Shown here: in pieces, positions 1-64,000 of the stretch | Position numbering within the stretch: position 1 is the first letter of the stretch | Layout of the letters: each line of letters opens with the position of its first letter | Assembly (NCBI GenBank): GCA_001295775.1 | Contig: LJIA01000020.1 | Location: 1 to 64,000 of the forward strand | Length of the DNA: 64,000 nt | Direction of reading: 5' to 3' | Source: a beta proteobacterium AAP99 | GTDB taxonomy: Bacteria > Pseudomonadota > Gammaproteobacteria > Burkholderiales > Burkholderiaceae_C | The notes under the pieces: model-generated | What the model saw: the letters and a program-made list of their open reading frames with translations, nothing else | Database searches by the model: none | What the model was told of the DNA's origin: nothing | Translations under genes and position numbers: made by a program

Positions 1-924
1 GGCCATGGAGGCGGCGGTCTCCTGCAGGTTGCTGGCGGTTTGTTCGGTGCGACCGGAGAGATCCTGGTTGCCGACAGCCACCTCGGTGGACGCCGTTGAA
101 ATCGAATCTGCAGTCGAACGCACACCGCTGACCAGCGAGGTCAGCTCGGACACCATGCGGTTGAAAGACCGTGCAAGGTGCCCGAACTCGTCGTCGCGCC
201 GAACCTGCATACTGACCGTGAGGTTGCCCTGTGCAACTTGATCGGTGATCTGAACCGCTTCATCCAGCGGGGCCGCGATTGCACGCACCAAGCGCCACCC
301 GGCCAAAGACCCGAGCACCAGCGCAAGAAGTACACCGCCGCCAAGAACCACCAGACCGAAGGTGCGGCTGGCTTTCGCTTCGTTGGCGGCGTTGACCGCG
401 TGCTTGCTCTGAAGTGTCTTGAGTTCTTCGAGGATCGCTTCGGCTTTTCTTGCGTTGTCTTTCGCTGGCGCAATCTGCGCGTCGCCCTGTTCCGGCGTCG
501 AGATCAGATAGGCCTTCGCATCCTTCAGCAGCTGCTGGAACGCCTTTGCGTACGCATCGACTTCGACGACAGCTGCATCGACAAGCTTCAGTTCCTCCGG
601 GCTGCTCAGAGCTCGGGTCGTCTTGGCAGCACCCCGGAACTCGGCGTACTGCTTGGCCCAGCGTTCGGCATGACGATCACGCTCGCTCAAGCTCTGGACG
701 TTCATCAGCACGTCCTTTTCGAAGCGACGCATCGTCAGCAGAGACGCACGCATCTCCGAACTGTGCGCGAGCAATGGGAGGTCGCCTTCGGCCAGTTCGA
801 TTGCGGTTCGCGCATTTCTCTCGGCGATGAACAGACCTACACCCCCAACCGCGATGATGAGCGCCATCAGCAGGCCAATGATTGCAGCAATCTGTACGCG
901 AATCGTGAGCTTCCAGCGATTCAT
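1..924 (-). CDS. Methyl-accepting chemotaxis protein, 3' end cut by window edge
   Basis: The reading frame is open from an ATG at 924 to the window edge with no stop, so the C-terminal signalling hairpin lies outside. A good ribosome site (GGAGGGTG) precedes the ATG. The protein starts with a membrane segment (about residues 8-33), followed by a helical periplasmic region of about 150 residues rich in Lys/Glu/Ala, typical of a four-helix-bundle ligand domain, then a second membrane segment (about 190-215) and a HAMP region (RRDDEFGHLARSFNRMV). The last visible part ([20 protein letters not shown]) opens the methylated helix and nearly matches the same stretch of the downstream receptor at 971-2398, suggesting tandem duplication with ligand-domain divergence. 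It should sit in the inner membrane and signal through CheW and CheA. The ligand cannot be told. Confidence 0.9.
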   Translation of the reverse strand, partial: MNRWKLTIRVQIAAIIGLLMALIIAVGGVGLFIAERNARTAIELAEGDLPLLAHSSEMRASLLTMRRFEKDVLMNVQSLSERDRHAERWAKQYAEFRGAAKTTRALSSPEELKLVDAAVVEVDAYAKAFQQLLKDAKAYLISTPEQGDAQIAPAKDNARKAEAILEELKTLQSKHAVNAANEAKASRTFGLVVLGGGVLLALVLGSLAGWRLVRAIAAPLDEAVQITDQVAQGNLTVSMQVRRDDEFGHLARSFNRMVSELTSLVSGVRSTADSISTASTEVAVGNQDLSGRTEQTASNLQETAASMA

Positions 925-970
925 GGCTAGCACCCTCCACTCATACGGCTTCTCGGCATATTGGACTTGT

Positions 971-2398
971 TCAAAACTCTTCCCAGTCGTCGCTGGCACC
1001 GGCACCCACCGTTGCCGGCGCTGGCGCAGCGGCTACCGGCTTCACTGGCGACGCGGTACTGGCTGCCGGAGCAGCCACAGCTGCGGAAGCAGGCGCGCCA
1101 TGCGAAGGAGCGGCGCTGCTTGCAGGCTTGGGAGCCGCAGCAGGCTTGTCGGCCGCGGACGTACTGGTTTTGGCCATCGGCTTTGCGGCCGGCTTGGCTG
1201 CGGGCTTTGGCGCAGGCTTCGGCGCCGCGTAAGACTTGGCTTGTGCGGGCGCTCCGGCCGTGGCCAGCGCAGGCTGCGGACTGGTCGCTGCTGCGAAGCT
1301 CTGTGCTGCACGCTGTGCGGCCAGCTTGAATACGCTTACGGACTGAGCCAGGCGGATAGCCTGGTCCTTCAGGCTCTCTGCAGCGGCAGCAGACTCTTCA
1401 ACCAGTGCGGCATTCTGCTGGGTCATCTGATCCAACTGGTTCACAGCCTGATTGACCTGTGCGATGCCGCTGGCCTGCTCCGTGGTGGAGGCCGTGATCT
1501 CGCCGATCATGTCGGTGACGCGCTGGACGCTGGCCACAATCTCGTTCATCACGCTGCCGGCATCCGAGACCAGCTGACTGCCGGTCTCGACCTTCTCGGC
1601 GCTGGCGCCAATCAAGGTCTTGATTTCCTTGGCGGCTTCGGCACTGCGCTGGGCGAGGTTTCGCACTTCGCTGGCCACCACTGCAAAGCCGCGGCCCTGC
1701 TCACCGGCTCGTGCAGCTTCGACGGACGCGTTCAGGGCCAGGATGTTGGTCTGGAAGGCGATGCCGTCGATCACGCCAATGATCTCGCTGATCTTGCGCG
1801 ACGCCGCACTGATGTCGGTCATGGTCTGAACGACCTTGCCCACGACCTCACCGCCGCGCATGGCGTCCATGCTTGCGGCGCTGGCCAGCTGGTTCGCCTG
1901 ACGGGCCGACTCGGCATTCTGGTTCACGTTCTGTGAAAGCTGCGACATGGAGGCCGCGGTTTCCTGCAGGCTGCTGGCGGTCTGTTCGGTACGGCCGGAC
2001 AGATCCTGGTTGCCGACGGCCACTTCGGTGGACGCAGTCGTGATCGAGTCAGCCGACAGGCGGATTTGGCCGACCGTGTTGCGCAGGCTCTCCTGCACAC
2101 GCTGAATGGCCGCCACGGTCTTTGCCACTTCGTCCGTACCTTCGGCGAAGAGATCTTCACTCAAGTCACCGCCCGCCATGCGCTCAGCCAGCGCCTGAAC
2201 GTCGTGCAGCGGCTTGGTAATCGAGCGCAACGTGGCCCAGAACAGCCAGCACAGCACGGTGACAAACACGCCCGTCACGGCCATGCGGCCCCACATGGGC
2301 GTACCGAAGGCCGCGTGCACCGGGGTGGTCATGGCCGCAGAGATCACCACCACGAACATGAGGATGAATCGCTGCTTGATCGAGAATCGGTTCAACAT
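971..2398 (-). CDS. Methyl-accepting chemotaxis protein without a periplasmic ligand domain
   Basis: A 475-residue receptor. Two membrane segments (about 9-30 and 38-57) are separated by fewer than ten residues, so there is essentially no periplasmic sensor. A HAMP domain follows (about 58-110), then methylation helices and the conserved MCP hairpin tip ([22 protein letters not shown]-rich flanks). After about residue 345 comes a long Ala/Pro/Lys-rich flexible linker ending in DDWEEF, which fits the W-x-x-F tether that binds CheR/CheB in other receptors. The start ATG has a strong AGGAGGG ribosome site. It lies in the same operon as cheW and cheA and probably senses membrane or cytoplasmic conditions, or works as a helper receptor. 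Confidence 0.92.
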
Positions 2399-2426
2399 CT
2401 GGAGTCCCTCCTGAGAGCCGTCGAGA

Positions 2427-2921
2427 TCAGGCGGCGGCCTGACCGTCGGTCAGGCACATGTCGGGGGAGTGCATGAGGTGCTCGATGTCCAGCAGGATGA
2501 GCATGCGCTCGCCCACGCTGCCCAGGCCCATGATGAACGCGGCGTCAATGGCGGAAGACAGCTCCGGGGCGGGCTTCACGTTCTCGTTCTGCAGCTCGAG
2601 CACGTCGGACACGCTGTCCACGACCATGCCCACCACGCGGCCGCCCACATTCAGGACGATGACCACGGTGAAGCTGTTGTACTCGGCGCTGGCGCAGTTG
2701 AACTTCAGGCGCATGTCCACGATCGGGACGATCACGCCACGCAGATTGACCACGCCCTTGATGAAGGCCGGCGCGTTGGCGATGCGCGTGGGGTTTTCAT
2801 AGCCACGGATTTCCTGAACCTTCAGGATGTCGATTCCGTACTCTTCCTCGCCGAGGCGGAAGGTGAGGAATTCCTTCGCACCGATCAGTGCGAGGTTGCC
2901 GAAGTTTTCCATCTTGCCCAT
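2427..2921 (-). CDS. cheW: Chemotaxis coupling protein CheW
   Basis: A 164-residue single CheW-domain protein that links receptors to CheA at the cytoplasmic face of chemoreceptor arrays. The family core is visible: [18 protein letters not shown] near residues 21-38, the conserved NLRG at 59-62 and IVPIVDMR after it. Length is normal for CheW. The ATG is preceded by GGAGCAAATC. It lies 44 bases downstream of cheA on the same strand, and the receptor at 971-2398 follows after 28 bases, so the three are very likely co-transcribed. Confidence 0.96.
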
Positions 2922-2965
2922 GATTTGCTCCTAGAGAATGGCTTGGGACTGTTCGCACTGAACGC

Positions 2966-5119
2966 TTAGTGACGCGAGCGCCGGACAAGGCTGATCGTGT
3001 CGAGAATGAGTGCCACGCGACCGTCACCCATGATGGTGGCGCCCGAGACGTGGTTGATCTTTCGGTAGTTGGCTTCGAGGTTCTTGACCACGATCTGGTG
3101 CTGGCCAATCAGCTGGTCCACCAGCAGGGCCACGCGCCCGCCTTCAGACTCGACGATGACCATGATCCCGCCGTTGGAATCCCAGTCGAAGCGCGGCACG
3201 TTGAAGAGTTCCTCGAGCGCTACCACCGGCATGTATTCATTGCGCACTTCCACCACGCGCTCGCTGCCGCCGATGGTGCGGACCTGCTTGTCGTCGACCT
3301 GGAAGCTCTCCACCACGCTGCCCAGCGGGAGGATGTAGACCTCGTCACCCACACCCACGCTCATGCCATCCATGATGGCCAGGGTCAGCGGCAGGCGTAC
3401 CGAGACGCGGGTACCCAGGCCGTCAGCGGAGTCGAGTTCGACCGTACCGCCCAGACTGGTGATGTTCTTCTTCACCACATCCATGCCCACACCCCGGCCG
3501 GACACATCCGTCACGGCTTCGGCGGTGGAGAAGCCCGGCGCGAAAATCAGCTGCCAGACCTCCTGGTCGGTCATCTCGTCGGCGACAGAAATGCCCTTCT
3601 CGCGTGCCTTGGCAAGGATCTTGTCGCGGTTCAGGCCGCGGCCGTCGTCCTTGACCTCGATCACGATCGATCCGCCCTGATGCTGCGCGGACAGGGTCAC
3701 GGTGCCCTGCGCGGGCTTGCCCTTGGCAATACGGTCCTCCGGCTTTTCGATGCCGTGGTCGACGCTGTTGCGAACGAGATGGGTCAGGGGGTCGGTGATC
3801 TTCTCGATCAGCCCCTTGTCGAGTTCGGTGGCTTCACCCACGGTATGCAGTTCGACCTGCTTGCCCAGCTTGGCCGTCAGGTCGCGCACCATGCGCGGGA
3901 AGCGGCTGAACACGAAGCTCATCGGAATCATGCGCACGCTCATGACTGCTTCCTGCAGGTCACGGGTGTTGCGTTCCAGATCGTTCAGGCCGGCGATCAT
4001 CTGCTGATGCTCGACAGGATCCAGACCGCGCGCGTTCTGCGCCAGCATGGCCTGCGTGATCACGAGCTCGCCAACAAGGTTGATCAACTGGTCAACCTTC
4101 TCCACGGAGACACGGATCGTGGAATCTGCGGCGGCAGCGGCGGGCGCCGGCGGCTTGGACTCCGCCTTGGCGCTTGCCTTGGGTGCCGCCGGGGCGGCCG
4201 GCTTGGTCTCGGTTTTGCCCGGCAGAGTGTTCGGGTCCACAAAGAATCCGTAGCCCGGATCCTTTGCTTCGGCCTTCAGCGCACCAGCCTCCGGTACGTC
4301 GGCGAACAGGCCGAAGCCCTCGATGCCGGTACCGGTGGAGGTTTCGCACTTCGGCGCTTCGGTATGGTCAACGATCTGGATCTGCTCACGCGACACATGG
4401 AACGAGAACAGATCGATCAGGTCGGCGTCGTTGGACTTGGTGATCACCTTGAACCGGCGCTTGCCGGCTTCGTCGACCTTGCCCTCGTCCATCGGACTCA
4501 TGGTGCCGAGGTCAACGACTTCCTTGAAGAGTTCAAGCAGGTCATCGGCCTGTGCAGGGTTGCTCAGGGGGCCGACCACGATCTCGAGCGTACGTTGCGC
4601 CGGCGCTGCGGGTGCAGTGCTCGGCGCAGCCGCAGCAGGTGCGGCAGCGGGCGCATCACCTGCCGCCACTGGGCGGGCGGCCGATGCGACCGGCTGGCCG
4701 CTCAAGTGCGCTGCGATGTCAGCAAGCAGTTGCGTGGTGTCCACGATTTCAGTCGAGGCACCCTGATGGCGCGCCAGCTGGGCACGGAGCATGTCGCCTG
4801 AGGTCAGCAGGGTGTCCACCATCGAGGTGTTCAGCCCGAGTTCATGGCGGCGCAGCTTGTCCAGCAAGGTCTCCATCTGGTGCGTCAGCTCGGCCACATC
4901 GGCAAAGCCAAAGGTGGCCGCACCGCCCTTGATGGAGTGCGCGCAACGGAAGATGGCGTTGAGTTCTTCGTCGTCGGCGTTGTCCACATCCAGCTCGAGC
5001 AGCAGCTGCTCCATGCTGGTGAGGTTCTCGCCGGCTTCCTCAAAGAACACCTGGTAGAACTGGGTCAGGTCGAAGCCGCCGCTTTGCAGGTTGGCGCCTT
5101 CGTTGGTCATTTCACCCAT
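2966..5119 (-). CDS. cheA: Chemotaxis histidine kinase CheA
   Basis: A 717-residue kinase with the standard order: Hpt domain (about 18-125) with phospho-acceptor His61 in FRCAHSIKGG; an Ala/Pro-rich linker; a small domain (about 177-252) in the P2 position; a second linker; the dimerisation helices from about 333; an HATPase domain with the N-box LVRNSVDHGIE (Asn451), G1 box KDDGRG (490-495) and G2 box GRGVGMDVVKKN (541-552); and a C-terminal CheW-like domain. It phosphorylates CheY (upstream, 5191-5553), and CheB elsewhere. All ATP-binding boxes look intact. The ATG at 5119 has a GAGGAA ribosome site. No CheR or CheB gene is in the window. Confidence 0.97.
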   Translation of the reverse strand: MGEMTNEGANLQSGGFDLTQFYQVFFEEAGENLTSMEQLLLELDVDNADDEELNAIFRCAHSIKGGAATFGFADVAELTHQMETLLDKLRRHELGLNTSMVDTLLTSGDMLRAQLARHQGASTEIVDTTQLLADIAAHLSGQPVASAARPVAAGDAPAAAPAAAAPSTAPAAPAQRTLEIVVGPLSNPAQADDLLELFKEVVDLGTMSPMDEGKVDEAGKRRFKVITKSNDADLIDLFSFHVSREQIQIVDHTEAPKCETSTGTGIEGFGLFADVPEAGALKAEAKDPGYGFFVDPNTLPGKTETKPAAPAAPKASAKAESKPPAPAAAAADSTIRVSVEKVDQLINLVGELVITQAMLAQNARGLDPVEHQQMIAGLNDLERNTRDLQEAVMSVRMIPMSFVFSRFPRMVRDLTAKLGKQVELHTVGEATELDKGLIEKITDPLTHLVRNSVDHGIEKPEDRIAKGKPAQGTVTLSAQHQGGSIVIEVKDDGRGLNRDKILAKAREKGISVADEMTDQEVWQLIFAPGFSTAEAVTDVSGRGVGMDVVKKNITSLGGTVELDSADGLGTRVSVRLPLTLAIMDGMSVGVGDEVYILPLGSVVESFQVDDKQVRTIGGSERVVEVRNEYMPVVALEELFNVPRFDWDSNGGIMVIVESEGGRVALLVDQLIGQHQIVVKNLEANYRKINHVSGATIMGDGRVALILDTISLVRRSRH

Positions 5120-5190
5120 GATTGATTCCTCGTTCGTCGGACCGGGGGCGGACTCGCATCGTCACGCTGGTCAATGCAGATCAGGCGGGG

Positions 5191-5553
5191 TCAGCGAATG
5201 ACCTTCTTGACCACTTCGACCAGCTTGACCGGATCGAAGGGCTTGACCAGCCAGCCGGTTGCGCCGGCAGACTTGCCCGCCTGCTTCATCTGATCCGAGC
5301 TTTCGGTGGTCAGGATGAGGATCGGGGTGGTCGTGTACTGAGGCGTGGCACGCAGCTTCTTGACCAGCGAGATCCCGTCCATGCGGGGCATGTTCTGGTC
5401 GGTCAGGACGAGGTCTACGGACCGGCCGTCCAGCTTTTCGATGGCGTCCTGGCCATCCACGGCCTCGATCACCTGATAGCCGGAGCTCTTCAGGGTGAAC
5501 GCCACCATCTGGCGCATCGAGGCGGAATCGTCTACGGCGAGAATGGAATGCAT
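5191..5553 (-). CDS. cheY: Single-domain response regulator, CheY-type
   Basis: A 120-residue stand-alone receiver domain. The acidic pair Asp8-Asp9, phospho-acceptor Asp52 (LTDQNMPRMDG), the Thr in LILTTESS and Lys104 in LVKPFDP are all present, so it should be phosphorylated by the CheA encoded just downstream. The ATG is preceded by AAGGAG. Context (next to a CheZ-like gene and cheA) supports a chemotaxis role. Whether it binds the flagellar motor or a pilus/surface system cannot be decided from sequence, since no motility genes are in view. Confidence 0.93.
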   Translation of the reverse strand: MHSILAVDDSASMRQMVAFTLKSSGYQVIEAVDGQDAIEKLDGRSVDLVLTDQNMPRMDGISLVKKLRATPQYTTTPILILTTESSDQMKQAGKSAGATGWLVKPFDPVKLVEVVKKVIR

Positions 5554-5582
5554 GGTCTTGCTCCTTGGATGCGAGTCGGGAA

Positions 5583-6053
5583 TCAGAAGAGTTCGATCGA
5601 CCCGGCATCCATCTCGGACTGGGTCACGGGGTTGTCGCGAAGTTCAGTGGGAACCGGTACGGCTTCGAGTTCATCGCCGTCGGTGGCTTCGACCACAAGG
5701 GCGTCTGCCACCACACCGATGCGCTTGCGCGTATGGATGATCAGCTGGCTGGCCATGTCCTGAAACTGCAGCGCAGTGACGGCGCCGGCCAGGTGATGGC
5801 GCAGCTCCGACAGGCCTGGGGCTTCGGCGAGCATCGACCCGGCTTCGCCGGTGAAGCGGCCCAGGTGCGTGCTGGCGGAAGCGAAGTGCCCCATCAGCTG
5901 CTCGGAGGCGTCGTTGAGCAGGCCATGCAGCCGCTGCAGATCGGTGGAAGCGAGCATGAGGTGGTCCTGCAGCCCGGCAACGAACATGCGCTGCTGGGGG
6001 CTGCCGAACTCGCCTCCGGCGGGGGCCTCGCCGTGACTGGCTTGCATTTCCAT
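5583..6053 (-). CDS. Short CheZ-like chemotaxis phosphatase candidate
   Basis: A 156-residue mostly helical protein encoded first in the chemotaxis operon, directly before cheY. The stretch LQFQDMASQL (residues 95-104) matches the catalytic D-x-x-x-Q signature of CheZ (Asp99, Gln103; in E. coli CheZ the pair is Asp143/Gln147 within a similar Q-D motif). The C-terminus ends in an acidic tail plus SIELF, placed like the CheY-binding C-terminal peptide of CheZ. It is clearly shorter than classical CheZ (about 214 residues), with a shorter helical hairpin. Expected role: dephosphorylation of the adjacent CheY. The family assignment rests on the motif and context; overall similarity to CheZ is weak by eye. 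The ribosome site CAGGAG supports the ATG at 6053. Confidence 0.7.
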   Translation of the reverse strand: MEMQASHGEAPAGGEFGSPQQRMFVAGLQDHLMLASTDLQRLHGLLNDASEQLMGHFASASTHLGRFTGEAGSMLAEAPGLSELRHHLAGAVTALQFQDMASQLIIHTRKRIGVVADALVVEATDGDELEAVPVPTELRDNPVTQSEMDAGSIELF

Positions 6054-6354
6054 GAAAGCAATCTCCTGAAACTCGGTCTCGACCCTGGGGCGATGGTGTG
6101 GCGGGGCACACCATGGGCTTGCAGGGCTTTGAAGCAGTATCGGTTTGGGGGGGTGCCTTCAATCGGGCGATAAAGGGGGCAAAGGGCGCACATTCCCTGC
6201 TTGTACGGCTAGCGGAGGTCGCAAGGGCGGACCGTGTTCGCGGCTCGACGATGCGCCGTTAACATCCCTGCAACCCAATCGCGCTCGACCGGACCGCGCG
6301 CCGCAGCGGCCACCGAGTTGACGAATTGCACACACCATCCAAGCGTGCCAGCCC
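6054..6354. other. Intergenic region between divergent signalling operons
   Basis: About 300 bases between the start of the minus-strand chemotaxis operon and the plus-strand kinase at 6355. It must hold both promoters, but no convincing -35/-10 pair or sigma-28 box could be picked out by eye. There is a run of seven G near 6150. No gene was found in it. Confidence 0.5.
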
Positions 6355-7443
6355 ATGAGAGAACTGCTCGTCGTCGAAGACAGTGAGGAGGACTACTTCC
6401 TCACGCTGGCCACACTCAAGCGGCAGGGGGTCCAGGCCCAGTGCGAGCGTGTCGAAGACGAGGCGGCCATGACGGCGGCCTTGGCTCGCAAGCGGTTCGA
6501 CGCGGTGATCTCTGATCACAACCTGCCCAACTTCTCGAGCTTCGGAGCGCTGGCCTGTCTGCGCGCATCGGCGCAAGCCAGCCTGCCCTTCATCATCGTC
6601 AGCGGCGAGATTGGCGAGGACCTCGCCGTGCAGGCCATGCGGGAGGGCGCCGACGACTATCTGCTCAAGGGAAGGCTGGCACGTCTGTCCAATGCGCTGG
6701 AGCAGGCCATCGAGCGCGCAGCGCTGCGTGCCGAGAACGCTGCCCAGCAGGCCCGCCTAGCGCAGAGCGAGGCCAAGCTCGCCGCGCTGTCGGCCCATCT
6801 GCAGCACGCCGTGGAGCGCGAACGCAGCGACATCGGCCGTGAACTGCACGACGATGTGGGCGGGCAGCTCACTGCGCTGCGCTTCGACCTGGACTGGATC
6901 GAGCGCCACAGCGAAGGCGATGTGAAGGCGCGCGCGCTGCGTGCGCTGGCCACGGCCGACGAGGCCCTGCATGCCGCTCGGCGCATTCTGCGCTCCCTGC
7001 GTCCGCCGGTGCTTGATCAGGGTGTGATCGCGGCGCTGCAGTGGCAGGTCCGCAGCTTCAAGGAGCGCCACGGCACTGACGCAGTGCTCGCGTTCAATGC
7101 CGAGCCGCGCGATCTGCACCCGGACGTCGCACTGACGCTGCTGCGTGTTGGCCAGGAGGCGCTGACCAATGTGGCCAAGCATGCACAGGCGACCGAGGTG
7201 GCGCTGGACTTCGTCGATTTGGGCGATCAGGTCTCGCTCGAAGTGGCGGACAACGGTATCGGCCTGGGCGCGCAGGCACTTGCCAAGCCGGACAGCTTTG
7301 GTCTCTCCGGGCTGCGTGAGCGCGTGCGTGCGCTCGGCGGCGAGATGGATTTGATCAGCGAGACGGGCGAGCTGGCCACGCGCGGCACGACGCTGATCGT
7401 GACCCTGCCGCGCCAGCCGGCCGCACCTGCCGGGCCCGCATGA
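6355..7443 (+). CDS. Receiver-histidine kinase (NarX/DegS-type HisKA_3)
   Basis: A 362-residue cytoplasmic protein with an N-terminal receiver domain (phospho-acceptor Asp54 in VISDHNLPNF), a coiled-coil linker (about 115-150), a HisKA_3 dimerisation domain with His165 in IGRELHDDVGGQLTAL, and an HATPase domain with N-box GQEALTNVAKHAQA and G-boxes VADNGIGL and GLSGLRERV. There is no membrane segment, so its input is most likely phosphorylation of its own receiver domain by another kinase. Its stop codon overlaps the start of the LuxR-type regulator at 7440 by four bases (ATGA), marking the two as a translationally coupled two-component pair. Confidence 0.93.
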   Translation: MRELLVVEDSEEDYFLTLATLKRQGVQAQCERVEDEAAMTAALARKRFDAVISDHNLPNFSSFGALACLRASAQASLPFIIVSGEIGEDLAVQAMREGADDYLLKGRLARLSNALEQAIERAALRAENAAQQARLAQSEAKLAALSAHLQHAVERERSDIGRELHDDVGGQLTALRFDLDWIERHSEGDVKARALRALATADEALHAARRILRSLRPPVLDQGVIAALQWQVRSFKERHGTDAVLAFNAEPRDLHPDVALTLLRVGQEALTNVAKHAQATEVALDFVDLGDQVSLEVADNGIGLGAQALAKPDSFGLSGLRERVRALGGEMDLISETGELATRGTTLIVTLPRQPAAPAGPA

Positions 7444-8087
7444 GCACGCAGGGCCTGACCCGCGTGATCGTCGTCGACGACCACGCCCTGATCCGGCGCG
7501 GCATGCGCGAGACCCTGGCCGAGCACACCGACATCCGCGTGATCGGCGAGGCCACCGAGTACGGTGAGCTGCGCGAGCTGCTGCGCAGCGGCCTGACGCC
7601 CGATGTCATCGTGCTGGACATCAACCTGCCAGGGCGCGACGGCATTGATGTGCTCAAGACCCTGCGCGCCGAAGGCAATGCCGTCGCCGTGCTGGTCGTC
7701 ACGATGTACACGGAGGATCAGTACGCACTGCGCAGCTTGCGCGCGGGTGCGAATGGCTACCTGCACAAGAGCGCGCCACCGCAGACGCTGGTCGCCGCCG
7801 TGCGCCAGCTCGCGCAAGGGCGGCGCTATCTGTCCGCCGAGATTGCCGAGTTGATGGCCGCGGCACTGGCGGGTGAGGGCGCGGGGCTGCCGCACGAGAA
7901 GCTCTCTGACCGGGAGATGCAGACGCTCAAGGCGATCGGCTCGGGCAAGCAGCTCTCCGAGATCGCGGTCGCCATGCGTCTGTCACCCAAGACGGTCAGC
8001 GTCTACCGCGCACGTCTGCTGGAGAAGATGAAGCTCTCGACCAATGCCGAGCTGACGCACTATGCGATCAAGCACGGCTTGGTCTAG
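7440..8087 (+). CDS. LuxR/NarL-family response regulator
   Basis: A 215-residue regulator: receiver domain (1-125) with Asp13/Asp14, phospho-acceptor Asp60 (VLDINLPGRDG) and Lys in YLHKSAPP, then a LuxR-type helix-turn-helix (about 148-210) with the typical LSDREMQTLKAIGSGK and LSPKTVSVYRARLLEKM segments. It overlaps the kinase gene at 6355-7443 by four bases and is its obvious partner. Targets are unknown. Confidence 0.95.
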   Translation: MSTQGLTRVIVVDDHALIRRGMRETLAEHTDIRVIGEATEYGELRELLRSGLTPDVIVLDINLPGRDGIDVLKTLRAEGNAVAVLVVTMYTEDQYALRSLRAGANGYLHKSAPPQTLVAAVRQLAQGRRYLSAEIAELMAAALAGEGAGLPHEKLSDREMQTLKAIGSGKQLSEIAVAMRLSPKTVSVYRARLLEKMKLSTNAELTHYAIKHGLV

Positions 8088-8129
8088 ATTTGGCCGTTTT
8101 TGTTGCTTTTGGCGTCGAATGATTTCGAG

Positions 8130-8153
8130 TTTCCGCTTTTCTCAAGCCAATCC
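8130..8153 (+). repeat. Dispersed TTTCCGC stem-loop repeat, degenerate copy
   Basis: TTTCCGC followed by nine bases and GCCA, as in the copy at 34574-34593. The T-rich tail is poorly kept. It lies between convergent genes. Confidence 0.4.
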
Positions 8154-8179
8154 TTGACAATAAGTTTGTTTTGTATAAT
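8154..8179 (+). promoter_or_regulatory. Consensus -35 and -10 hexamers, antisense to the GGDEF gene
   Basis: A perfect TTGACA (8154-8159) and a perfect TATAAT (8174-8179) lie on the plus strand in an AT-rich patch, but the spacer is only 14 bases instead of about 17, so activity is uncertain. Transcription from here would run into the 3' end of the minus-strand GGDEF gene. Confidence 0.35.
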
Positions 8180-8196
8180 TCGTCCGAAAATAATCT

Positions 8197-10128
8197 TCAC
8201 TCGACCGGCACGACGCGGTTCTTGCCGCTGCGCTTGGCCGCGTACATGCCCGTGTCGGCCCGCACGATCACCTCGGCCAGACTCTCGCCAGCTCGCCATA
8301 CCGTGACGCCGGCGCTGAAGGTGATCAGCACCTGCCGGTTGTCGTGCAGGAAGTAGTTGGCCGTCAGCTGGCGCTGCACGCGGGTCATGGTCTGCTGCGC
8401 CTGATCGAGCGTCGTGTCCGGCATCAGCACCACGAACTCCTCCCCGCCGTAGCGCGCTGCCTGATCCACGGCGCGCACCGTCGCACGCAAGGTGCCAGCG
8501 AGGTGCTTGAGTGCTTCATCGCCCGCAGCATGACCCAGCAGGTCATTGAGCTGCTTGAAGTTGTCCACATCAAGCAGCGCAACCGCCAAGGGCCTGGGCT
8601 GCGCCTCCGAAGCCCGTGAAGACTGCGCGCTGAGCTGCTCAAACGCCTGCTCCAGCCCGCGGCGGTTCATGATCTGCGTGAGGTGGTCGGTCAGCACACG
8701 CTCGCCGGCACTCACCAACTCTGCCTCGAGCGTGCGGACACGATCTTCTAGCTGCTGCACATGCTCCTGCGCGCTCACCAGCTCGTCGCGCCCGGCGACG
8801 ACGCGATCCCGCATCTGGCGCGTCTGCGAAAGCAGCTGCGCCACGGAATCAGCCAAGGCCTCCAGGCTGGTGGCTGACCCGATGGCGGCTGATACGCCGT
8901 CCACCTGACCGATGAAGTCCTCGGTCTGCGCCCCGACGCTCTCGAGATGCTCCTTGACCTTGGTCAGCATCAGGCGGAAGGCCGCGCGCGCTTCGTCGCG
9001 CTCGCGCTTGATGCGCTGTTGCTGTGCGCTTGCGCCGCTCAGCACGGTGCGGATATCGCGCAGCGCGCGGCGGTTCACGCCGCCCGCCAGTTCACGGTTG
9101 ACCAGCGCGACCTGGCTCTGCACCCAGCTCGCGTCCTCCACCAGACTGCCGGTCTGGCTCATGACATCACGCAGCAGCCCCAGCATCTCGGCATGCTCCG
9201 CCCACGTGCGCTGGTGGGTGCCGACCACACAGTCTGCGGCCTGCTGGACATCGGCCTCGTTCACTTCCTTGAGCCGGCCGGCCGCAGCGACCAGAAGCGG
9301 TGCGCGCAGGCGCTCGGCCTCCGGCGCCGAACTCGGCACGCTGTCAGCCAGCGCCTCAGCCAGTTCAGCACTGAGCGCCGCCCAGCGGGCAGCCACAGCC
9401 GCGGCGTCAGCACGAGGGTCACCTGCAGTGTCGCTCGCCGGCGTCACAGCCGACATCTGCTCGGCACCAGGGGGGTGCAGGGGTCGGTCGGCGCTGCGCC
9501 CCGATTCGGCAGCAAGCGAACCAGCAGACGTCGTCGCTGGCGCAGCGTCATCATCCGCAGTCTCCACGCGGTCCGCGTCGCCACTGCCGCTCCAGCTGCG
9601 CAGCAGGCCACTGAGGCGCTCGCTCAGACGAGCAGGGTCCGCGCCGCTGGCCTCAAGAACCCGCAGTGCGGACTCCTTCTTGCGCGCTGGCGTCCAGCCG
9701 CGAGCGGGGTGATCGACCTGCCGCAACAGATCCGTCAGCAGCTCGCCCAGACGAATCGGCCCGGCCTCGCGTTTCTCGCCGCTGCGCAGCAGATCCAGCA
9801 CCCGCGCCCAGTCTCGGCTGGCCGCGGCGCGCTCAAGCTGCTTGGCCTCAGCCGGGTTGTCTCGTTGGCTGGCCAGCGTCTGAACACAGGTCAGCAGCAC
9901 GCGCTCCGGCGCAGTCTGTGGATCCGCACCGGAGATCTCGCGGTAGGCACTGCTGAAGTTCTCGGGGGTCGGCGGCAGACGACGCGAAGCCAGAAGGCGA
10001 ATGGCTTCGCGGGCCAGGTTGGCGGGCTCGGCAGCGCCGGTACCACTGGCTGCGCGCGGGTCGCCGGCTTTCGCCGGCCTTGTGGCGCTTGCGGCTGCCC
10101 CAGCAGCGGGACTCACGGTGCTGCTCAT
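8197..10128 (-). CDS. GGDEF diguanylate cyclase
   Basis: A 643-residue cytoplasmic protein. The C-terminal domain (about 475-643) is a diguanylate cyclase with the active-site motif GGEEF at 561-565 and an intact inhibitory I-site RAVD at 552-555, exactly five residues ahead, so it should make cyclic di-GMP and be product-inhibited. The first 45 residues are Ala-rich and probably disordered; LLASRRLPPTPENFSSAYRE (about 46-65) is a motif seen at the front of many betaproteobacterial GGDEF proteins. The middle contains an Ala-rich insert and a long coiled coil (about 380-475) leading into GGDEF. The ATG at 10128 lies 8 bases after the stop of the REC-GGDEF-EAL gene, indicating one operon with the hybrid kinase at 12405-15422. 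Confidence 0.93.
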   Translation of the reverse strand: MSSTVSPAAGAAASATRPAKAGDPRAASGTGAAEPANLAREAIRLLASRRLPPTPENFSSAYREISGADPQTAPERVLLTCVQTLASQRDNPAEAKQLERAAASRDWARVLDLLRSGEKREAGPIRLGELLTDLLRQVDHPARGWTPARKKESALRVLEASGADPARLSERLSGLLRSWSGSGDADRVETADDDAAPATTSAGSLAAESGRSADRPLHPPGAEQMSAVTPASDTAGDPRADAAAVAARWAALSAELAEALADSVPSSAPEAERLRAPLLVAAAGRLKEVNEADVQQAADCVVGTHQRTWAEHAEMLGLLRDVMSQTGSLVEDASWVQSQVALVNRELAGGVNRRALRDIRTVLSGASAQQQRIKRERDEARAAFRLMLTKVKEHLESVGAQTEDFIGQVDGVSAAIGSATSLEALADSVAQLLSQTRQMRDRVVAGRDELVSAQEHVQQLEDRVRTLEAELVSAGERVLTDHLTQIMNRRGLEQAFEQLSAQSSRASEAQPRPLAVALLDVDNFKQLNDLLGHAAGDEALKHLAGTLRATVRAVDQAARYGGEEFVVLMPDTTLDQAQQTMTRVQRQLTANYFLHDNRQVLITFSAGVTVWRAGESLAEVIVRADTGMYAAKRSGKNRVVPVE

Positions 10129-10135
10129 GTGCAGC

Positions 10136-12412
10136 TCAGTGTGCCGTGCCGGCGACTGCAGGCAGCGCTTGGGGCTTCGTCGCGCCGTCGACCGGCGCGT
10201 TCAGATGAAACTCTTCGCAAGCGCGCATGGCCTGCCAGCGCGGCTCGGCGCCAAAGTTCTTCTGGCGCTCCAGCAGCTCAAGCACCTGTGCCTCGGGCAA
10301 AGGCTTGGAGAGCAGGTAACCCTGCATGATGGTGCAGCCGTGCGCCATCAGCGCTTCCATCTGCGCGCGGGTCTCCACGCCTTCGGCCACGACACGCAGC
10401 TTCAGGCTGCGCGCCAGGGCGATGATCGCGGTGACCACGGCACGATCCTCGTTTTTCTTGTCGAGCGAGTCGACAAAGCTGCGGTCGATCTTCAACTTAG
10501 ACAGCGGCAGCCGGGTCAGATAGGCCAGCGAGGAATAGCCCGTGCCGAAGTCGTCGATGGCCACCTCGATGCCCTGGGAACGCAAGGCATTCAACTGGGT
10601 CAGGCTGGCCGCGATCTCCTTCATGAAGCCTGTCTCGGTCAGCTCCAGTTCCAGCAGCTCCGGGCGCAGCCGTTCGCGCGTCAATGCGCCCTGTACCACC
10701 GAGCTCAGATTGGCGTGCTGCATGTGCTGGCTGGCGATGTTGACCGCAATGGGTACCGGCTCCATGCCCGCATCCAGCCAGCGGCGCCCGGCTCGACAGG
10801 CCTCCTCGATGGCCCACACGCCCATCGGCACGATCAGGCCGCTCTCCTCCGCCACCGGGATGAACTCACCCGGCGGCACGAGGCGCCCTTCACGCTGCCA
10901 GCGCATCAGCGCCTCGACACCCACAATCCGCCCACTGGCCATGTCGACCTGCGGCTGGTAGTGCAGGATCAACTCGTTGCGGGCGATCGCCTTGTGCAGA
11001 CCGGTCTCGATCTGGATGATGGCCGGGCTGGAACGCTCCAGCGCCTCGCTCCACACCTGGATGCCGTTGCGCCCTGAGGCCTTGACGGAATACATCGCAG
11101 TGTCAGCATGGCGCAGCAGCGTGGGGGCGTCCTCGCCATGATGTGGGTACATCGCGACGCCGATCGAACACGAGACGAAGCACTCCTGTCCCACCAGGCG
11201 CAGCGGCTCGCGGATGGCGCGGCCAAGACGCTCGACCACCTGGATCGCGTCCTCCTGGCTCTTGACCTCGGTGAGCAGCACGGTGAACTCGTCGCCGCCC
11301 AGGCGGGCCACCCCTGAAGGGTTGCCCGAGTCGTCGTCGGCCATGGCGACCGCATCGCTCGCACGCACGGAGCGCTTCAGGCGGGAGGCCACTTCGATCA
11401 GCAGTTCGTCGCCGGCCGCATGACCCAGGGTGTCATTGATCTGCTTGAAGCGGTCCAGATCAAGAAAGAGCACCGCGAACTGGCTGTTGCGCACGCGTGC
11501 GCGCTCCAAGGCAAGTTCGATACGCGACAGGAACTGCCGCCGGTTGGGCAGGCCGGTCAGTGCGTCGTAGTTCGCGAGCTGACGGATCTTTTCCTCCGCC
11601 AGCTTGCGTTCGGTGATGTCCTGCAGCACGCCGGCGTAGTTGACCAGTCGGCCACCAGCGTCCAGCTCGGGCTCGGCCTCGATCTTGATGATTCGCAGCT
11701 GGCCGCTCTGCACGAACATCCGCAGCTCCATTGAGACCGAGATGTTTTCGCGCGCAGCGCGGCTCATGGTGTCGCGATAGTGTGTCAGGTCGCGCGGATC
11801 GATGCGCGACTCGAACTCGCCGATCGACAGGCAGGACAGACCCGCGCCGAAGCCGACGATGCGGAAACTCTCCTCGGAGCCGGTCAGCATCATCGACTCC
11901 GGGTTCAGCTCGAAGCTGCCCATGCGCGCAATGCTCTGCGCGCGGGCCAGCTTGGCGCGGCTTCGCTCCAGCTCGGCGCGCGTGCGCGCAGCGCGCAGCA
12001 GGTAACGCAGGCGCTCGGCCAGCAGCGTCCAGGAAGACGACTTCACGAAGAAATCTGTTGCACCAGCCTCATAGGCACGCGTCACGGAGTGCTCGTCATT
12101 CAGACCCGTCAGCATCAGCACTGGCACATGACTCAGGCTCTTGAAGCTGCGGATCTGTGCACAGACGTCGAATCCGTCCATGACCGGCATCAGTGCGTCC
12201 AGCACGACCACGTCCGGCAGGTTGGTGCGCAGCCAGTTCAGTGCCTCCGCACCGCTCTGAACCTGATGCACGCGAAAGCCGCGCTGCGTCATCGAGAACG
12301 CGGTCAGCATCCGGCCGATCGGCTCATCATCGACCAGCAGGACCAGGGGTTGAGCCAGGCCTTCGGCAACTTGCACTGCGGCCGCGCCGTCTTCCGGCAG
12401 ATGCTCAGACAT
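10136..12412 (-). CDS. REC-PAS-GGDEF-EAL cyclic di-GMP regulator
   Basis: About 758 residues from the ATG at 12412, which has GAGGGTG just upstream; an in-frame GTG at 12421 is the alternative. Domains: receiver (about 22-145, phospho-acceptor Asp72 in LDALMPVMDG), PAS/PAC (about 165-290, ending YAGVLQDITERK), GGDEF (LGGDEF intact), and EAL (EALMRW, LTETG, IDDFGTGYSSLAYL, KIDRSFV, VAEGVET all present, so probably an active phosphodiesterase). The I-site RASD is separated from GGDEF by an Asp/Gly/Ser-rich insertion, so product inhibition is probably lost. The start overlaps the end of the upstream hybrid kinase by 8 bases, suggesting that kinase's Hpt domain phosphorylates this receiver. Confidence 0.93.
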   Translation of the reverse strand: MSEHLPEDGAAAVQVAEGLAQPLVLLVDDEPIGRMLTAFSMTQRGFRVHQVQSGAEALNWLRTNLPDVVVLDALMPVMDGFDVCAQIRSFKSLSHVPVLMLTGLNDEHSVTRAYEAGATDFFVKSSSWTLLAERLRYLLRAARTRAELERSRAKLARAQSIARMGSFELNPESMMLTGSEESFRIVGFGAGLSCLSIGEFESRIDPRDLTHYRDTMSRAARENISVSMELRMFVQSGQLRIIKIEAEPELDAGGRLVNYAGVLQDITERKLAEEKIRQLANYDALTGLPNRRQFLSRIELALERARVRNSQFAVLFLDLDRFKQINDTLGHAAGDELLIEVASRLKRSVRASDAVAMADDDSGNPSGVARLGGDEFTVLLTEVKSQEDAIQVVERLGRAIREPLRLVGQECFVSCSIGVAMYPHHGEDAPTLLRHADTAMYSVKASGRNGIQVWSEALERSSPAIIQIETGLHKAIARNELILHYQPQVDMASGRIVGVEALMRWQREGRLVPPGEFIPVAEESGLIVPMGVWAIEEACRAGRRWLDAGMEPVPIAVNIASQHMQHANLSSVVQGALTRERLRPELLELELTETGFMKEIAASLTQLNALRSQGIEVAIDDFGTGYSSLAYLTRLPLSKLKIDRSFVDSLDKKNEDRAVVTAIIALARSLKLRVVAEGVETRAQMEALMAHGCTIMQGYLLSKPLPEAQVLELLERQKNFGAEPRWQAMRACEEFHLNAPVDGATKPQALPAVAGTAH

Positions 12413-15400
12413 GACATTCACCCTCGATCAGATCTTCCCAGCACGCCAGTACGCGGGCATGCACCTCTGTGGCGTTTTCGGCAGCCTTCAACAAACCTTC
12501 AGTCCGACCCTCGCTCGCATCGCGCTCGATCTGGGCACACAACCGGGACAGCCCGAGGGCGCCGACATTTGCGCTTGCCGACTTCAGCGTATGGGCGGCA
12601 AACCGGACGTGCCCGGCATCGGACATGCGCGCCGCCTGCAACAGGCGCTCGATGAGATCCAGCGAGGAGCTGCGGAAGGTCGAGTGGATCTGCCTGAGCA
12701 GCCCCGCCGCGCCCATCTTCTCCATGTCCCGCAGCTGCTGGATCACCGCACCGTCCAACTCATCGGAACTTGCCCTTGAGGCCGAGTTTGGCGCAGCGGG
12801 GTCAGCAGGCTCCTTCGCATCGAGGAGGGTCGGATCGACAGCGTCAGACACCATCTGTTGCGGCAAGCCGATCCAGGTCTCGAGCAGGGCGCGGATGTCC
12901 CGTGTCTTGAAGGGCTTGGCCAGGTAGCTGTCGAATCCGACCGCCAGGCAACGCTGCGCCTCGGCCTCCATGGCATGCGCCGTCACGGCGACCACCGGCG
13001 TGTTGGGCGGAGAATTGAATTGGTCGCCTTGATACTGCCCAGAGCGGAAGTGCGCCACGGCGGTATAGCCATCCATGATCGGCATCTGGCAGTCCATCAG
13101 CACGAGATCGAATCGCTCATCCATCAGTGCCATCAGGCCGTCCAGCCCGTCATGGGCGATACGCAGCGTGCAGCCCAGCGGCTCGATCATGGCGCGAACC
13201 ACCTCCTGGTTGACGGGGTTGTCTTCAACAAGCAGAACGCGCCCCTTGAAGCGTGCGCTGCTCTTGCTCCGCGCATCATTGAGCTGCTCAGGCGTGCTCA
13301 CCAATTCCAGCAGCAGATTCAGCAATTCCTGCTGGCGCACCGGCTTGGGCAGGTAGCCGTTGGCGCCGGCGTCCTTGGCGGCTGCGGCACCTTCGACGCC
13401 GTCGGTCGAGGTCAGCATCGCCAGCATGGTGTCGCGCAGGTGTGGGCGCCGCCGCATTTCGCGGGTCATTTCCAGACCATCCATCACCGGCATTTGCCGA
13501 TCGGCCAGCACGAGGTCGAACCGCTGCCCGCGCTGGGCCGCGGTTTCCATGGCGTCCAGGCCCTGCTGCCCGTCAACGGCGCTGACGCTCGTGACACCCC
13601 ACTGCGCCAGCTGGTTCTCGAGGATCAATCGGTTGGTCGGGTTGTCTTCAACGACCAATACTCGCAGACCGACGAGCCGTGCATGCACCGCGTCAAGCTC
13701 ATCGCGCAGCGTCGGCGCAAGCGCCAGCGGCAAGGCAAGCTCGAACACGCTGCCCTTGCCTGGCGTACTGGCAGCGAGCCGCAGATCGCCGCCCATGCGC
13801 ACGGCAATCTCGCGTGAGATGGCCAGCCCGAGGCCCGTGCCGCCGAAGCGCCGAGACATGGTGCTGTTGCCTTGCGTGAACGGCTGGAACAGCCCGCCCT
13901 GAACCTGCGGCTCAATGCCCATGCCCGTATCGATCACCGAGATCAGAACCTGAGCCTTGCCATCGGGCAGCATCCGATCCATCCGGGCGTGGAGCACGAC
14001 CTCGCCGCGGTCTGTGAATTTGATGGCATTGCCGACCAAGTTGGTGATCACCTGACGCAGGCGATGCGGGTCGCCGATCAGTTGCGCCGGAATGTCGTTG
14101 TCGATGCGGTGGGCAAGTTCGATGCGCTTGGTGTGCGCGCGCGGCGCCAGCAGTTCGAACAAGTCTTCCACCACGGTACGCAGCGTGAAAGTTTCGCTGC
14201 TCAGGTCCAGATGACCCGCCTCGATCTTCGAGAAGTCGAGGATGTCGTTGATGGTGTCCAGCAGGCTTTCGGCCGAGCGATAGATCGTTTCCGTGTGGCG
14301 GCGCTGGCTGGGATCGAGGTTCGTGCCCAGCAACACTTCTGTCATGCCCAGCACGCCATTCATCGGCGTGCGGATCTCATGGCTCATGTTGGCCAGGAAC
14401 TGACTCTTGGCGCGACTGCCTGCTTCGGCCTCGTCCTTGGCGCGTTGCAGGAGCAGCTGGCGTTCGTACTCTTCGGTGATGTCGCCACACATACCCTGCA
14501 CCAGCGCCTCCTCGCCCGGCACCCGCAGGCTCCAGGTCCGCAGACGCAGCCAGCGCAGCCCACGTTCCGGGTGATCGAAGCGAAACTTGATGTCGACCTG
14601 ACCGCTCTCGATCTCCAGCGACAGGCGGCTAGCCACCAGCGTCTGGTCATCCGGATGAACGCGCGAGAGGATGGCCTCGATATCACCCGGAGCGCCGGGC
14701 GCCGGCAGACCCATGATCCGCTCGAATTGCGGCGAAACGTAGTGGTATCGCGAACGATCGTGGGTCGCGATGAAGATGTACTCGTCGATGGACTCGGCAA
14801 ATCGGCGCAGGTAAGCCACGCTGCGCTCGGCGACACGAGCAGCAGCAGCCGCTTCCGTGTTGTCGACCGCCAGGCCGATGATTTCCAGCGGTTCGCCCGT
14901 GGCGCTGTCGCGGATCACGCCCTTGATGGTGCGAAGCTCGCGCAGCTTGCCGGACAGCTCGATCGAGAATTCGTCGGTGATGATGTCGCGACCACCGCTG
15001 ATGAGCTGCTCGTCGCTTGCCTCCAGGCGTGTCGCGTAGGCGGGTGCCCAGATGTCGCGCGATGATCGGCCGATGAACGACTGGCGATCCTTGGCAGAAA
15101 TCGCCAGCGCAGCGCGATTCACGTAAGTCACCGCACGGGTACTCGCAGACTTGATGAACAGGGGCGTCGGCAGGCAGTCCATCACTCGGTTCAGGCGCGC
15201 GGCTTCGGCGAGGGCCGTGGCGCGCTCCGCTCGGGCGCATTCGACATTCCGGCGCAACCTCACGATCCAGCCCACTGCCGCTGCGAGCACGAGCAACAGC
15301 ACGAACACCAGCAGCCCCAGAATCGGGATGCCGTCGTGCGTGTCGATGCCAGCAGTCTGCGCCAGTGCGGGCGCAGCGATCACGAGCATCGGTAGGGGGA

Positions 15401-15422
15401 GCAGGTTCGGGGGTTTGGGCAT
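12405..15422 (-). CDS. Hybrid sensor histidine kinase (PAS-PAS-HK-REC-REC-Hpt)
   Basis: A 1005-residue inner-membrane kinase of BarA-like layout. An N-terminal signal-like segment (about 8-22) and one membrane helix (about 32-54) are followed by two PAS domains (about 78-190 and 203-320), HisKA with His348 in FLANMSHEIRTPMNG, HATPase (NLVGNAIKFT, DTGMGI, GTGLGLAIS), two receiver domains (VVEDNPTN/LADRQMPVMDG and LVEDNPVN/LMDCQMPIMDG), and a C-terminal Hpt domain with AAHTLKSASANVG. Phosphate can flow His-Asp-His to an external receiver, and the overlapping downstream gene supplies one. The second receiver carries a short insertion (SGQYQGDQFNSPP). The signal sensed is unknown; the periplasmic part is too short for a ligand domain, so PAS sensing is likely. 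Confidence 0.94.
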   Translation of the reverse strand: MPKPPNLLPLPMLVIAAPALAQTAGIDTHDGIPILGLLVFVLLLVLAAAVGWIVRLRRNVECARAERATALAEAARLNRVMDCLPTPLFIKSASTRAVTYVNRAALAISAKDRQSFIGRSSRDIWAPAYATRLEASDEQLISGGRDIITDEFSIELSGKLRELRTIKGVIRDSATGEPLEIIGLAVDNTEAAAAARVAERSVAYLRRFAESIDEYIFIATHDRSRYHYVSPQFERIMGLPAPGAPGDIEAILSRVHPDDQTLVASRLSLEIESGQVDIKFRFDHPERGLRWLRLRTWSLRVPGEEALVQGMCGDITEEYERQLLLQRAKDEAEAGSRAKSQFLANMSHEIRTPMNGVLGMTEVLLGTNLDPSQRRHTETIYRSAESLLDTINDILDFSKIEAGHLDLSSETFTLRTVVEDLFELLAPRAHTKRIELAHRIDNDIPAQLIGDPHRLRQVITNLVGNAIKFTDRGEVVLHARMDRMLPDGKAQVLISVIDTGMGIEPQVQGGLFQPFTQGNSTMSRRFGGTGLGLAISREIAVRMGGDLRLAASTPGKGSVFELALPLALAPTLRDELDAVHARLVGLRVLVVEDNPTNRLILENQLAQWGVTSVSAVDGQQGLDAMETAAQRGQRFDLVLADRQMPVMDGLEMTREMRRRPHLRDTMLAMLTSTDGVEGAAAAKDAGANGYLPKPVRQQELLNLLLELVSTPEQLNDARSKSSARFKGRVLLVEDNPVNQEVVRAMIEPLGCTLRIAHDGLDGLMALMDERFDLVLMDCQMPIMDGYTAVAHFRSGQYQGDQFNSPPNTPVVAVTAHAMEAEAQRCLAVGFDSYLAKPFKTRDIRALLETWIGLPQQMVSDAVDPTLLDAKEPADPAAPNSASRASSDELDGAVIQQLRDMEKMGAAGLLRQIHSTFRSSSLDLIERLLQAARMSDAGHVRFAAHTLKSASANVGALGLSRLCAQIERDASEGRTEGLLKAAENATEVHARVLACWEDLIEGECHV

Positions 15423-15603
15423 GTGTGCAGTCGGCCGGCACGCGTGCTCGGCTCATCTGCTGTTTCGGCAACTTGCCGGTTCTGCTTGAGACGATGAATG
15501 CGAGAAAAGGCCTCTTGTTGCCAGCCTGTTCGGCGCCTCGAAGCCGGTGCCAGCCGGTTCCGCGCGCGTTTTGCAAGTTGCGCATCCATGATGAAATCCG
15601 TGC

Positions 15604-16956
15604 ATGCATGCCCATCCCAAGGCTCACCTGAAGCGCGCCGGCGCGTGGCGCCGCCGTGCGCTTCGGTCAATGCCCCCGGGTGCGTTGATGGCGTGCGCCT
15701 GTGCAAGCGCGCAGGCTGCCACCGCTGCATCCAGCGGCGTCCTGCCCTGGCTGGCCGCCGGAGCAGCACTGGCCATCGGTGCGGCTGCAGGGGTGCTTTG
15801 GGCGCGAAGTCGCAGAATCTCCTCGGGGCCAGTTGCGTCGGCAGGCAATGCGGCGCGCTTGCCGCAGGGGGTTGCGCAAGACCGGCGCCGCGCACCTGGA
15901 GATACGCGACCCGGTACGGCAGATGTCGATCCGCTCATTGACCTCCTTCTTGCCCATGCAAGCGGACCAGTCCTTGTCGCGTCGGTGCAGGCCGGCACCG
16001 TGCACATTGATCAGGCGAGCTCGGCCCTGTGTCAGCTGCTCGAATTGCGCTCGGCAGATTTGTCGGGCATGCCCATCAAGCTGCGCTTGTCCGGCAGCCC
16101 GACAGACTGCGACCAGACCGAAGCCGCATTGAACGCGGCCATGGCAGAGGGCCGTCCGATGCGTTGCCGCCTGGCGCTGACGGATCGCTACGGCACGGAC
16201 ATTCCGATGGCGGCACGCGTGGAACCCCTGCCTGGGCGGGCGCAGGCCGTGCTCCTGCTGGAGTCTGCTCAACAGCGTGCCCGCGCTGATCAGAGCACCT
16301 CTCTGGCAGCCCTTTCCCACGACCTGCGTGCACCGCTGCGGGTGGTCGATGGCTTTGCGCGCATCGTTCTGGAAGACTACGGTGACAAGCTCGATCAGGT
16401 CGGTCGCGATCACCTGAACCGGATCGCTTCTGCAGCCGTGCGCCTGAATCTGATGCTCGACAAGGTGCTGGAACTGGAGCAGCTCGAGCGCAGCCAGCTT
16501 GCCGCGGAATCCATCGATTTGTCTGCGCTGGTACGGGCCTGCGCAGAGGAGATGGCCTCCCAGTACGGTCAGGCCAGCTTCCAGATCGAGGAGGGTCTGC
16601 GCGTGCGCGCCGACAAGCTGCTGATGCGCCGCGCCATTGAGAATCTGGTCGGCAATGCGCTGAAGTACAGCAGCCGCAGCAAGGAGCCGCTGGTGATCTT
16701 CCGCTCCGAGCGCCAGGGCGAGCTCCTGACCTATGTCGTCGAGGACAACGGCGTGGGCTTCGACATGCGTTTTGCCGACCGGCTGTTTGGCTTGTTCCAG
16801 CGGCTACACAGTGCGAACGAGTTTGGCGGTACGGGCGTGGGGCTGACGACGGTCCGCTCGATCGTTCAACGCCACGGTGGCCGGATCTGGGCCGAGTCCA
16901 CGCCCGGTCAGGGTGCTCGCTTCTACTTCACGCTGTGGGAAGGCGGCGCGCAGTAG
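15604..16956 (+). CDS. Membrane-anchored PAS histidine kinase
   Basis: A 450-residue kinase starting 181 bases from the divergent hybrid-kinase gene. An N-terminal hydrophobic segment (about 47-67) anchors it; a PAS-like region (about 110-222) precedes HisKA with His239 in LSHDLRAPLRVVDGFARIV and an HATPase domain with ENLVGNALKYS, VVEDNGVGFDM and GGTGVGLTTVRSIV. The HisKA/HATPase style (HDLRAPL, FDMRFADRLFGLFQRLH) is that of phytochrome-type kinases, but no chromophore domain is present. ATG at 15670 is an alternative start that would give a shorter, signal-peptide-like N-terminus. No cognate regulator is adjacent; the ANTAR regulator at 16970 is convergent and fits the next kinase better. 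Confidence 0.88.
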   Translation: MHAHPKAHLKRAGAWRRRALRSMPPGALMACACASAQAATAASSGVLPWLAAGAALAIGAAAGVLWARSRRISSGPVASAGNAARLPQGVAQDRRRAPGDTRPGTADVDPLIDLLLAHASGPVLVASVQAGTVHIDQASSALCQLLELRSADLSGMPIKLRLSGSPTDCDQTEAALNAAMAEGRPMRCRLALTDRYGTDIPMAARVEPLPGRAQAVLLLESAQQRARADQSTSLAALSHDLRAPLRVVDGFARIVLEDYGDKLDQVGRDHLNRIASAAVRLNLMLDKVLELEQLERSQLAAESIDLSALVRACAEEMASQYGQASFQIEEGLRVRADKLLMRRAIENLVGNALKYSSRSKEPLVIFRSERQGELLTYVVEDNGVGFDMRFADRLFGLFQRLHSANEFGGTGVGLTTVRSIVQRHGGRIWAESTPGQGARFYFTLWEGGAQ

Positions 16957-16969
16957 TCCGCGCAACCGT

Positions 16970-17548
16970 CTATTCGGCCAGGGATTCGACCGATTCGATC
17001 AGGCCGGCAGCGTAGTCGTCGGCCGATTTGCCGGAGCGCTCAGCAGCACGCAGCAGACGCTCGTGGGCGTCGGCAAGCCGCAGACGATAGCGCTCCATGA
17101 GAATTCCGGTCGCAATGTGCAAGGACCCGGACTGGGCACCCGGCTCCGCAGACTTGCCTGTGGCGTCCGCCTTCGGGCGGCTCAGCGCCGCTCGCACGGC
17201 GGGAACCACCTGGCTGATGTCGAGCGGCTTGACCAGATAGGACAGCGCCCCGAGCTCGCTGGCGCGGTTCACGAGTTCCTCGTCCGCAAAGGCCGACAGA
17301 AACATGAATGGCGTGCCGGTGTGCTCGCGCAGGTAAGCCGCCACCGACAGACCGTCCTTGCCGTTCATGCGGATGTCCAGCAACGCGAGGTCCGGATGGT
17401 GCTCGCGCGCCATGAGGATCGCGTCGTCACCGTTGTCGGCTTCGAGGACGTTCATGCCGGCGTGCCGCAGGCCGCTGCAGGTCGTGGCCAGTACGAGGCG
17501 ATCGTCGTCGACAACCAGAACGGTGGGAGCGGTGTTGGGGATACTCAT
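16970..17548 (-). CDS. ANTAR-domain response regulator (AmiR/NasT family)
   Basis: A 192-residue regulator with a receiver domain (about 8-125; Asp14-16 cluster, phospho-acceptor Asp58 in LLDIRMNGKDG, Lys in YLVKPLD) and a C-terminal ANTAR domain (about 142-190; IATGILMERYRLRLADAHE followed by a second helix with Ala/Ala/Tyr). ANTAR proteins bind paired hairpins in nascent RNA and prevent transcription termination. It is encoded 112 bases downstream of a HisKA_2-type kinase gene; kinase families of that type pair with ANTAR regulators in EutW/EutV systems. RNA targets were not identified in the window. Confidence 0.93.
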   Translation of the reverse strand: MSIPNTAPTVLVVDDDRLVLATTCSGLRHAGMNVLEADNGDDAILMAREHHPDLALLDIRMNGKDGLSVAAYLREHTGTPFMFLSAFADEELVNRASELGALSYLVKPLDISQVVPAVRAALSRPKADATGKSAEPGAQSGSLHIATGILMERYRLRLADAHERLLRAAERSGKSADDYAAGLIESVESLAE

Positions 17549-17660
17549 GCGCTAGAAGTGTGGGCCGCCGGGCCAGATGCCGGGCAGGCAAGGTCTGATG
17601 ATATAGGCGCACCCTTGAATCAGGTTGCATTGAAAAGAACAGGAAACGGTGCCTAACACT

Positions 17661-20600
17661 TCAGACCGCCGTCTGCATTGCGGGGCTGCGCAGCGCCGGC
17701 GGCGCAAGGACGAGATCCACCTCGACCCAGTGCTGGCTCTGGTCATCCACACGCTCTGCAAAGCGGATCTGGCAGCCACGACGCGGCAGCAGAGCCTTGA
17801 GCAGTGACAGCCCGGTAACACCCGGAGGCAGGGACTGAAAGTCAAATCCTTGGGGCAGGCGCCCGGCATTGCGGATGTGCAGACGAACCGCCTGCTGTTC
17901 GCCCAGTCGATCGGCCACCAGCTCCACCACCGGGATGCCCGGCACCTTGCCGTCGCGGTGCCGGACTGCGTTGCTGGCCAGTTCGTTGATGGCCAGCGAA
18001 ATCGGCACCGACTCCTGCTCGGGCAGCATCCACCCGGACAGCGCCGTATCGATCCTCGTGTCCAGCCGACCGCCATACATGCGCTCCACACCCGCGAGGA
18101 TGGCGCGCGCCACCACGAGGTAGTCGAACATGCCCGATCGGTCCATCTGGATGCCGTGGACCTGCGCGATCGCCTGCACCTTTGCGGCGAGATCTGTGAA
18201 GTCATCACGCAGATGTGGTTTCTGCAGCGCGATCTGCTGCATGAGTCCGGCGACGCCCTGCAGGTTGTTCTTGATGCGGTGGTGCACTTCGCGGATCAGC
18301 AGGTCGCGCTGGCGCAGCGCTTCCTCAAGCCGTTGTGCCTCCACCTGCTTGAGCTCGGTGACGTCTTCCACCATGCCGAACAAGCGCAGTGAGCCGCTGG
18401 CCAGCGTGACGGCGAAGCGCAGCCAGCGCAGCACCCGCTCGCCCTTGCGGGGGTGGCGGATGGACAGTTCCACGTCCGTGCGTTCGTGCCGAAGATCCAC
18501 AGCCTGCATGGCAGCGACGCGATCCTGGTGCGCCTCGATGACGTTCTCGTAGCCACTCAGGCGGCCGCCCAGCACACGCTCGGTGGACAGACCGAGCACT
18601 TCCTCAAGCCGGTCATTGTGATAGAGCAGTTCGTCGGCCGCCTGGTCGTAGATGTAGATGAGCTGATCGGTCTGCTCGGCAAACTGGCGGAAGCGGGCCT
18701 CGCTCTCGCGCAGCGCGAGTTCGGCTTGCTTACGCTCGGTAATGTCTTCAGACAGACTCAGCAGGTACTTGCACAGGCCCAGGCTGTTGAACACCGGCAG
18801 CGTGCGCGTACGGAAAGTGCGTGTGCCGCTGCCATTGGGCACGGTCACCTCGCCCTCGTCGTCCACCACGATGGAGTCGCGCATCACGCGCCGATCGGCG
18901 TCCAGGATGCGCTGCATGAGCGTGCCGGGTGGCGCAGCAACCGGCACGCCGCTGGCTCCGAGCGGTGGCTCCGGCAAGCGGGTTGCAGCCAGCGCCGTGG
19001 CGTCGGGCAGCGGGAGCGCTTCGGCCTGCAGCGGTGTGAACACGTCTGCCGCAGCCGGATTCATGCGCAGCAGACGGGAGGTTTCCGCGTCGCGCACGGA
19101 GATCAGCATGGGCATGTTGTCCAGCACCAGATCCAGGAAGGCCGTCGTTTCGCGCAGGCGCTCCTCGCTGCGGTGACGTTCATCGACATCCAGGCAGCAG
19201 AACAGGTAGCCGGCGGCGGGATTGCCGGCATCGAGTGCGCGGCCGCTCACGTCACCCCAGAACGTCGAGCCATCCGCGCGCTTGAGCTGCACCTCGACGG
19301 TGTAGACATTGCCCTCATCCAGAACCGGGTACGGCCCGTCCGGCCGCAGGCTGAACACGACCGCTTCGGGGAAGATGTCACCGAAGGACTGCCCGATCAG
19401 CCCCCCCGGCGCAGCCCGCAGCATCTGTTCGAAGGCCGGGTTGGCGCGTGCAATGCGGCCCGCTTTGACGAACACGATGCCCACGTTGGCTGCCTTGAAC
19501 AGCTGCTCCTGTTCGGCAATCGTCTGCGAGAGCTGCTCCTGGCGGGCCTTCTGGGTCGTGACATCCGAGCTCATGGCATAGGCGAAAGTGCGGCCGTCGG
19601 GCAACCGGGTTGCCTCGATCCGTGTAGACACCCAGCGCTGCTGGCCTTCCAGATCGATCAGCCGGTACGCACGCGTATCCGCCCGGGCCTGCGCGATGGC
19701 GTCCTGCAAGGCGTCGAACTCCGCCAGGTCGTCCGGATGCACACGACTGCGCAGCAGCCGGGGCTGCGCCTCAAGACGCGCCTGCTCCACGCCCACCAGG
19801 CGCTCATAGCCCGGGTTGGCCAGCACGATGCGCCCGCTGCCCGCCTCGTGAATGGTGATCCCCAGATCCGTGTTGTTGGCAAAGAAGGCGAATCGCCGCT
19901 CGGCCTCGGCCAGCCGCGCCTCGGCGCGCGCCTGTTCAGAGATGTCAAGAAAAGCGACGAGCAAGCCGTCTTCGGGCCGCTCCCGATGAATCAGGCCACC
20001 ATGTGACAGGCAGTCCAGCGGCGTGCCGTCCAGGCGTCGCAGGCGCACCTTGACCTTGAAGTGCTCGCCCAGTGCGATGGCGCGCCCTGCCGCCTCGCGA
20101 AGAATCTGCGCCTGTTCCGCGTCCATCCACGCGTCGGCCGTGGTGCCCATCAGTTCGTCACGATCGGCGCCGAGCATGACTTCCATCTGCCGGTTCACGC
20201 GCACGGCGCGCGAATGGCTGTCGCTGGCCTCTCTCACCATGTGCACGATGCCAATCGCGGAGTTCGAGAAGATTGCTGCAAGCTCAGTGGACGCCTGGTC
20301 CAGCAGACGCGTGGTGGCCTTGTGCTGGGTTACGTCCTCTGCCGTGATCAGCAGCCCCTGCTCCGGGTCGCGGGCGTCCATGCGGCCGACGTGCACCAGC
20401 GCAGGCAACTCGCGGCCATCATGGGTGCGCAGCGCGCATTGCTGCGTGAACACGCTGTCATGCGCGAGCGCACGGATCGAGCGCTCCTGGATGCGTCGCC
20501 AGGCCCGGTCGCTTGCAAACAGCTCGGGCACGCCGCGCCCCGCCAGCGCTCCGCTTTCGTAGCCCAGCATGTTGGCCAGTTCGCCATTGGCCTCCACGAT

Positions 20601-21212
20601 CTGCTCGCCGATCACGTGCGCCACCCCAACTCGGCTCGCGGCCAGCAACACGCCGCGATAGGAGGTCAGGCGCTGGATCTCGCGCTGGAAGTCCCGCTCG
20701 GTGGAACGATCCTCGATCGTCAGCACGCTCCACAGCAGCCCGTCGAGTTCGATCTCGCGCAGCTGCACTGCAAGATCCTGCCGACGCTCAGCGTCGCCCA
20801 GACGAACCTCCCAGCGCTGCTCGGCCATCAGCAGCGGTGCGTTCGGCGCGAGCTGCGTGCGCGCGGCCGCGATGCGCTGTACCCAGTCGTGCGCACTGGC
20901 ATCGGTGTCCGGTGCCAGTGCGAGGCGGCGCGCGGCATCGTTGGCAAAGCAGGGGCGCTGGGTCGCATCAAGCACTGCGATCGCCACGGGCAGCGGCCCA
21001 TAGAGCGGCGCAAACAGGCGCTGCGCCCGCTGAGTCACGGCAATCTGTGCGGCATGCAGCTCGGTGGGCTGGTTCACGGGCTCGCGCGAGGGTGCAGGTT
21101 CTTCCGTGCTGCTGGGCGCAGCAGACCGATTCGATCGCGCGTGGCGCAGATCAAGCGCGGTCGAGTGTACGCTCGGCCGCGCCTGTGAACAGGCTGCTGC
21201 CCAGTCGCGCAA
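17661..21212 (-). CDS. Multi-PAS sensor kinase, HisKA_2 family
   Basis: About 1183 residues counted from a TTG at 21212; a GTG at 21077 is an alternative, and neither has a clear ribosome site, so the N-terminus is uncertain. There is no membrane segment. Roughly seven PAS-type repeats can be traced (about 65-170, 180-295, 300-420, 425-550, 555-675, 680-830, 840-960). The C-terminal kinase has the HisKA_2 signature EVHHRIKNNLQG (His977-His978) and an HATPase with INELASNAVRH and GLSLLKALL. It probably integrates several redox or small-molecule cues and signals to the ANTAR regulator at 16970-17548. Confidence 0.9.
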   Translation of the reverse strand: MRDWAAACSQARPSVHSTALDLRHARSNRSAAPSSTEEPAPSREPVNQPTELHAAQIAVTQRAQRLFAPLYGPLPVAIAVLDATQRPCFANDAARRLALAPDTDASAHDWVQRIAAARTQLAPNAPLLMAEQRWEVRLGDAERRQDLAVQLREIELDGLLWSVLTIEDRSTERDFQREIQRLTSYRGVLLAASRVGVAHVIGEQIVEANGELANMLGYESGALAGRGVPELFASDRAWRRIQERSIRALAHDSVFTQQCALRTHDGRELPALVHVGRMDARDPEQGLLITAEDVTQHKATTRLLDQASTELAAIFSNSAIGIVHMVREASDSHSRAVRVNRQMEVMLGADRDELMGTTADAWMDAEQAQILREAAGRAIALGEHFKVKVRLRRLDGTPLDCLSHGGLIHRERPEDGLLVAFLDISEQARAEARLAEAERRFAFFANNTDLGITIHEAGSGRIVLANPGYERLVGVEQARLEAQPRLLRSRVHPDDLAEFDALQDAIAQARADTRAYRLIDLEGQQRWVSTRIEATRLPDGRTFAYAMSSDVTTQKARQEQLSQTIAEQEQLFKAANVGIVFVKAGRIARANPAFEQMLRAAPGGLIGQSFGDIFPEAVVFSLRPDGPYPVLDEGNVYTVEVQLKRADGSTFWGDVSGRALDAGNPAAGYLFCCLDVDERHRSEERLRETTAFLDLVLDNMPMLISVRDAETSRLLRMNPAAADVFTPLQAEALPLPDATALAATRLPEPPLGASGVPVAAPPGTLMQRILDADRRVMRDSIVVDDEGEVTVPNGSGTRTFRTRTLPVFNSLGLCKYLLSLSEDITERKQAELALRESEARFRQFAEQTDQLIYIYDQAADELLYHNDRLEEVLGLSTERVLGGRLSGYENVIEAHQDRVAAMQAVDLRHERTDVELSIRHPRKGERVLRWLRFAVTLASGSLRLFGMVEDVTELKQVEAQRLEEALRQRDLLIREVHHRIKNNLQGVAGLMQQIALQKPHLRDDFTDLAAKVQAIAQVHGIQMDRSGMFDYLVVARAILAGVERMYGGRLDTRIDTALSGWMLPEQESVPISLAINELASNAVRHRDGKVPGIPVVELVADRLGEQQAVRLHIRNAGRLPQGFDFQSLPPGVTGLSLLKALLPRRGCQIRFAERVDDQSQHWVEVDLVLAPPALRSPAMQTAV

Positions 21213-21278
21213 GCGCTGCGCAGCTCCCTCCCGCCCGCACCCCCCAGGACCTCACGCGAGAGCCCGCCCACCGACCGC

Positions 21279-22148
21279 ATGCCCCTCAAGACTTTGGCCG
21301 AAATCCTGCTGCTGGCGGCAGTGTGGGGTGCCTCGTTTCCGTTGATCCGCATGACCGTGCCGGAGTTCGGCGTGCTACCCCTGAACTTCGTGCGTTGTGC
21401 GCTTGGCGCGCTGGCACTGGCCGCGCTGCTGGCGTTTCAGCAGCGGCGTCTGGCGCGCGAAGACGCCGCGCTGGCCGGCGGTCTGGGCGTGATCGGCAAC
21501 GCGCTGCCTTTCGTGCTCTTTGCATGGGCCACGAGCATTCTGCCGGCGAGCTATCCGGCCGTGATCAATGCCACGGTGCCGGTGTTCGGCGCGCTGCTGG
21601 CCGTGTGGCTGCTGCGCGAACGACTCACGGCCCGGCGCAGCGCCGGCGTGGCGCTGGGTGTGGCGGGTGTCGGCTTGCTGGTCGGGCTGGGCCCGGTGGC
21701 CATGAGTGGGCAGGTGGCAGGCGCGGTGGCGGCCGGCCTGGGCGCCTGCCTGTGCTTTGCGCTCGCGCAGCTACTGACCAAGCGGCATGCGAGCCATGTG
21801 AACTCGCTGACGCTGACGTTCGGCATGCTGAGCGCGGCGAGCCTGGTGCTTCTGGTGCCGGCGCTGCTGTTTCTGCCGACGCAGTGGCCCTCCGCCTCGG
21901 CCTGGCTATGGGTGACGATTCTGGCTGTGAGTAATTCGGCCTGGGCCACAGCGCGCTACATGGCGCTGGTGGTGCGCATCGGCCCGGTGAAGGCCATGAC
22001 CGTACCCATGCTCATTCCGATCTTCGGGCTGCTGTGGAGCGCGGCGCTCCTGGGCGAGCGGATCACGCCGATCTTCGTGCTCGGCACCGCGGTGATCCTG
22101 TCAGCGGTGTGGCTGGTCGCCATGGAGCGGCGGCCAGCGGCGCAATGA
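21279..22148 (+). CDS. EamA/DMT-family transporter
   Basis: A 289-residue inner-membrane protein with ten predicted membrane helices and two EamA repeats. The first repeat begins EILLLAAVWGASFPLIR and the second starts near residue 145 (GAVAAGLGACLCFALAQ). VWGASF and the loops ending LLRERLT and LLGERIT are characteristic of this drug/metabolite transporter family. It is divergent from the multi-PAS kinase gene. The substrate cannot be inferred; many relatives export amino acids or other metabolites. Confidence 0.93.
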   Translation: MPLKTLAEILLLAAVWGASFPLIRMTVPEFGVLPLNFVRCALGALALAALLAFQQRRLAREDAALAGGLGVIGNALPFVLFAWATSILPASYPAVINATVPVFGALLAVWLLRERLTARRSAGVALGVAGVGLLVGLGPVAMSGQVAGAVAAGLGACLCFALAQLLTKRHASHVNSLTLTFGMLSAASLVLLVPALLFLPTQWPSASAWLWVTILAVSNSAWATARYMALVVRIGPVKAMTVPMLIPIFGLLWSAALLGERITPIFVLGTAVILSAVWLVAMERRPAAQ

Positions 22149-22200
22149 CCCTCAGGTGCGCAGAACGCGCAAGTGATCAGGTCAGCACGACCGCAGTTGC

Positions 22201-22809
22201 TCAGGTGAGGAGGACGCGCAGTTGCGCGTCGATACCCTGGGCAGGGTCGAGCTTGAAGCCGGACTTGGCGTAGCGGTGCCAACGCCCGAGCACGGCGGCC
22301 ACGATCACGCCGGCACGGGCACCGGGGTCGCTGTCAACCAGCTGGCCCTGCGTGGCGGCGGTGCGCAGGCTCTGGCGCACGGCGGCTTCCACGCGGTCCA
22401 CAAACTGGTTGATGCGCAGCTGCAGGCGCTCGTCCTCTAGCACGAGCGCATCGCCGATCAGCACGCGGGTCATGCCGCGGTTGCTCACGGCGAACTTCAG
22501 CAGCATGGCCACGATGCTGCCGGTCTGCTTCAGGCCGTCTTCTTCCTGGGCGGTGATCTGGTTGATCAGCCCGAAGACACTGGTCTCGATGAACTCGATC
22601 AGGCCCTCATACATCTGCGCCTTGCTCGCAAAGTGGCGGTAAAGCGCGGCTTCGGACACATCCAGCTTGCTGGCCAGCAGCGCCGTGGTGACGCGCTCGC
22701 CCTTGGGGTGCTCAAGCATCTCGGCCAGGGTCTGCAGGATCTGCAGGCGGCGTTCGCCGGGTTTGGGGCGCTTGCGGGTGGGCGCCTCTTGGCTTGGGGC
22801 TTCAGACAT
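22201..22809 (-). CDS. slmA: Nucleoid occlusion factor SlmA (TetR family)
   Basis: A 202-residue TetR-fold protein. The helix-turn-helix region (about 35-70: TTALLASKLDVSEAALYRHF) and the following SKAQMYEGLIEFIE match SlmA rather than ordinary TetR repressors. SlmA binds chromosomal sites and blocks FtsZ ring formation over the nucleoid. The gene overlaps the upstream HAD phosphatase gene by 8 bases and lies two genes from argB, an arrangement common in betaproteobacteria. Confidence 0.9.
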   Translation of the reverse strand: MSEAPSQEAPTRKRPKPGERRLQILQTLAEMLEHPKGERVTTALLASKLDVSEAALYRHFASKAQMYEGLIEFIETSVFGLINQITAQEEDGLKQTGSIVAMLLKFAVSNRGMTRVLIGDALVLEDERLQLRINQFVDRVEAAVRQSLRTAATQGQLVDSDPGARAGVIVAAVLGRWHRYAKSGFKLDPAQGIDAQLRVLLT

Positions 22810-23530
22810 CGGCGAGTGTGCGATCCAGAGAAGAAATCAGCCAGGCCTTGCGGCGCAAATGGGCGACGGAGTGTACACAGCAGTCCACGCAAGAAGCGCG
22901 CCCCGATTGGTGTGCGCTGTGAGCGGGTACATACCCACTTGATCGCACCGCGCCGCGGGTGTAGCCGCGCACGAGCACGGTGCGCATGCCGATGGCCCGC
23001 GCGGCCTTGAGGTTGGCCACGGAGTCTTCGACCAGCACGGCCTGATGCGGCTGGATGCGATGCCGCGCCAGCAGCTGGCGCAGCATGCGCTTGCTGGGCT
23101 TGGGTGCGAACTGGCCGAACACGCGCATGTGATCGATGGCGATGTGGCCATGAAAGCGGCGGTCCAGATCCAGCTCGGCCATCACGCGGCGCGAGTAGAT
23201 CGATGGCGCATTGGTCAGCAGCATCTTGCGGCCGGGCAGCGGCGCGAGCTTGCGCACCAAGCCGCGCTCAAAGCGCATCAACGGCCGCGGGTCGAAGCGG
23301 TGGGTGTCTTCCAGATACTGCAGGCCGTCCACGCCGTGGTGGCGCACCAGCCCGATCAGCGTGGCGCCGTAGCGCTTCCAATGCTCGCGGCGGATGCGGT
23401 CGGCCTCGGCGGCGTCCACCTGCAGGTGCTGGATGATCCACTGGTTGATGCGCTCATCCATGCCGCCAAAGATCGCGTGGCTGGCGTTGTGCAGGGTGTT
23501 GTCGAGGTCGAAGAACCAGATGCCGGGCAT
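22802..23530 (-). CDS. HAD-family pyrimidine 5'-nucleotidase-like phosphatase
   Basis: A 242-residue HAD hydrolase with motif I FFDLDNTLHN (nucleophile Asp8, acid/base Asp10), motif II LLTNAP, motif III lysine in FAPKPSKRML and motif IV VEDSVANLKAA. The helical cap after motif I is typical of the pyrimidine 5'-nucleotidase branch (YjjG/SDT1-like). The C-terminal 50 residues, rich in Cys/His/Ser, look less conserved and may be a lineage-specific tail. Translational coupling to slmA (8-base overlap) and proximity to argB are conserved in related genomes. The in vivo substrate is unproven. Confidence 0.88.
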   Translation of the reverse strand: MPGIWFFDLDNTLHNASHAIFGGMDERINQWIIQHLQVDAAEADRIRREHWKRYGATLIGLVRHHGVDGLQYLEDTHRFDPRPLMRFERGLVRKLAPLPGRKMLLTNAPSIYSRRVMAELDLDRRFHGHIAIDHMRVFGQFAPKPSKRMLRQLLARHRIQPHQAVLVEDSVANLKAARAIGMRTVLVRGYTRGAVRSSGYVPAHSAHQSGRASCVDCCVHSVAHLRRKAWLISSLDRTLADV

Positions 23531-23634
23531 GAAGGGCGAGACGATTCAGTGCAGCTGATTTTCAACTGAACGTTGATTTATTAAGACCTGAAACCTAGAT
23601 CTTCAGTTTTCTATTGAAGATGCCAATTGGCCAG

Positions 23635-23672
23635 TTTCCGCTTGTGGGGTGCGGATCTCGGCCGATTTTAGG
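23635..23672 (+). repeat. Dispersed TTTCCGC-N9-GCGG stem-loop repeat
   Basis: TTTCCGC (23635-23641), a nine-base loop and GCGG (23651-23654), then a T-rich tail (ATCTCGGCCGATTTTAGG). It lies between argB and the HAD gene. The upstream flank is AT-rich with a short inverted repeat (CTTCAGTTTTCTATTGAAG). Confidence 0.65.
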
Positions 23673-23717
23673 TGGGATTTCAGGCCGTGCATGTCACGCT
23701 GACAATGCCCCAGAGGT

Positions 23718-24683
<966 letters not shown>

Positions 24684-24772
24684 TTATCGAGCCTGCGCCG
24701 CTGCCGCGCTGCCCAGCGCGATATGCGCGCAAACGCTTGCAGCGCCGGCCTGCGGCCCCGCACAATCCGCCC

Positions 24773-25378
24773 ATGCCCGCTCCGCCGCCTGCACCTCCGT
24801 CCGCCGCTTCGACACCGCAACCCGCCGACCTCGAAGCCCTGCGCCCCGCCCTGCTCAAGTACGCGCGCCTGCAGCTGCGCGACGAGGCCACCGCCGAGGA
24901 CTGCGTCTCCGACACCCTGCTGGCCGTACTCGAAAAGCCCCAGGCCTTTGCAGGCCGCAGCCAGCTGCGTACCTATGTCACGGGCATCCTGAAGCACAAG
25001 ATCATCGATGTGCTGCGCGCCGGGCAGCGATGGGTGCAGATCAGCCGCGAGGACGACGAGAGCGAATCCGACATGCTCGACGCCCTGTTCGACAGCACCG
25101 GCCACTGGCGCGAAAAGCCCACGGACTGGGGAAACCCCGAGGGCGACTACGAGCGCGGCGCCTTCTTCGCCGCACTGGAAGCCTGTGTGGAAAAGCTGCC
25201 CAGTACGCAGGGCCGCCTGTTCATGATGCGCGAGTGGATGGAGCTGGAGACCGAGGAGATCTGTAAGGCCTTGCAGGTGACGCCGACGAATGCATGGGTC
25301 CTGCTGCATCGAGCGCGCGCACGTCTGCGCGAATGTCTCGAAATCAACTGGTTCGGGCAGGCGGCCAAGAACAACTGA
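24773..25378 (+). CDS. ECF-type RNA polymerase sigma factor
   Basis: About 201 residues from the ATG at 24773 (the frame is open further upstream, but that part runs into the argB promoter). After a Pro/Ala-rich lead come region 2 (about 20-85; YARLQLRDEATAEDCVSDTLLAVLEKP, ILKHKIIDVLRA) and region 4 (about 135-190; LPSTQGRLFMMREWMELETEEICKALQV, VLLHRARARLRECL). An acidic loop (REDDESESDMLD) separates them. The gene is followed after one base by a zinc-finger anti-sigma gene, so the pair forms a sigma/anti-sigma unit. Target promoters were not identified; the metal cluster downstream has its own CueR-type control. Confidence 0.9.
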   Translation: MPAPPPAPPSAASTPQPADLEALRPALLKYARLQLRDEATAEDCVSDTLLAVLEKPQAFAGRSQLRTYVTGILKHKIIDVLRAGQRWVQISREDDESESDMLDALFDSTGHWREKPTDWGNPEGDYERGAFFAALEACVEKLPSTQGRLFMMREWMELETEEICKALQVTPTNAWVLLHRARARLRECLEINWFGQAAKNN

Positions 25379-25379
25379 A

Positions 25380-25571
25380 ATGAAAACGTGCAGAGAAGTC
25401 TTCGTCATGGTCCTGCAGTCGCAGGACCGAAACCTCAGCCTCCTCGAGAGGCTGAGCCTGCGCCTGCACCTGCTCGCCTGTGATGCATGTTCCATCTTTG
25501 TGCGTCAGAACAAGGTGCTCAGCGTTCGCATGAAGGCCTGGCGCGCCTACCGGGACGAATCGGAAGCCTGA
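25380..25571 (+). CDS. Short zinc-finger (ZAS) anti-sigma factor
   Basis: A 63-residue protein whose ATG follows the sigma-factor stop by one base. Cys4, His30, Cys34 and Cys37 form the H-x3-C-x2-C zinc motif of anti-sigma factors (LHLLACDAC). It has no membrane segment, so it should be a soluble inhibitor that binds the adjacent sigma factor in the cytoplasm and responds to oxidation or metals, by analogy with RsrA/ChrR-type ZAS proteins. It is shorter than most anti-sigma factors, being essentially only the ZAS domain. Confidence 0.85.
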   Translation: MKTCREVFVMVLQSQDRNLSLLERLSLRLHLLACDACSIFVRQNKVLSVRMKAWRAYRDESEA

Positions 25572-25608
25572 ACGGCACGGCGAGTCCGGGTTTCCCCGGC
25601 CGTGCCGT
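25572..25608 (+). terminator. Hairpin after the sigma/anti-sigma operon
   Basis: A perfect 10-base-pair stem (ACGGCACGGC / GCCGTGCCGT) around a 17-base loop begins at the base after the anti-sigma stop codon. There is no T-run after it, so it may terminate weakly or protect the 3' end. Confidence 0.6.
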
Positions 25609-25626
25609 CGTGCCACATCGCGCGGC

Positions 25627-25657
25627 TTGAGCTTCCCACGATGGCAATGTCCATAGT
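25627..25657 (+). promoter_or_regulatory. CueR-type operator/promoter of the MerPT-like operon
   Basis: TTGAGC (-35, 25627-25632), a 19-base spacer and CATAGT (-10, 25652-25657). The long spacer contains a dyad AGCTTCCCA/TGGCAATGT centred between the hexamers, as in MerR-family promoters and close to CueR sites. Expected transcription start is about 25664. Confidence 0.65.
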
Positions 25658-25663
25658 GGCGTC

Positions 25664-26356
25664 ATGAGATCCACGTTCGCACTGTCAATGATCCGCGCAG
25701 CACGCCTGTGTGCGTGCGCGCTGCTTGCCTTGCCGGCGCTGGCCAGCGCCGGCCCACTCACCGGCTTCAAGGACTCCTGGATGGTCATGGGCGAGGCCAG
25801 TGAACTCAACCAGGACTGGATGATCAACCGCGCCTTGACCGGCAAGGATGCACTCGGCGTGGGCTATCACCGCTGGAAGATGGACGACAGCCGCCACCGG
25901 GTGGAGCACACCGGCGTGAATTACGTGCGTCGCGTCGCCCGCTGGAACCGCCCGGACTCCCAGGCCAATCTGTGGTTTGCGCTGGACGTCGGCACCACCC
26001 GCGAGATCCATCCCAGCGGCCACCGCATGGCAGATCGCACAGGCTGGATGCCGATGGTGCAATTCGATTGGGAAACCACACGGCTGTACACCCTGGTGTC
26101 CGCTGCAACTTTGCGCGGCAAGGGCGGTCTGCAGTACGACACCTACAAGGCGCAGGCCGGGTTTTCGTTCTACGAAGTCAATTTCGATGAATGGCAGCCC
26201 TGGCTGGTGGTCGAAGCCAAGCGGATGCCGCGCTTTGACGACAAGGTGGAAGTCACCCCCTTCCTGCGCTTCATCCACAAGAGTTTGTATGTCGAAGTAG
26301 GCGCCAACACGGAGGGCAAGCCCCGCGTGGCGGTGATGAAGGTTTTTGCGTTCTAA
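25664..26356 (+). CDS. Exported protein of copper cluster, probable outer-membrane barrel
   Basis: A 230-residue protein of unrecognised family. It has a signal peptide ending ALPALASAG; the mature part is rich in alternating aromatic/hydrophobic strands and ends VAVMKVFAF, with the C-terminal Phe typical of outer-membrane beta-barrels. It contains several His/Met (for example GYHRWKMDD, HPSGHRMADRTGW, AKRMPRF). A CueR-type operator ends seven bases before this ATG, so transcription would start at or near it; the ATG at 25688 (MIRAARLCAC) gives a neater signal peptide and may be the true start. It is followed by MerP-like and MerT-like genes, implying a role in copper or another soft metal at the cell envelope. 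Confidence 0.7.
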   Translation: MRSTFALSMIRAARLCACALLALPALASAGPLTGFKDSWMVMGEASELNQDWMINRALTGKDALGVGYHRWKMDDSRHRVEHTGVNYVRRVARWNRPDSQANLWFALDVGTTREIHPSGHRMADRTGWMPMVQFDWETTRLYTLVSAATLRGKGGLQYDTYKAQAGFSFYEVNFDEWQPWLVVEAKRMPRFDDKVEVTPFLRFIHKSLYVEVGANTEGKPRVAVMKVFAF

Positions 26357-26365
26357 GTCTGTTGT

Positions 26366-26372
26366 GAAGGAG
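26366..26372 (+). promoter_or_regulatory. Strong ribosome binding site of the MerP-like gene
   Basis: GAAGGAG six bases before the ATG at 26379. It decides the start over an in-frame codon at 26346, which lies inside the upstream gene. Confidence 0.75.
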
Positions 26373-26378
26373 TCTGAA

Positions 26379-26711
26379 ATGAAGAAGCTCGTCATCGCCG
26401 CCGCCCTGGCTGCATCCGCTCTGGCCGCTCAGGCCGCTGAAGGCGTGCAGACCATCCGAGCCGAAGTCAACGGCATGGTCTGCGCTTTCTGCGCGCAGGG
26501 CATCGAGATGAAGATGACCAATCAGGCTGCCACGCAGGCCGTGTTCGTCGACCTGAAGAACAAGGTCGTGGCGGTGCAGCTCAAGCCTGGCCAGACCATG
26601 GCGCTGGACAAGTTCAAGGCCGACATCAAGGACGCCGGCTATGACGTGGTCAAGGCCGAGTACGTGCCGCAGACCGTGGCGGCCATCAAGGCGCAGTACG
26701 TCAAGAAGTAA
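26379..26711 (+). CDS. Periplasmic MerP-like metal-binding protein (HMA domain)
   Basis: A 110-residue protein with a clear signal peptide (about 1-19, ALAAQAAEG cleavage region) and one heavy-metal-associated domain. The metal site is VNGMVCAFCAQGIE with Cys35 and Cys38; the sequence CAFC (not CAAC/CASC) and the downstream helix resemble MerP-like proteins of non-mercury clusters. The C-terminal end is Lys/Gln-rich. It is followed after 26 bases by a MerT-like membrane protein, mirroring merT-merP organisation but in reverse order. With the CueR-type operator upstream of the operon, copper or silver is the likely metal. Confidence 0.85.
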   Translation: MKKLVIAAALAASALAAQAAEGVQTIRAEVNGMVCAFCAQGIEMKMTNQAATQAVFVDLKNKVVAVQLKPGQTMALDKFKADIKDAGYDVVKAEYVPQTVAAIKAQYVKK

Positions 26712-26737
26712 ATCCTCCTGCCCACGCCGGACTCCGC

Positions 26738-27121
26738 ATGACGCCCACCACCAATGCGTCCCGTACGGCCAGCCTGCTGTCGCTGTTCACCAGCGGCGGC
26801 ACGCTGATCTGCTGCGCCCTGCCCGCGCTGCTGGTGGCGCTCGGTGCGGGCGCGGCGCTGGCTGGGCTGGTGTCGGCCGTGCCGGCGCTCGTGTGGTTCT
26901 CGGAGCGCTCCGCCTGGGTGTTTGCCGCGGCGGGCGTGATGCTCGCTTTGGCGGGCTGGCTGCAATGGCGCGCCCGCTTCGAGCCCTGCCCCACCGACCC
27001 CGCCCTGGCCGCCACCTGCATGCGAACCCGGCGCATCTCGGCCTGGGTGTACGGCGTGTCGGTGGCGATCTATCTGGTGGGCGCGTTCTTCGCCTTCGTG
27101 GCGCCGGTGCTGTTCTTCTAG
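26738..27121 (+). CDS. MerT-like heavy-metal transport membrane protein
   Basis: A 127-residue inner-membrane protein with three hydrophobic helices (about 22-47, 58-76 and 103-125). The first helix carries the vicinal pair Cys25-Cys26 (TLICCALPALLVALGAG), as in MerT, and a loop between helices 2 and 3 has Cys84 and Cys94 (CPTDPALAATC), matching the second cysteine pair of MerT. No mercuric reductase is nearby, and the operon sits under a CueR-type operator, so it may move copper with its periplasmic partner. The direction of transport is not known. Confidence 0.82.
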   Translation: MTPTTNASRTASLLSLFTSGGTLICCALPALLVALGAGAALAGLVSAVPALVWFSERSAWVFAAAGVMLALAGWLQWRARFEPCPTDPALAATCMRTRRISAWVYGVSVAIYLVGAFFAFVAPVLFF

Positions 27122-27161
27122 CCTGCCAGCAGCTGAAGTGCCGTCTGCGGACCGCTAGCCC

Positions 27162-27203
27162 TTTCCGCTTGTCCCATGCGGGTTTTCAGGCGATTTACCC
27201 TGG
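27162..27203 (+). repeat. Dispersed TTTCCGC-N9-GCGG stem-loop repeat
   Basis: TTTCCGC (27162-27168), nine-base loop, GCGG (27178-27181) and a tail beginning GTTTTCAGGCGATTT. It is the first of two copies 148 bases apart in the 277-base gap between the MerT-like gene and copZ. Confidence 0.7.
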
Positions 27204-27309
27204 AGAGCCGCTCCAATGCTCAATCTGCGTTTTCGCGTTTGGAGCCTCGCTGCGCCGTGAACGCCTGTCAGCGGCACTACCGCGCGCCGACGGGCCATAC
27301 CTAATCGGC

Positions 27310-27363
27310 TTTCCGCTTGTCTGGCGCGCTTCTTCAGCCACTTTGGCCTGAAAAACCGCACCA
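27310..27363 (+). repeat. Dispersed TTTCCGC stem-loop repeat, second copy
   Basis: TTTCCGC (27310-27316), nine-base loop, GCGC (27326-27329), tail TTCTTCAGCCACTTTGGCC. It is strongly similar over about 50 bases to the copy at 51044-51096, including TTGTCTGG and GGCCTGAA. Confidence 0.75.
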
Positions 27364-27398
27364 GTCCTTGATCCAGGCTGCAGAACCCGGGCGAGGCC

Positions 27399-27602
27399 TC
27401 AGGCCGCCTGCAACTCCGGCGTGAAGCCTGCGGTCTTGAGTGCATTCAGGACTTGATCCGCACCCAGACGGCTTTGCACACTGACCTGATGGCTGGGCAA
27501 ATCGATCTGGATCTGTGCCTGGGTGTCTGCGCTGTGCAGGGCACGGGTGATGGCGGCGGCGCAACCACCGCAGGTCATGTCGGGAACGTGCAGGCGAATC
27601 AT
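27399..27602 (-). CDS. copZ: Copper chaperone CopZ-like (HMA domain)
   Basis: A 67-residue cytoplasmic HMA protein from the ATG at 27602. The site HVPDMTCGGCAAAITRAL has Cys11 and Cys14; the rest follows the beta-alpha-beta pattern of CopZ/Atx1, ending ALKTAGFTPEL. The frame opens earlier, at 27647, but that codon lies upstream of the transcription start predicted from the CueR-type operator at 27638-27660, so the shorter protein is preferred. It is divergent from copA and probably hands Cu(I) to CopA and CueR. Confidence 0.88.
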   Translation of the reverse strand: MIRLHVPDMTCGGCAAAITRALHSADTQAQIQIDLPSHQVSVQSRLGADQVLNALKTAGFTPELQAA

Positions 27603-27637
27603 CTGGGCGCTTTCTTGAGAGACTCCATTCAGCGTGC

Positions 27638-27660
27638 AGCTTGCCACGGGGCAGGGTCAA
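27638..27660 (-). promoter_or_regulatory. CueR-type operator of copZ
   Basis: Read on the minus strand: TTGACC (-35, 27660-27655) followed by a dyad ACCCTGCCC/TGGCAAGCT within a long spacer. The -10 is weak (about ACGCTG at a 19-base spacing), as expected for an activator-dependent MerR-family promoter. Confidence 0.65.
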
Positions 27661-27724
27661 GCCCGGCGCGCGAGCGTTCGGCATCGCTTGATCTCTCGCA
27701 ATCGCCATGCCAGCCATGCTGGTC

Positions 27725-27755
27725 TTGACCCTCACATCATGGGAAGCTTGAATCT
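27725..27755 (+). promoter_or_regulatory. CueR-type operator of copA
   Basis: TTGACC (-35, 27725-27730) followed by the dyad ACCCTCACA/TGGGAAGCT (27728-27748) and a weak -10 (GAATCT, 27750-27755) at a 19-base spacing. It lies 51 bases before the copA ATG. It resembles the CueR box of E. coli copA (TTGACC, then a TTCCC/GGAAGG dyad). Confidence 0.75.
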
Positions 27756-27805
27756 GTAAACCGGCCCACGCCGCGGCGCCTGCAGGCGGCGACGCGCCTC
27801 AGTCC

Positions 27806-30217
27806 ATGCAGACCCTGACCCTCCCCATCTCCGGCATGACCTGCGCCTCCTGCGTGGCGCGGGTGGAGCGTGCACTGGCCACTGTGCCCGGTGTACTGCA
27901 GGCCACCGTGAACCTGGCCACGGAATCTGCCCGGCTGGACGTCGAGCCGCCCAAGAGCAGCCCGCTGGCCGACGCCGCCACGGCCGCGGTGCAGGCCATC
28001 GAGCGCACGGGCTTTGCCGTGCCCCGGCTGGGTGTGGACCTGCAGATCAGCGGCATGACCTGCGCCGCCTGCGCCGGCCGGGTGGAGCGCGCGCTGGTTC
28101 AAGCGCCCGGCGTGCTGAGTGCCACAGTCAATTTGGCCGACGAGCGGGCCCACGTGCAGCTGCTGGCCGGCACCGCGACTGCCGCCCTCACCCAGGCGCT
28201 GGAGCGCGCCGGCTACCACGGCACGCCGCTGCAGGACGACGCGCAGCGCGCCCAGGCCGAGGCGCTCGCGCAGGCGCAGGCGCGCAAGGACCGCATCGCC
28301 GTCTGGGGTAGCGCCCTGCTCACCCTGCCGCTCGCGCTGCCGATGATCGGCCTGCTCTGGGGCCAGCACTGGATGCTCCCCGGCTGGCTGCAACTGCTGC
28401 TGGCCACGCCGGTGCAGTTCGTCTTTGGTGCGCGCTTCTATCGCGCAGGCTGGCACGCGGCGCGTGCCGGCAGCGGCAACATGGATCTGCTGGTGGCGCT
28501 GGGCACGAGCGCGGCATTCGGGCTGTCGCTGTTCAACCTCTGGGCCGATCCGCATCATCTGTACTTCGAAAGCGCCGCGGTCGTGATCACCCTTGTTCTA
28601 CTGGGCAAGTGGCTGGAGGCACGCGCCAAGCGCAAGACCACGGCGGCCATACGCGCGCTGCAGGCGCTGGCGCCGGACACCGCCACCGTGATGATTGACG
28701 GTCAGCCCCGCAGCCTGCCCACAGCACAGCTCAAGGTCGGCGATCTGCTGCTCGTGGCCCCCGGCGAGGCCGTGGCCGCAGATGCCGTGATCGTCGAAGG
28801 CACAAGCCAGCTCAATGAGTCCATGCTCACGGGCGAAAGCCTGCCGGTGGCGCGCGCGCTGGGCGACGCCATCGTCGGCGGCAGCGTGAACGGCGAGGGG
28901 CGGCTGGTCGCGCGCATCAGCGCCGTGGGCCGCGAAAGCCTGCTCGCGCGCATCGTGCATCAGGTGGAGCAGGCGCAGACGCGCAAGGCGCCGGTGCAGC
29001 GCCTGGTGGACCAGGTGGCCGCCGTGTTCGTGCCGGTGGTGCTGGCGATCGCGCTGGGCACGCTGCTCGGCTGGGGCCTGAGCACGGGGCAGTGGAGCAC
29101 GGCGCTGATCAATGCCGTGGCGGTGCTGGTGATCGCCTGCCCCTGCGCACTGGGCCTGGCCACGCCCGCCGCGCTGATGGCGGGTACCGGTGTGGCGGCA
29201 CGGCACGGCATTCTGATCAAGGACGCCGAGGCGCTGGAGCGGGCGCACCGCCTCAAGGTGGTGGCCTTCGACAAGACCGGCACGCTCACGATCGGCCAGC
29301 CGCGCGTGGTCGACGTGGCCGCCGCGGAAGGCGCAAGCGACGCCGAACTCCTGAGCAAGGCTGCGGCCCTGTCCGCCGGCAGCGCGCACCCGCTGGCCCA
29401 TGCGCTGATCGCGCACGCATCCGCGCTCGGCGATGCAATGCCGTTGATTGCGCACGACATTCAGGCCCTTGCGGGTTATGGCCTGCAAGGCCGGATCGGC
29501 ACGCAGATCTATGCGCTGGGCAGCGGCCGCTACATGGCGCAGCTGGGCGTGGCGACCACGGCGCTCTCGCGCGCGGAAGCCACGGCACTGGCGCAGGGGC
29601 ACTCGGTCTCGTGGCTCGCGGAATTGCCGGCACCCGGCGGCAGTGAGAGGCCTCATCTCATCGGCATGATCGGCTTTGGCGACACGCCGCGCCCGCAGAG
29701 CGCCGCGGCTGTTGCCGCGCTCAAGCGCCTGAACATCCGCCCGGTGCTGCTCTCCGGCGACCACGCCAGCGCCGCACGCCACATCGGCGAGCTGCTCGGC
29801 ATCGAAGACATCCACGCTCAGGTGCTGCCCAGCGACAAGGCCGCGCACGTGGAGAAGCTCAAGCACTTCGGCCCCGTGGCCATGGTGGGCGACGGGATCA
29901 ATGACGCGCCGGCGCTGGCCGCCGCGGACGTCGGCGTGGCCATGGGCAGCGGCTCGGACGTGGCCATGAACACCGCGGCCATCACGCTCATGGCCAATGA
30001 CCCGGCGCGCGTGGCCGATGCCATCGACATCTCGCGCGCCACCGTGCGCAAGATCCGCCAGAACCTGTTCTGGGCCTTTGGCTACAACGCCATCGGCATC
30101 CCGCTGGCCGCGCTCGGCCTGCTGTCGCCGGTGCTGGCCGGCGCGGCCATGGCGCTGTCGTCGATCAGCGTCATCAGCAATGCCCTGCTTCTGAATCGTT
30201 GGAGTCCGAAACGATGA
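27806..30217 (+). CDS. copA: Cu(I)-exporting P1B-type ATPase CopA
   Basis: An 803-residue inner-membrane pump that expels Cu(I) from the cytoplasm. Two N-terminal HMA domains have metal sites Cys13/Cys16 (GMTCASC) and Cys86/Cys89 (GMTCAAC). Eight membrane helices follow, with the actuator motif LTGESLPV, the intramembrane Cys445-Pro-Cys447 ([11 protein letters not shown]), phosphorylated Asp489 in FDKTGTLT, the SAHPLAHAL histidine of P1B pumps and the [16 protein letters not shown] hinge. The C-terminal [15 protein letters not shown] region carries the Met/Ser residues of Cu(I) pumps. It overlaps cueR by four bases, so pump and regulator are co-transcribed from the CueR-type promoter at 27725. 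Confidence 0.98.
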
Positions 30218-30657
30218 ATGCTTCCGTTCCCGCAGCTATCACCATCGGCCAGGCTGCCGCCGAGTCCGGCGTATCGGCCAAGATGATCCGCCATTACGAG
30301 TCGCTCGGCTTGCTGGGCGGCATCGCGCGCACCGACGGTGGCTACCGCACCTATGGCGCCAGCGAGCTGCATACCCTGCGCTTCATCCGCCGCTCGCGGG
30401 ACCTGGGCTTTTCCATCGAGGAGATCCGCCAGCTGCTCTCGCTCTGGCAGGACAAGCAGCGCGCCAGCCGCGAGGTGCGTCAGGTCGCCATGAAGCACGT
30501 GGAGGAATTGGAGCAGCGCATCGCCCAGCTTCAGGCGATGCGGGAGACGCTGGTGACGCTGATGCACGGCTGCTCGGGCGATGATCGACCCAGCTGCCCG
30601 ATCCTGAACGATCTCGCGGGCGAGTCCTGCGCAAGCCGTGAACACCACTGCCACTGA
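30214..30657 (+). CDS. cueR: Copper-responsive MerR-family activator CueR
   Basis: A 147-residue MerR-family regulator starting inside the copA stop (ATGA). The winged helix ([26 protein letters not shown]) is followed by a dimerisation coiled coil and the metal loop Cys120-x7-Cys128 (CSGDDRPSC), with the same spacing as Cys112/Cys120 of E. coli CueR, which binds Cu(I), Ag(I) or Au(I). The C-terminal ASREHHCH adds Cys/His, as in many CueR proteins. It should twist the 19-base-spaced promoters at 25627, 27638-27660 and 27725 to activate them. Placing the regulator last in the copA operon gives positive feedback. Confidence 0.95.
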
Positions 30658-30667
30658 TCCATCCGCC

Positions 30668-31675
30668 ATGAGCACGCACCAGCACGACATCGCGAACTTC
30701 CAGCACAGCCACGTCTTCGATGCCGGCAACCCCACGGGTGAACGCCGCACTCTGGCGGTGCTGCTGATCACACTGATTACGATGGTGGTGGAGATCATCA
30801 CTGGATGGCTCACGGGCTCCATGGCCCTGCTGGCCGACGGCTGGCACATGGGGACGCATGCGGCCGCCATGGGCGTGGCCCTGGGTGCCTACGTGCTGGC
30901 GCGTCGCTGGGCGCGTGACCCGCGTTTTTCCTTTGGCACCTGGAAGATCGAGGTGCTGGCTGCGTTCGGCAGCAGTGTGGCACTGGGGCTGGTTGGCATA
31001 GCGATCGCGGCAGAGTCGATCGCACGGCTGTATCGCCCCACCACGATCGACACCGGCACGGCCTTCTGGGTGGCCCTCGTGGGTCTGGTGGTGAATCTGG
31101 TGTGTGCCTGGCTGCTGCACGGCGCTGAGGGAGGCCATGCGCACCACGGGCACGGGCACGGGCACGATGATGTCGACCACCACCACGACCGCAGGCACGG
31201 TCATGATCGCGCGCACGACCACGGCGCCGCACGCGACCTGAACCTGCGCGCGGTGTACGTGCATGTGCTGGCCGATGCACTGACCTCCGTTCTCGCGCTC
31301 CTGGCACTTGCGGGTGCAGCCACGCTGGGCTGGGTCTGGCTGGACCCCGCCGTGGGCTTGGTGGGCGCTGCGATGATCGCCGTCTGGGCCGTCAACCTCG
31401 GTCGTGCATCCGCGCACACCCTGCTGGATGCCGAGCCTAATCCGAAGCTACGCGAACAGATCGAGCAGGCCCTGCGGGCTGACGGCGATACGCAGATTGC
31501 GGAGCTGCACCTTTGGCGGGTGGGCCGCGACAACTGGGCGGTCATTGCCTCTGTAGTGGCCGGTCAGCCCGCCGATGCGGCCGTGTATCGCGACCGGCTC
31601 GCTCACATCGCGGAACTGGCGCATGTGAACGTGGAAGTGCAGGTCTGCCCCAGCTGCAGGGCCAGCCACCCATAG
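30668..31675 (+). CDS. dmeF: CDF-family metal exporter, DmeF-like
   Basis: About 335 residues from the ATG at 30668 (a GTG at 30638, inside cueR, is possible but less likely). The N-terminus HQHDIANFQHSHVFD and the large His-rich cytoplasmic loop (about 160-195; repeated HGH/HHH) are typical of the DmeF group of cation diffusion facilitators, which export Co(II)/Ni(II) and other divalent ions using proton exchange. Six membrane helices are present, with transport sites in LLADGWHMGTHA (helix 2) and HVLADALTSV (helix 5). It ends in a cytoplasmic domain with CPSC. It follows cueR by 10 bases and may share the copper operon transcript. Confidence 0.9.
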   Translation: MSTHQHDIANFQHSHVFDAGNPTGERRTLAVLLITLITMVVEIITGWLTGSMALLADGWHMGTHAAAMGVALGAYVLARRWARDPRFSFGTWKIEVLAAFGSSVALGLVGIAIAAESIARLYRPTTIDTGTAFWVALVGLVVNLVCAWLLHGAEGGHAHHGHGHGHDDVDHHHDRRHGHDRAHDHGAARDLNLRAVYVHVLADALTSVLALLALAGAATLGWVWLDPAVGLVGAAMIAVWAVNLGRASAHTLLDAEPNPKLREQIEQALRADGDTQIAELHLWRVGRDNWAVIASVVAGQPADAAVYRDRLAHIAELAHVNVEVQVCPSCRASHP

Positions 31676-31877
31676 AGCGCGGCGACAAAAGCTCAATGGA
31701 ATCGCCAGGATCAGGTAGCGCCGCGCGGCACACGGCCACGGCGTACCCGACTTGCGGGATGGCTTCACACCACGCCGCGCGCCCGCGCGAAAGAGGCCTG
31801 CATACACTCGATCGCGTCTGGTCTGTACAGAGTGCAAGCCCCTCCAGCATTGCGCCGCGGACCCACGGGATCATGCC

Positions 31878-34430
31878 ATGTCTACGCCGTTTGCCGTGCT
31901 TCAGGCCCCGCCGGGACTGAGCAAACACGCGCTGCTGTTTCACCGGATCGAGCACCACGAAGCGCTCAATCAGGCGCATGCCAGCACCTTGCAGTGCCTG
32001 AGCCTGGATGCAGGCATCGACCCGCATCGGATGCTTGGGAAGCGATTCAGTGTTCGCATCCGCCACAACCTGCACGACGAGACCGTGCGCTTCATTGACG
32101 GCATCGCTGCGCAAGCGCGCGTGCTGGATCAAGTCGGCCGCTACACACGCTACGAGATCGAACTGCGCCCCTGGCTGTGGTTTCTCTCACTGACCACGGA
32201 CTGCCGGATCTTCCAGGACCAGACCGTGCCGGAGATTCTGCAAACCGTGTTTGCAGACCATGCGGTCTCGCGTTTTGAAGTCAAGCTGACCCACAGCTAC
32301 GTAAAGCGCCCCTACACGGTGCAGTACCGCCAGAGCGATCTGGACTTCGTGAACTGGCTCTGCGAGCTGGAAGGCATCACGCTGCATTGGCGCCATGACG
32401 CGCAGGGCCACACGCTGATCCTGACCGACAGCATCGCCAAGCACACGGACTGCGTAGGCTACGAAGCAGTGCCTTTCAACGCCCAAGTGGGTCGTCGGCG
32501 CGATGACGAGCAATCGATGCTGGATTGGCAGCCCACACGCAGCGTGGCCAGCCAGCAGGCCGTGCTGACGGACTACAGCTTCCTGTCTCCCAAGGCGCCG
32601 CGCAGTGAAAGCCGCACCCAGCCTGGCAACCTGCCTCAGGCTCTGGGTGCCTCCGTGGGCGAGGTTTTCACGGCCGGCCAGTTCCACAAGGAAAGCCGCG
32701 ACGAGAGCGAGAGTGCGCATCAGGCCGAGGTGCTGCTGGACAGCCTGGCGGCCCCCACGCAGCGCTACACCGGGCGCAGCACTGCGCGCGGCCTGTACGC
32801 CGGCGCCACCTTCACGCTGCAGCGTCACACCCGTCCGGCGCACAACCAGAGCTATCTGATCGTGGCGCACCGTCTTACGGCGGTGTTCGCCAACTACGAG
32901 GGGCTGGACCCCACGCTGCTTGCGCAACTGATTTCGCGTGATCTTCCCGCGCTTCAAGGGCAGCTGACCGGCGGTACGGGTGCGACGCAATCGGCCGCAC
33001 AAGGTGCTTACTTCGCCTGCGAGATTGATGCACAGCCCGCCAGCCTCGCGTTCCGCCCCGCGCGCACCACGCAACGTCCCGTGGTGCCCAGCACGCACAC
33101 GGCCACTGTCGTTGACAGTGGTGCCGGGGAGATTCACACCGACCTGCACGGCCGCATCAAGGTGCATTTCCACTGGGATCGATATGGTCAGCGCTCCGGT
33201 TCGGACAGCTGCTGGCTGCGCGTGGCCCAGCCCTGGGGCGGCGCCGGCTGGGGCGCGCAGTTCCTGCCCCGCGTGGGCCAGGAGGTGTCGGTGGCCTTCA
33301 TCGAGGGCGACGTTGAAGCACCCGTGGTCACCGGCCGCCTATACAACGGTCTTAACCGCCCTGCCGCGTTCAGCCACACCGGCAGCCTGCCGGGTAACCA
33401 GGCGCTGGCTGGCTTCAAGAGCAAGGAACTGAACGGCGGTGGCTACAACCAGCTGCTGTTCGATGACACGCCCGAGCAACTGCGCACCCAGGCCGCCAGT
33501 ACACACGCAGCCACACAGCTGAACCTGGGCTACGAGATTGCGCCGCGCTCGGACAGTGCCGAAGAAGCTGGCGCAGTTGCGCAATCGTCCGCCAGCCCGC
33601 GCGGCGAAGGCTTCGAGGTGCGCTCAGACGCCTGGGGCGCCGTGCGTGCCGCCAAAGGCTTGCTGCTCAGCACCGACCCGCAGGGCGCTGGCGGCGGCGG
33701 GCACATTGATCGCGAGGCCTTGGTCAGTGCGCTCGAACAGGCCCTCACCCTCGCCAAGAGCCTCTCCAAGAGCGCGAGCACCGCGGGTGCGGCCACCGGC
33801 AAGGACGAACAGAGCGTCGATGAGAAGACCGGCCAAGGCCCAGACCAGACCGCGCAGGAGGCGCAGTTCACGCAGATCAAGGGCTTGGGCACGGGGGCCA
33901 ACAATGAGCAAGAAGGCAAGGATCCCACGCGCAACCATCTGAGCGCCTTCAGCCCGGCCGGCGTGGCGGTGGCCACACCGAAGATGCTCGGCCTCGCCGC
34001 AGGCAGCCACATCGATGCCGCGGCCGGCAAGCACGTGCAGCTCGCCAGCGGCCAGCAAACCCACCTGCATGCAGCCAGCGGCATCCGCAGCTTCGCCCAG
34101 GCCGGCGGCCTGCACAGCATCGCCAATCAGGGCAAGGTGCTGATCCAAAGCCAGCACGCCGACACGGAGATCAGCGCAGAGCAATCCATCCACGCCACGG
34201 CCACGAGCAAACACATCCTGATGGAAGCCCAGCAGCATGTGACGCTGGTGGAAAGCGGTGGCGCCTATCTGAAGATCGAGGGCGGCAAGGTGGAGATCGG
34301 CTGCCCGGGGACCTTCACCGTGAAAGCAGCCAGCTTTGCGTTGAAGGGGGCGGCGTCGTATCAGCCTAAGTTCCCGGAGTTCAAAGAGACGGAGCTCAAG
34401 CTGAAGCGGCGTTTCAAGGTGTCCAGTTGA
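31878..34430 (+). CDS. vgrG: Type VI secretion tip protein VgrG
   Basis: About 850 residues from the ATG at 31878. The first part is the gp27-like domain (FHRIEHHEALNQAHASTLQC, PYTVQYRQSDLDFVNWLCEL, HWRHD), then the gp5-like OB fold (DLHGRIKVHFHWDRYG, SCWLRVAQPWGG, RVGQEVSVAFIEGD) and, after about 520, a DUF2345 region with the repetitive needle pattern (AGSHIDAAAGKHVQLASGQQ). A low-complexity Ala/Lys/Glu segment (about 585-650) is inserted before DUF2345. It forms the spike of a T6SS, but no other T6SS structural genes are in the window, so this is an orphan vgrG that delivers the effector encoded next. Confidence 0.95.
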   Translation: MSTPFAVLQAPPGLSKHALLFHRIEHHEALNQAHASTLQCLSLDAGIDPHRMLGKRFSVRIRHNLHDETVRFIDGIAAQARVLDQVGRYTRYEIELRPWLWFLSLTTDCRIFQDQTVPEILQTVFADHAVSRFEVKLTHSYVKRPYTVQYRQSDLDFVNWLCELEGITLHWRHDAQGHTLILTDSIAKHTDCVGYEAVPFNAQVGRRRDDEQSMLDWQPTRSVASQQAVLTDYSFLSPKAPRSESRTQPGNLPQALGASVGEVFTAGQFHKESRDESESAHQAEVLLDSLAAPTQRYTGRSTARGLYAGATFTLQRHTRPAHNQSYLIVAHRLTAVFANYEGLDPTLLAQLISRDLPALQGQLTGGTGATQSAAQGAYFACEIDAQPASLAFRPARTTQRPVVPSTHTATVVDSGAGEIHTDLHGRIKVHFHWDRYGQRSGSDSCWLRVAQPWGGAGWGAQFLPRVGQEVSVAFIEGDVEAPVVTGRLYNGLNRPAAFSHTGSLPGNQALAGFKSKELNGGGYNQLLFDDTPEQLRTQAASTHAATQLNLGYEIAPRSDSAEEAGAVAQSSASPRGEGFEVRSDAWGAVRAAKGLLLSTDPQGAGGGGHIDREALVSALEQALTLAKSLSKSASTAGAATGKDEQSVDEKTGQGPDQTAQEAQFTQIKGLGTGANNEQEGKDPTRNHLSAFSPAGVAVATPKMLGLAAGSHIDAAAGKHVQLASGQQTHLHAASGIRSFAQAGGLHSIANQGKVLIQSQHADTEISAEQSIHATATSKHILMEAQQHVTLVESGGAYLKIEGGKVEIGCPGTFTVKAASFALKGAASYQPKFPEFKETELKLKRRFKVSS

Positions 34431-34560
34431 CACCGCGCAGCGCGCCACGCCCGTGCGAGTTGGAGCCAAAGTGCAAGCCGGAGCACGATTTGCATTATCA
34501 AATTTTTGTTGAATTTATGGCCTATGTAGTCCGTCTTTTCAATTGAATGCTGTATATGTA

Positions 34561-34593
34561 CTTGACCCAAGAGTGGCTACAGACAAGCGGTAA
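34561..34593 (-). repeat. Dispersed TTACCGC-N9 repeat, minus-strand copy
   Basis: On the minus strand: TTACCGC (34593-34587), TTGTCTGTA and GCCA (34577-34574), then CTCTTGGGTCAAG. It lies in the 222-base gap between vgrG and the effector gene, opposite in direction to the copy at 38869, so the two flank the effector-immunity segment as inverted repeats. Confidence 0.6.
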
Positions 34594-34652
34594 GTGGGCT
34601 GTTTTGCCCCCCGAAATATGTGCCGCATCTCACGCCGCCCTCTGACTGAACC

Positions 34653-37094
34653 ATGATCATCAGCCCCCCGTTTCTGGCCGACCGCGGCGAAGAAGACACT
34701 GACGAACAGTGGATCGCCAAGTGCATGAAGGGCGATGCGCCCGGGCATGGCACCTTCCCGGTCAGCTTCAACATGTGCTGGCACGGCGGCCTGCATCTGG
34801 AGGCGCCCACCTTGGCTGCGGGTGGACGCGCGCCGGTGCGTGCGATTGCCGACGGGGACGTGGTCTATCACCGCGATGCCACCCCAGAAAGCACGGATGT
34901 CACCCACGCGCAGAACTACTCAGACACGGCCGGTGTGGCTAAGTGGACCGACAACGGCGTCGTGGTGATCAAGCACACCACCGACATCGGAACGGGGGAG
35001 CACGCCACGAACATCGTCTACTACTCGATCTACATGCACCTCTCGGGTCAGATCAAAGCCGCCGCCCATAAGGGCCAACGGATCTATCGCAAAGACGAGA
35101 TCGGGACAGCTGGCAAGGTGTACGGCGACGCCCATCGCATCCATTTCGAGATCATTTGCGACGACGCCAACCTGCGCAAACTGATTGGACGGCCCGGCAC
35201 CCAAGCCGAAGTCGCCACCACTGCGCACGGCAGAAGCGATGCGGTGTTCGGGGAGATCTATTTCCAGCTACCCAGCGGCGCGCACTTCTACGCGACCAAG
35301 CCCGCAGACAACGTCACTGCCCCGCCTTCAGCCACGAATCCGCCGGTTCACACGGTGGATGCGGACAACAGCTTCTATGTGGGCATGCGCTACCGGGCGG
35401 GTGATGGGCCGGCGGCTGAGCGGGGTGCGGTGTATTTCTATGCCTACACGCAGCGCCGCTCAACCGAAACCGGAGAGGAGTCGGAGGAAGCGCAATTCTT
35501 GCCACTCACGGTTGCAGGGACGAAAGCGACGGTCACGCGACGAGTCACAACAGATCGCAACGGCCGGAAGGTCACCGAAGATCGTACGTTTGAGAACTAC
35601 GAGTACGAGCACTACCTGACGGCGACCAACCTCAGTGCAGCTCAACCTGCGACGGGCCGCCCTGCGCCCAGCGCGGTTTACGAGATGCTGCGCTTTGGCC
35701 GGGTGATTGACACCGCCAACGAGACCGCCGTCCCCCACACCGTGCCCAATTGGCAGAAGGTCGCCTACAGCGCGACCGAAGAAGGCTGGGTGAACCTGAA
35801 CGCCACTGACATCAGAATCTTCAGTGATGCCGACTTCCCGCATTGGGCCGGCTGGACGGTGCTCAACGACGATGGACACGCAGTAGACAGCCGCTCCGAA
35901 GCGTCCAAGATCAAAGCGTGGGTCACTGACCCAGCCGACGCCAATAAAGACCGCATTGTGAACCCCGCAGAACTTGAATCCCGCTTGAACGCCAGTTGGG
36001 TCAAGAAGCGCCTGGAGAAGACGATCGCCAAGTTCCCCACTGATTGGGTGGACACAGAGGCGGACATCAACGCCCAGTGGGGCTGGCTCAAAATCGCCGA
36101 CGAAGCCAAGCTGGTGATGATTGAGCCGATGAAAGAGGACCCCGACTACAAGGACTTCAAGGCTCACGTGAAGGCGCTGGGTTGGTGGGGTGCTGCGGCA
36201 ATATCTGGGCTAGAGAAAAACCACTGGCATTTGCAGCCGAGGGCATTTATTGCCGTATTCATCAAGTCTGGGTGGCTGAGCATTAATGAACTCACACAGT
36301 GCCTTCCCCGGCGCAATCTTCACTTGCGCGGAACCACTTGGGAAAACCAAACTATTGCAGAATGGGGCGCCGCCCGCACACGACTTTCTCGTTGGACACC
36401 ACATCTGAACCTGTCAATGCGAAAGTATTGCATTTCGAGTAGCAAGCAGCGCATTGCACACTTTCTCGCACAGGTAATCGAGGAGAGTGGATACTTGCAA
36501 TACGTTAAAGAAGGCAGCGGGGAAACCGCTTCCTACGCCCCTTGGTACGGACGAGGTTTGATTCAACTAACGCACTTAGCGAACTACAAAAAATACGGGG
36601 CATATCGAGGGTTCCCCGCAAGCTCCGTTCCTGTAGAGTTTACTGAACTCGGCTGGAACCCCAACACTCAGCTTGCAACGGACAACTCAACATACAATGC
36701 GCACAACTGTGCAGACAGCGCCTGTTTCTACTGGACCTGCCCTGAAATAACCGCTACGGGCAAAAATGTACTTGAACCCTCCGATGAGGGGATTACAAAT
36801 GCAAAGATAATTGCTTGCAGCAGATCCACAAATGGAAATGTTCCCGTTCAAAATATAAATGGACTAGGAACTCGCATGCAAGCGTTTGTTTATATGAAAT
36901 ATTTGTTGCTCAACTTGATCAGACCCGGAGCCAGCGAATCACTCACTTTCGACTGGCGTCGAAACTCAAATAAAGAGTTGCTTTCAAATGCGGATGGCAG
37001 TCCAGCACTGGATAGGAATGGCAGGCAGAAAAAGGGCTACATAGCAACGACGCACACGATCGATGTACCACTTGACTATCAGAGACCGAGGTGA
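34653..37094 (+). CDS. Two-domain peptidoglycan hydrolase T6SS effector (M23-like + GH19-like)
   Basis: An 813-residue protein directly downstream of vgrG, with no signal peptide, as expected for T6SS cargo. Residues about 30-200 resemble an M23/LytM endopeptidase: CWHGGLHLEAP (His44, His48), YYSIYMHLSG (His129) and HRIHFEI (His164), with PVRAIADGDVVY between. The usual metal-binding Asp is replaced by His48, and the HxH pair reads R-I-H, so the ligand set is unusual. Residues about 560-770 resemble a GH19 chitinase/lysozyme domain: IAHFLAQVIEESGYLQYVKE (catalytic Glu region) and YGRGLIQLTHLANYKKYG. The middle (about 210-520) is unassigned. From about 36,200 the DNA turns AT-rich, so the GH19 part looks recently acquired. 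It likely attacks both peptide and glycan bonds in prey walls. Confidence 0.85.
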   Translation: MIISPPFLADRGEEDTDEQWIAKCMKGDAPGHGTFPVSFNMCWHGGLHLEAPTLAAGGRAPVRAIADGDVVYHRDATPESTDVTHAQNYSDTAGVAKWTDNGVVVIKHTTDIGTGEHATNIVYYSIYMHLSGQIKAAAHKGQRIYRKDEIGTAGKVYGDAHRIHFEIICDDANLRKLIGRPGTQAEVATTAHGRSDAVFGEIYFQLPSGAHFYATKPADNVTAPPSATNPPVHTVDADNSFYVGMRYRAGDGPAAERGAVYFYAYTQRRSTETGEESEEAQFLPLTVAGTKATVTRRVTTDRNGRKVTEDRTFENYEYEHYLTATNLSAAQPATGRPAPSAVYEMLRFGRVIDTANETAVPHTVPNWQKVAYSATEEGWVNLNATDIRIFSDADFPHWAGWTVLNDDGHAVDSRSEASKIKAWVTDPADANKDRIVNPAELESRLNASWVKKRLEKTIAKFPTDWVDTEADINAQWGWLKIADEAKLVMIEPMKEDPDYKDFKAHVKALGWWGAAAISGLEKNHWHLQPRAFIAVFIKSGWLSINELTQCLPRRNLHLRGTTWENQTIAEWGAARTRLSRWTPHLNLSMRKYCISSSKQRIAHFLAQVIEESGYLQYVKEGSGETASYAPWYGRGLIQLTHLANYKKYGAYRGFPASSVPVEFTELGWNPNTQLATDNSTYNAHNCADSACFYWTCPEITATGKNVLEPSDEGITNAKIIACSRSTNGNVPVQNINGLGTRMQAFVYMKYLLLNLIRPGASESLTFDWRRNSNKELLSNADGSPALDRNGRQKKGYIATTHTIDVPLDYQRPR

Positions 37095-37097
37095 AGC

Positions 37098-37580
37098 ATG
37101 TTTGCGGCAAGACTCTTTCTCCTAACCACCCTCGCGACTATTAGCGCTGCCTCCGGAGCGCAAAACTGCTTTTCTGTTCGCGATCAAAGCGCAATCATTG
37201 AAGCGAGTTATGAGGACACCGAATTCAAGGAAATCGCTTGCGGGGATGAGTCCGCCTGCGACAAAGATCAACTCAGAGAGCGCATAGAAACCAACAGTAT
37301 TTTCATAGACAAAGACAAAAAACATCTCCTATGCGTTGCAAAGCCAACCCGAAAGCCTAAAAACTACCCGATGATTGTTTTTGTGTCCACGCAAGAATCA
37401 ATCGCCTACCAATTTAGTTTTTTTGGATCAGATATAAATATCTTGCGGCAATCCACCAAAGGCAAGAGGAATTTGCGCACCAAAGAAACAGGTAGTGGCG
37501 GCTCACCCGAGTCGGTTACTATTTACATCTGGGATGGCCAGAGATATACAGAACGAAACGTAAACCGCCCAACAAGATAA
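37098..37580 (+). CDS. Exported protein, candidate periplasmic immunity protein 1
   Basis: A 160-residue protein of unrecognised family that starts 3 bases after the effector stop, so it is translationally linked. A signal peptide (MFAARLFLLTTLATISAASG) is followed by a mature part with Cys at QNCFSV, IACGDESACDK and LLCVAKP, suggesting two periplasmic disulphides. It has AT-rich codon use, unlike the surrounding genome. A peptidoglycan-degrading effector requires a periplasmic immunity protein, and this is the best-placed candidate; the role is inferred from position only. Confidence 0.65.
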   Translation: MFAARLFLLTTLATISAASGAQNCFSVRDQSAIIEASYEDTEFKEIACGDESACDKDQLRERIETNSIFIDKDKKHLLCVAKPTRKPKNYPMIVFVSTQESIAYQFSFFGSDINILRQSTKGKRNLRTKETGSGGSPESVTIYIWDGQRYTERNVNRPTR

Positions 37581-37771
37581 ACCAAGCGCCGACCCAGAAG
37601 ATCAACGGTCGATGCAGCAATAAAATCGGCTCCGCGCATACGAACATATACCAGCCCTTCATCGTACAGACAAGCCTTTCGTGCGGAGTGATCCGCGACG
37701 GCGAATACAATACCACAGAATTACGTGCAGCGTTAACGCATCATTGTAACGGCAAAGCCATCAAACCAAAG

Positions 37772-38212
37772 ATGTCAAACACATTTGCAAAAGCATGTGC
37801 TTGGCTTGGACTGTGCTTAGCATTTACTGACTCGCATGCTCAAGTAAGCATAGAGGTGTTTTGCTTCACGACACCAACCAAACCGATGATACGGTTCGAG
37901 CTTCGTACGTACTACGACGCCGCAGTAAAACACGGATTTGGTCTTGTCAAATATGAAAAATCCGCAAAACCCATCTCACTTATACAGGGGCAAAGCGAAA
38001 GCTCCCACAACACCGATCGCGCCGATGAGATTTCGACTGAATGGCTTGAGATAACCGAGAGAAGAATTACAGGGCGATATAGCTTGACAAGCCAAGGAAC
38101 GTCACTAATCTCCATGGCGTATGAGCGACTACCATCGGGCCATAAATACAACTTCGAAGTCGATCCAAACATCTCATCGTCCGTGCAAGGCGGGTGCAAA
38201 TGGAACAATTGA
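37772..38212 (+). CDS. Exported protein, candidate immunity protein 2
   Basis: About 146 residues from the ATG at 37772, chosen because it begins a clean signal peptide (AKACAWLGLCLAFTDSHA, then QVS); the frame is open further upstream. The mature part has two cysteines (VFCFTT and GGCKWNN), likely forming a disulphide between the ends, and short beta-strand-like segments. No family was recognised. It lies 191 bases after candidate 1, with the same AT-rich composition, and is probably part of the same acquired cassette. Confidence 0.55.
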   Translation: MSNTFAKACAWLGLCLAFTDSHAQVSIEVFCFTTPTKPMIRFELRTYYDAAVKHGFGLVKYEKSAKPISLIQGQSESSHNTDRADEISTEWLEITERRITGRYSLTSQGTSLISMAYERLPSGHKYNFEVDPNISSSVQGGCKWNN

Positions 38213-38249
38213 TGTGAAGTTGCGGTAGACGCTGAACACACGAAAAACC

Positions 38250-38905
38250 ATGAAGCATAGGACTCGTTCGCCGATATTCACGCTGCCGCTCTTGCTCGCG
38301 CTAAATGCGCCCAGCGTATTTGCGTCTGACGAAGCTCTCATTCTGCAACCACTAACCCTGGCAGTAGCGCCCAGCATCCGCTATTCAATAACAATCGATA
38401 ACTCGACCGTTATTCTTGCAAGAGTTAAAAAAACTGAGCACTCGCGGAAGCAAGTTATCGAAATGGAGACAGAGAAGGCGATCAATTTCAAGATCGATGA
38501 CTACAACTTCGACGGTAAAAAGACTTTGCGATCTATCATATCGATGATGGACAAAGCACTTATTATATATATCGAATTTTTATCTACTCTGAGAAACGCG
38601 GTGAATTCGTCGAAGGACAACCATCGTGCGGGGACGCGTTTATTGATATAAGACGGGACACTCGTCGGAAGATGCTAGTCAACGCGCTTTGGCGGAACGG
38701 AGTTCCTGGAACCTGCTATTCACGTGTGGTGCTTCCGAAGTGGCCCCTTACACGAGCCGCCGGCCCTTCGGGACGGAACCGGGCGACCCCTCGGCGCAGC
38801 GACGGAGCAATTCAGCAACTGCTTTGTTCGGCCGATTTCAATCTTATTTTGATGGATCAATCGACCGCTTACCGCTTGTCTGGTGGACCTCTTCAGCAAT
38901 TGTGA
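38250..38905 (+). pseudogene. Frameshifted exported protein, candidate immunity protein 3 (XAC2610-like)
   Basis: The frame starting at 38250 encodes a signal peptide (PLLLALNAPSVFA) and a domain reaching FKIDDYNFDGK, then degenerates and stops at 38651. Reading on in the frame from 38522 restores a plausible sequence: DFAIYHIDDG, YYIYRIFIYSEKRGEFVE, CGDAFIDIRRD and NGVPGTC. Joining them needs one extra A in the A5 run at 38517-38521. The D-Y-N-F-D-G...IYLYS pattern recalls XAC2610-type proteins, one of which is the immunity partner of a GH19-domain effector in Xanthomonas, as far as I recall. After the Cys near 38714 the frame continues to 38905 with unlikely sequence, so the 3' end may also be rearranged. 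A sequencing error is possible. Confidence 0.6.
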
Positions 38906-38915
38906 GTTGGTTCAT
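38869..38915 (+). repeat. Dispersed TTACCGC-N9 repeat
   Basis: TTACCGC (38869-38875), TTGTCTGGT, GGAC, then CTCTTCAGCAATTGTGAG. It lies within the nominal 3' tail of the frameshifted gene, consistent with that tail being non-coding. Confidence 0.6.
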
Positions 38916-39180
38916 TTTTAGTCCGAAAACTACTGATTTGAGCGTTAACTCGGCAGACCGTTCCGAGTCCCGCATTCGTTTATGCCCCCACCCCCACCCG
39001 CCCGCAGGGCGGTCGGTCAGTCAGAACAGGCGCCGGCGGGTAACGGGGTGTTCGCTTGCAAGCGAACACTCTTCGGGGAGCCTCGCGCGAGTACGCGCTC
39101 GTCGTTCAGCCGGCGCCACGCACTGCGTGTCGAAACCCCGGCTTCACCGGCGCGGAGCGGTGACCCGCGAAACCCGGCGC
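38906..39180. other. Non-coding stretch downstream of the effector island
   Basis: No convincing gene. It contains C-rich runs (near 38985-39000), many short inverted repeats and a perfect palindrome at 39048-39069. Open frames here have unnatural Arg/Pro/Ser composition. Confidence 0.5.
39048..39069. repeat. Perfect 22-base palindrome
   Basis: The left arm GTGTTCGCTTG is followed immediately by its exact complement, with no spacer. It could be a protein-binding site, a recombination scar or a terminator core; there is no T-run. Confidence 0.7.
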
Positions 39181-39184
39181 TCAG

Positions 39185-39300
39185 CCCCGGGCAGCTCCAC
39201 AAAAAACGACTAGAGAGAGGCCGCCCATCAGGCCGAAATGCTGCTCGATGCTCTCAACGCTCCGATAGGGCGCTGCAACGCCAGGCCAGGGCACTGGAAA
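39185..39300 (+). pseudogene. Decayed fragment of a second vgrG
   Basis: The DNA matches the intact vgrG near 32680-32790. It can be translated as PGQLHK, then after an indel EAAHQAEMLLDALNAP, against AGQFHK and ESAHQAEVLLDSLAAP in the intact protein. A stop (TAG at 39211) and frame changes show it is dead. It ends just before the bchJ 3' end. Confidence 0.65.
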
Positions 39301-39305
39301 TATCT

Positions 39306-39935
39306 TCACAGCGCGTTGGGCTGCCGAGCATGCGCAACTGCACCCACAAACTCACACCCTGCCGCTCCGCACGCGCAACAAACCACCTCCCGCACCTCCA
39401 ACTGCCCCACCAGCGCATTGAGCAGGCGTTGAAACACCGCGCGGTGGTAGTCGCATGACGGCGCATCCGTGTGTCGGCCAGCGCAGGCGCTGTTGTGGTC
39501 GATACGTAAATGAAGCTGCAGACGCGGCAGCGTCCAGCCTTGCACGCTGTAGCTGAAGGCGCTGCTGCCTGCGAAAGTCCATGCGTGCCGGGCGATGGCG
39601 CTCAGCAGCAGGCGAGCGCGCAGCGCGGCGGGGAGCACGCGCAGCAGCGCTTGAAGGGGCCGGGGAATGCGGTGCGCGAGCAGGTAGTCGGCTGTCAGTT
39701 CACCGGCGCGTTGGGCGATCTGGCGGGCTTCGCGCTCGGGCAGTTGATCGAAGAGACTGCTGTGCAAAGCGGCGACTTCAGTCTCAGGCACAGGCGCTTG
39801 CGGAGCTTTCTCCAGGTAACGAGTCAGCCCGGCCGCCTCAAACAAGCGAACCTTGATCTCGCCGGTGCTCAGGGCATCCAGCGCCTCGGCCACGCGGGTG
39901 ATGGCGTTAGGGCCGATGTGGGCCGGTGGATGCAT
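39306..39935 (-). CDS. bchJ: V4R-domain protein BchJ (bacteriochlorophyll synthesis)
   Basis: About 209 residues from the ATG at 39935 (MHPPAHIGP); the frame is open upstream but overlaps bchE. The sequence matches BchJ: LFEAAGLTRYL, VPETEVAALHSSLF, LTADYLLAHRIPRPLQALLRVLP and ARHAWTFAGSSAFSY. The C-terminal V4R part has a Cys cluster (VVCCACGAAGCEF) typical of this small-molecule-binding domain. BchJ was first described as a vinyl reductase, but that role is now attributed to other enzymes; it is better seen as an accessory factor of chlorophyllide synthesis. It follows bchE on the same strand by 31 bases. Confidence 0.85.
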   Translation of the reverse strand: MHPPAHIGPNAITRVAEALDALSTGEIKVRLFEAAGLTRYLEKAPQAPVPETEVAALHSSLFDQLPEREARQIAQRAGELTADYLLAHRIPRPLQALLRVLPAALRARLLLSAIARHAWTFAGSSAFSYSVQGWTLPRLQLHLRIDHNSACAGRHTDAPSCDYHRAVFQRLLNALVGQLEVREVVCCACGAAGCEFVGAVAHARQPNAL

Positions 39936-39966
39936 GCGCGCCCCGTCGTCAAAGCCCGCCGTGCCG

Positions 39967-41583
39967 CTAAGGCTCCACCGCGTCCGCCAGTTGCTCCTTG
40001 CCGCCGCCACAGGCTGACACGGCCTCGCCCTGCTGCTTGCGGTGCTCGATCTTGGGCCCGTGCATGGTGATCCAGCCGTCGTCGGTGGCTACGCCATCGC
40101 TGCCGGTGCGGAGTCTTCTAGACGGATCGAAGGCAAAGTCCAGGTTCTTCTTGGACTGCGGACCCCAGTAGCCCACGCGCCCGAGGTCATAGAAGGTGCG
40201 CGCAAAGCCCGCCTTGGCAAAGGCCTTGAGGCAGCCGAGCAGGTACTTGCGCCGCCCGCCGGAGCCGCGCCAGGGGTAGTCCAGCAGCGCCTTGCGGAAG
40301 TAGAAGCGGCGGTAATTGTTCATCACGCGGTCCAGCAGCTCGGCGCGGTCCAGCGCGTCGGGCTTCATGATGGGCGTGACGAAGTTGTACTTCTCGAAGT
40401 CGAAGACCTCGACCTTGTCGCCCAGCTCGCGGAACAGATCAGAGAACGGCCAGGGCGTGTACATGGCCCAGTTGGCCATGTCCGGGTTCCAGTCGCGCGC
40501 CATCTGGTAGGTCTCTTCCAGGGTCTCGGCGGTTTCGTTTTCCAGGCCGACGATGAACTGCGCCTCGGACACGATGCCGTTCTGACGCAAGAGCTCGATG
40601 GCGCGCTTGTTCTGAGCGACGGTGGTTTCCTTGTTGAAGCGGTCCAGCTTCAACTGCGCCGCGGCCTCTGTACCCAGGGACACATGGATCAAGCCGGCCT
40701 TGCGATACAACGGCAGCAGGTTCTCGTCGCGCAGGATGTCCGTGACGCGCGTATTGATGCCCCATTGGACCGGCAGATTTCGTTCGATCAGCTCCTCGCA
40801 AAAGGCAATGAACTTCTTGCGGTGGATGGTCGGCTCTTCGTCGGCCAGGATGAAGAAGCCGACTTGGTGCTCGCGCACCAGGGTCTCGATCTCTTCCACA
40901 ACCTTCTTGGGGTCGCGGATGCGATAGTCGCGCCAGAACTTCCACTGGCTGCAGAAGCTGCACGTGAACGGGCAGCCGCGCGCAAAGTTGGGGATGGCCA
41001 CACGCACCCCGAGCGGGATATAGGTGTACTGGGACCATTCCAGGATGCCCCAGTCCGGCGTGATGCGGTCCAGATCCTCGATCGGCGGCTCGGCCTCATT
41101 GGCATGTACCTTGCCGTCTTCAATGAACGCGATGCCGCGCAGCGTGCGCCGCTCCGTCAGGAAGCGCCCCTCGTCCACCGCCCGCACCAGATTGAGAAAG
41201 ACCTGCTCGCCCTCGCCGCGGACCACCGCATCAATCCAGGGCGCTTCGCTCAGCACCTGCGGATACATGAAGGTGCCGTGGATGCCGCCCAGCACCGTGA
41301 CGATGGCTGGGTTCACCTCCTTGGCAATCTGCAGCAGGCGTTCGGCCTTGTAGATGGCCGGCGTGATGGCGGTGGCGCCCACTACATCCGGTTCGATCTC
41401 GGCGATGCGTGCGCGCACCTGCTCGTCGTCCAGGTGATGCGTCATCGCATCCACAAAGACTACATCCGTATAGCCATTGGCCTTAAGCGTGCCCGTGAGA
41501 TAGGCCACCCAGGCCGGTGGCCAGTTGCCCGCGATCTCCGCACCGCCGGAGTGATAGTTGGGGTGGATCAGCAGAATGCGCAT
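39967..41583 (-). CDS. bchE: Anaerobic Mg-protoporphyrin IX monomethyl ester cyclase BchE
   Basis: A 538-residue radical SAM enzyme with an N-terminal cobalamin-binding domain (about 1-140, [32 protein letters not shown]) and a radical SAM domain with the iron-sulphur motif Cys204-x3-Cys208-x2-Cys211 ([16 protein letters not shown]). It forms the fifth ring of bacteriochlorophyll with oxygen from water, in low oxygen. The C-terminal part (YYFRKALLD-like, [16 protein letters not shown]) matches BchE. The ATG at 41583 has GGAG six bases upstream. Only bchJ is nearby; the rest of the photosynthesis cluster is not in the window. Confidence 0.92.
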
Positions 41584-41622
41584 GGCGGGCTCCGTATTGT
41601 CACTACGAAGCTACGCGCAGAA

Positions 41623-41642
41623 TCGTCAACTCAGGTTGACGA
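41623..41642. repeat. Inverted repeat between glmS and bchE
   Basis: TCGTCAAC, a four-base TCAG loop and GTTGACGA form a perfect 8-base-pair stem. It sits 21 bases after the glmS stop and about 40 before the bchE ATG, so it could be a glmS terminator (no T-run) or an operator of bchE. Confidence 0.5.
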
Positions 41643-41662
41643 AGATCATCCCCCCAGCGGAC

Positions 41663-43489
<1,827 letters not shown>

Positions 43490-43718
43490 GGTCTGGGTTC
43501 CGGGTCAGGGGGAAGTCGAAATCGGGTCGATGGATCCCTTGGCTCGCGCGGCATGGTGCCGCGCGCGGCTGTGGGGATGGATCAAGGCTTCGCATGCTAT
43601 CGACACTCAAATGAAATGAGTAATCACTTTCTTGACCCTGTAGATCATTCATTTCACTTCCGGACGATTCCGCAATTTTCTTTCTCAGCTTCGAATTCCG
43701 TTCGCTATTCTTCCATCC

Positions 43719-44207
43719 ATGATTGGCACCTCTGAGACCCCCGCCGCATCGGACCTCGATGCGATCGACCGCCGCATCCTGGACCTGATGCAGCGCGATG
43801 CCAGCCTGACCAACCAGGCGCTGGCCGAGCGCGTCGGCGCCTCGCCGGCCACCACCCTGCGCCGCGTGCGGCGCTTGCGCGAGGCAGGTGTGATCGAACG
43901 CGAAGTGGCGCTGCTCGCCCCACGCTGGGCAAATGCAGGGCTCACGGCGGTGGTGGAAGTGAGCCTGCAGGCGCAGACGGAAGAACTGCTGAGCCAGTTC
44001 GAGCAGCGCTGTGCCGCAGAAGCCGCCGTGCAGCAGTGCTACCGCGTGAGCGCCGGGCCGGACCTGGTGCTGGTGCTGCACGTGCCGGACATGGCCGGCT
44101 ATCAGACGCTAGCTGCCCAACTCTTCTCGGACCGGGCCGCAGTTCGCAACGTGCGCACCTTCTTCGTGACCAAGCGCAGCAAGTTCGAGCCGCGGGTGGC
44201 GGTTTAA
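43719..44207 (+). CDS. Lrp/AsnC-family transcriptional regulator
   Basis: A 162-residue regulator with an N-terminal helix-turn-helix (about 12-65: LDAIDRRILDLMQRDASLTN, ASPATTLRRVRRLREAGVI) and a C-terminal RAM/AsnC ligand domain (about 78-150: TAVVEVSLQAQTEELLSQFE, CYRVSAGPDLVLVLHV, NVRTFFVTKRSKF). Such proteins respond to amino acids and form ring-like oligomers. It is divergent from glmS across a 229-base AT-rich gap. Targets are not known. Confidence 0.94.
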   Translation: MIGTSETPAASDLDAIDRRILDLMQRDASLTNQALAERVGASPATTLRRVRRLREAGVIEREVALLAPRWANAGLTAVVEVSLQAQTEELLSQFEQRCAAEAAVQQCYRVSAGPDLVLVLHVPDMAGYQTLAAQLFSDRAAVRNVRTFFVTKRSKFEPRVAV

Positions 44208-44222
44208 GGCTGCGCACGCAAC

Positions 44223-44552
44223 TCAACAGAGGGCGGCACTGCCGACCAGCATGACCAACGCCACCCCCGTCGCGCTGGAGAGGGCCAACGCCGCCCAAGC
44301 ACCCGCCGAGAAGCGGCCGGCCACGCCCAGCGTGAGGCCATAGACCACCAGCACCAACAGCCACATGGCGTGCAGCACCCACGCTGCAGCGTGGCAGCCG
44401 GCAATGCCCACGCTGCCTTGCGCTGGCGCCATGCCGGCGCCGATGCCGCCGAGCACCAGGGCAACGAGCAAAGACGCCACGAGCGGCAGCCAGATTGCCC
44501 AGACCTGCCGCGGGCTCAATGGCTGGCGAAACGCAAGGGGTTCGGTGTTCAT
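44223..44552 (-). CDS. Small integral membrane protein, unknown function (second of a pair)
   Basis: A 109-residue protein from the ATG at 44552, which overlaps the upstream small membrane protein gene by four bases (ATGA). Three hydrophobic helices (about 18-42, 45-72 and 78-108) are separated by short loops; FRQPLSPRQVWAIWLP precedes the first. It contains one Cys in a helix region and one at the C-terminus. No family was recognised. Coupled translation suggests that the two small membrane proteins act as a complex. Confidence 0.65.
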   Translation of the reverse strand: MNTEPLAFRQPLSPRQVWAIWLPLVASLLVALVLGGIGAGMAPAQGSVGIAGCHAAAWVLHAMWLLVLVVYGLTLGVAGRFSAGAWAALALSSATGVALVMLVGSAALC

Positions 44553-44815
44553 GTGGCGAGCCCTCCAAGCGCAAACAGCAACCCGCCCAGTGCCACACAT
44601 GCCCAGAGCCTGCGCTTCTGGATGCGGCCGAGTTCACCTCCAAGGGTGAGCGCCAACGCGTAGGCAGCCAACAGCAGCCCCCAGTACGGCACAAGCACCA
44701 GGGCGAAGCCATAGCCCGGGCCGAGCAGGCGCTGCTGGCCCGCCCAGGCCAGCAACAACGCGGCCGCCATTGAGGTCGCGACGGGAAGAAGGATGGGTAG
44801 CTCGCCAGACCGCAT
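44549..44815 (-). CDS. Small integral membrane protein, unknown function (first of a pair)
   Basis: An 88-residue protein from the ATG at 44815, chosen because it starts just before the first hydrophobic helix; the frame is open upstream with an Arg-rich, unlikely extension. Three hydrophobic segments (about 5-24, 29-52 and 64-86) have a Lys/Arg pair (IQKRRLW) before the last. No family was recognised. It is coupled to the following gene. Confidence 0.6.
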   Translation of the reverse strand: MRSGELPILLPVATSMAAALLLAWAGQQRLLGPGYGFALVLVPYWGLLLAAYALALTLGGELGRIQKRRLWACVALGGLLFALGGLAT

Positions 44816-45150
44816 GGGAGTGAAAGGTTCAGTGGCACACCGCTGCACCCTAGTCGGCCGATTGCGGAATTGCGCAGCGCGCGAGGTCTGCGTATCAGGG
44901 CCAGCGACTGCGGGTCGCGAATCGAGCCACCGGCGCACCTGTGCCGCACGAGCTTCAGCGAAACCCTCCGTCAGCCGGGTCTATCCGAATAATTTTCAAT
45001 CAATTCTTGATAAACAAATTGCTTTGATCATGATTATCAATGATCGATTGAATAAGCGAATCTCCCACTTTCCGCTACAGGCAAGCGGTTCTTCAGCGAT
45101 TTTCAGCTCATTTTTCAGTCGCGCATCTCACGCCGAAATATCCGCGCGAA
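44816..45150. other. Intergenic region, AT-rich, with one dispersed repeat
   Basis: 335 bases without a gene. 44985-45060 is very AT-rich, with TTGATAAACAAATTGC and a run of TGAT/ATCA motifs that form short inverted repeats (near 45027-45047). A dispersed stem-loop repeat lies at 45069-45120. Confidence 0.55.
45069..45120 (+). repeat. Dispersed TTTCCGC-N9-GCGG stem-loop repeat
   Basis: TTTCCGC (45069-45075), loop TACAGGCAA, GCGG (45085-45088), tail TTCTTCAGCGATTTTCAGC. The loop sequence differs from the TTGTCTGG copies, but its length is the same. Confidence 0.7.
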
Positions 45151-45816
45151 TCAATCGTGTACCGAGCGCCGGTAAGGCTCCTCGTAGTCCACGAACTCGA
45201 ACTCGTCGCGCGCCCGGCTGATCCAGGTCTGCATGCCCTCGGTGGCAAAGATGCGGTCCATGTAGGCGCGGGTATCAGCCGCCACCTTGGCTTCGTAGGT
45301 GTTCAGGCGCGTAACCACGGGCGCGTAGAAGGCATCGGCCGCCGTGAAGTTGCCGAACAGGAAGGGGCCACCGCTCTTTTGCAGGCATTCGCGCCAGATC
45401 GCATCCACCCGGTCAATGTCGGCCTGCACGGCGAGATTCCAGCCGCGGCCCGGAAACTTCGCGAGCAAGTGCATCGGCATGTTCGAGCGCAGCTGCATGA
45501 AGCCCGAGTGCATCTCCGCGCAGATGCTGCGCGCGTGGGCGCGGTTGCCGGGGTTGCTCGGCCACAGACCCTTGTCCGGAAACAGCTCGGCCACGGTCTC
45601 GATGATGGCCAGGCTGTCCCAGACGCGCTGGCCGTCATCCAGCACCAGCACCGGCACCTTGCCGGTGGGTGAGTGCTCGCGGAAGTCCTGCTTGTGCGTC
45701 GGCGAACCGAAGCGCAGTCGCACTTCCTCGAACGGGATGCCGCCCTGCGTCATCGCCAGCCAGGGGCGCAGGCTCCAGGAGGAATAGGCCTTGTCGGCAA
45801 TCACGAGCTTGAGCAT
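45151..45816 (-). CDS. Glutathione S-transferase family protein
   Basis: A 221-residue GST. The N-terminal thioredoxin-like domain (about 1-80) has the catalytic-type Ser in KAYSSWSLRPWLAM and the glutathione-binding TGKVPVLVLDDG and WDSLAIIETVAE. The helical C-terminal domain (about 88-215) includes GPFLFGNFTAADAFYAPVV. This pattern fits the bacterial Zeta/Ser-type GST branch. Its substrate is unknown; it probably acts in detoxification or as a glutathione-dependent reductase in the cytoplasm. Confidence 0.93.
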   Translation of the reverse strand: MLKLVIADKAYSSWSLRPWLAMTQGGIPFEEVRLRFGSPTHKQDFREHSPTGKVPVLVLDDGQRVWDSLAIIETVAELFPDKGLWPSNPGNRAHARSICAEMHSGFMQLRSNMPMHLLAKFPGRGWNLAVQADIDRVDAIWRECLQKSGGPFLFGNFTAADAFYAPVVTRLNTYEAKVAADTRAYMDRIFATEGMQTWISRARDEFEFVDYEEPYRRSVHD

Positions 45817-45945
45817 GGGCGGTCTCCGCGGGGCGTCTGTGTTGAGCCGCCAAGCTTAGGCCGATGCCACGCATCGAGGCAGCGCAATGCGCGTGATGCA
45901 TGCATGCGCCCCATGCTGCATGTGCATGGGGCGAGCAGGCGCCGT

Positions 45946-46902
45946 CTAGCGATGCGCCCGCACGCGCCAGCCGTCACTGCGGGTACGCGGATGCTTGCCC
46001 TGCAGGTAGAGCGTGACGATCGGCTCCATGGCCTGCGCATGGATGCCCAGGCGGGCCAGGCCGTCTTCGGTGGCGACGTTGTCGGCCTTCAGACTGTCGA
46101 CGTTGTCACGGCTCATCAGCGTCGGCCCGGGCGCGAGTTCCATGGCCAGGGCCTGCAGCTTGCCCAGGCCCAGCGGCAAGGGCAGCACGGGGATGTTGCG
46201 GTGTGCGCACGCCGCCGCGGCAAAGCGCACCAGCTCGGCGAGTGTGTAAACCTTCGGCCCGGCCAATTGGTAGGTCTGGTGGATGCTGCTCGCATCATTC
46301 AGCGCGGCGACGAAGGCGCTGGCGACATCCTGCACATAGACCGGCTGCAGCTTGGCACTGCTGCCCGCGAGCGGAAACACCGGCGCGACCTTGGCGAGCT
46401 TAGAGAACGTGTTGAGGAAGTTGTCCTCCGGCCCGAACACGACCGAAGGCTGGAAGTTCGTCCAGGCCAGACCGCTGTCACGCACCAACGCTTCGCCGGC
46501 GGCCTTGCTGCGGCTGTACATGGAGGGGCCCTGGGCGCTCGCGCCCAATGCGCTCATGTGCAGCAGGCGCTGCACATTCGCCTGCTGCATGGCGCCCACG
46601 ATCTTGCGCACCAGATCCACATGGTTCTTCGCGAAGTCCGGGCCGTAGGGGCTGCCGGGCTTGCTGTGCAGCACGCCCACCAGATTGATCACCGCGGTGT
46701 GGCCAGCCACCAGACGCGCCATGGTGTCCGGGCAGTGCACATCGGCCTCGATGACGTCCAGCTTGGGGTGCAGCCAGAGGTGGCGCGCGCGGTCGCGCCT
46801 GCGGGTGGGCACGGTGATGCGATGTCCCTGCTCGACGAGCTGGGCGATGAGGTGGCGGCCGATGAAGCCGCTGCCGCCGATGACGAGAATCTTGTGCAGC
46901 AT
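45946..46902 (-). CDS. NDUFA9-like NAD(P)-binding protein (complex I-associated SDR)
   Basis: A 318-residue atypical short-chain dehydrogenase. The nucleotide-binding GGSGFIGRHL (about 9-18) and NLVGVLHSKPGS fit the complex I NDUFA9 subunit family of proteobacteria; the Tyr/Lys region reads MYSRSKAAGEALV. The fold continues with TNFQPSVVFGPEDNFLN. Its probable role is a quinone- or electron-transport-related oxidoreductase or chaperone. It lies upstream of the GST gene on the same strand and 20 bases downstream of the isomerase gene. Confidence 0.9.
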   Translation of the reverse strand: MLHKILVIGGSGFIGRHLIAQLVEQGHRITVPTRRRDRARHLWLHPKLDVIEADVHCPDTMARLVAGHTAVINLVGVLHSKPGSPYGPDFAKNHVDLVRKIVGAMQQANVQRLLHMSALGASAQGPSMYSRSKAAGEALVRDSGLAWTNFQPSVVFGPEDNFLNTFSKLAKVAPVFPLAGSSAKLQPVYVQDVASAFVAALNDASSIHQTYQLAGPKVYTLAELVRFAAAACAHRNIPVLPLPLGLGKLQALAMELAPGPTLMSRDNVDSLKADNVATEDGLARLGIHAQAMEPIVTLYLQGKHPRTRSDGWRVRAHR

Positions 46903-46922
46903 GGTGTGCCAGTAAGTGGTTG

Positions 46923-47579
46923 CTAGCGCGGCCGCTCGACTGCCGCTTGAATGGATTCTGCCGCGGCCCAGGCGGCGTCAGATAGTCGCGGATCACCCTC
47001 AAGCGCCGCGCGCAACATAGGCAGGCCGTCCACGCCCCAGAACACGCGCCCCTGCCACACCACACTCGGCACGCCAAACACGCCGGCGGCGATCGCGGTC
47101 TCGGTGTTCTCGCGCAGGCGCTGCTTCACGGCATCAGCGTTCCAGTCGGTCACGTTCAGACGCTGGGCCAGATCGGCGGTGCGCTGCGCATCGTCCGCGG
47201 GCAGGCCGGTCTCCCAGACCTGCTCGAAGATCGCGCGGCAGGTTTCGCGGTTGGGGTCACCACCCTGCGCCAGCCCCTTGGCCACGGCGATTCGCAGCAA
47301 CTGAAGCGGGTTGAAGGGGTGTGCAGCCGGTGCCTGCATCGGCCGGCCCGCCTGCTGTCCCAGCCAGAGCACATGGCGGAAGGTCCAGGCCTTCTTGGGC
47401 GGCACCTCGGCCGGGCCAAGCTGCCCCCAGTGCTTGAGCATGCCGGCAAACAGCACCGGCTTGTAGTTCACGCTCACGCTCTGCCCTTCCAGCGCTTCGG
47501 GCAGGGCGTGAAAGCCCAAGTAGGCGTAGGGCGAGATGAAGTCGATGTAGACATCCAGCTCATGCATGGGCGTGCTCAT
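46923..47579 (-). CDS. 2-hydroxychromene-2-carboxylate isomerase-like DsbA-fold protein
   Basis: A 218-residue protein of the GST-kappa/HCCA isomerase family: YIDFISPYAYLGF with the active Ser16 in place of the DsbA CxxC, PVLFAGMLKHWGQLGP, and the cis-Pro region VFGVPSVVWQGRVFWGVDGL. HCCA isomerases use glutathione in naphthalene catabolism, but no aromatic pathway genes are nearby, so the natural substrate is open. The ATG overlaps the last base of the lytic transglycosylase stop (TGATG), indicating coupled translation. Confidence 0.9.
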   Translation of the reverse strand: MSTPMHELDVYIDFISPYAYLGFHALPEALEGQSVSVNYKPVLFAGMLKHWGQLGPAEVPPKKAWTFRHVLWLGQQAGRPMQAPAAHPFNPLQLLRIAVAKGLAQGGDPNRETCRAIFEQVWETGLPADDAQRTADLAQRLNVTDWNADAVKQRLRENTETAIAAGVFGVPSVVWQGRVFWGVDGLPMLRAALEGDPRLSDAAWAAAESIQAAVERPR

Positions 47580-49666
47580 CAGGGCAGAGAGGTCGTGCCC
47601 GCTTCCTTGGGGTGCACATGGCCCAGACGCCTGCTGAGCGAGGGCGCGTTCTCTTGGCCCATAACCGCGGCATAGACCACGGCGTTGGCGAGCACGGCCT
47701 TCACGTAGCCGCGCGTCTCGGTGAAGGGAATGGTCTCGGCGAAGGCTGCGCCATCCACGGTGCGGCGCAGGCTGGCGCGCCAGGCACGGGGGCGGCCGGG
47801 GCCGGCGTTGTAGGCGGCGCTCGCGAGTGCGGGCGATCCGTCCAGATCACGCAGCACCATGGCCAGGTAGTTGCTGCCCAGCGTGAGGTTCTTGGTCATC
47901 GTGTTGATCTTGGCCGGGTCGTACTCCACGCCGATCTTCTTGGCCACATAGCGCGCCGTGCCCGGCATGAGCTGCATGAGGCCCTGCGCGCCGGCGCTCG
48001 AGCGCGCATCCATGATGAAGCGGCTTTCCTGGCGGATCAGTCCGTAGACCCAGGCGATGTCGAGATCGACGTTCCTGGCAATCGGCGCAAGCTCCTCGAC
48101 AAAGGGCGTGGGATAGCGTTGCGTGAAGTCGAAGGCCTCGCGCGTGCGCTCGCTGGCGTTGATCATGCGGTCCAGGTGGCCCTGGCGGCGCGCGTACTCC
48201 GCATAGGCGGCCAGCTTGGCGTCCGGCAGGCTGCGCATCTGCCAGTTCCACTCGCGGTTGCCCTCGAAGCGCAGCCCGGCCTGGAAAAAGGCGAAGGCGC
48301 GCGCCACATGGGGGCTGCGGCTGGCTTCCTGAACGTCTTCCTCCGTGAACGTGAGCGTCTTGGGCGGAATCACGATCTTCTCGCCCAGATCTTCGCGCGC
48401 GAGCAGCCCATAGAAGTCCCAGCCCGCCTTGATGCGATCAAGCTGCGCCACCCATTCCTCGCGCGGCGCGCCCAGGCTGCGCAGGGTGCGGGCGTTCCAG
48501 TACGTCCAGGTCGGTTCGTTGCGCTGGCTGGGGTTCATCAGCGCCAGCACGCGGGCCAGCGCCGGGAAGTCCTGATCACGCAGGGCGGCGCGGGCGGCCC
48601 AAGCCATGGTGTCGTCGGTGCCGTGGCCGGACTTGAGATCCTTGAGCCAATCGCTGCAGCTGGACCAGGTGCGGCGCGCACAGGCGGCGGCGTACTGCAG
48701 GCGCACGTAGGCAGCCTCGTTCTGGCCGAGCTTGCGGGCGCTCTGGCGCACGAGGTTCTCGCTGGTCTGCTCGGCGTCCTGGCGCGCGATGCGCGACAGG
48801 GCGAGCGCAGCCAGCTCGCGGCCACGGCGGCTCTCGAAGTCCGCCTGGGTGGCGATGTAGCGCGTCGCATTGCCGAACACGGCGTCCAGCTGATCGTCGG
48901 TGGGGCGCTGATCGCTGGGCAGCGCGGGGGCCACACGCTTGCTGGCGCTGACCTGGCTGGCTTCGTGCAGCTGGCGGATACGCTGCCAGAGATCCGAAGG
49001 GCCCCAGACACCGCTTTCAGCCAGCGCCAGCGTCAGGGACACGCAGCCCTCGCCGCCGGCCGCCTGGGCATTGCGGTCCATGAGCTCATCAGCTTCACGG
49101 CCGATGTCTTCCGGCTTGCCCGCGCCGCTGCGCAGGCGCGACTGCAGTGCATAGCAGCTGACCTGGTTGTCGTCCTGCAGCACGAAGCGCGGGAACTCGG
49201 CGTCGAAAGTCGTCCAATCGCCGCGCTTGCCGAGGATGAGCAGCCAGTCGTTGCGGATGCGGTCGGCCATGAAGGTGCCGTCCCACTTCTTGAGGAAGGC
49301 CTGCAGCTCGGCGTCGCTCACCTGACCGGTGGGTTCGCCGCCGCGGGTGATGTAGCGCGTACGAAACGTCCAGAACTCGCCATAGGGCGCCAGCGCGTGA
49401 TCCGCCGGGATGCGCGGCGCGAGCTGCGCCACGCGATCGGCCTCGAAGTTGCGCGCTGCATCGCGCAGCTGGGTGATGAGCACCTCGGTGGCCTCGGCCG
49501 GTGCGCGGCAGCCCGGGCAGTTGGGGCCGGCCTTGCGGGCATTCTGCGCCTGCGCCCACGCCGCACTGCCTGCGAGCAGCAGCACGGTGGCCAGCAGGCC
49601 GCCAGCCAGGTTCAGGGTGGATCGGGGCCGCGCCGTCGGGCGCAGGTGCAAACGGCTCATTAACAT
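47579..49666 (-). CDS. slt: Soluble lytic murein transglycosylase (Slt70-like)
   Basis: About 695 residues from the ATG at 49666 (49660 is equally possible; no clear ribosome site). A signal peptide (LAGGLLATVLLLAGSAAWAQ) exports it to the periplasm. A long helical superhelix (about 60-500) is followed by the SLT catalytic domain: LIRQESRFIMDARSSAGAQG with the catalytic Glu, LMQLMPGTARYVAKKIG, NLTLGSNYLAMVLRDL and AYNAGPGRPRAWR. It cleaves peptidoglycan glycan strands to anhydro-muropeptides during wall turnover. It is divergent from the 5-formyl-THF ligase gene. Confidence 0.94.
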   Translation of the reverse strand: MLMSRLHLRPTARPRSTLNLAGGLLATVLLLAGSAAWAQAQNARKAGPNCPGCRAPAEATEVLITQLRDAARNFEADRVAQLAPRIPADHALAPYGEFWTFRTRYITRGGEPTGQVSDAELQAFLKKWDGTFMADRIRNDWLLILGKRGDWTTFDAEFPRFVLQDDNQVSCYALQSRLRSGAGKPEDIGREADELMDRNAQAAGGEGCVSLTLALAESGVWGPSDLWQRIRQLHEASQVSASKRVAPALPSDQRPTDDQLDAVFGNATRYIATQADFESRRGRELAALALSRIARQDAEQTSENLVRQSARKLGQNEAAYVRLQYAAACARRTWSSCSDWLKDLKSGHGTDDTMAWAARAALRDQDFPALARVLALMNPSQRNEPTWTYWNARTLRSLGAPREEWVAQLDRIKAGWDFYGLLAREDLGEKIVIPPKTLTFTEEDVQEASRSPHVARAFAFFQAGLRFEGNREWNWQMRSLPDAKLAAYAEYARRQGHLDRMINASERTREAFDFTQRYPTPFVEELAPIARNVDLDIAWVYGLIRQESRFIMDARSSAGAQGLMQLMPGTARYVAKKIGVEYDPAKINTMTKNLTLGSNYLAMVLRDLDGSPALASAAYNAGPGRPRAWRASLRRTVDGAAFAETIPFTETRGYVKAVLANAVVYAAVMGQENAPSLSRRLGHVHPKEAGTTSLP

Positions 49667-49797
49667 CAGGGGAACATCCGTCACAGAATTCACAACTCGG
49701 GCAGCGCGCAGTGCGACGCACACCCCACGCTGAATTATCGCCCGCACCCGCCACGGCGGCCGTGACGCATTTCAACGACCCGGAGACCCACCCGCGC

Positions 49798-50394
49798 ATG
49801 CTTGACCTGGAGGACCGCAAGAGTCTGCGCGCCGCGCTGATCGCTCGACGCATGGGCCTGGACCCGGTCACGCGCGAGGCCGCCGAGCAGCAGATCATCC
49901 AGCGTCTGGATGCCTGGCTGGCCGAGCATGGCGCTGGCGCACGCACGCTCGGCCTGACCCTGCCCTACCGCGCCGAGGTGGACCTGCGCCCCTGGTATGC
50001 AGCGCTGCATGATCGCGGCTACCAGCTCGCCCTGGCCGTGGCGGACGAACCGCAGCAACCCCTGCAACATGCGCAGTGGGCGCCCGGCGACGCGATGGAG
50101 CGCGACCGCTTCGGCATCGAGGTGCCGCAAAGGCGCCTGTGGTGCGAACCGGATGTGCTGGTGGTGCCCTGCGTGGGCTTCACGCCGGACTGCTATCGCC
50201 TAGGCTATGGCGGCGGCTACTTTGACCGCACGCTCGATCTGCTGGCCGCCACGCGCCTGCAGCGCCCGCCGGTGATCGGCGTGGCCTTTGGCTGCCAGCG
50301 CTGCGAGCCCGACGAATTCACACCCGCGGCGCACGATCTGCCTTTGGATGCAGTGGCCACCGAAGACCAATTGTTCACAAGGGAGACAGCATGA
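49798..50394 (+). CDS. 5-formyltetrahydrofolate cyclo-ligase
   Basis: A 198-residue enzyme from the ATG at 49798, which has GGAGA nine bases upstream (a GTG at 49762 is also in frame). It converts 5-formyl-THF to 5,10-methenyl-THF with ATP. The family signature RLGYGGGYFDRTL (about 138-150) and the basic helix DRKSLRAALIARR at the N-terminus are clear, with VVPCVGFTPD before it. It overlaps the next GST gene by four bases. In many bacteria this gene sits beside ssrS (6S RNA); no 6S-like RNA was recognised here. Confidence 0.94.
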   Translation: MLDLEDRKSLRAALIARRMGLDPVTREAAEQQIIQRLDAWLAEHGAGARTLGLTLPYRAEVDLRPWYAALHDRGYQLALAVADEPQQPLQHAQWAPGDAMERDRFGIEVPQRRLWCEPDVLVVPCVGFTPDCYRLGYGGGYFDRTLDLLAATRLQRPPVIGVAFGCQRCEPDEFTPAAHDLPLDAVATEDQLFTRETA

Positions 50395-51008
50395 GCCTGA
50401 AGATCTACGGCATGGCCGCGAGCCGCGCCGTGCGCACCCTCTGGATGGCCGAGGAGCTGGGCCTGAGCTACGAACACTTTCCCGTCAGCTATCTGGGCGG
50501 CGGCGCCAAGACGCCGGAGATGCTGGCCCTGAACCCGAACGGCCACATCCCCGTTATTGATGACGACGGTCTCGTGGTCTGGGAAAGTCTGGCCATCAAC
50601 CTGTACCTGGCGCGCAAGCATGGCGGGCCGCTGGCGCCGGCCAATCTGGCCGAGGAAGCCGCGGTGCTGCAGTGGAGCTTCTGGGTCGGCAATGAATGCG
50701 AGAAGGACGCGCTGACGATCCTGATGCATCGCATGGGCCTGCCTGAGCCGCAGCGCGATCTGTCTCTCGCGGAGAAGGCTGCACAGCGCCTGCGCGCTCC
50801 CTTTGCCGTGCTGGAAGGGCATCTGAGCGCGCGCGAATACATCGCGGCCGACCGCTTCACCGTGGCCGACCTGAACTGCGCCTGCGTGCTGACCTGGGCC
50901 CGTGCCGACACGGACCTTATGGCCGCACATCCAAAGCTTGCCGCCTGGTTGAAGCGCTGCCTGGCCCGCGAGGGCTTCCAGAAGGCCAAGGCGGTCGGCA
51001 AGCCTTGA
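50391..51008 (+). CDS. Glutathione S-transferase family protein
   Basis: A 205-residue GST starting within the ligase stop (ATGA), with GGAG upstream. The N-terminal thioredoxin fold has IYGMAASRAVRTLWMAEELG (Ser/Arg of the GSH site), NPNGHIPVIDDDG and WESLAINLYLARK; the C-terminal helices contain FTVADLNCACVLTWAR with the N-capping Asp. It differs clearly from the GST at 45151. Its substrate is unknown. Confidence 0.93.
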   Translation: MSLKIYGMAASRAVRTLWMAEELGLSYEHFPVSYLGGGAKTPEMLALNPNGHIPVIDDDGLVVWESLAINLYLARKHGGPLAPANLAEEAAVLQWSFWVGNECEKDALTILMHRMGLPEPQRDLSLAEKAAQRLRAPFAVLEGHLSAREYIAADRFTVADLNCACVLTWARADTDLMAAHPKLAAWLKRCLAREGFQKAKAVGKP

Positions 51009-51013
51009 GTTGC

Positions 51014-51040
51014 GGGCGCCGACCGGAAAGTCGGCGCAAG
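51014..51040 (+). terminator. Hairpin after the GST gene
   Basis: GCGCCGAC, a six-base loop and GTCGGCGC (51016-51037) form a perfect 8-base-pair stem five bases or so after the stop codon. No T-run follows directly, but the next repeat is T-rich. Confidence 0.6.
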
Positions 51041-51043
51041 GCC

Positions 51044-51096
51044 TTTCCGCTTGTCTGGAGCGGTTTTCCAGCCATTTTGGCCTGAAGACCCGCACC
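51044..51096 (+). repeat. Dispersed TTTCCGC-N9-GCGG stem-loop repeat, best-preserved copy
   Basis: TTTCCGC (51044-51050), TTGTCTGGA, GCGG (51060-51063), tail TTTTCCAGCCATTTTGGCC. It is near-identical in most positions to the copy at 27310-27363. Confidence 0.8.
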
Positions 51097-51125
51097 CAGA
51101 GCCGATCTCGTACTCTATTTGCGGG

Positions 51126-52358
51126 CTAGAAGTTGCCCGGACCGGGCGCATTCGGGTTGTTCAGGCGACGCAGGCGCTCGGCTTCCGCGTCGGCCTGCAG
51201 GCGCTCGACCGTGAACTTGCCCATGTCGAAGACCTCGACGCCGGTCGGGATCGGCCACACCACGGATTCCCCGTTGGGCGCCGTGCCGGCCTGCCAGGCC
51301 AGCACCGTGCCCAGCATGTCGCGCAGCGCGGCGCCGCCGGTGGCGCCCGGCACGTTCAGCGCGTGGTCCGCGCCGGGGATGCGTACCCAGGTCAGGTCCG
51401 CACCGCGCGCCAGCAGCTCGGCCGCGAGCCGGTCTGCGCTGCTGACGGGCACGGAGCGGTCGCGCTCGCCGTGGGCAATGAAGACGCGCAGCGGCTTGGC
51501 TGCGAGCGCGTCCAACTGGCTGGTGCTCACGCTGGCACTCAGGCGCGCGGCCCAGTAGCGATAAGGCTGCCCAAGCAGGGTCTTGTCCGTGCTGCGGGAT
51601 TCCGCACGCACCTGCCCGGCCGCTTGTGCGAGGGCGCGCAGCTGCGGGTTCACGCCGGCCTTGCCACTGCCGGCCGGCGCCGCGGCAGCCAGAGCCATCC
51701 ATTCTTCCAGCGCACCAGACGGCCCGCCGCTGATCAGCGCCACATGCGTCAGGCCCGGCAGGCGGCCGGCCAGCTGCGCGGCCACATGGGCGCCCTCGCC
51801 ATGGCCCACGGCCAGCAGCGCCTTGGGCGGCTTGGCGCGCGTCGCCAGGGCTGCGCGCGTGGCGGCCTCCACGGCAGCCTGCCAGCGGTCGATGCTGTGC
51901 TCGGTCACGAAGCTGGCCGGGCAGCCGGTGCTGGTGCCGGGCTGCGGGTTGAGATCGAACAGGCGCACGCCCGGCTTCTCGATGATCAGGGTCTGGGCCG
52001 TGGGCCGGCTGGTGCCGCGCAGGCCGGTGAACCAACCGCCCGCGACGCGTCCGTCCACCTGCTGGAACAGCGATGCGCAGCCCGTGTTCTGCAGCGCAAG
52101 GACGAGTGGCCGGTCGTCACTGCTCTCCACGTCCGTCAGATAGAAGCGCACGCTGCGGCCCAGCGTGTCGGAGGTCTCGAAGGCGCGGTAGGCAAAGTTC
52201 GCGGGCAGACGCGGCTCCTCGACCAACCGCGGCACGCCGACAGCGCCGCCTGCGGTTTGGGCGTGGACGGCGGTGCCGGTCAGGCCCACACCGAGCAGAC
52301 AGGCGGCGCCGATGCGCAGCAACCCGCGGTGGGCCGCTTGCAGCTTGAACTGGATCAT
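51126..52358 (-). CDS. Secreted alpha/beta hydrolase-like protein lacking the nucleophile serine
   Basis: About 410 residues from the ATG at 52358, with GAGGAA upstream and a signal peptide ending GTAVHAQT. The mature part has an alpha/beta hydrolase fold: LVLALQNTGCASLFQQ, IEKPGVRLFDLN and the elbow LLAVGHGEGAHVAAQLAG. The expected G-x-S-x-G is G-H-G-E-G, so position 187 is Gly (codon GGC) where Ser would be AGC. The acid (HGERDRSVP) and His (GADHALN) are kept. Relatives with a Ser at this site are prolyl oligopeptidase/acyl-peptide hydrolase-like. It is either inactive or uses other chemistry. Confidence 0.85.
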   Translation of the reverse strand: MIQFKLQAAHRGLLRIGAACLLGVGLTGTAVHAQTAGGAVGVPRLVEEPRLPANFAYRAFETSDTLGRSVRFYLTDVESSDDRPLVLALQNTGCASLFQQVDGRVAGGWFTGLRGTSRPTAQTLIIEKPGVRLFDLNPQPGTSTGCPASFVTEHSIDRWQAAVEAATRAALATRAKPPKALLAVGHGEGAHVAAQLAGRLPGLTHVALISGGPSGALEEWMALAAAAPAGSGKAGVNPQLRALAQAAGQVRAESRSTDKTLLGQPYRYWAARLSASVSTSQLDALAAKPLRVFIAHGERDRSVPVSSADRLAAELLARGADLTWVRIPGADHALNVPGATGGAALRDMLGTVLAWQAGTAPNGESVVWPIPTGVEVFDMGKFTVERLQADAEAERLRRLNNPNAPGPGNF

Positions 52359-52517
52359 GACGGGATTCCTCGGAGGATGAGTGTTGTCGGGTTTGGCGCG
52401 CCACCGGGCGCGCAGGCCGCCAGACTGAATGCTGGCGCAATCCGATGGCCGCGACTGCCGCCAGACGATGGATTGCGCTTTTGCGGGGTTGAACTGCAAT
52501 CCGCCGTACGTCGCGGC

Positions 52518-53996
52518 CTAGCGGAGTGCGTGCAGCAGCTCGATGTGCGGCGGACTTGGCATCGGCGCCGACTCGCCGGCCGGCACCGGCAGCAGCAGCT
52601 TGCGCACCATGCGGAACAGGTCCAGATCGAAGCGGCGCTCGGCCGCGCGCACCCGCGCAAGCGCGGCGTCCTGAGACCGGACGACGCCCAGGACGCACCA
52701 GCGGTCGACGACGACCCAGTCTTCGAGCAGGCCATCGGCCGCGCGTTCCACCACTGCAATGGCGCCGGGCCAGGGCCAGTGCGGGACGCGATGATCTGCC
52801 AGCGCGCTGTGTACCCGCGCCAGATGATCGGCAAAAGGCTCGCGGCTCACGCAGGCGCCCAGACAGCGGCGGATCTGCAGATTGAAGCAGCCGCTGGCCT
52901 GCGCCTCGCCGCGCGCAGCGCGTTCAAGACCGAGGGTCTTCAGGCAGAGCTGGAACTCGCGCGCAAGCGCCACCACGGCCGCACGCGCCGCAGCGCGCGA
53001 GGCGAAGGGACCGTACCCACGCTCGGATGCCGGGTCCGCTGCGGTTTCGCTGCTTGCAGCGCCCGGCGCGGATGCGTCACCCGCCACGGCCTGCGCAGGC
53101 AGGTAGCGCAAGCGGCCCAGCGCATCGACTTGCAGCAGCACGGCTCTTTCGTTGCGGCGCAGGGCCACATTGGACGCAGGGGCATGGGTCTTGATGGCTT
53201 CGGCCTCGCGCACCGCCGTGGACAGCGGGCCGGCGCAGGGCTCCCAGCTGACGCGGTGCACCTGCGCGGCGAGCTGCTGCTCGCGCTCGTTCTTCACGTC
53301 GTAGAAGTGGGCGGCGACGCGATCGCGCAGGCTGATGCTCTTGCCGATGTAGAGGATCTGCCCGTGCTCGGCATGAAAGGTGTAGACACCGGGGCTGGCA
53401 GGCATCTCGTCAAATAGCGTGGGCGGCAGGTGCGGCGGCAGGCTGGCGCGGCGGGTGATGAGGCGCACGGCGTCGTCAATCAGCGGCGCGCTGTAGCGCT
53501 GCGCCAGCTTCTGCGAGAACACCCAGAGCCGCTCGGCGTCGCCCATGGCGCGGTGGCGCGCTTCGCGGCCGAGGTCCCAGCGCTCGATCAGCGCGTCCAG
53601 GCTGTGGCTGCGCTGCTCCGGGTCCAGGGTGCGCGAGAGCTTGACCGTGCACAGCGGCTTGGTGATGTAGGTGCGGCCCAGGCGCGCGAACTCGGCCTTG
53701 AGAAAGCCGTAGTCGAAGCGGGCGTTGTGCGCCACCAGCAGCGCGCCCTGCAGGCGGGCCCACAGTTCGTCGGCCACCTGCTCGAACTCCGGCGCGCCGC
53801 GCACCATCTCGTTGCTGATGCCGGTGAACCAGCTGATGTCCGGCGGGATCGGCTTGCCGGGGTTCACGAGCGTCTGCCAGCGCTCGCGTACTTCGCCGTC
53901 TTCCACCAGCACGAGCCCGATCTCCGTGATGCGCTCACGTTCCGGGCTCATGCCGGTGGTTTCGAGATCGAGGAAGACGGTGCGGGGGGCGAACAC
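52518..53996 (-). CDS. DEDDh exonuclease fused to a GIY-YIG (Cho/UvrC-like) nuclease
   Basis: A 492-residue protein starting with GTG at 53996. Residues 5-170 are a DnaQ-type 3'-5' exonuclease: FLDLETTG (Asp10, Glu12), AHNARFDYGFL (Asp95) and HRAMGDAERLW (His148, Asp153). Residues about 198-285 are a GIY-YIG domain: SPGVYTFHAEHGQILYIGKS with Arg225 following. The remainder resembles the Cho/UvrC region after GIY-YIG, with CFNLQIRRCLGAC, a cysteine motif seen in UvrC-type nucleases. It probably works in DNA repair, incising and trimming damaged strands. Similar fusions exist in Actinobacteria and betaproteobacteria. Confidence 0.9.
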   Translation of the reverse strand: MFAPRTVFLDLETTGMSPERERITEIGLVLVEDGEVRERWQTLVNPGKPIPPDISWFTGISNEMVRGAPEFEQVADELWARLQGALLVAHNARFDYGFLKAEFARLGRTYITKPLCTVKLSRTLDPEQRSHSLDALIERWDLGREARHRAMGDAERLWVFSQKLAQRYSAPLIDDAVRLITRRASLPPHLPPTLFDEMPASPGVYTFHAEHGQILYIGKSISLRDRVAAHFYDVKNEREQQLAAQVHRVSWEPCAGPLSTAVREAEAIKTHAPASNVALRRNERAVLLQVDALGRLRYLPAQAVAGDASAPGAASSETAADPASERGYGPFASRAAARAAVVALAREFQLCLKTLGLERAARGEAQASGCFNLQIRRCLGACVSREPFADHLARVHSALADHRVPHWPWPGAIAVVERAADGLLEDWVVVDRWCVLGVVRSQDAALARVRAAERRFDLDLFRMVRKLLLPVPAGESAPMPSPPHIELLHALR

Positions 53997-54082
53997 CCCG
54001 CCATTATGTGGGGATCGAGCGCAGAGGCCGAACGGCTGAAGAACCGCTCCAGCGCTTGTTTAGATCATTTTCGGCCAATATT

Positions 54083-54128
54083 CTCAGGAATCAAAAACAT
54101 GCCGAAATCCGCTTCCAATATGCGGAAA
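54083..54128 (-). repeat. Dispersed TTTCCGC-N9-GCGG stem-loop repeat, minus-strand copy
   Basis: On the minus strand: TTTCCGC (54128-54122), loop ATATTGGAA, GCGG (54112-54109), tail ATTTCGGCATGTTTTTGAT. It fills much of the 183-base gap between the exonuclease fusion and the nucleotidase gene. Confidence 0.65.
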
Positions 54129-54179
54129 GTGGCATTTCATACTTCTCAATTTTGATCACTATCAGCCATTGATCAATAC

Positions 54180-55928
54180 CTATGGTCTGGCCGTCGGTGC
54201 ATCCACTCGCGTCACGCGCGGCGCAAAGGGCGGGCGCAGCGCGTCGCCACGGGCCTGCAGGTATTCGATCAGCGCCTCGATGTCCTGGCCGATGATCTGA
54301 CGGTCCCTGCCCCCGCGCAGTGCGGTGAAGCGGTCACCCCCCTCGGCCATGAAGCTGTTGACCACTACACGGTAGCTGCGCGCCGGGTCCAGCGGCGCTC
54401 CGTTGATGCGCAGATCGACGATGCGCTGCTCGATCGGCAGGCGCGCATCCCAGCGGTAGGTGAGCGTCTGGCTGGGCTGCAGCAGACGCGGGCTGTCGGC
54501 CTCTCGGCCGGACCATTGCTGCTGGAGCAGCTCCAGGATCTGCGCGCCGGTGAGGCTCAGCACCACCACGTCATTGCCGAAGGGCTGGGTGGCAAAGGCA
54601 TCCGCCATCGACACGGTGATCGGCGGCTGACCGGCCGCCACCGGCAGGTCTGCACGCACACCGCCGGGGTTCATGAAGGCCACGTCCGCCGGTGTGAGCT
54701 TGCGCACATAGGCCAGCTGCGCGTCGGCAATCACGCCGCCCAGCGGGCTGTCGCTGCCCGAAGCGGAGCGGCGCGTGAGCTGCGCGGGCAGCGTGGCGAT
54801 GGTCTTGTTCTTGATCGGGCCGGTCAGGCGCTCCACCTCGTTGAGCAGGGGCTTGGCCGCCAGCGAGGGCGCATAGGCCGACTGCGCCACCTTGTGGTTG
54901 AAGGCCGTGGCCGTGCTGACGGCGCCGGTCTTGCGGTCCACCACGAGCTTGACCTCGCTGACCAGCGCGCCATAGGCCTGACCCTGCACCAGCAGGCGGC
55001 CGTTGCGCTTGCAGGTGTAGGCCTGGTGCGTATGCGCCGAGAACACCACGCTGATGGCGGGGTCCAGGCGCTCATTGATGCCGACGATCGAACCTTCGAG
55101 GCCCTCGCAGGCGTAGCTCGGGTCGTTCACCACGCCGGCAGGCTGGTTGGGCACGCGCCCGCCTTCATGCACCAGCGCCACGAACACCTGCGCACCGTCG
55201 GCTCGTGCGGCCGGCACGAAGCGATTGATCGCCTGGGCTTCCTCAGTGAAGCGCAGGCCGCGGATGCCGCTGGCCGAGACGATGTTCGGCGTATCGCGTG
55301 TCACGGCGCCGATGAACGCGATCTTCACGCCGTTCAGCTCACGGATCACGTAGGGCTTGAGCCAGGGTTGTTCGCCCTCGAGCACGTTGGCGGCGATGTA
55401 CTCGAAGCGGGCGCCCTTGAAGCCGGGCAGCGCGCAGCCGCCGGCCGGGCATTGGCCGCGGATGCGGCGCTGCAGTTCGTCGCGCCCGGCATCGAACTCG
55501 TGATTGCCCACCACGCTCACGCTCACGCCCAGCAGGTTCAGCGCCTCGATCGTGGGTTCGTCCTTGAGCAGCGATGAACCGAGCGGCGAGCCGCCGATCA
55601 TGTCGCCCACGCCCACTGTGAGGCTGCTGCCGGCTTGCACGCGCAGGGTGTCCAGCGCCGTCATCAAGTGCGGCAGACCCCCGTGCGCGGCCTGCAAAGT
55701 GGCACCGGGCCGGGCCGGATCATTGACCGGGTAGGTCCAGGGCACCGGGTTGCCGGTCTGCAGGTGGCCGTGCAGGTCATTGATGGCCAGCAGCGTCAGC
55801 GTGGTGCTGGCCGGCTGGCCAGGCAGAGAGCTGCAGGCCGGCAGGCTGAGCGCAGCAACCAGCGCGATTGCGCCGGCGACCAGACCGCGCGCCCGGCGAC
55901 CGGGCGCGCGCTTGGAGAACATCGACAT
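54180..55928 (-). CDS. Lipoprotein 5'-nucleotidase / metallophosphatase (UshA family)
   Basis: About 582 residues from the ATG at 55928, preceded by GAGGGA. A lipoprotein signal ends in the lipobox LPAC (LVAALSLPACSS). The N-terminal metallophosphatase has INDLHGHLQT, GVGDMIGGSPLGSS, VVGNHEFDAG and FSAHTHQAYTCK metal-binding motifs; the C-terminal 5'-nucleotidase domain (about 370-570) contains FMNPGGVRADL and PFGNDVVVLSLTG. It releases phosphate from extracellular nucleotides. Its start lies 27 bases after the stop of the TonB receptor gene, so receptor and nucleotidase form an operon that may scavenge nucleic-acid-derived nutrients. Confidence 0.93.
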   Translation of the reverse strand: MSMFSKRAPGRRARGLVAGAIALVAALSLPACSSLPGQPASTTLTLLAINDLHGHLQTGNPVPWTYPVNDPARPGATLQAAHGGLPHLMTALDTLRVQAGSSLTVGVGDMIGGSPLGSSLLKDEPTIEALNLLGVSVSVVGNHEFDAGRDELQRRIRGQCPAGGCALPGFKGARFEYIAANVLEGEQPWLKPYVIRELNGVKIAFIGAVTRDTPNIVSASGIRGLRFTEEAQAINRFVPAARADGAQVFVALVHEGGRVPNQPAGVVNDPSYACEGLEGSIVGINERLDPAISVVFSAHTHQAYTCKRNGRLLVQGQAYGALVSEVKLVVDRKTGAVSTATAFNHKVAQSAYAPSLAAKPLLNEVERLTGPIKNKTIATLPAQLTRRSASGSDSPLGGVIADAQLAYVRKLTPADVAFMNPGGVRADLPVAAGQPPITVSMADAFATQPFGNDVVVLSLTGAQILELLQQQWSGREADSPRLLQPSQTLTYRWDARLPIEQRIVDLRINGAPLDPARSYRVVVNSFMAEGGDRFTALRGGRDRQIIGQDIEALIEYLQARGDALRPPFAPRVTRVDAPTARP

Positions 55929-55955
55929 CAGGCGAAATCCCTCAGCGGGTGGCAA

Positions 55956-58900
55956 TCAGAACGAGTACTGCAGTCCCGCCTGGACGGCCCACTGCGACTC
56001 GCCCCGGTTCTGGCGGGTCACGTAGTCCGACGGGGTATTGGCCACACTGTAGACGTAGCGCCCTTGCGCATCGATGCCGGCGTAGCGCACGAAGTTGCGC
56101 ACTTGCGCACCACCGCCCTGGAAGGCGATCTCGTCGATGCGACCCCACTTGCGATTGATCATGTTGCCGATGTTGACCAGATCCAGGATCAGCTTGCCCT
56201 TGTGCTTGCTCGCAAAGCCCGGGACTTCCTGGGTGATGCGCACGTCGAAGGTATGCACATAGGGCGAGGTGCCCGTGTTGCGGCCGACCGGGCCGCCGCG
56301 CACGTCACGCAGGGCCGGCTCGCTGTTGACGATGCTCCAGAAGCGCTCTTCATTGACGCGGCTGGTGGCTGTGTCGCCGAGGAACACGACTTCACCCGAA
56401 CCCACACCGCGCGGGATGTACATGAGGTCGTTGCCCGACACGCCGTCACCGTTCATGTCGTTGGCGAAGGTCCAGCTGTAGGGCTTGCCGCTGCGGCCTT
56501 CATAGAACACGCCGATGGTCGTCTTCATCTGGCCGAACCAGCGGCGCTCGAAGTTCATGCTGCCGTTCAGGCGGTTCTTGGTCAGGTAGGCCGAGTTCGC
56601 AGCGACGTTCTCGTTCGGGTTGAACACCGAGCGGGCGTTGAAGTTCGAGTTCGACACCGACGAAGTGAGCGGGCTGACTTCAGTGGCGTTGGAGCGCGTG
56701 TAGGCCAGCGACCAGCCAAAGCCGCGTTGCAGGGGCTGCTGCAGCGCGAAAGTGAGGCTGCTGCCGAAGCCCTTGTCGGTGTTCTCGGCCAGCAGCACGT
56801 TGTTGAAGGCCGGGTTGGACAGGGCACGGCTGCGGAAGCCGGCGCAGGCACCCGTGTTGATCGAACCACCCGTCGGCGTCCAGCAGGCCGGGTTGTAGCC
56901 CTGTGCCGTGTAGAACAGCTCACGGCCATCCGGGCCGATGCGCGTCGGTGCACCCAGGTTGAGGTGCTGGTAGTAGATGCCGTCCTTGGTGCGCGTGTAG
57001 AGGTACTCGACCGAGGCCACAAGACCGATCGGCAGCTGGTGCTCGAAGCCCAGGTTGGCCTTCCACACGGAAGGCTGCTTGAGGTTGGGCGACAGGAAAT
57101 CCACGTTGGCTGCGGGCGGGCTGCCGGGCAGCGTGCCGGGCTGTTGATCCGGATTGGCATTGAAGGTGCCGCCGTTCGGGTCACAGGCTGCGAAGTTGCC
57201 GCCGCAGCCCACGATGCGCGTGGCTACGCCGGTGTTGGAGAAGGGGTTGGACAGCCACACATTGGCCGCCGCCCCTTGGAACAGGCCAAAGCCGCCGCGC
57301 AGCTGCGTGGGACGCTTGGCGTCCAGGTTCCAGTTGAAGCCCACACGCGGCTGCACAAGGTCGGTGCCGTCCAAGGTGCGGGTGTTGTCCAGACCGAAAC
57401 CGCCCGAAGCGCGTGTACCGGTGATCGGGTTGCCGGGCACCACAGCGGCCTGCGCGGCCGGGTTGGCGATGGGCTTGGTCGGCACGCCGGTGCGATCGAC
57501 GCGGACACCGAAGTTCACCGTCAGGTCGTCGCTCACGGTCCAGGTGTCCTGCGCGAAGAAGCCCGTGTTGCGCAGCTTCCAGCGCGCCACGGCGTCTTCC
57601 AGCGTCCGGCCAGCAGCAGGCACCTGCACCTGGAAGCTTGTGGGACGACCACGCTGGAAGTTCTCCAGCACCGCCTGCTCCACCTGGGCCGCGGTCGCCG
57701 TGGCGCAGTTGATGGCGCCGAAGCTGTAGGTGTAGGTGGCCGAGCTGTTCTGGCAGCTGAAGCTGTAGTTGCCGAAGGTGTCCTGCAGGAACGCGTTGTA
57801 GATGTCGTTGTCCTGGAAGTCGCTGCCGAACTTGATCTCGTGCTCGCCGCGGCGCCAGACGGCACCGGCATAGGCATCCAGAGTGTCCGTACGCAGAACG
57901 TTGAAGTGGCGCGACCGCTCCGTGCCGAAGTTCAGCGAGCGCGTGCCGGTCTGACCCGTGAAGCCCGCGGGCAAAGCGCCGCCAAAGCTCAGCTGCATGG
58001 CCGGCAGGCGAGCGTTGTTGATCGGCACGCTGTCGTACTTGCGCTGCGAGAGCTTGAACTCGGTGGACAGCGCCTCGGACCAGTCGCCGAACCACTGGCC
58101 GACCAAGGTGTCGATGGTCTTCTTCTGCACGTACCAGTTCGAGCTCAGCGACAGGTTGGTGGCGTTGAAATTGGGGTAGATCGGCTCGTCCTGGTCCGTC
58201 TTGGTGTAGCGCAGATTGGCCTTGTGGCCATCGGCGATGTTCCAGTCGAACTTGACCAGCACATCCTTGACCTTGAGGGTCGCGTCATCGGCGGCGATGT
58301 CGCCAATGTTGATGCCGTAGTTCGTGCGGGCGATGGCTTGAGCCCCCGAGATGGCCGCCGGAGTGATGGCCACATTGGTCTGGCTGCTGCCCACCGGGCC
58401 GAAGGACACGGCGTTGCGCGTGCTCTTCAGGTCTTCATAGGCTGCAAAGAAGAACAGCCGATCCTTGATGATCGGACCGCCGACCGTGGCGCCGATCAGG
58501 GTTTCGTCGAACTTGGGCGGCTGGCTGTAGGTATTGCTAGTGCGGTTGAAGCGCTGTCCGGCAAGGTCGTCGTTGCGGAAGCTGTAAAGCACGCTGCCGC
58601 GCAACTCGTTGGTGCCGGACTTGGTGACCGCATTGATGTTTGCGCCGGTGTAGCCGCGCTGTGTCACGTCATAGTTGGAGAGGTTCACCTGCACGGCTTC
58701 TAGCGCATCGATCGAGATGGGCTGCTTGAGCGTCGGCAGGTTGTTGGACTCCAGACCAAAGGTGTCATTGATGGTGACACCGTCGATCGTGATCGAGTTG
58801 AAGCGGGTGTTCTGGCCGGCGGCGGAGATTTCGCCGCGCTCCTTGTCGGTCTGAGCGAGACGCGGGTCGATCCGCGCCACATCCTGAAGGCTACGGCTGA

Positions 58901-59363
58901 TCGAGGCTTGGTTCTCCAGATCGCGACGGCTCAGACGCGTACCGGCACCCACGCTGTTGGGGCCGAATCGATCCGAGATCGCCGTGCCGGTCACTACGGT
59001 GCGCTCCACCGCGGTCACGCTGCGGAACTGCAGATCCAGCGTCACGGTTTCGGCCAGGGGCAGGAAGACGCTGTCGCGCGACTCGCTGCGGCTCCCTTCG
59101 GTCACCAGCACGCGGTACGGGCCACCCGCGCGCAGGCCGCGGGCGCTGTAGCGGCCATCCGCATCGGTGCGGCTGCTCGTCTGTGAGCCGGATTCGATAT
59201 GGGTGATCTGTACCTGTGCACCAGACACCGGCTTGCCATCCTGCGCGAGCACTCGCCCCGTCAGTGCGGACGAGGTGTTCTGAGCCAGCGCGGGCGCAAC
59301 GCACACCGCAATCGCGGCGGCAACGAGGGTACGGGGAAAGTCGGGCAGACCGGGCAGAAGCAT
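55956..59363 (-). CDS. Oar-like TonB-dependent outer-membrane receptor
   Basis: A 1135-residue protein with a signal peptide (RTLVAAAIAVCVAPALAQ), an N-terminal carboxypeptidase-regulatory-like beta-sandwich (about 30-115: LTGRVLAQDGKPVSGAQVQI), a plug domain (about 150-260: FNSITIDGVTINDTFGLESN, INAVTKSGTNELRGS) and a large barrel ending in VQAGLQYSF with the C-terminal Phe. This layout matches Oar/OmpA-type TonB receptors, many of which handle large or proteinaceous substrates. The ATG at 59363 follows CAGGGATCAAC. Pairing with a surface-type nucleotidase suggests nucleotides or phosphorylated compounds as cargo, though this is inference. Confidence 0.93.
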   Translation of the reverse strand: MLLPGLPDFPRTLVAAAIAVCVAPALAQNTSSALTGRVLAQDGKPVSGAQVQITHIESGSQTSSRTDADGRYSARGLRAGGPYRVLVTEGSRSESRDSVFLPLAETVTLDLQFRSVTAVERTVVTGTAISDRFGPNSVGAGTRLSRRDLENQASISRSLQDVARIDPRLAQTDKERGEISAAGQNTRFNSITIDGVTINDTFGLESNNLPTLKQPISIDALEAVQVNLSNYDVTQRGYTGANINAVTKSGTNELRGSVLYSFRNDDLAGQRFNRTSNTYSQPPKFDETLIGATVGGPIIKDRLFFFAAYEDLKSTRNAVSFGPVGSSQTNVAITPAAISGAQAIARTNYGINIGDIAADDATLKVKDVLVKFDWNIADGHKANLRYTKTDQDEPIYPNFNATNLSLSSNWYVQKKTIDTLVGQWFGDWSEALSTEFKLSQRKYDSVPINNARLPAMQLSFGGALPAGFTGQTGTRSLNFGTERSRHFNVLRTDTLDAYAGAVWRRGEHEIKFGSDFQDNDIYNAFLQDTFGNYSFSCQNSSATYTYSFGAINCATATAAQVEQAVLENFQRGRPTSFQVQVPAAGRTLEDAVARWKLRNTGFFAQDTWTVSDDLTVNFGVRVDRTGVPTKPIANPAAQAAVVPGNPITGTRASGGFGLDNTRTLDGTDLVQPRVGFNWNLDAKRPTQLRGGFGLFQGAAANVWLSNPFSNTGVATRIVGCGGNFAACDPNGGTFNANPDQQPGTLPGSPPAANVDFLSPNLKQPSVWKANLGFEHQLPIGLVASVEYLYTRTKDGIYYQHLNLGAPTRIGPDGRELFYTAQGYNPACWTPTGGSINTGACAGFRSRALSNPAFNNVLLAENTDKGFGSSLTFALQQPLQRGFGWSLAYTRSNATEVSPLTSSVSNSNFNARSVFNPNENVAANSAYLTKNRLNGSMNFERRWFGQMKTTIGVFYEGRSGKPYSWTFANDMNGDGVSGNDLMYIPRGVGSGEVVFLGDTATSRVNEERFWSIVNSEPALRDVRGGPVGRNTGTSPYVHTFDVRITQEVPGFASKHKGKLILDLVNIGNMINRKWGRIDEIAFQGGGAQVRNFVRYAGIDAQGRYVYSVANTPSDYVTRQNRGESQWAVQAGLQYSF

Positions 59364-59548
59364 GTTGATCCCTGATGCGTGAATGTGAACGCAGCGGCAT
59401 GGGGACGCTCATGCAGGGCCATATTGGCCATGCGCCGGAACCCCGCCGTCATGCAAGCCGCACATTCTTTGGGCGGCAGATGACAGACGGGCGACAGCTA
59501 TGTTTCATCGCCGTGGCACAGGGAAAGCCCTGCGGCAATCCGAGAACA

Positions 59549-59596
59549 GCCTCGAAAAGCAATCGGCCCCGGGCAGCATTGCGCGGGGCCGATTGC
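59549..59596 (-). terminator. Intrinsic terminator of the hslVU operon
   Basis: A perfect 13-base-pair GC-rich stem (59559-59571 with 59584-59596; arm GCAATCGGCCCCG) with a 12-base loop, followed on the minus strand by TTTT. It starts about 20 bases after the hslU stop. Confidence 0.88.
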
Positions 59597-59617
59597 AGTG
59601 CGATGCAGGTTCGCGGG

Positions 59618-60949
59618 CTAGAGCACGTAGCGTGACACGTCTTCGCTCTTGGCCAGCTCGCCCAGGTGGGCATCGACAAAGGCCGCGTCAATGGACAGGC
59701 GCTGGCCTTCACGCTTGCTCGCCTCGAAGCTCAAGTCCTCGAGGAGCTTTTCCATCACGGTGTACAGCCGGCGTGCGCCGATGTTCTCCACGCGCTCATT
59801 CACGCCGAAGGCGATCTGCGCGAGCCGCTGGATGCCGTCGGCCGTGAAGTCCAGCTGCAACCCCTCTGTCGCCATCAGGGCCTGGTATTGCTTGGTCAGC
59901 GCAGTGTCGGTCTGCGTCAGGATGCGCTCGAAGTCCTCGGTGCTCAGACTGTCTAGCTCCACGCGGATCGGAAAGCGCCCCTGCAGTTCGGGCACCAGAT
60001 CACTCGGCTTGGCCAGATGGAATGCGCCTGAGGCGATGAACAGGATGTGATCCGTCTTGACCGTACCGAACTTCGTGTTGACCGTGGTGCCTTCGACCAG
60101 CGGCAGCAGATCGCGCTGCACGCCCTGGCGACTCACGTCCGCACCGCCGTACTCCTGACGCGCGGCGATCTTGTCGATCTCATCGAGGAACACGATGCCG
60201 TTCTGCTCCACATTGCGCATGGCACGGGTGCGGACGTCCTCTTCATTGATGCGGCGTGCGGCTTCCTCATCGGTCAGCAGCTTCATGGCTTCCTTGACCT
60301 TCATCTTGCGCGCGCGCTTCTGGCCCTTGGCGAGGTTGCCGAACATCTCCTGCAACTGGCGGGTCATGTCTTCCATGCCCGGGGGGCCTTGAATCTCCAT
60401 GTTCGTCGGGAGCGCCGAGATCTCGATCTCGATTTCCTTGTCGTCGAGCTGGCCCTCACGCAGGCGCTTTCGGAAGGTCTGGCGCGTGCCGTTGTCTTCC
60501 TTGGCGGCGGCCGTGAAGCCAACGTCGCGCGCCGGCGGAAGCAGCACATCCAGGATGCGATCCTCGGCAGCGTCCTCGGCCAGGGTGCGCACGCGCTTCA
60601 TCTCGGCATCACGCGCGTCCTTCACGGCCACCTCGGCCAGATCGCGGATGATGGTGTCGACATCGCGGCCGACATAGCCGACTTCAGTGAACTTGGTGGC
60701 CTCGACCTTCACGAAAGGCGCATCCGCCAGCTTGGCCAGGCGCCGCGCAATCTCGGTCTTGCCCACGCCAGTGGGGCCGATCATCAGGATGTTCTTGGGC
60801 GTGATCTCGCTGCGCAGTGGCTCAGCCACCTGCTGGCGCCGCCACCGGTTGCGCAGGGCAATGGCCACGGCACGCTTGGCGCGCTGCTGGCCGATGATGA
60901 ACTTGTCGAGCTCGCTGACGATCTCGGCGGGAGTCATGTGTTGGGACAT
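59618..60949 (-). CDS. hslU: ATP-dependent protease ATPase subunit HslU
   Basis: A 443-residue AAA+ unfoldase that feeds substrates to HslV. Walker [10 protein letters not shown] (58-66) and Walker [14 protein letters not shown] are intact, the I-domain insertion (about 110-240) is present, sensor-2 [16 protein letters not shown]-like residues occur, and the C-terminus VSRYVL matches the tail that docks into HslV. The gene lies 75 bases downstream of hslV and ends at a strong terminator. Heat-shock control is usual, but no sigma-32 promoter was confirmed by eye. Confidence 0.97.
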
Positions 60950-61024
60950 GAATGGTGAATCCTTGGCGGCACGGCAGTGCCGCGATCTGTTTGGAGCGTG
61001 TGACCCGTCAGGCGAGCGCTGCGC

Positions 61025-61579
61025 TCAAGCCTCGATCGACTCGATCACGTGGTTGTGATTGGTGTAGATGCAGAGATCACCGGCAATCTTGAGTGACTTG
61101 GCGACGATCTGCGCCGGCGTCATGTCGGTGTTCTCGACCAGGGCGATGGCTGCGCTGTGGGCGTAATTGCCCCCCGAGCCGATGGCGGCGACGCCGGTCT
61201 CGGGCTCAAGCACATCGCCATTGCCGGTGATGACATAGGTGTGCTCGCGATCGGCCACCAGCAGCATCGCCTCGAGGCGACGCAGGATGCGATCGGTGCG
61301 CCAATCCTTGGCCAGTTCCACGGCAGCGCGCGTCAGGTGCCCCTGGTGCTTCTCGAGCTTGGCTTCGAAGCGGTCGAGCAGGCTGAATGCATCGGCCGTG
61401 CTGCCGGCAAAACCCGCAAGGATCTTGCCCTGGTACAGGCGCCGCACCTTCTGCGCAGTGCCCTTCATGACCACGTTGCCGAGCGTCACCTGGCCGTCGC
61501 CGCCAATGCTGACGTATTGACCACGGCGCACGCTGACAATGGTGGTGCCGTGCATTTCAATGGATTTGGGATCACTCAT
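61025..61579 (-). CDS. hslV: ATP-dependent protease peptidase subunit HslV
   Basis: About 184 residues from the ATG at 61579 (GGA seven bases upstream); ATG at 61555 is the other option and lacks a ribosome site. Processing should expose Thr12 in [11 protein letters not shown] as the catalytic N-terminus. The proteasome-like core has [58 protein letters not shown] and [13 protein letters not shown]. It forms a double hexamer capped by HslU. Confidence 0.97.
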
Positions 61580-61667
61580 TCGGGAGTCCGTTCTATCGAC
61601 TGTCGGTAGATGGTCCCGGCAGGGCCGATTGCAAGACCCGCTGCACGCGCTGACGTCTAGACGGCGA

Positions 61668-63200
61668 TCAGGCGTTCTTGCGGCGCTCAACGCCGGCGAT
61701 CTGGTGGATACCCAGGGTCACGAACAGACCGGCAACCAGGTTGTTGACGCCGCGAAACACAATGTGCCGGCCATCACGCGACCAGTTGGTCAGCGGGATC
61801 AGCAGCGCGCCGGCCGCGCCGAACTCGACGCGATCCAGCTTGCGGCAGTTCAGCACCACCTGCTTGCGGGTCTTCATGGCGTCTTCAATGAGCTTGAGCA
61901 GGGCTTCGCCGTTGCCCTTTATCTCGCCGGTCACCACGATCTCATCGGGCATGCCGCCTTCGATCTGTGCCGGGCTGGCCGATGCTTGGGGGTTGTCGGC
62001 GCTGCGCATGTTCTTCGGCGGCGGCTCCCAGGACGGCGGCGACACCTCGTAGGTGACGCAATAGTCAACGGCCAGATCCTCGAACTGCTGCTTGCGGTCT
62101 GTGATGCGGTAGAGCTCGAGCATCATCAGCCAGGCCGCGGGGCTGGCATCACGGCGGCCCGTCTCGATCAGGGACTTCACGGCATTGATCAGCGTATCCG
62201 TGCCGATCAGTTCCATCTCATGGCTCGCCCGCGAGAACGCCGTGAAGACGCGCATGAGCAGTTCGCAGCCCACGACATCGGCACTCTTGAGGCCACGGAA
62301 ATCGAGACGCAGGCGCGTGTGCTTGGCAGCCAGCTGCTTGATGCGCTCAAGCTGAGGCACGATGGACGCGTCCAGCGCGTCCTTGAAAGCCACCATCGGT
62401 GCGGAGCTGGTTTGCGCCGGCGTTGCGGGCGTCTGTGCACGCTCGGTCCAGGTCGGTGCGCTCTGCTCGAACTTCACCACGAAGTCGAGCGCATGCTTCT
62501 CGTATTCCTCGCGCATGCCCTGCATGCCGAGGAGGTCGAACAGCATCTGATAGGCAGAGAACTCGCTGCGGCCCAGCGAGCCCTCAGCGATGGCGGTGCG
62601 CAGCACATCGATGGCCGCGTCCGGCAAGTGGTTGGCGTACAGCACCGCTGCCTCTTCGACAGCGGGTGCGGTCACGCCCTCGGCGATCTCCATCGCGTCG
62701 CCCAGGGCAGTATCGCCCAGCAGCAGCGCGGTCGGACTATCCAGCTCCGGGGTGCCGACGCCTGCCTGGGCGTATTCGCCTCGGGCGATGTTCTTGCGCT
62801 CGACCGGCTTGAGCGCGCTGGCGGGCAGGCCGCCGACAACCTTGGGACCACCGGTGTCTGGGAACTTGGTGCCAACCGAGCTCTTCTTGCCGACAAAGTC
62901 CAGGGACATTTCGGACTCGATGGCGTCGATCTTGGCCACGGCGGCGCGCGCCAAAGCCTTGGGGTCCACGCCGATCGGGGCGTTCTGGCGTTGTGCAAAT
63001 GCGGATTCGGGCGCCTTGGGGGTCAGCGGTGGCGGCTCGGGGAGCTCCATCGGCGCTTCAGCGATATCCAGGAGCTCCTTCGGAACAACACCGTTCGGGC
63101 GCGAGGTTGTACCTGCGCCCAGACTCGGCTCGTCAAGCGCATCGGGTGCGCCGGCGTCGCCGCGGTCACGGTCCTTCTTCTTGAACAGACTGAAAATCAC
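61668..63200 (-). CDS. Double STAS-domain protein, betaproteobacterial, unknown function
   Basis: About 510 residues from the GTG at 63200 ([12 protein letters not shown]); a longer form from an ATG at 63290 has an unlikely lead. The Ala/Pro-rich first 170 residues look disordered. A helical module ending [14 protein letters not shown] (about 230-265) is followed by a STAS-like fold ([20 protein letters not shown]), and then the same order repeats: helices ending [13 protein letters not shown] (about 390-420) and a second STAS-like fold ([40 protein letters not shown]). STAS domains bind nucleotides or partner kinases. The gene lies just upstream of hslVU. The role is unknown. Confidence 0.8.
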
Positions 63201-63430
63201 CGGAAAGAAACCCCTGGGGTCTGGATCGATCCTGAAAGGTGCTGCTCTGCAATCGGGCAGCCGCGCTGAGAGAGTAGGCATGGAGCCCACGACAGCGTTT
63301 TGAGACTAGCACCGCGGCAGATCAGGCGATCTTCATCACTGGCACGAAGATCGTGGACTATTCAAAGAATTAAACCAGTTGTTGCCCAAACGACAACGCG
63401 TTTGAGCATTTCGTTCTGCAATCCGTGAAT

Positions 63431-63943
63431 TTACTTGCTCGGCTGCGCTTCTGTCAGTCGGTAATAGAGCCCGTTCGGATCGTTGGGCAGTACGGCAAAC
63501 TTTCCCGACAGCACGACTGGATCGAAGGTCATGCGCACCGGCGCCTTCGTCTTCACTTCAATCATGCCTTCCGGGCCCGCCGGAACGCAGAACGAGCAGG
63601 TTTGCGGTGTGACGGTCAGTAGGAAGTGGGTCTGCTGGGCCGCGGCCGACAGCGGCATCATGAAGCCCGCGATCCGAATGTCGCGTCCATTCAGGTTGAG
63701 CACACCTTTGTCGAATTGGGGCACGACGCGATTTCCGCTGCGAACGGGTGTCACCTTGGCGAGTTCGTCCCATGACAGGCCGCCCTTGACCTCGGGAAGC
63801 GGCGGCTGCGTTCCAGGCAATCCATTGTGTCCGCCGATGCCCGGTGGCACGGGCGATCCAAAGGTCTGCCCGAAGGCAGGGGGTAAGCCCATCGCAAGCG
63901 CCACGCCCAACGCGGCGCCCAGTACGCGATGCATGCAATTCAC
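63431..63943 (-). CDS. Exported DUF3299-type protein
   Basis: About 170 residues. The GTG at 63943 is preferred because AGGAG sits eight bases upstream; it gives MNCMHRVLGAALGVALAMG, a signal peptide ending PPAFGQ. The mature part has LSWDELAKVTP, GFMMPLSA, THFLLTVTPQTCSFCVPAGP and VLSGKFAVLPNDPNGLYYRL, matching small periplasmic DUF3299 proteins. The CSFC pair could bind metal or form a disulphide. Function is not established; relatives occur next to ABC transport and metal genes. Confidence 0.85.
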   Translation of the reverse strand: MNCMHRVLGAALGVALAMGLPPAFGQTFGSPVPPGIGGHNGLPGTQPPLPEVKGGLSWDELAKVTPVRSGNRVVPQFDKGVLNLNGRDIRIAGFMMPLSAAAQQTHFLLTVTPQTCSFCVPAGPEGMIEVKTKAPVRMTFDPVVLSGKFAVLPNDPNGLYYRLTEAQPSK

Positions 63944-63951
63944 GAGAAACA

Positions 63952-63956
63952 CTCCT
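63952..63956 (-). promoter_or_regulatory. Ribosome binding site deciding a GTG start
   Basis: AGGAG eight bases before the GTG at 63943. An in-frame ATG at 63934 is 17 bases away from it, too far for this site. Confidence 0.7.
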
Positions 63957-64000
63957 GTCAGTGCGCGTGCCTCAGCCCGCAAAACCGGCCGATGCCCAAA

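Follow-up and report, generated by a model that had tools for sequence, protein, structure and literature searches.

Few copper importers of the outer or the inner membrane are known, and the entry of ionic copper into Gram-negative bacteria is largely an open question (PMC13038864). Among the described systems, CopB-CopC-CopD and PcoB-PcoC-PcoD consist of a 12-stranded barrel, a periplasmic copper carrier and an inner-membrane permease, and stand under copper control. PcoB has been proposed to take up copper, although it is encoded in a defence operon (PMC9210255). MerP-MerT combines a periplasmic HMA protein carrying a CxxC motif with a three-helix permease, whose TM1 bears a CC pair and whose TM2-TM3 loop bears another cysteine pair. 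The operons led by CutF, CruR or CopL possess DUF2946-like uORFs, small exported proteins with cysteines and a terminal Pro-Pro motif, encoded directly 5' of the following genes (PMC9426467, PMC9973294).

The window, which is the whole 64-kb stretch of DNA analysed here, harbours a set of three genes (hereafter the trio) predicted to encode an outer-membrane barrel, a periplasmic HMA-domain carrier and a MerT-like inner-membrane protein. In this arrangement the trio is similar to CopB-CopC-CopD. However, its barrel is not CopB by sequence, the HMA protein replaces CopC, the MerT-like protein replaces CopD, and the operon of the window has no recognisable multicopper oxidase gene. The carrier and the permease share the features of MerP and MerT listed above, but they score below the cut-offs for both families, no MerA was recognised nearby, the regulator is CueR, and the trio nearly always adds an outer-membrane barrel. 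Most trios of relatives are preceded by a uORF like those of the CutF-, CruR- and CopL-led operons, whose accessible descriptions make no mention of a barrel-HMA-MerT-like cargo (PMC9426467, PMC9973294), whereas the copy in the window has a CueR-type promoter in place of the uORF. An earlier note on this DNA did not recognise such a trans-envelope copper route as a characterised one, and searches of the open-access literature turned up no paper on the trio. We lean slightly towards reading the trio as a copper-responsive trans-envelope route for Cu(I), probably inward, similar to CopB-CopC-CopD. What the computation shows is the components of the trio and how they are conserved together, a predicted barrel fold, the sequence of the operator and the copper-related surroundings.

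Organisation of the locus

The three open reading frames of the trio lie on the same strand (25664-27121, +), separated by gaps of 22 and 26 bp, as expected from the three-gene operon proposed earlier. The first gene (25664..26356) encodes the outer-membrane 12-stranded beta-barrel protein (OMP), which has 230 aa, a signal peptide, a mature part starting at about G30, and belongs to an unnamed family. The second gene (26379..26711) encodes the periplasmic HMA-domain metal carrier of 110 aa, with a signal peptide and the motif GMVCAFC, in agreement with the periplasmic CAFC protein of the earlier note. The third gene (26738..27121) encodes the MerT-like inner-membrane protein of 127 aa, with three helices, Cys25-Cys26 in TM1, and Cys84 and Cys94 in an Arg-rich TM2-TM3 loop.

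Downstream of the trio and convergent to it, the window encodes the cytoplasmic copper chaperone copZ (27399..27647, -), whose HMA domain is above the gathering score and whose best NCBIfam match, the CopZ model NF047957, is below its cut-off. It is followed by copA (27806..30217, +), encoding a P1B ATPase that exports Cu(I) (550 bits with TIGR01511, above its cut-off), and by cueR (30199..30657, +), encoding a Cu(I)-responsive activator of the MerR family (TIGR02044, 162.2 bits versus a cut-off of 147.4). The Co/Ni efflux gene dmeF (30638-31675, +; NF033827, over the cut-off) starts inside the end of cueR and is apparently co-transcribed with cueR and copA. This places copper and cobalt/nickel efflux in one apparent unit, an unexpected pairing.

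Directly 5' of the trio, and divergent from argB, are genes encoding an ECF sigma factor (TIGR02943/PRK12520 type) and a 63-aa zf-HC2 anti-sigma factor (24686-25571, +). This pair precedes the trio in this genus only. A perfect 10-bp inverted repeat (25572-25608), forming a terminator-like hairpin, was found right after the anti-sigma stop codon. Membership of the trio in the ECF sigma operon was rejected, since the hairpin and the separate promoter divide the pair from the trio and the pair is limited to this genus.

CueR-type promoter

The search for CueR-type promoters, with a model of the E. coli type comprising the CueR operator, the -35 element, the 19-bp spacer and the -10 element, covered both strands of the 64 kb. 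The top site was TTGAGCTTCCCACGATGGCAATGTCCATAGTG at 25627 (25627..25657, +), with -35 TTGAGC, a 19-bp spacer, -10 CATAGT and the dyad AGCTTCC-N7-GCAATGT. The second-best site, serving as internal positive control, was the CueR-type promoter of copA (27725..27755, +; TTGACC-19-GAATCT). The operator that the earlier note had read ahead of the trio is thus real as a sequence, and ranks first. The top site stands 37 bp 5' of the first gene of the trio, and the promoter shows the arrangement by which members of the CueR regulon are recognised, namely a predicted operator within a 19-bp-spaced promoter. In the nearest sister species the same CueR-type site is present, and is likewise the top site of its locus.

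The -10 element of this promoter ends 6 bp 5' of the ATG at 25664, and the spacing is about the same in the sister species. Transcription is expected to begin at this ATG, so the transcript may lack a leader, or translation may begin at M9 (25688) instead. The other trio loci, outside the genus, showed no CueR-type promoter apart from one uncertain site (L102). A CueR-type promoter as a general feature of the trio was rejected, being limited to the genus except for that site.

Outer-membrane barrel

The AlphaFold2 model of the first protein, built with 74 sequences from trio loci, contains 12 strands (pLDDT 94.9, pTM 0.87). It predicts with high confidence that the 230-aa protein, which has a signal peptide and a C-terminal Phe, is an outer-membrane barrel. 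The structure prediction for which the earlier note had called returned the barrel that it had suspected. Its view that the protein belongs to no known family also stands; the protein has no match at E<=1 in Pfam or NCBIfam, and none of the families in these collections covers the barrel or any of 73 relatives.

Comparison of the model with structures in the PDB matched other outer-membrane barrels, including autotransporter domains, KdgM, NanC, and also PcoB. The match with PcoB (7pge; Z 12.1, rmsd 4.4, 166 aligned) does not stand out from those with other 12-stranded barrels. The assignment of the barrel to CopB was rejected both by sequence (no PF05275 match among 74 members) and by profile, as the comparison with the CopB/PcoB profile (PF05275) gave a probability of 1.6 versus 1.1 for the reversed control, which is noise level.

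Conserved methionines were found in strand 1 (M11 and M13) and strand 12 (M196), at every second strand position, and R64, N73, D106, E108, R173 and E182 are also conserved at alternate strand positions (all in mature numbering). Residues conserved in this alternating manner probably line the inner face of the barrel. Since strands 1 and 12 are adjacent in a closed barrel, the model allows a possible inward cluster of methionines.

HMA carrier and MerT-like protein

The second protein scores 19 bits with the HMA domain (E 0.0018), below the cut-off. In NCBIfam it comes closest to models of CopZ and MerP without reaching the cut-off of any of them, and the score with MerP (TIGR02052), 27.8 bits versus a curated cut-off of 92.55, places it outside that family. 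The motif VC-x-FCA is invariant in 18 relatives. We know of no way to read metal selectivity from CxxC motifs.

The third protein is, by profile comparison, a remote homologue of MerT. Its full-length alignment with a true MerT from the same order reached an hhalign probability of 93.7 (E 2e-7), against 26 (E 7e-4) for the reversed control and <0.3 for shuffled controls. C25, C26, C84 and C94 are invariant in 58 MerT-like sequences and are in register with the cysteine pairs of MerT in the profile alignment. With the CC pair in TM1, these results bear out the MerT-like permease of the earlier note. The search with the Pfam MerT model (PF02411) gave no match over the gathering cut-off, nor any hit, for the protein in the window, and five of the 58 relatives matched the model weakly (best E 5e-4). 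Because of the score below the Pfam cut-off, the protein is called MerT-like and is not filed as MerT. The model of the protein shows three helices at moderate confidence (pTM 0.58); no structural match to solved proteins was reported for it, which at this pTM says little. The second cysteine pair, in the Arg-rich loop, is predicted on the cytoplasmic side by the positive-inside rule.

The remote homology to MerT and the weak score of the HMA protein with MerP would also fit a degenerate mer operon of which MerP/MerT-like parts are left, which would make the trio a mercury system. We regard this as very improbable. No mer-type gene, MerA included, was found among the scanned flanking ORFs, and the regulator passes the curated CueR cut-off and fails the MerR-Hg model, in line with the lack of MerA and of a mercury-type MerR stated in the earlier note. 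Moreover, a separate, true MerT is encoded elsewhere in the same genome, and the trios of relatives adjoin copper-control genes.

Conservation and distribution of the trio

The trio is a real unit. With the MerT-like protein as query, at least 80 loci were found in named genomes of alpha-, beta- and gammaproteobacteria, and the order OMP-HMA-MerT-like is kept in 78 of the 80 loci listed. Carriers among the matches listed include Polynucleobacter, Methylophilus, Methylotenera, Limnohabitans, Rhodoferax and Solimonas.

The search with the first protein detected the barrel in 31 of 399 Burkholderiales genomes, and in 10 of 61 close relatives, and the HMA and MerT-like genes adjoin the barrel gene in nearly all loci found in this way. 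The MerT-like protein is present in 38 of the 399 genomes, thirty of which also possess the barrel. Conversely, thirty out of the thirty-one genomes with the barrel also carry the MerT-like gene, and the lone exception is a weak barrel match. Over the 399 genomes the co-occurrence of barrel and MerT-like protein has a Fisher p of about 1e-36. The three genes show correlated sequence distances, with the highest correlation between barrel and HMA protein (r 0.84; permutation maximum 0.21). Across the phylum the trio is patchy, being present in 4 of 398 genomes, the present one included.

No match to the barrel was detected among 72,556 plasmids. Carriage of the full trio by plasmids was rejected; just partial MerT-like and HMA pieces are found on them, without the barrel. 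A Variovorax megaplasmid (NZ_LR594667.1, 3543-4219 of locus L154) possesses an HMA and MerT-like pair, both annotated as hypothetical, in which the first gene encodes a signal peptide and a CALC motif; an adjoining barrel gene was not found. A Xanthomonas copper-resistance plasmid (NZ_CP137533.1, 6058-6174 of locus L153) harbours an unannotated and apparently broken MerT-like remnant, placed between copL/copA and a CusA-type RND cluster.

Copper-related genes adjoining the trio

The earlier note had asked for a check of whether related genomes keep the trio next to copA and cueR. The trio is kept, but its linkage to copA and cueR is local to the genus and not general. Other genes related to copper control adjoin the trio elsewhere. 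A CutF-like uORF, namely a small exported protein with cysteines and a C-terminal Pro-Pro motif, is encoded directly 5' of the barrel gene in 48 of the 78 listed loci, whereas the same rule selects about 0.6% of other small ORFs. These uORFs match DUF2946 weakly. The description agrees with that of CutF-like copper-sensing uORFs (PMC9973294, PMC8456105), which are related to CruR (PMC9426467). CutF-like and DUF2946 uORFs have been shown to be copper sensors (PMC9426467, PMC9973294), and CutF-like proteins are mostly, though not always, copper-specific (PMC9973294). CusF, over its cut-off, is encoded directly 5' of the trio in five relatives, and a CsoR-type repressor adjoins the trio in six. 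The copy in the window has no CutF-like uORF, with a 92-bp gap after the anti-sigma gene.

Several copper controls, unrelated to one another, have been recruited by one and the same trio, and this is the strongest argument of the analysis for copper (or silver) as the substrate. It gives the trio a strong and independent link to copper, in line with the metals that the earlier note had proposed, and from this link we infer that copper itself would be the substrate.

Putative copper route and its direction

In the copper route that we slightly favour, copper would cross the outer membrane through the 12-stranded barrel and Cu(I) would be taken up by the CxxC motif of the periplasmic HMA protein. 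The MerT-like protein would relay Cu(I) from the Cys-Cys pair in TM1 to the cytoplasmic cysteine pair, and in this species CopZ and CopA would take over at the cytoplasmic side. In this genus, cytoplasmic Cu(I) would switch the trio on via CueR, and in most relatives control would be exerted by a nascent-chain copper sensor, the CutF-like uORF, or by a CsoR-type repressor. Transport and its inward direction we infer by analogy. The inner-membrane step would be inward as in MerP/MerT, and the outer-membrane step may run the same way despite induction of the operon by copper, as proposed for PcoB (PMC9210255).

Direction is the weak point of this proposal, owing to the induction logic of CueR and CsoR and to the trio genomes that lack a copper ATPase. 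Control by CueR and CsoR implies induction by copper excess, and export or sequestration would explain this no less well than import. In an outward route, the MerT-like and HMA proteins would collect Cu(I) and the barrel would release it to the medium, as a minimal tolerance system removing copper from the periplasm, and perhaps also the cytoplasm, of copper-stressed cells. Besides the induction by CueR and the CsoR-type neighbours, such a system would explain the presence of CusF, a copper-efflux chaperone, in the operon of some relatives, and would be useful in genomes without a copper ATPase. We nevertheless consider the outward route rather unlikely, as MerT works as an importer, none of the three parts has an apparent source of energy, and an open barrel does not drive efflux against a gradient.

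Three complete genomes of 1.3 Mb possess the trio, the cytochrome oxidase gene COX1 and heavy-metal RND pumps, but no P-type ATPase, so that copper brought into the cytoplasm would lack its usual exit there. The retention of the trio in such genomes is also what would be expected if it acquired copper for cytochrome oxidase or other cuproenzymes when the metal is scarce, the regulators then serving to limit its uptake and not to respond to stress. Many of the listed matches come from freshwater genomes, where free copper is probably often scarce, and CruR-type uORFs shut down a copper importer when the metal is in excess (PMC9426467). However, in the logic of CueR and CsoR copper induces and does not repress, and the gaps between uORF and OMP are mostly <115 bp, nearer to the CutF arrangement, in which copper turns expression on, than to the 162 bp of CruR. 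A role in supplying cuproenzymes under scarcity is therefore quite improbable in our view.

Returning to the inward route, a broader reading, advanced tentatively and with some doubt, is that the trio represents a widespread and undescribed copper importer across the whole Gram-negative envelope, in which an outer-membrane copper channel family absent from Pfam and NCBIfam would pass Cu(I) to a MerP-like carrier and then to a MerT-like permease repurposed for copper. Streamlined bacteria would retain this importer even where a copper ATPase is missing. If true, the solution of MerP/MerT would be used beyond mercury, and the barrel family would gain its first functional lead. With one protein per envelope compartment and several lineage-specific copper controls, this three-gene set makes the question of copper entry directly testable.

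Other genes in the window

Directly 3' of the copper cluster, the window encodes a VgrG-type tip protein of type VI secretion (31752-34430, +; 892 aa). Two ORFs that follow it (34653-37094 and 37098-37580, both +) had no NCBIfam match and could be VgrG cargo. The anaerobic cyclase BchE (39967-41583, -) was detected over its curated cut-off, which makes the organism a probable bacteriochlorophyll producer within the Burkholderiales.
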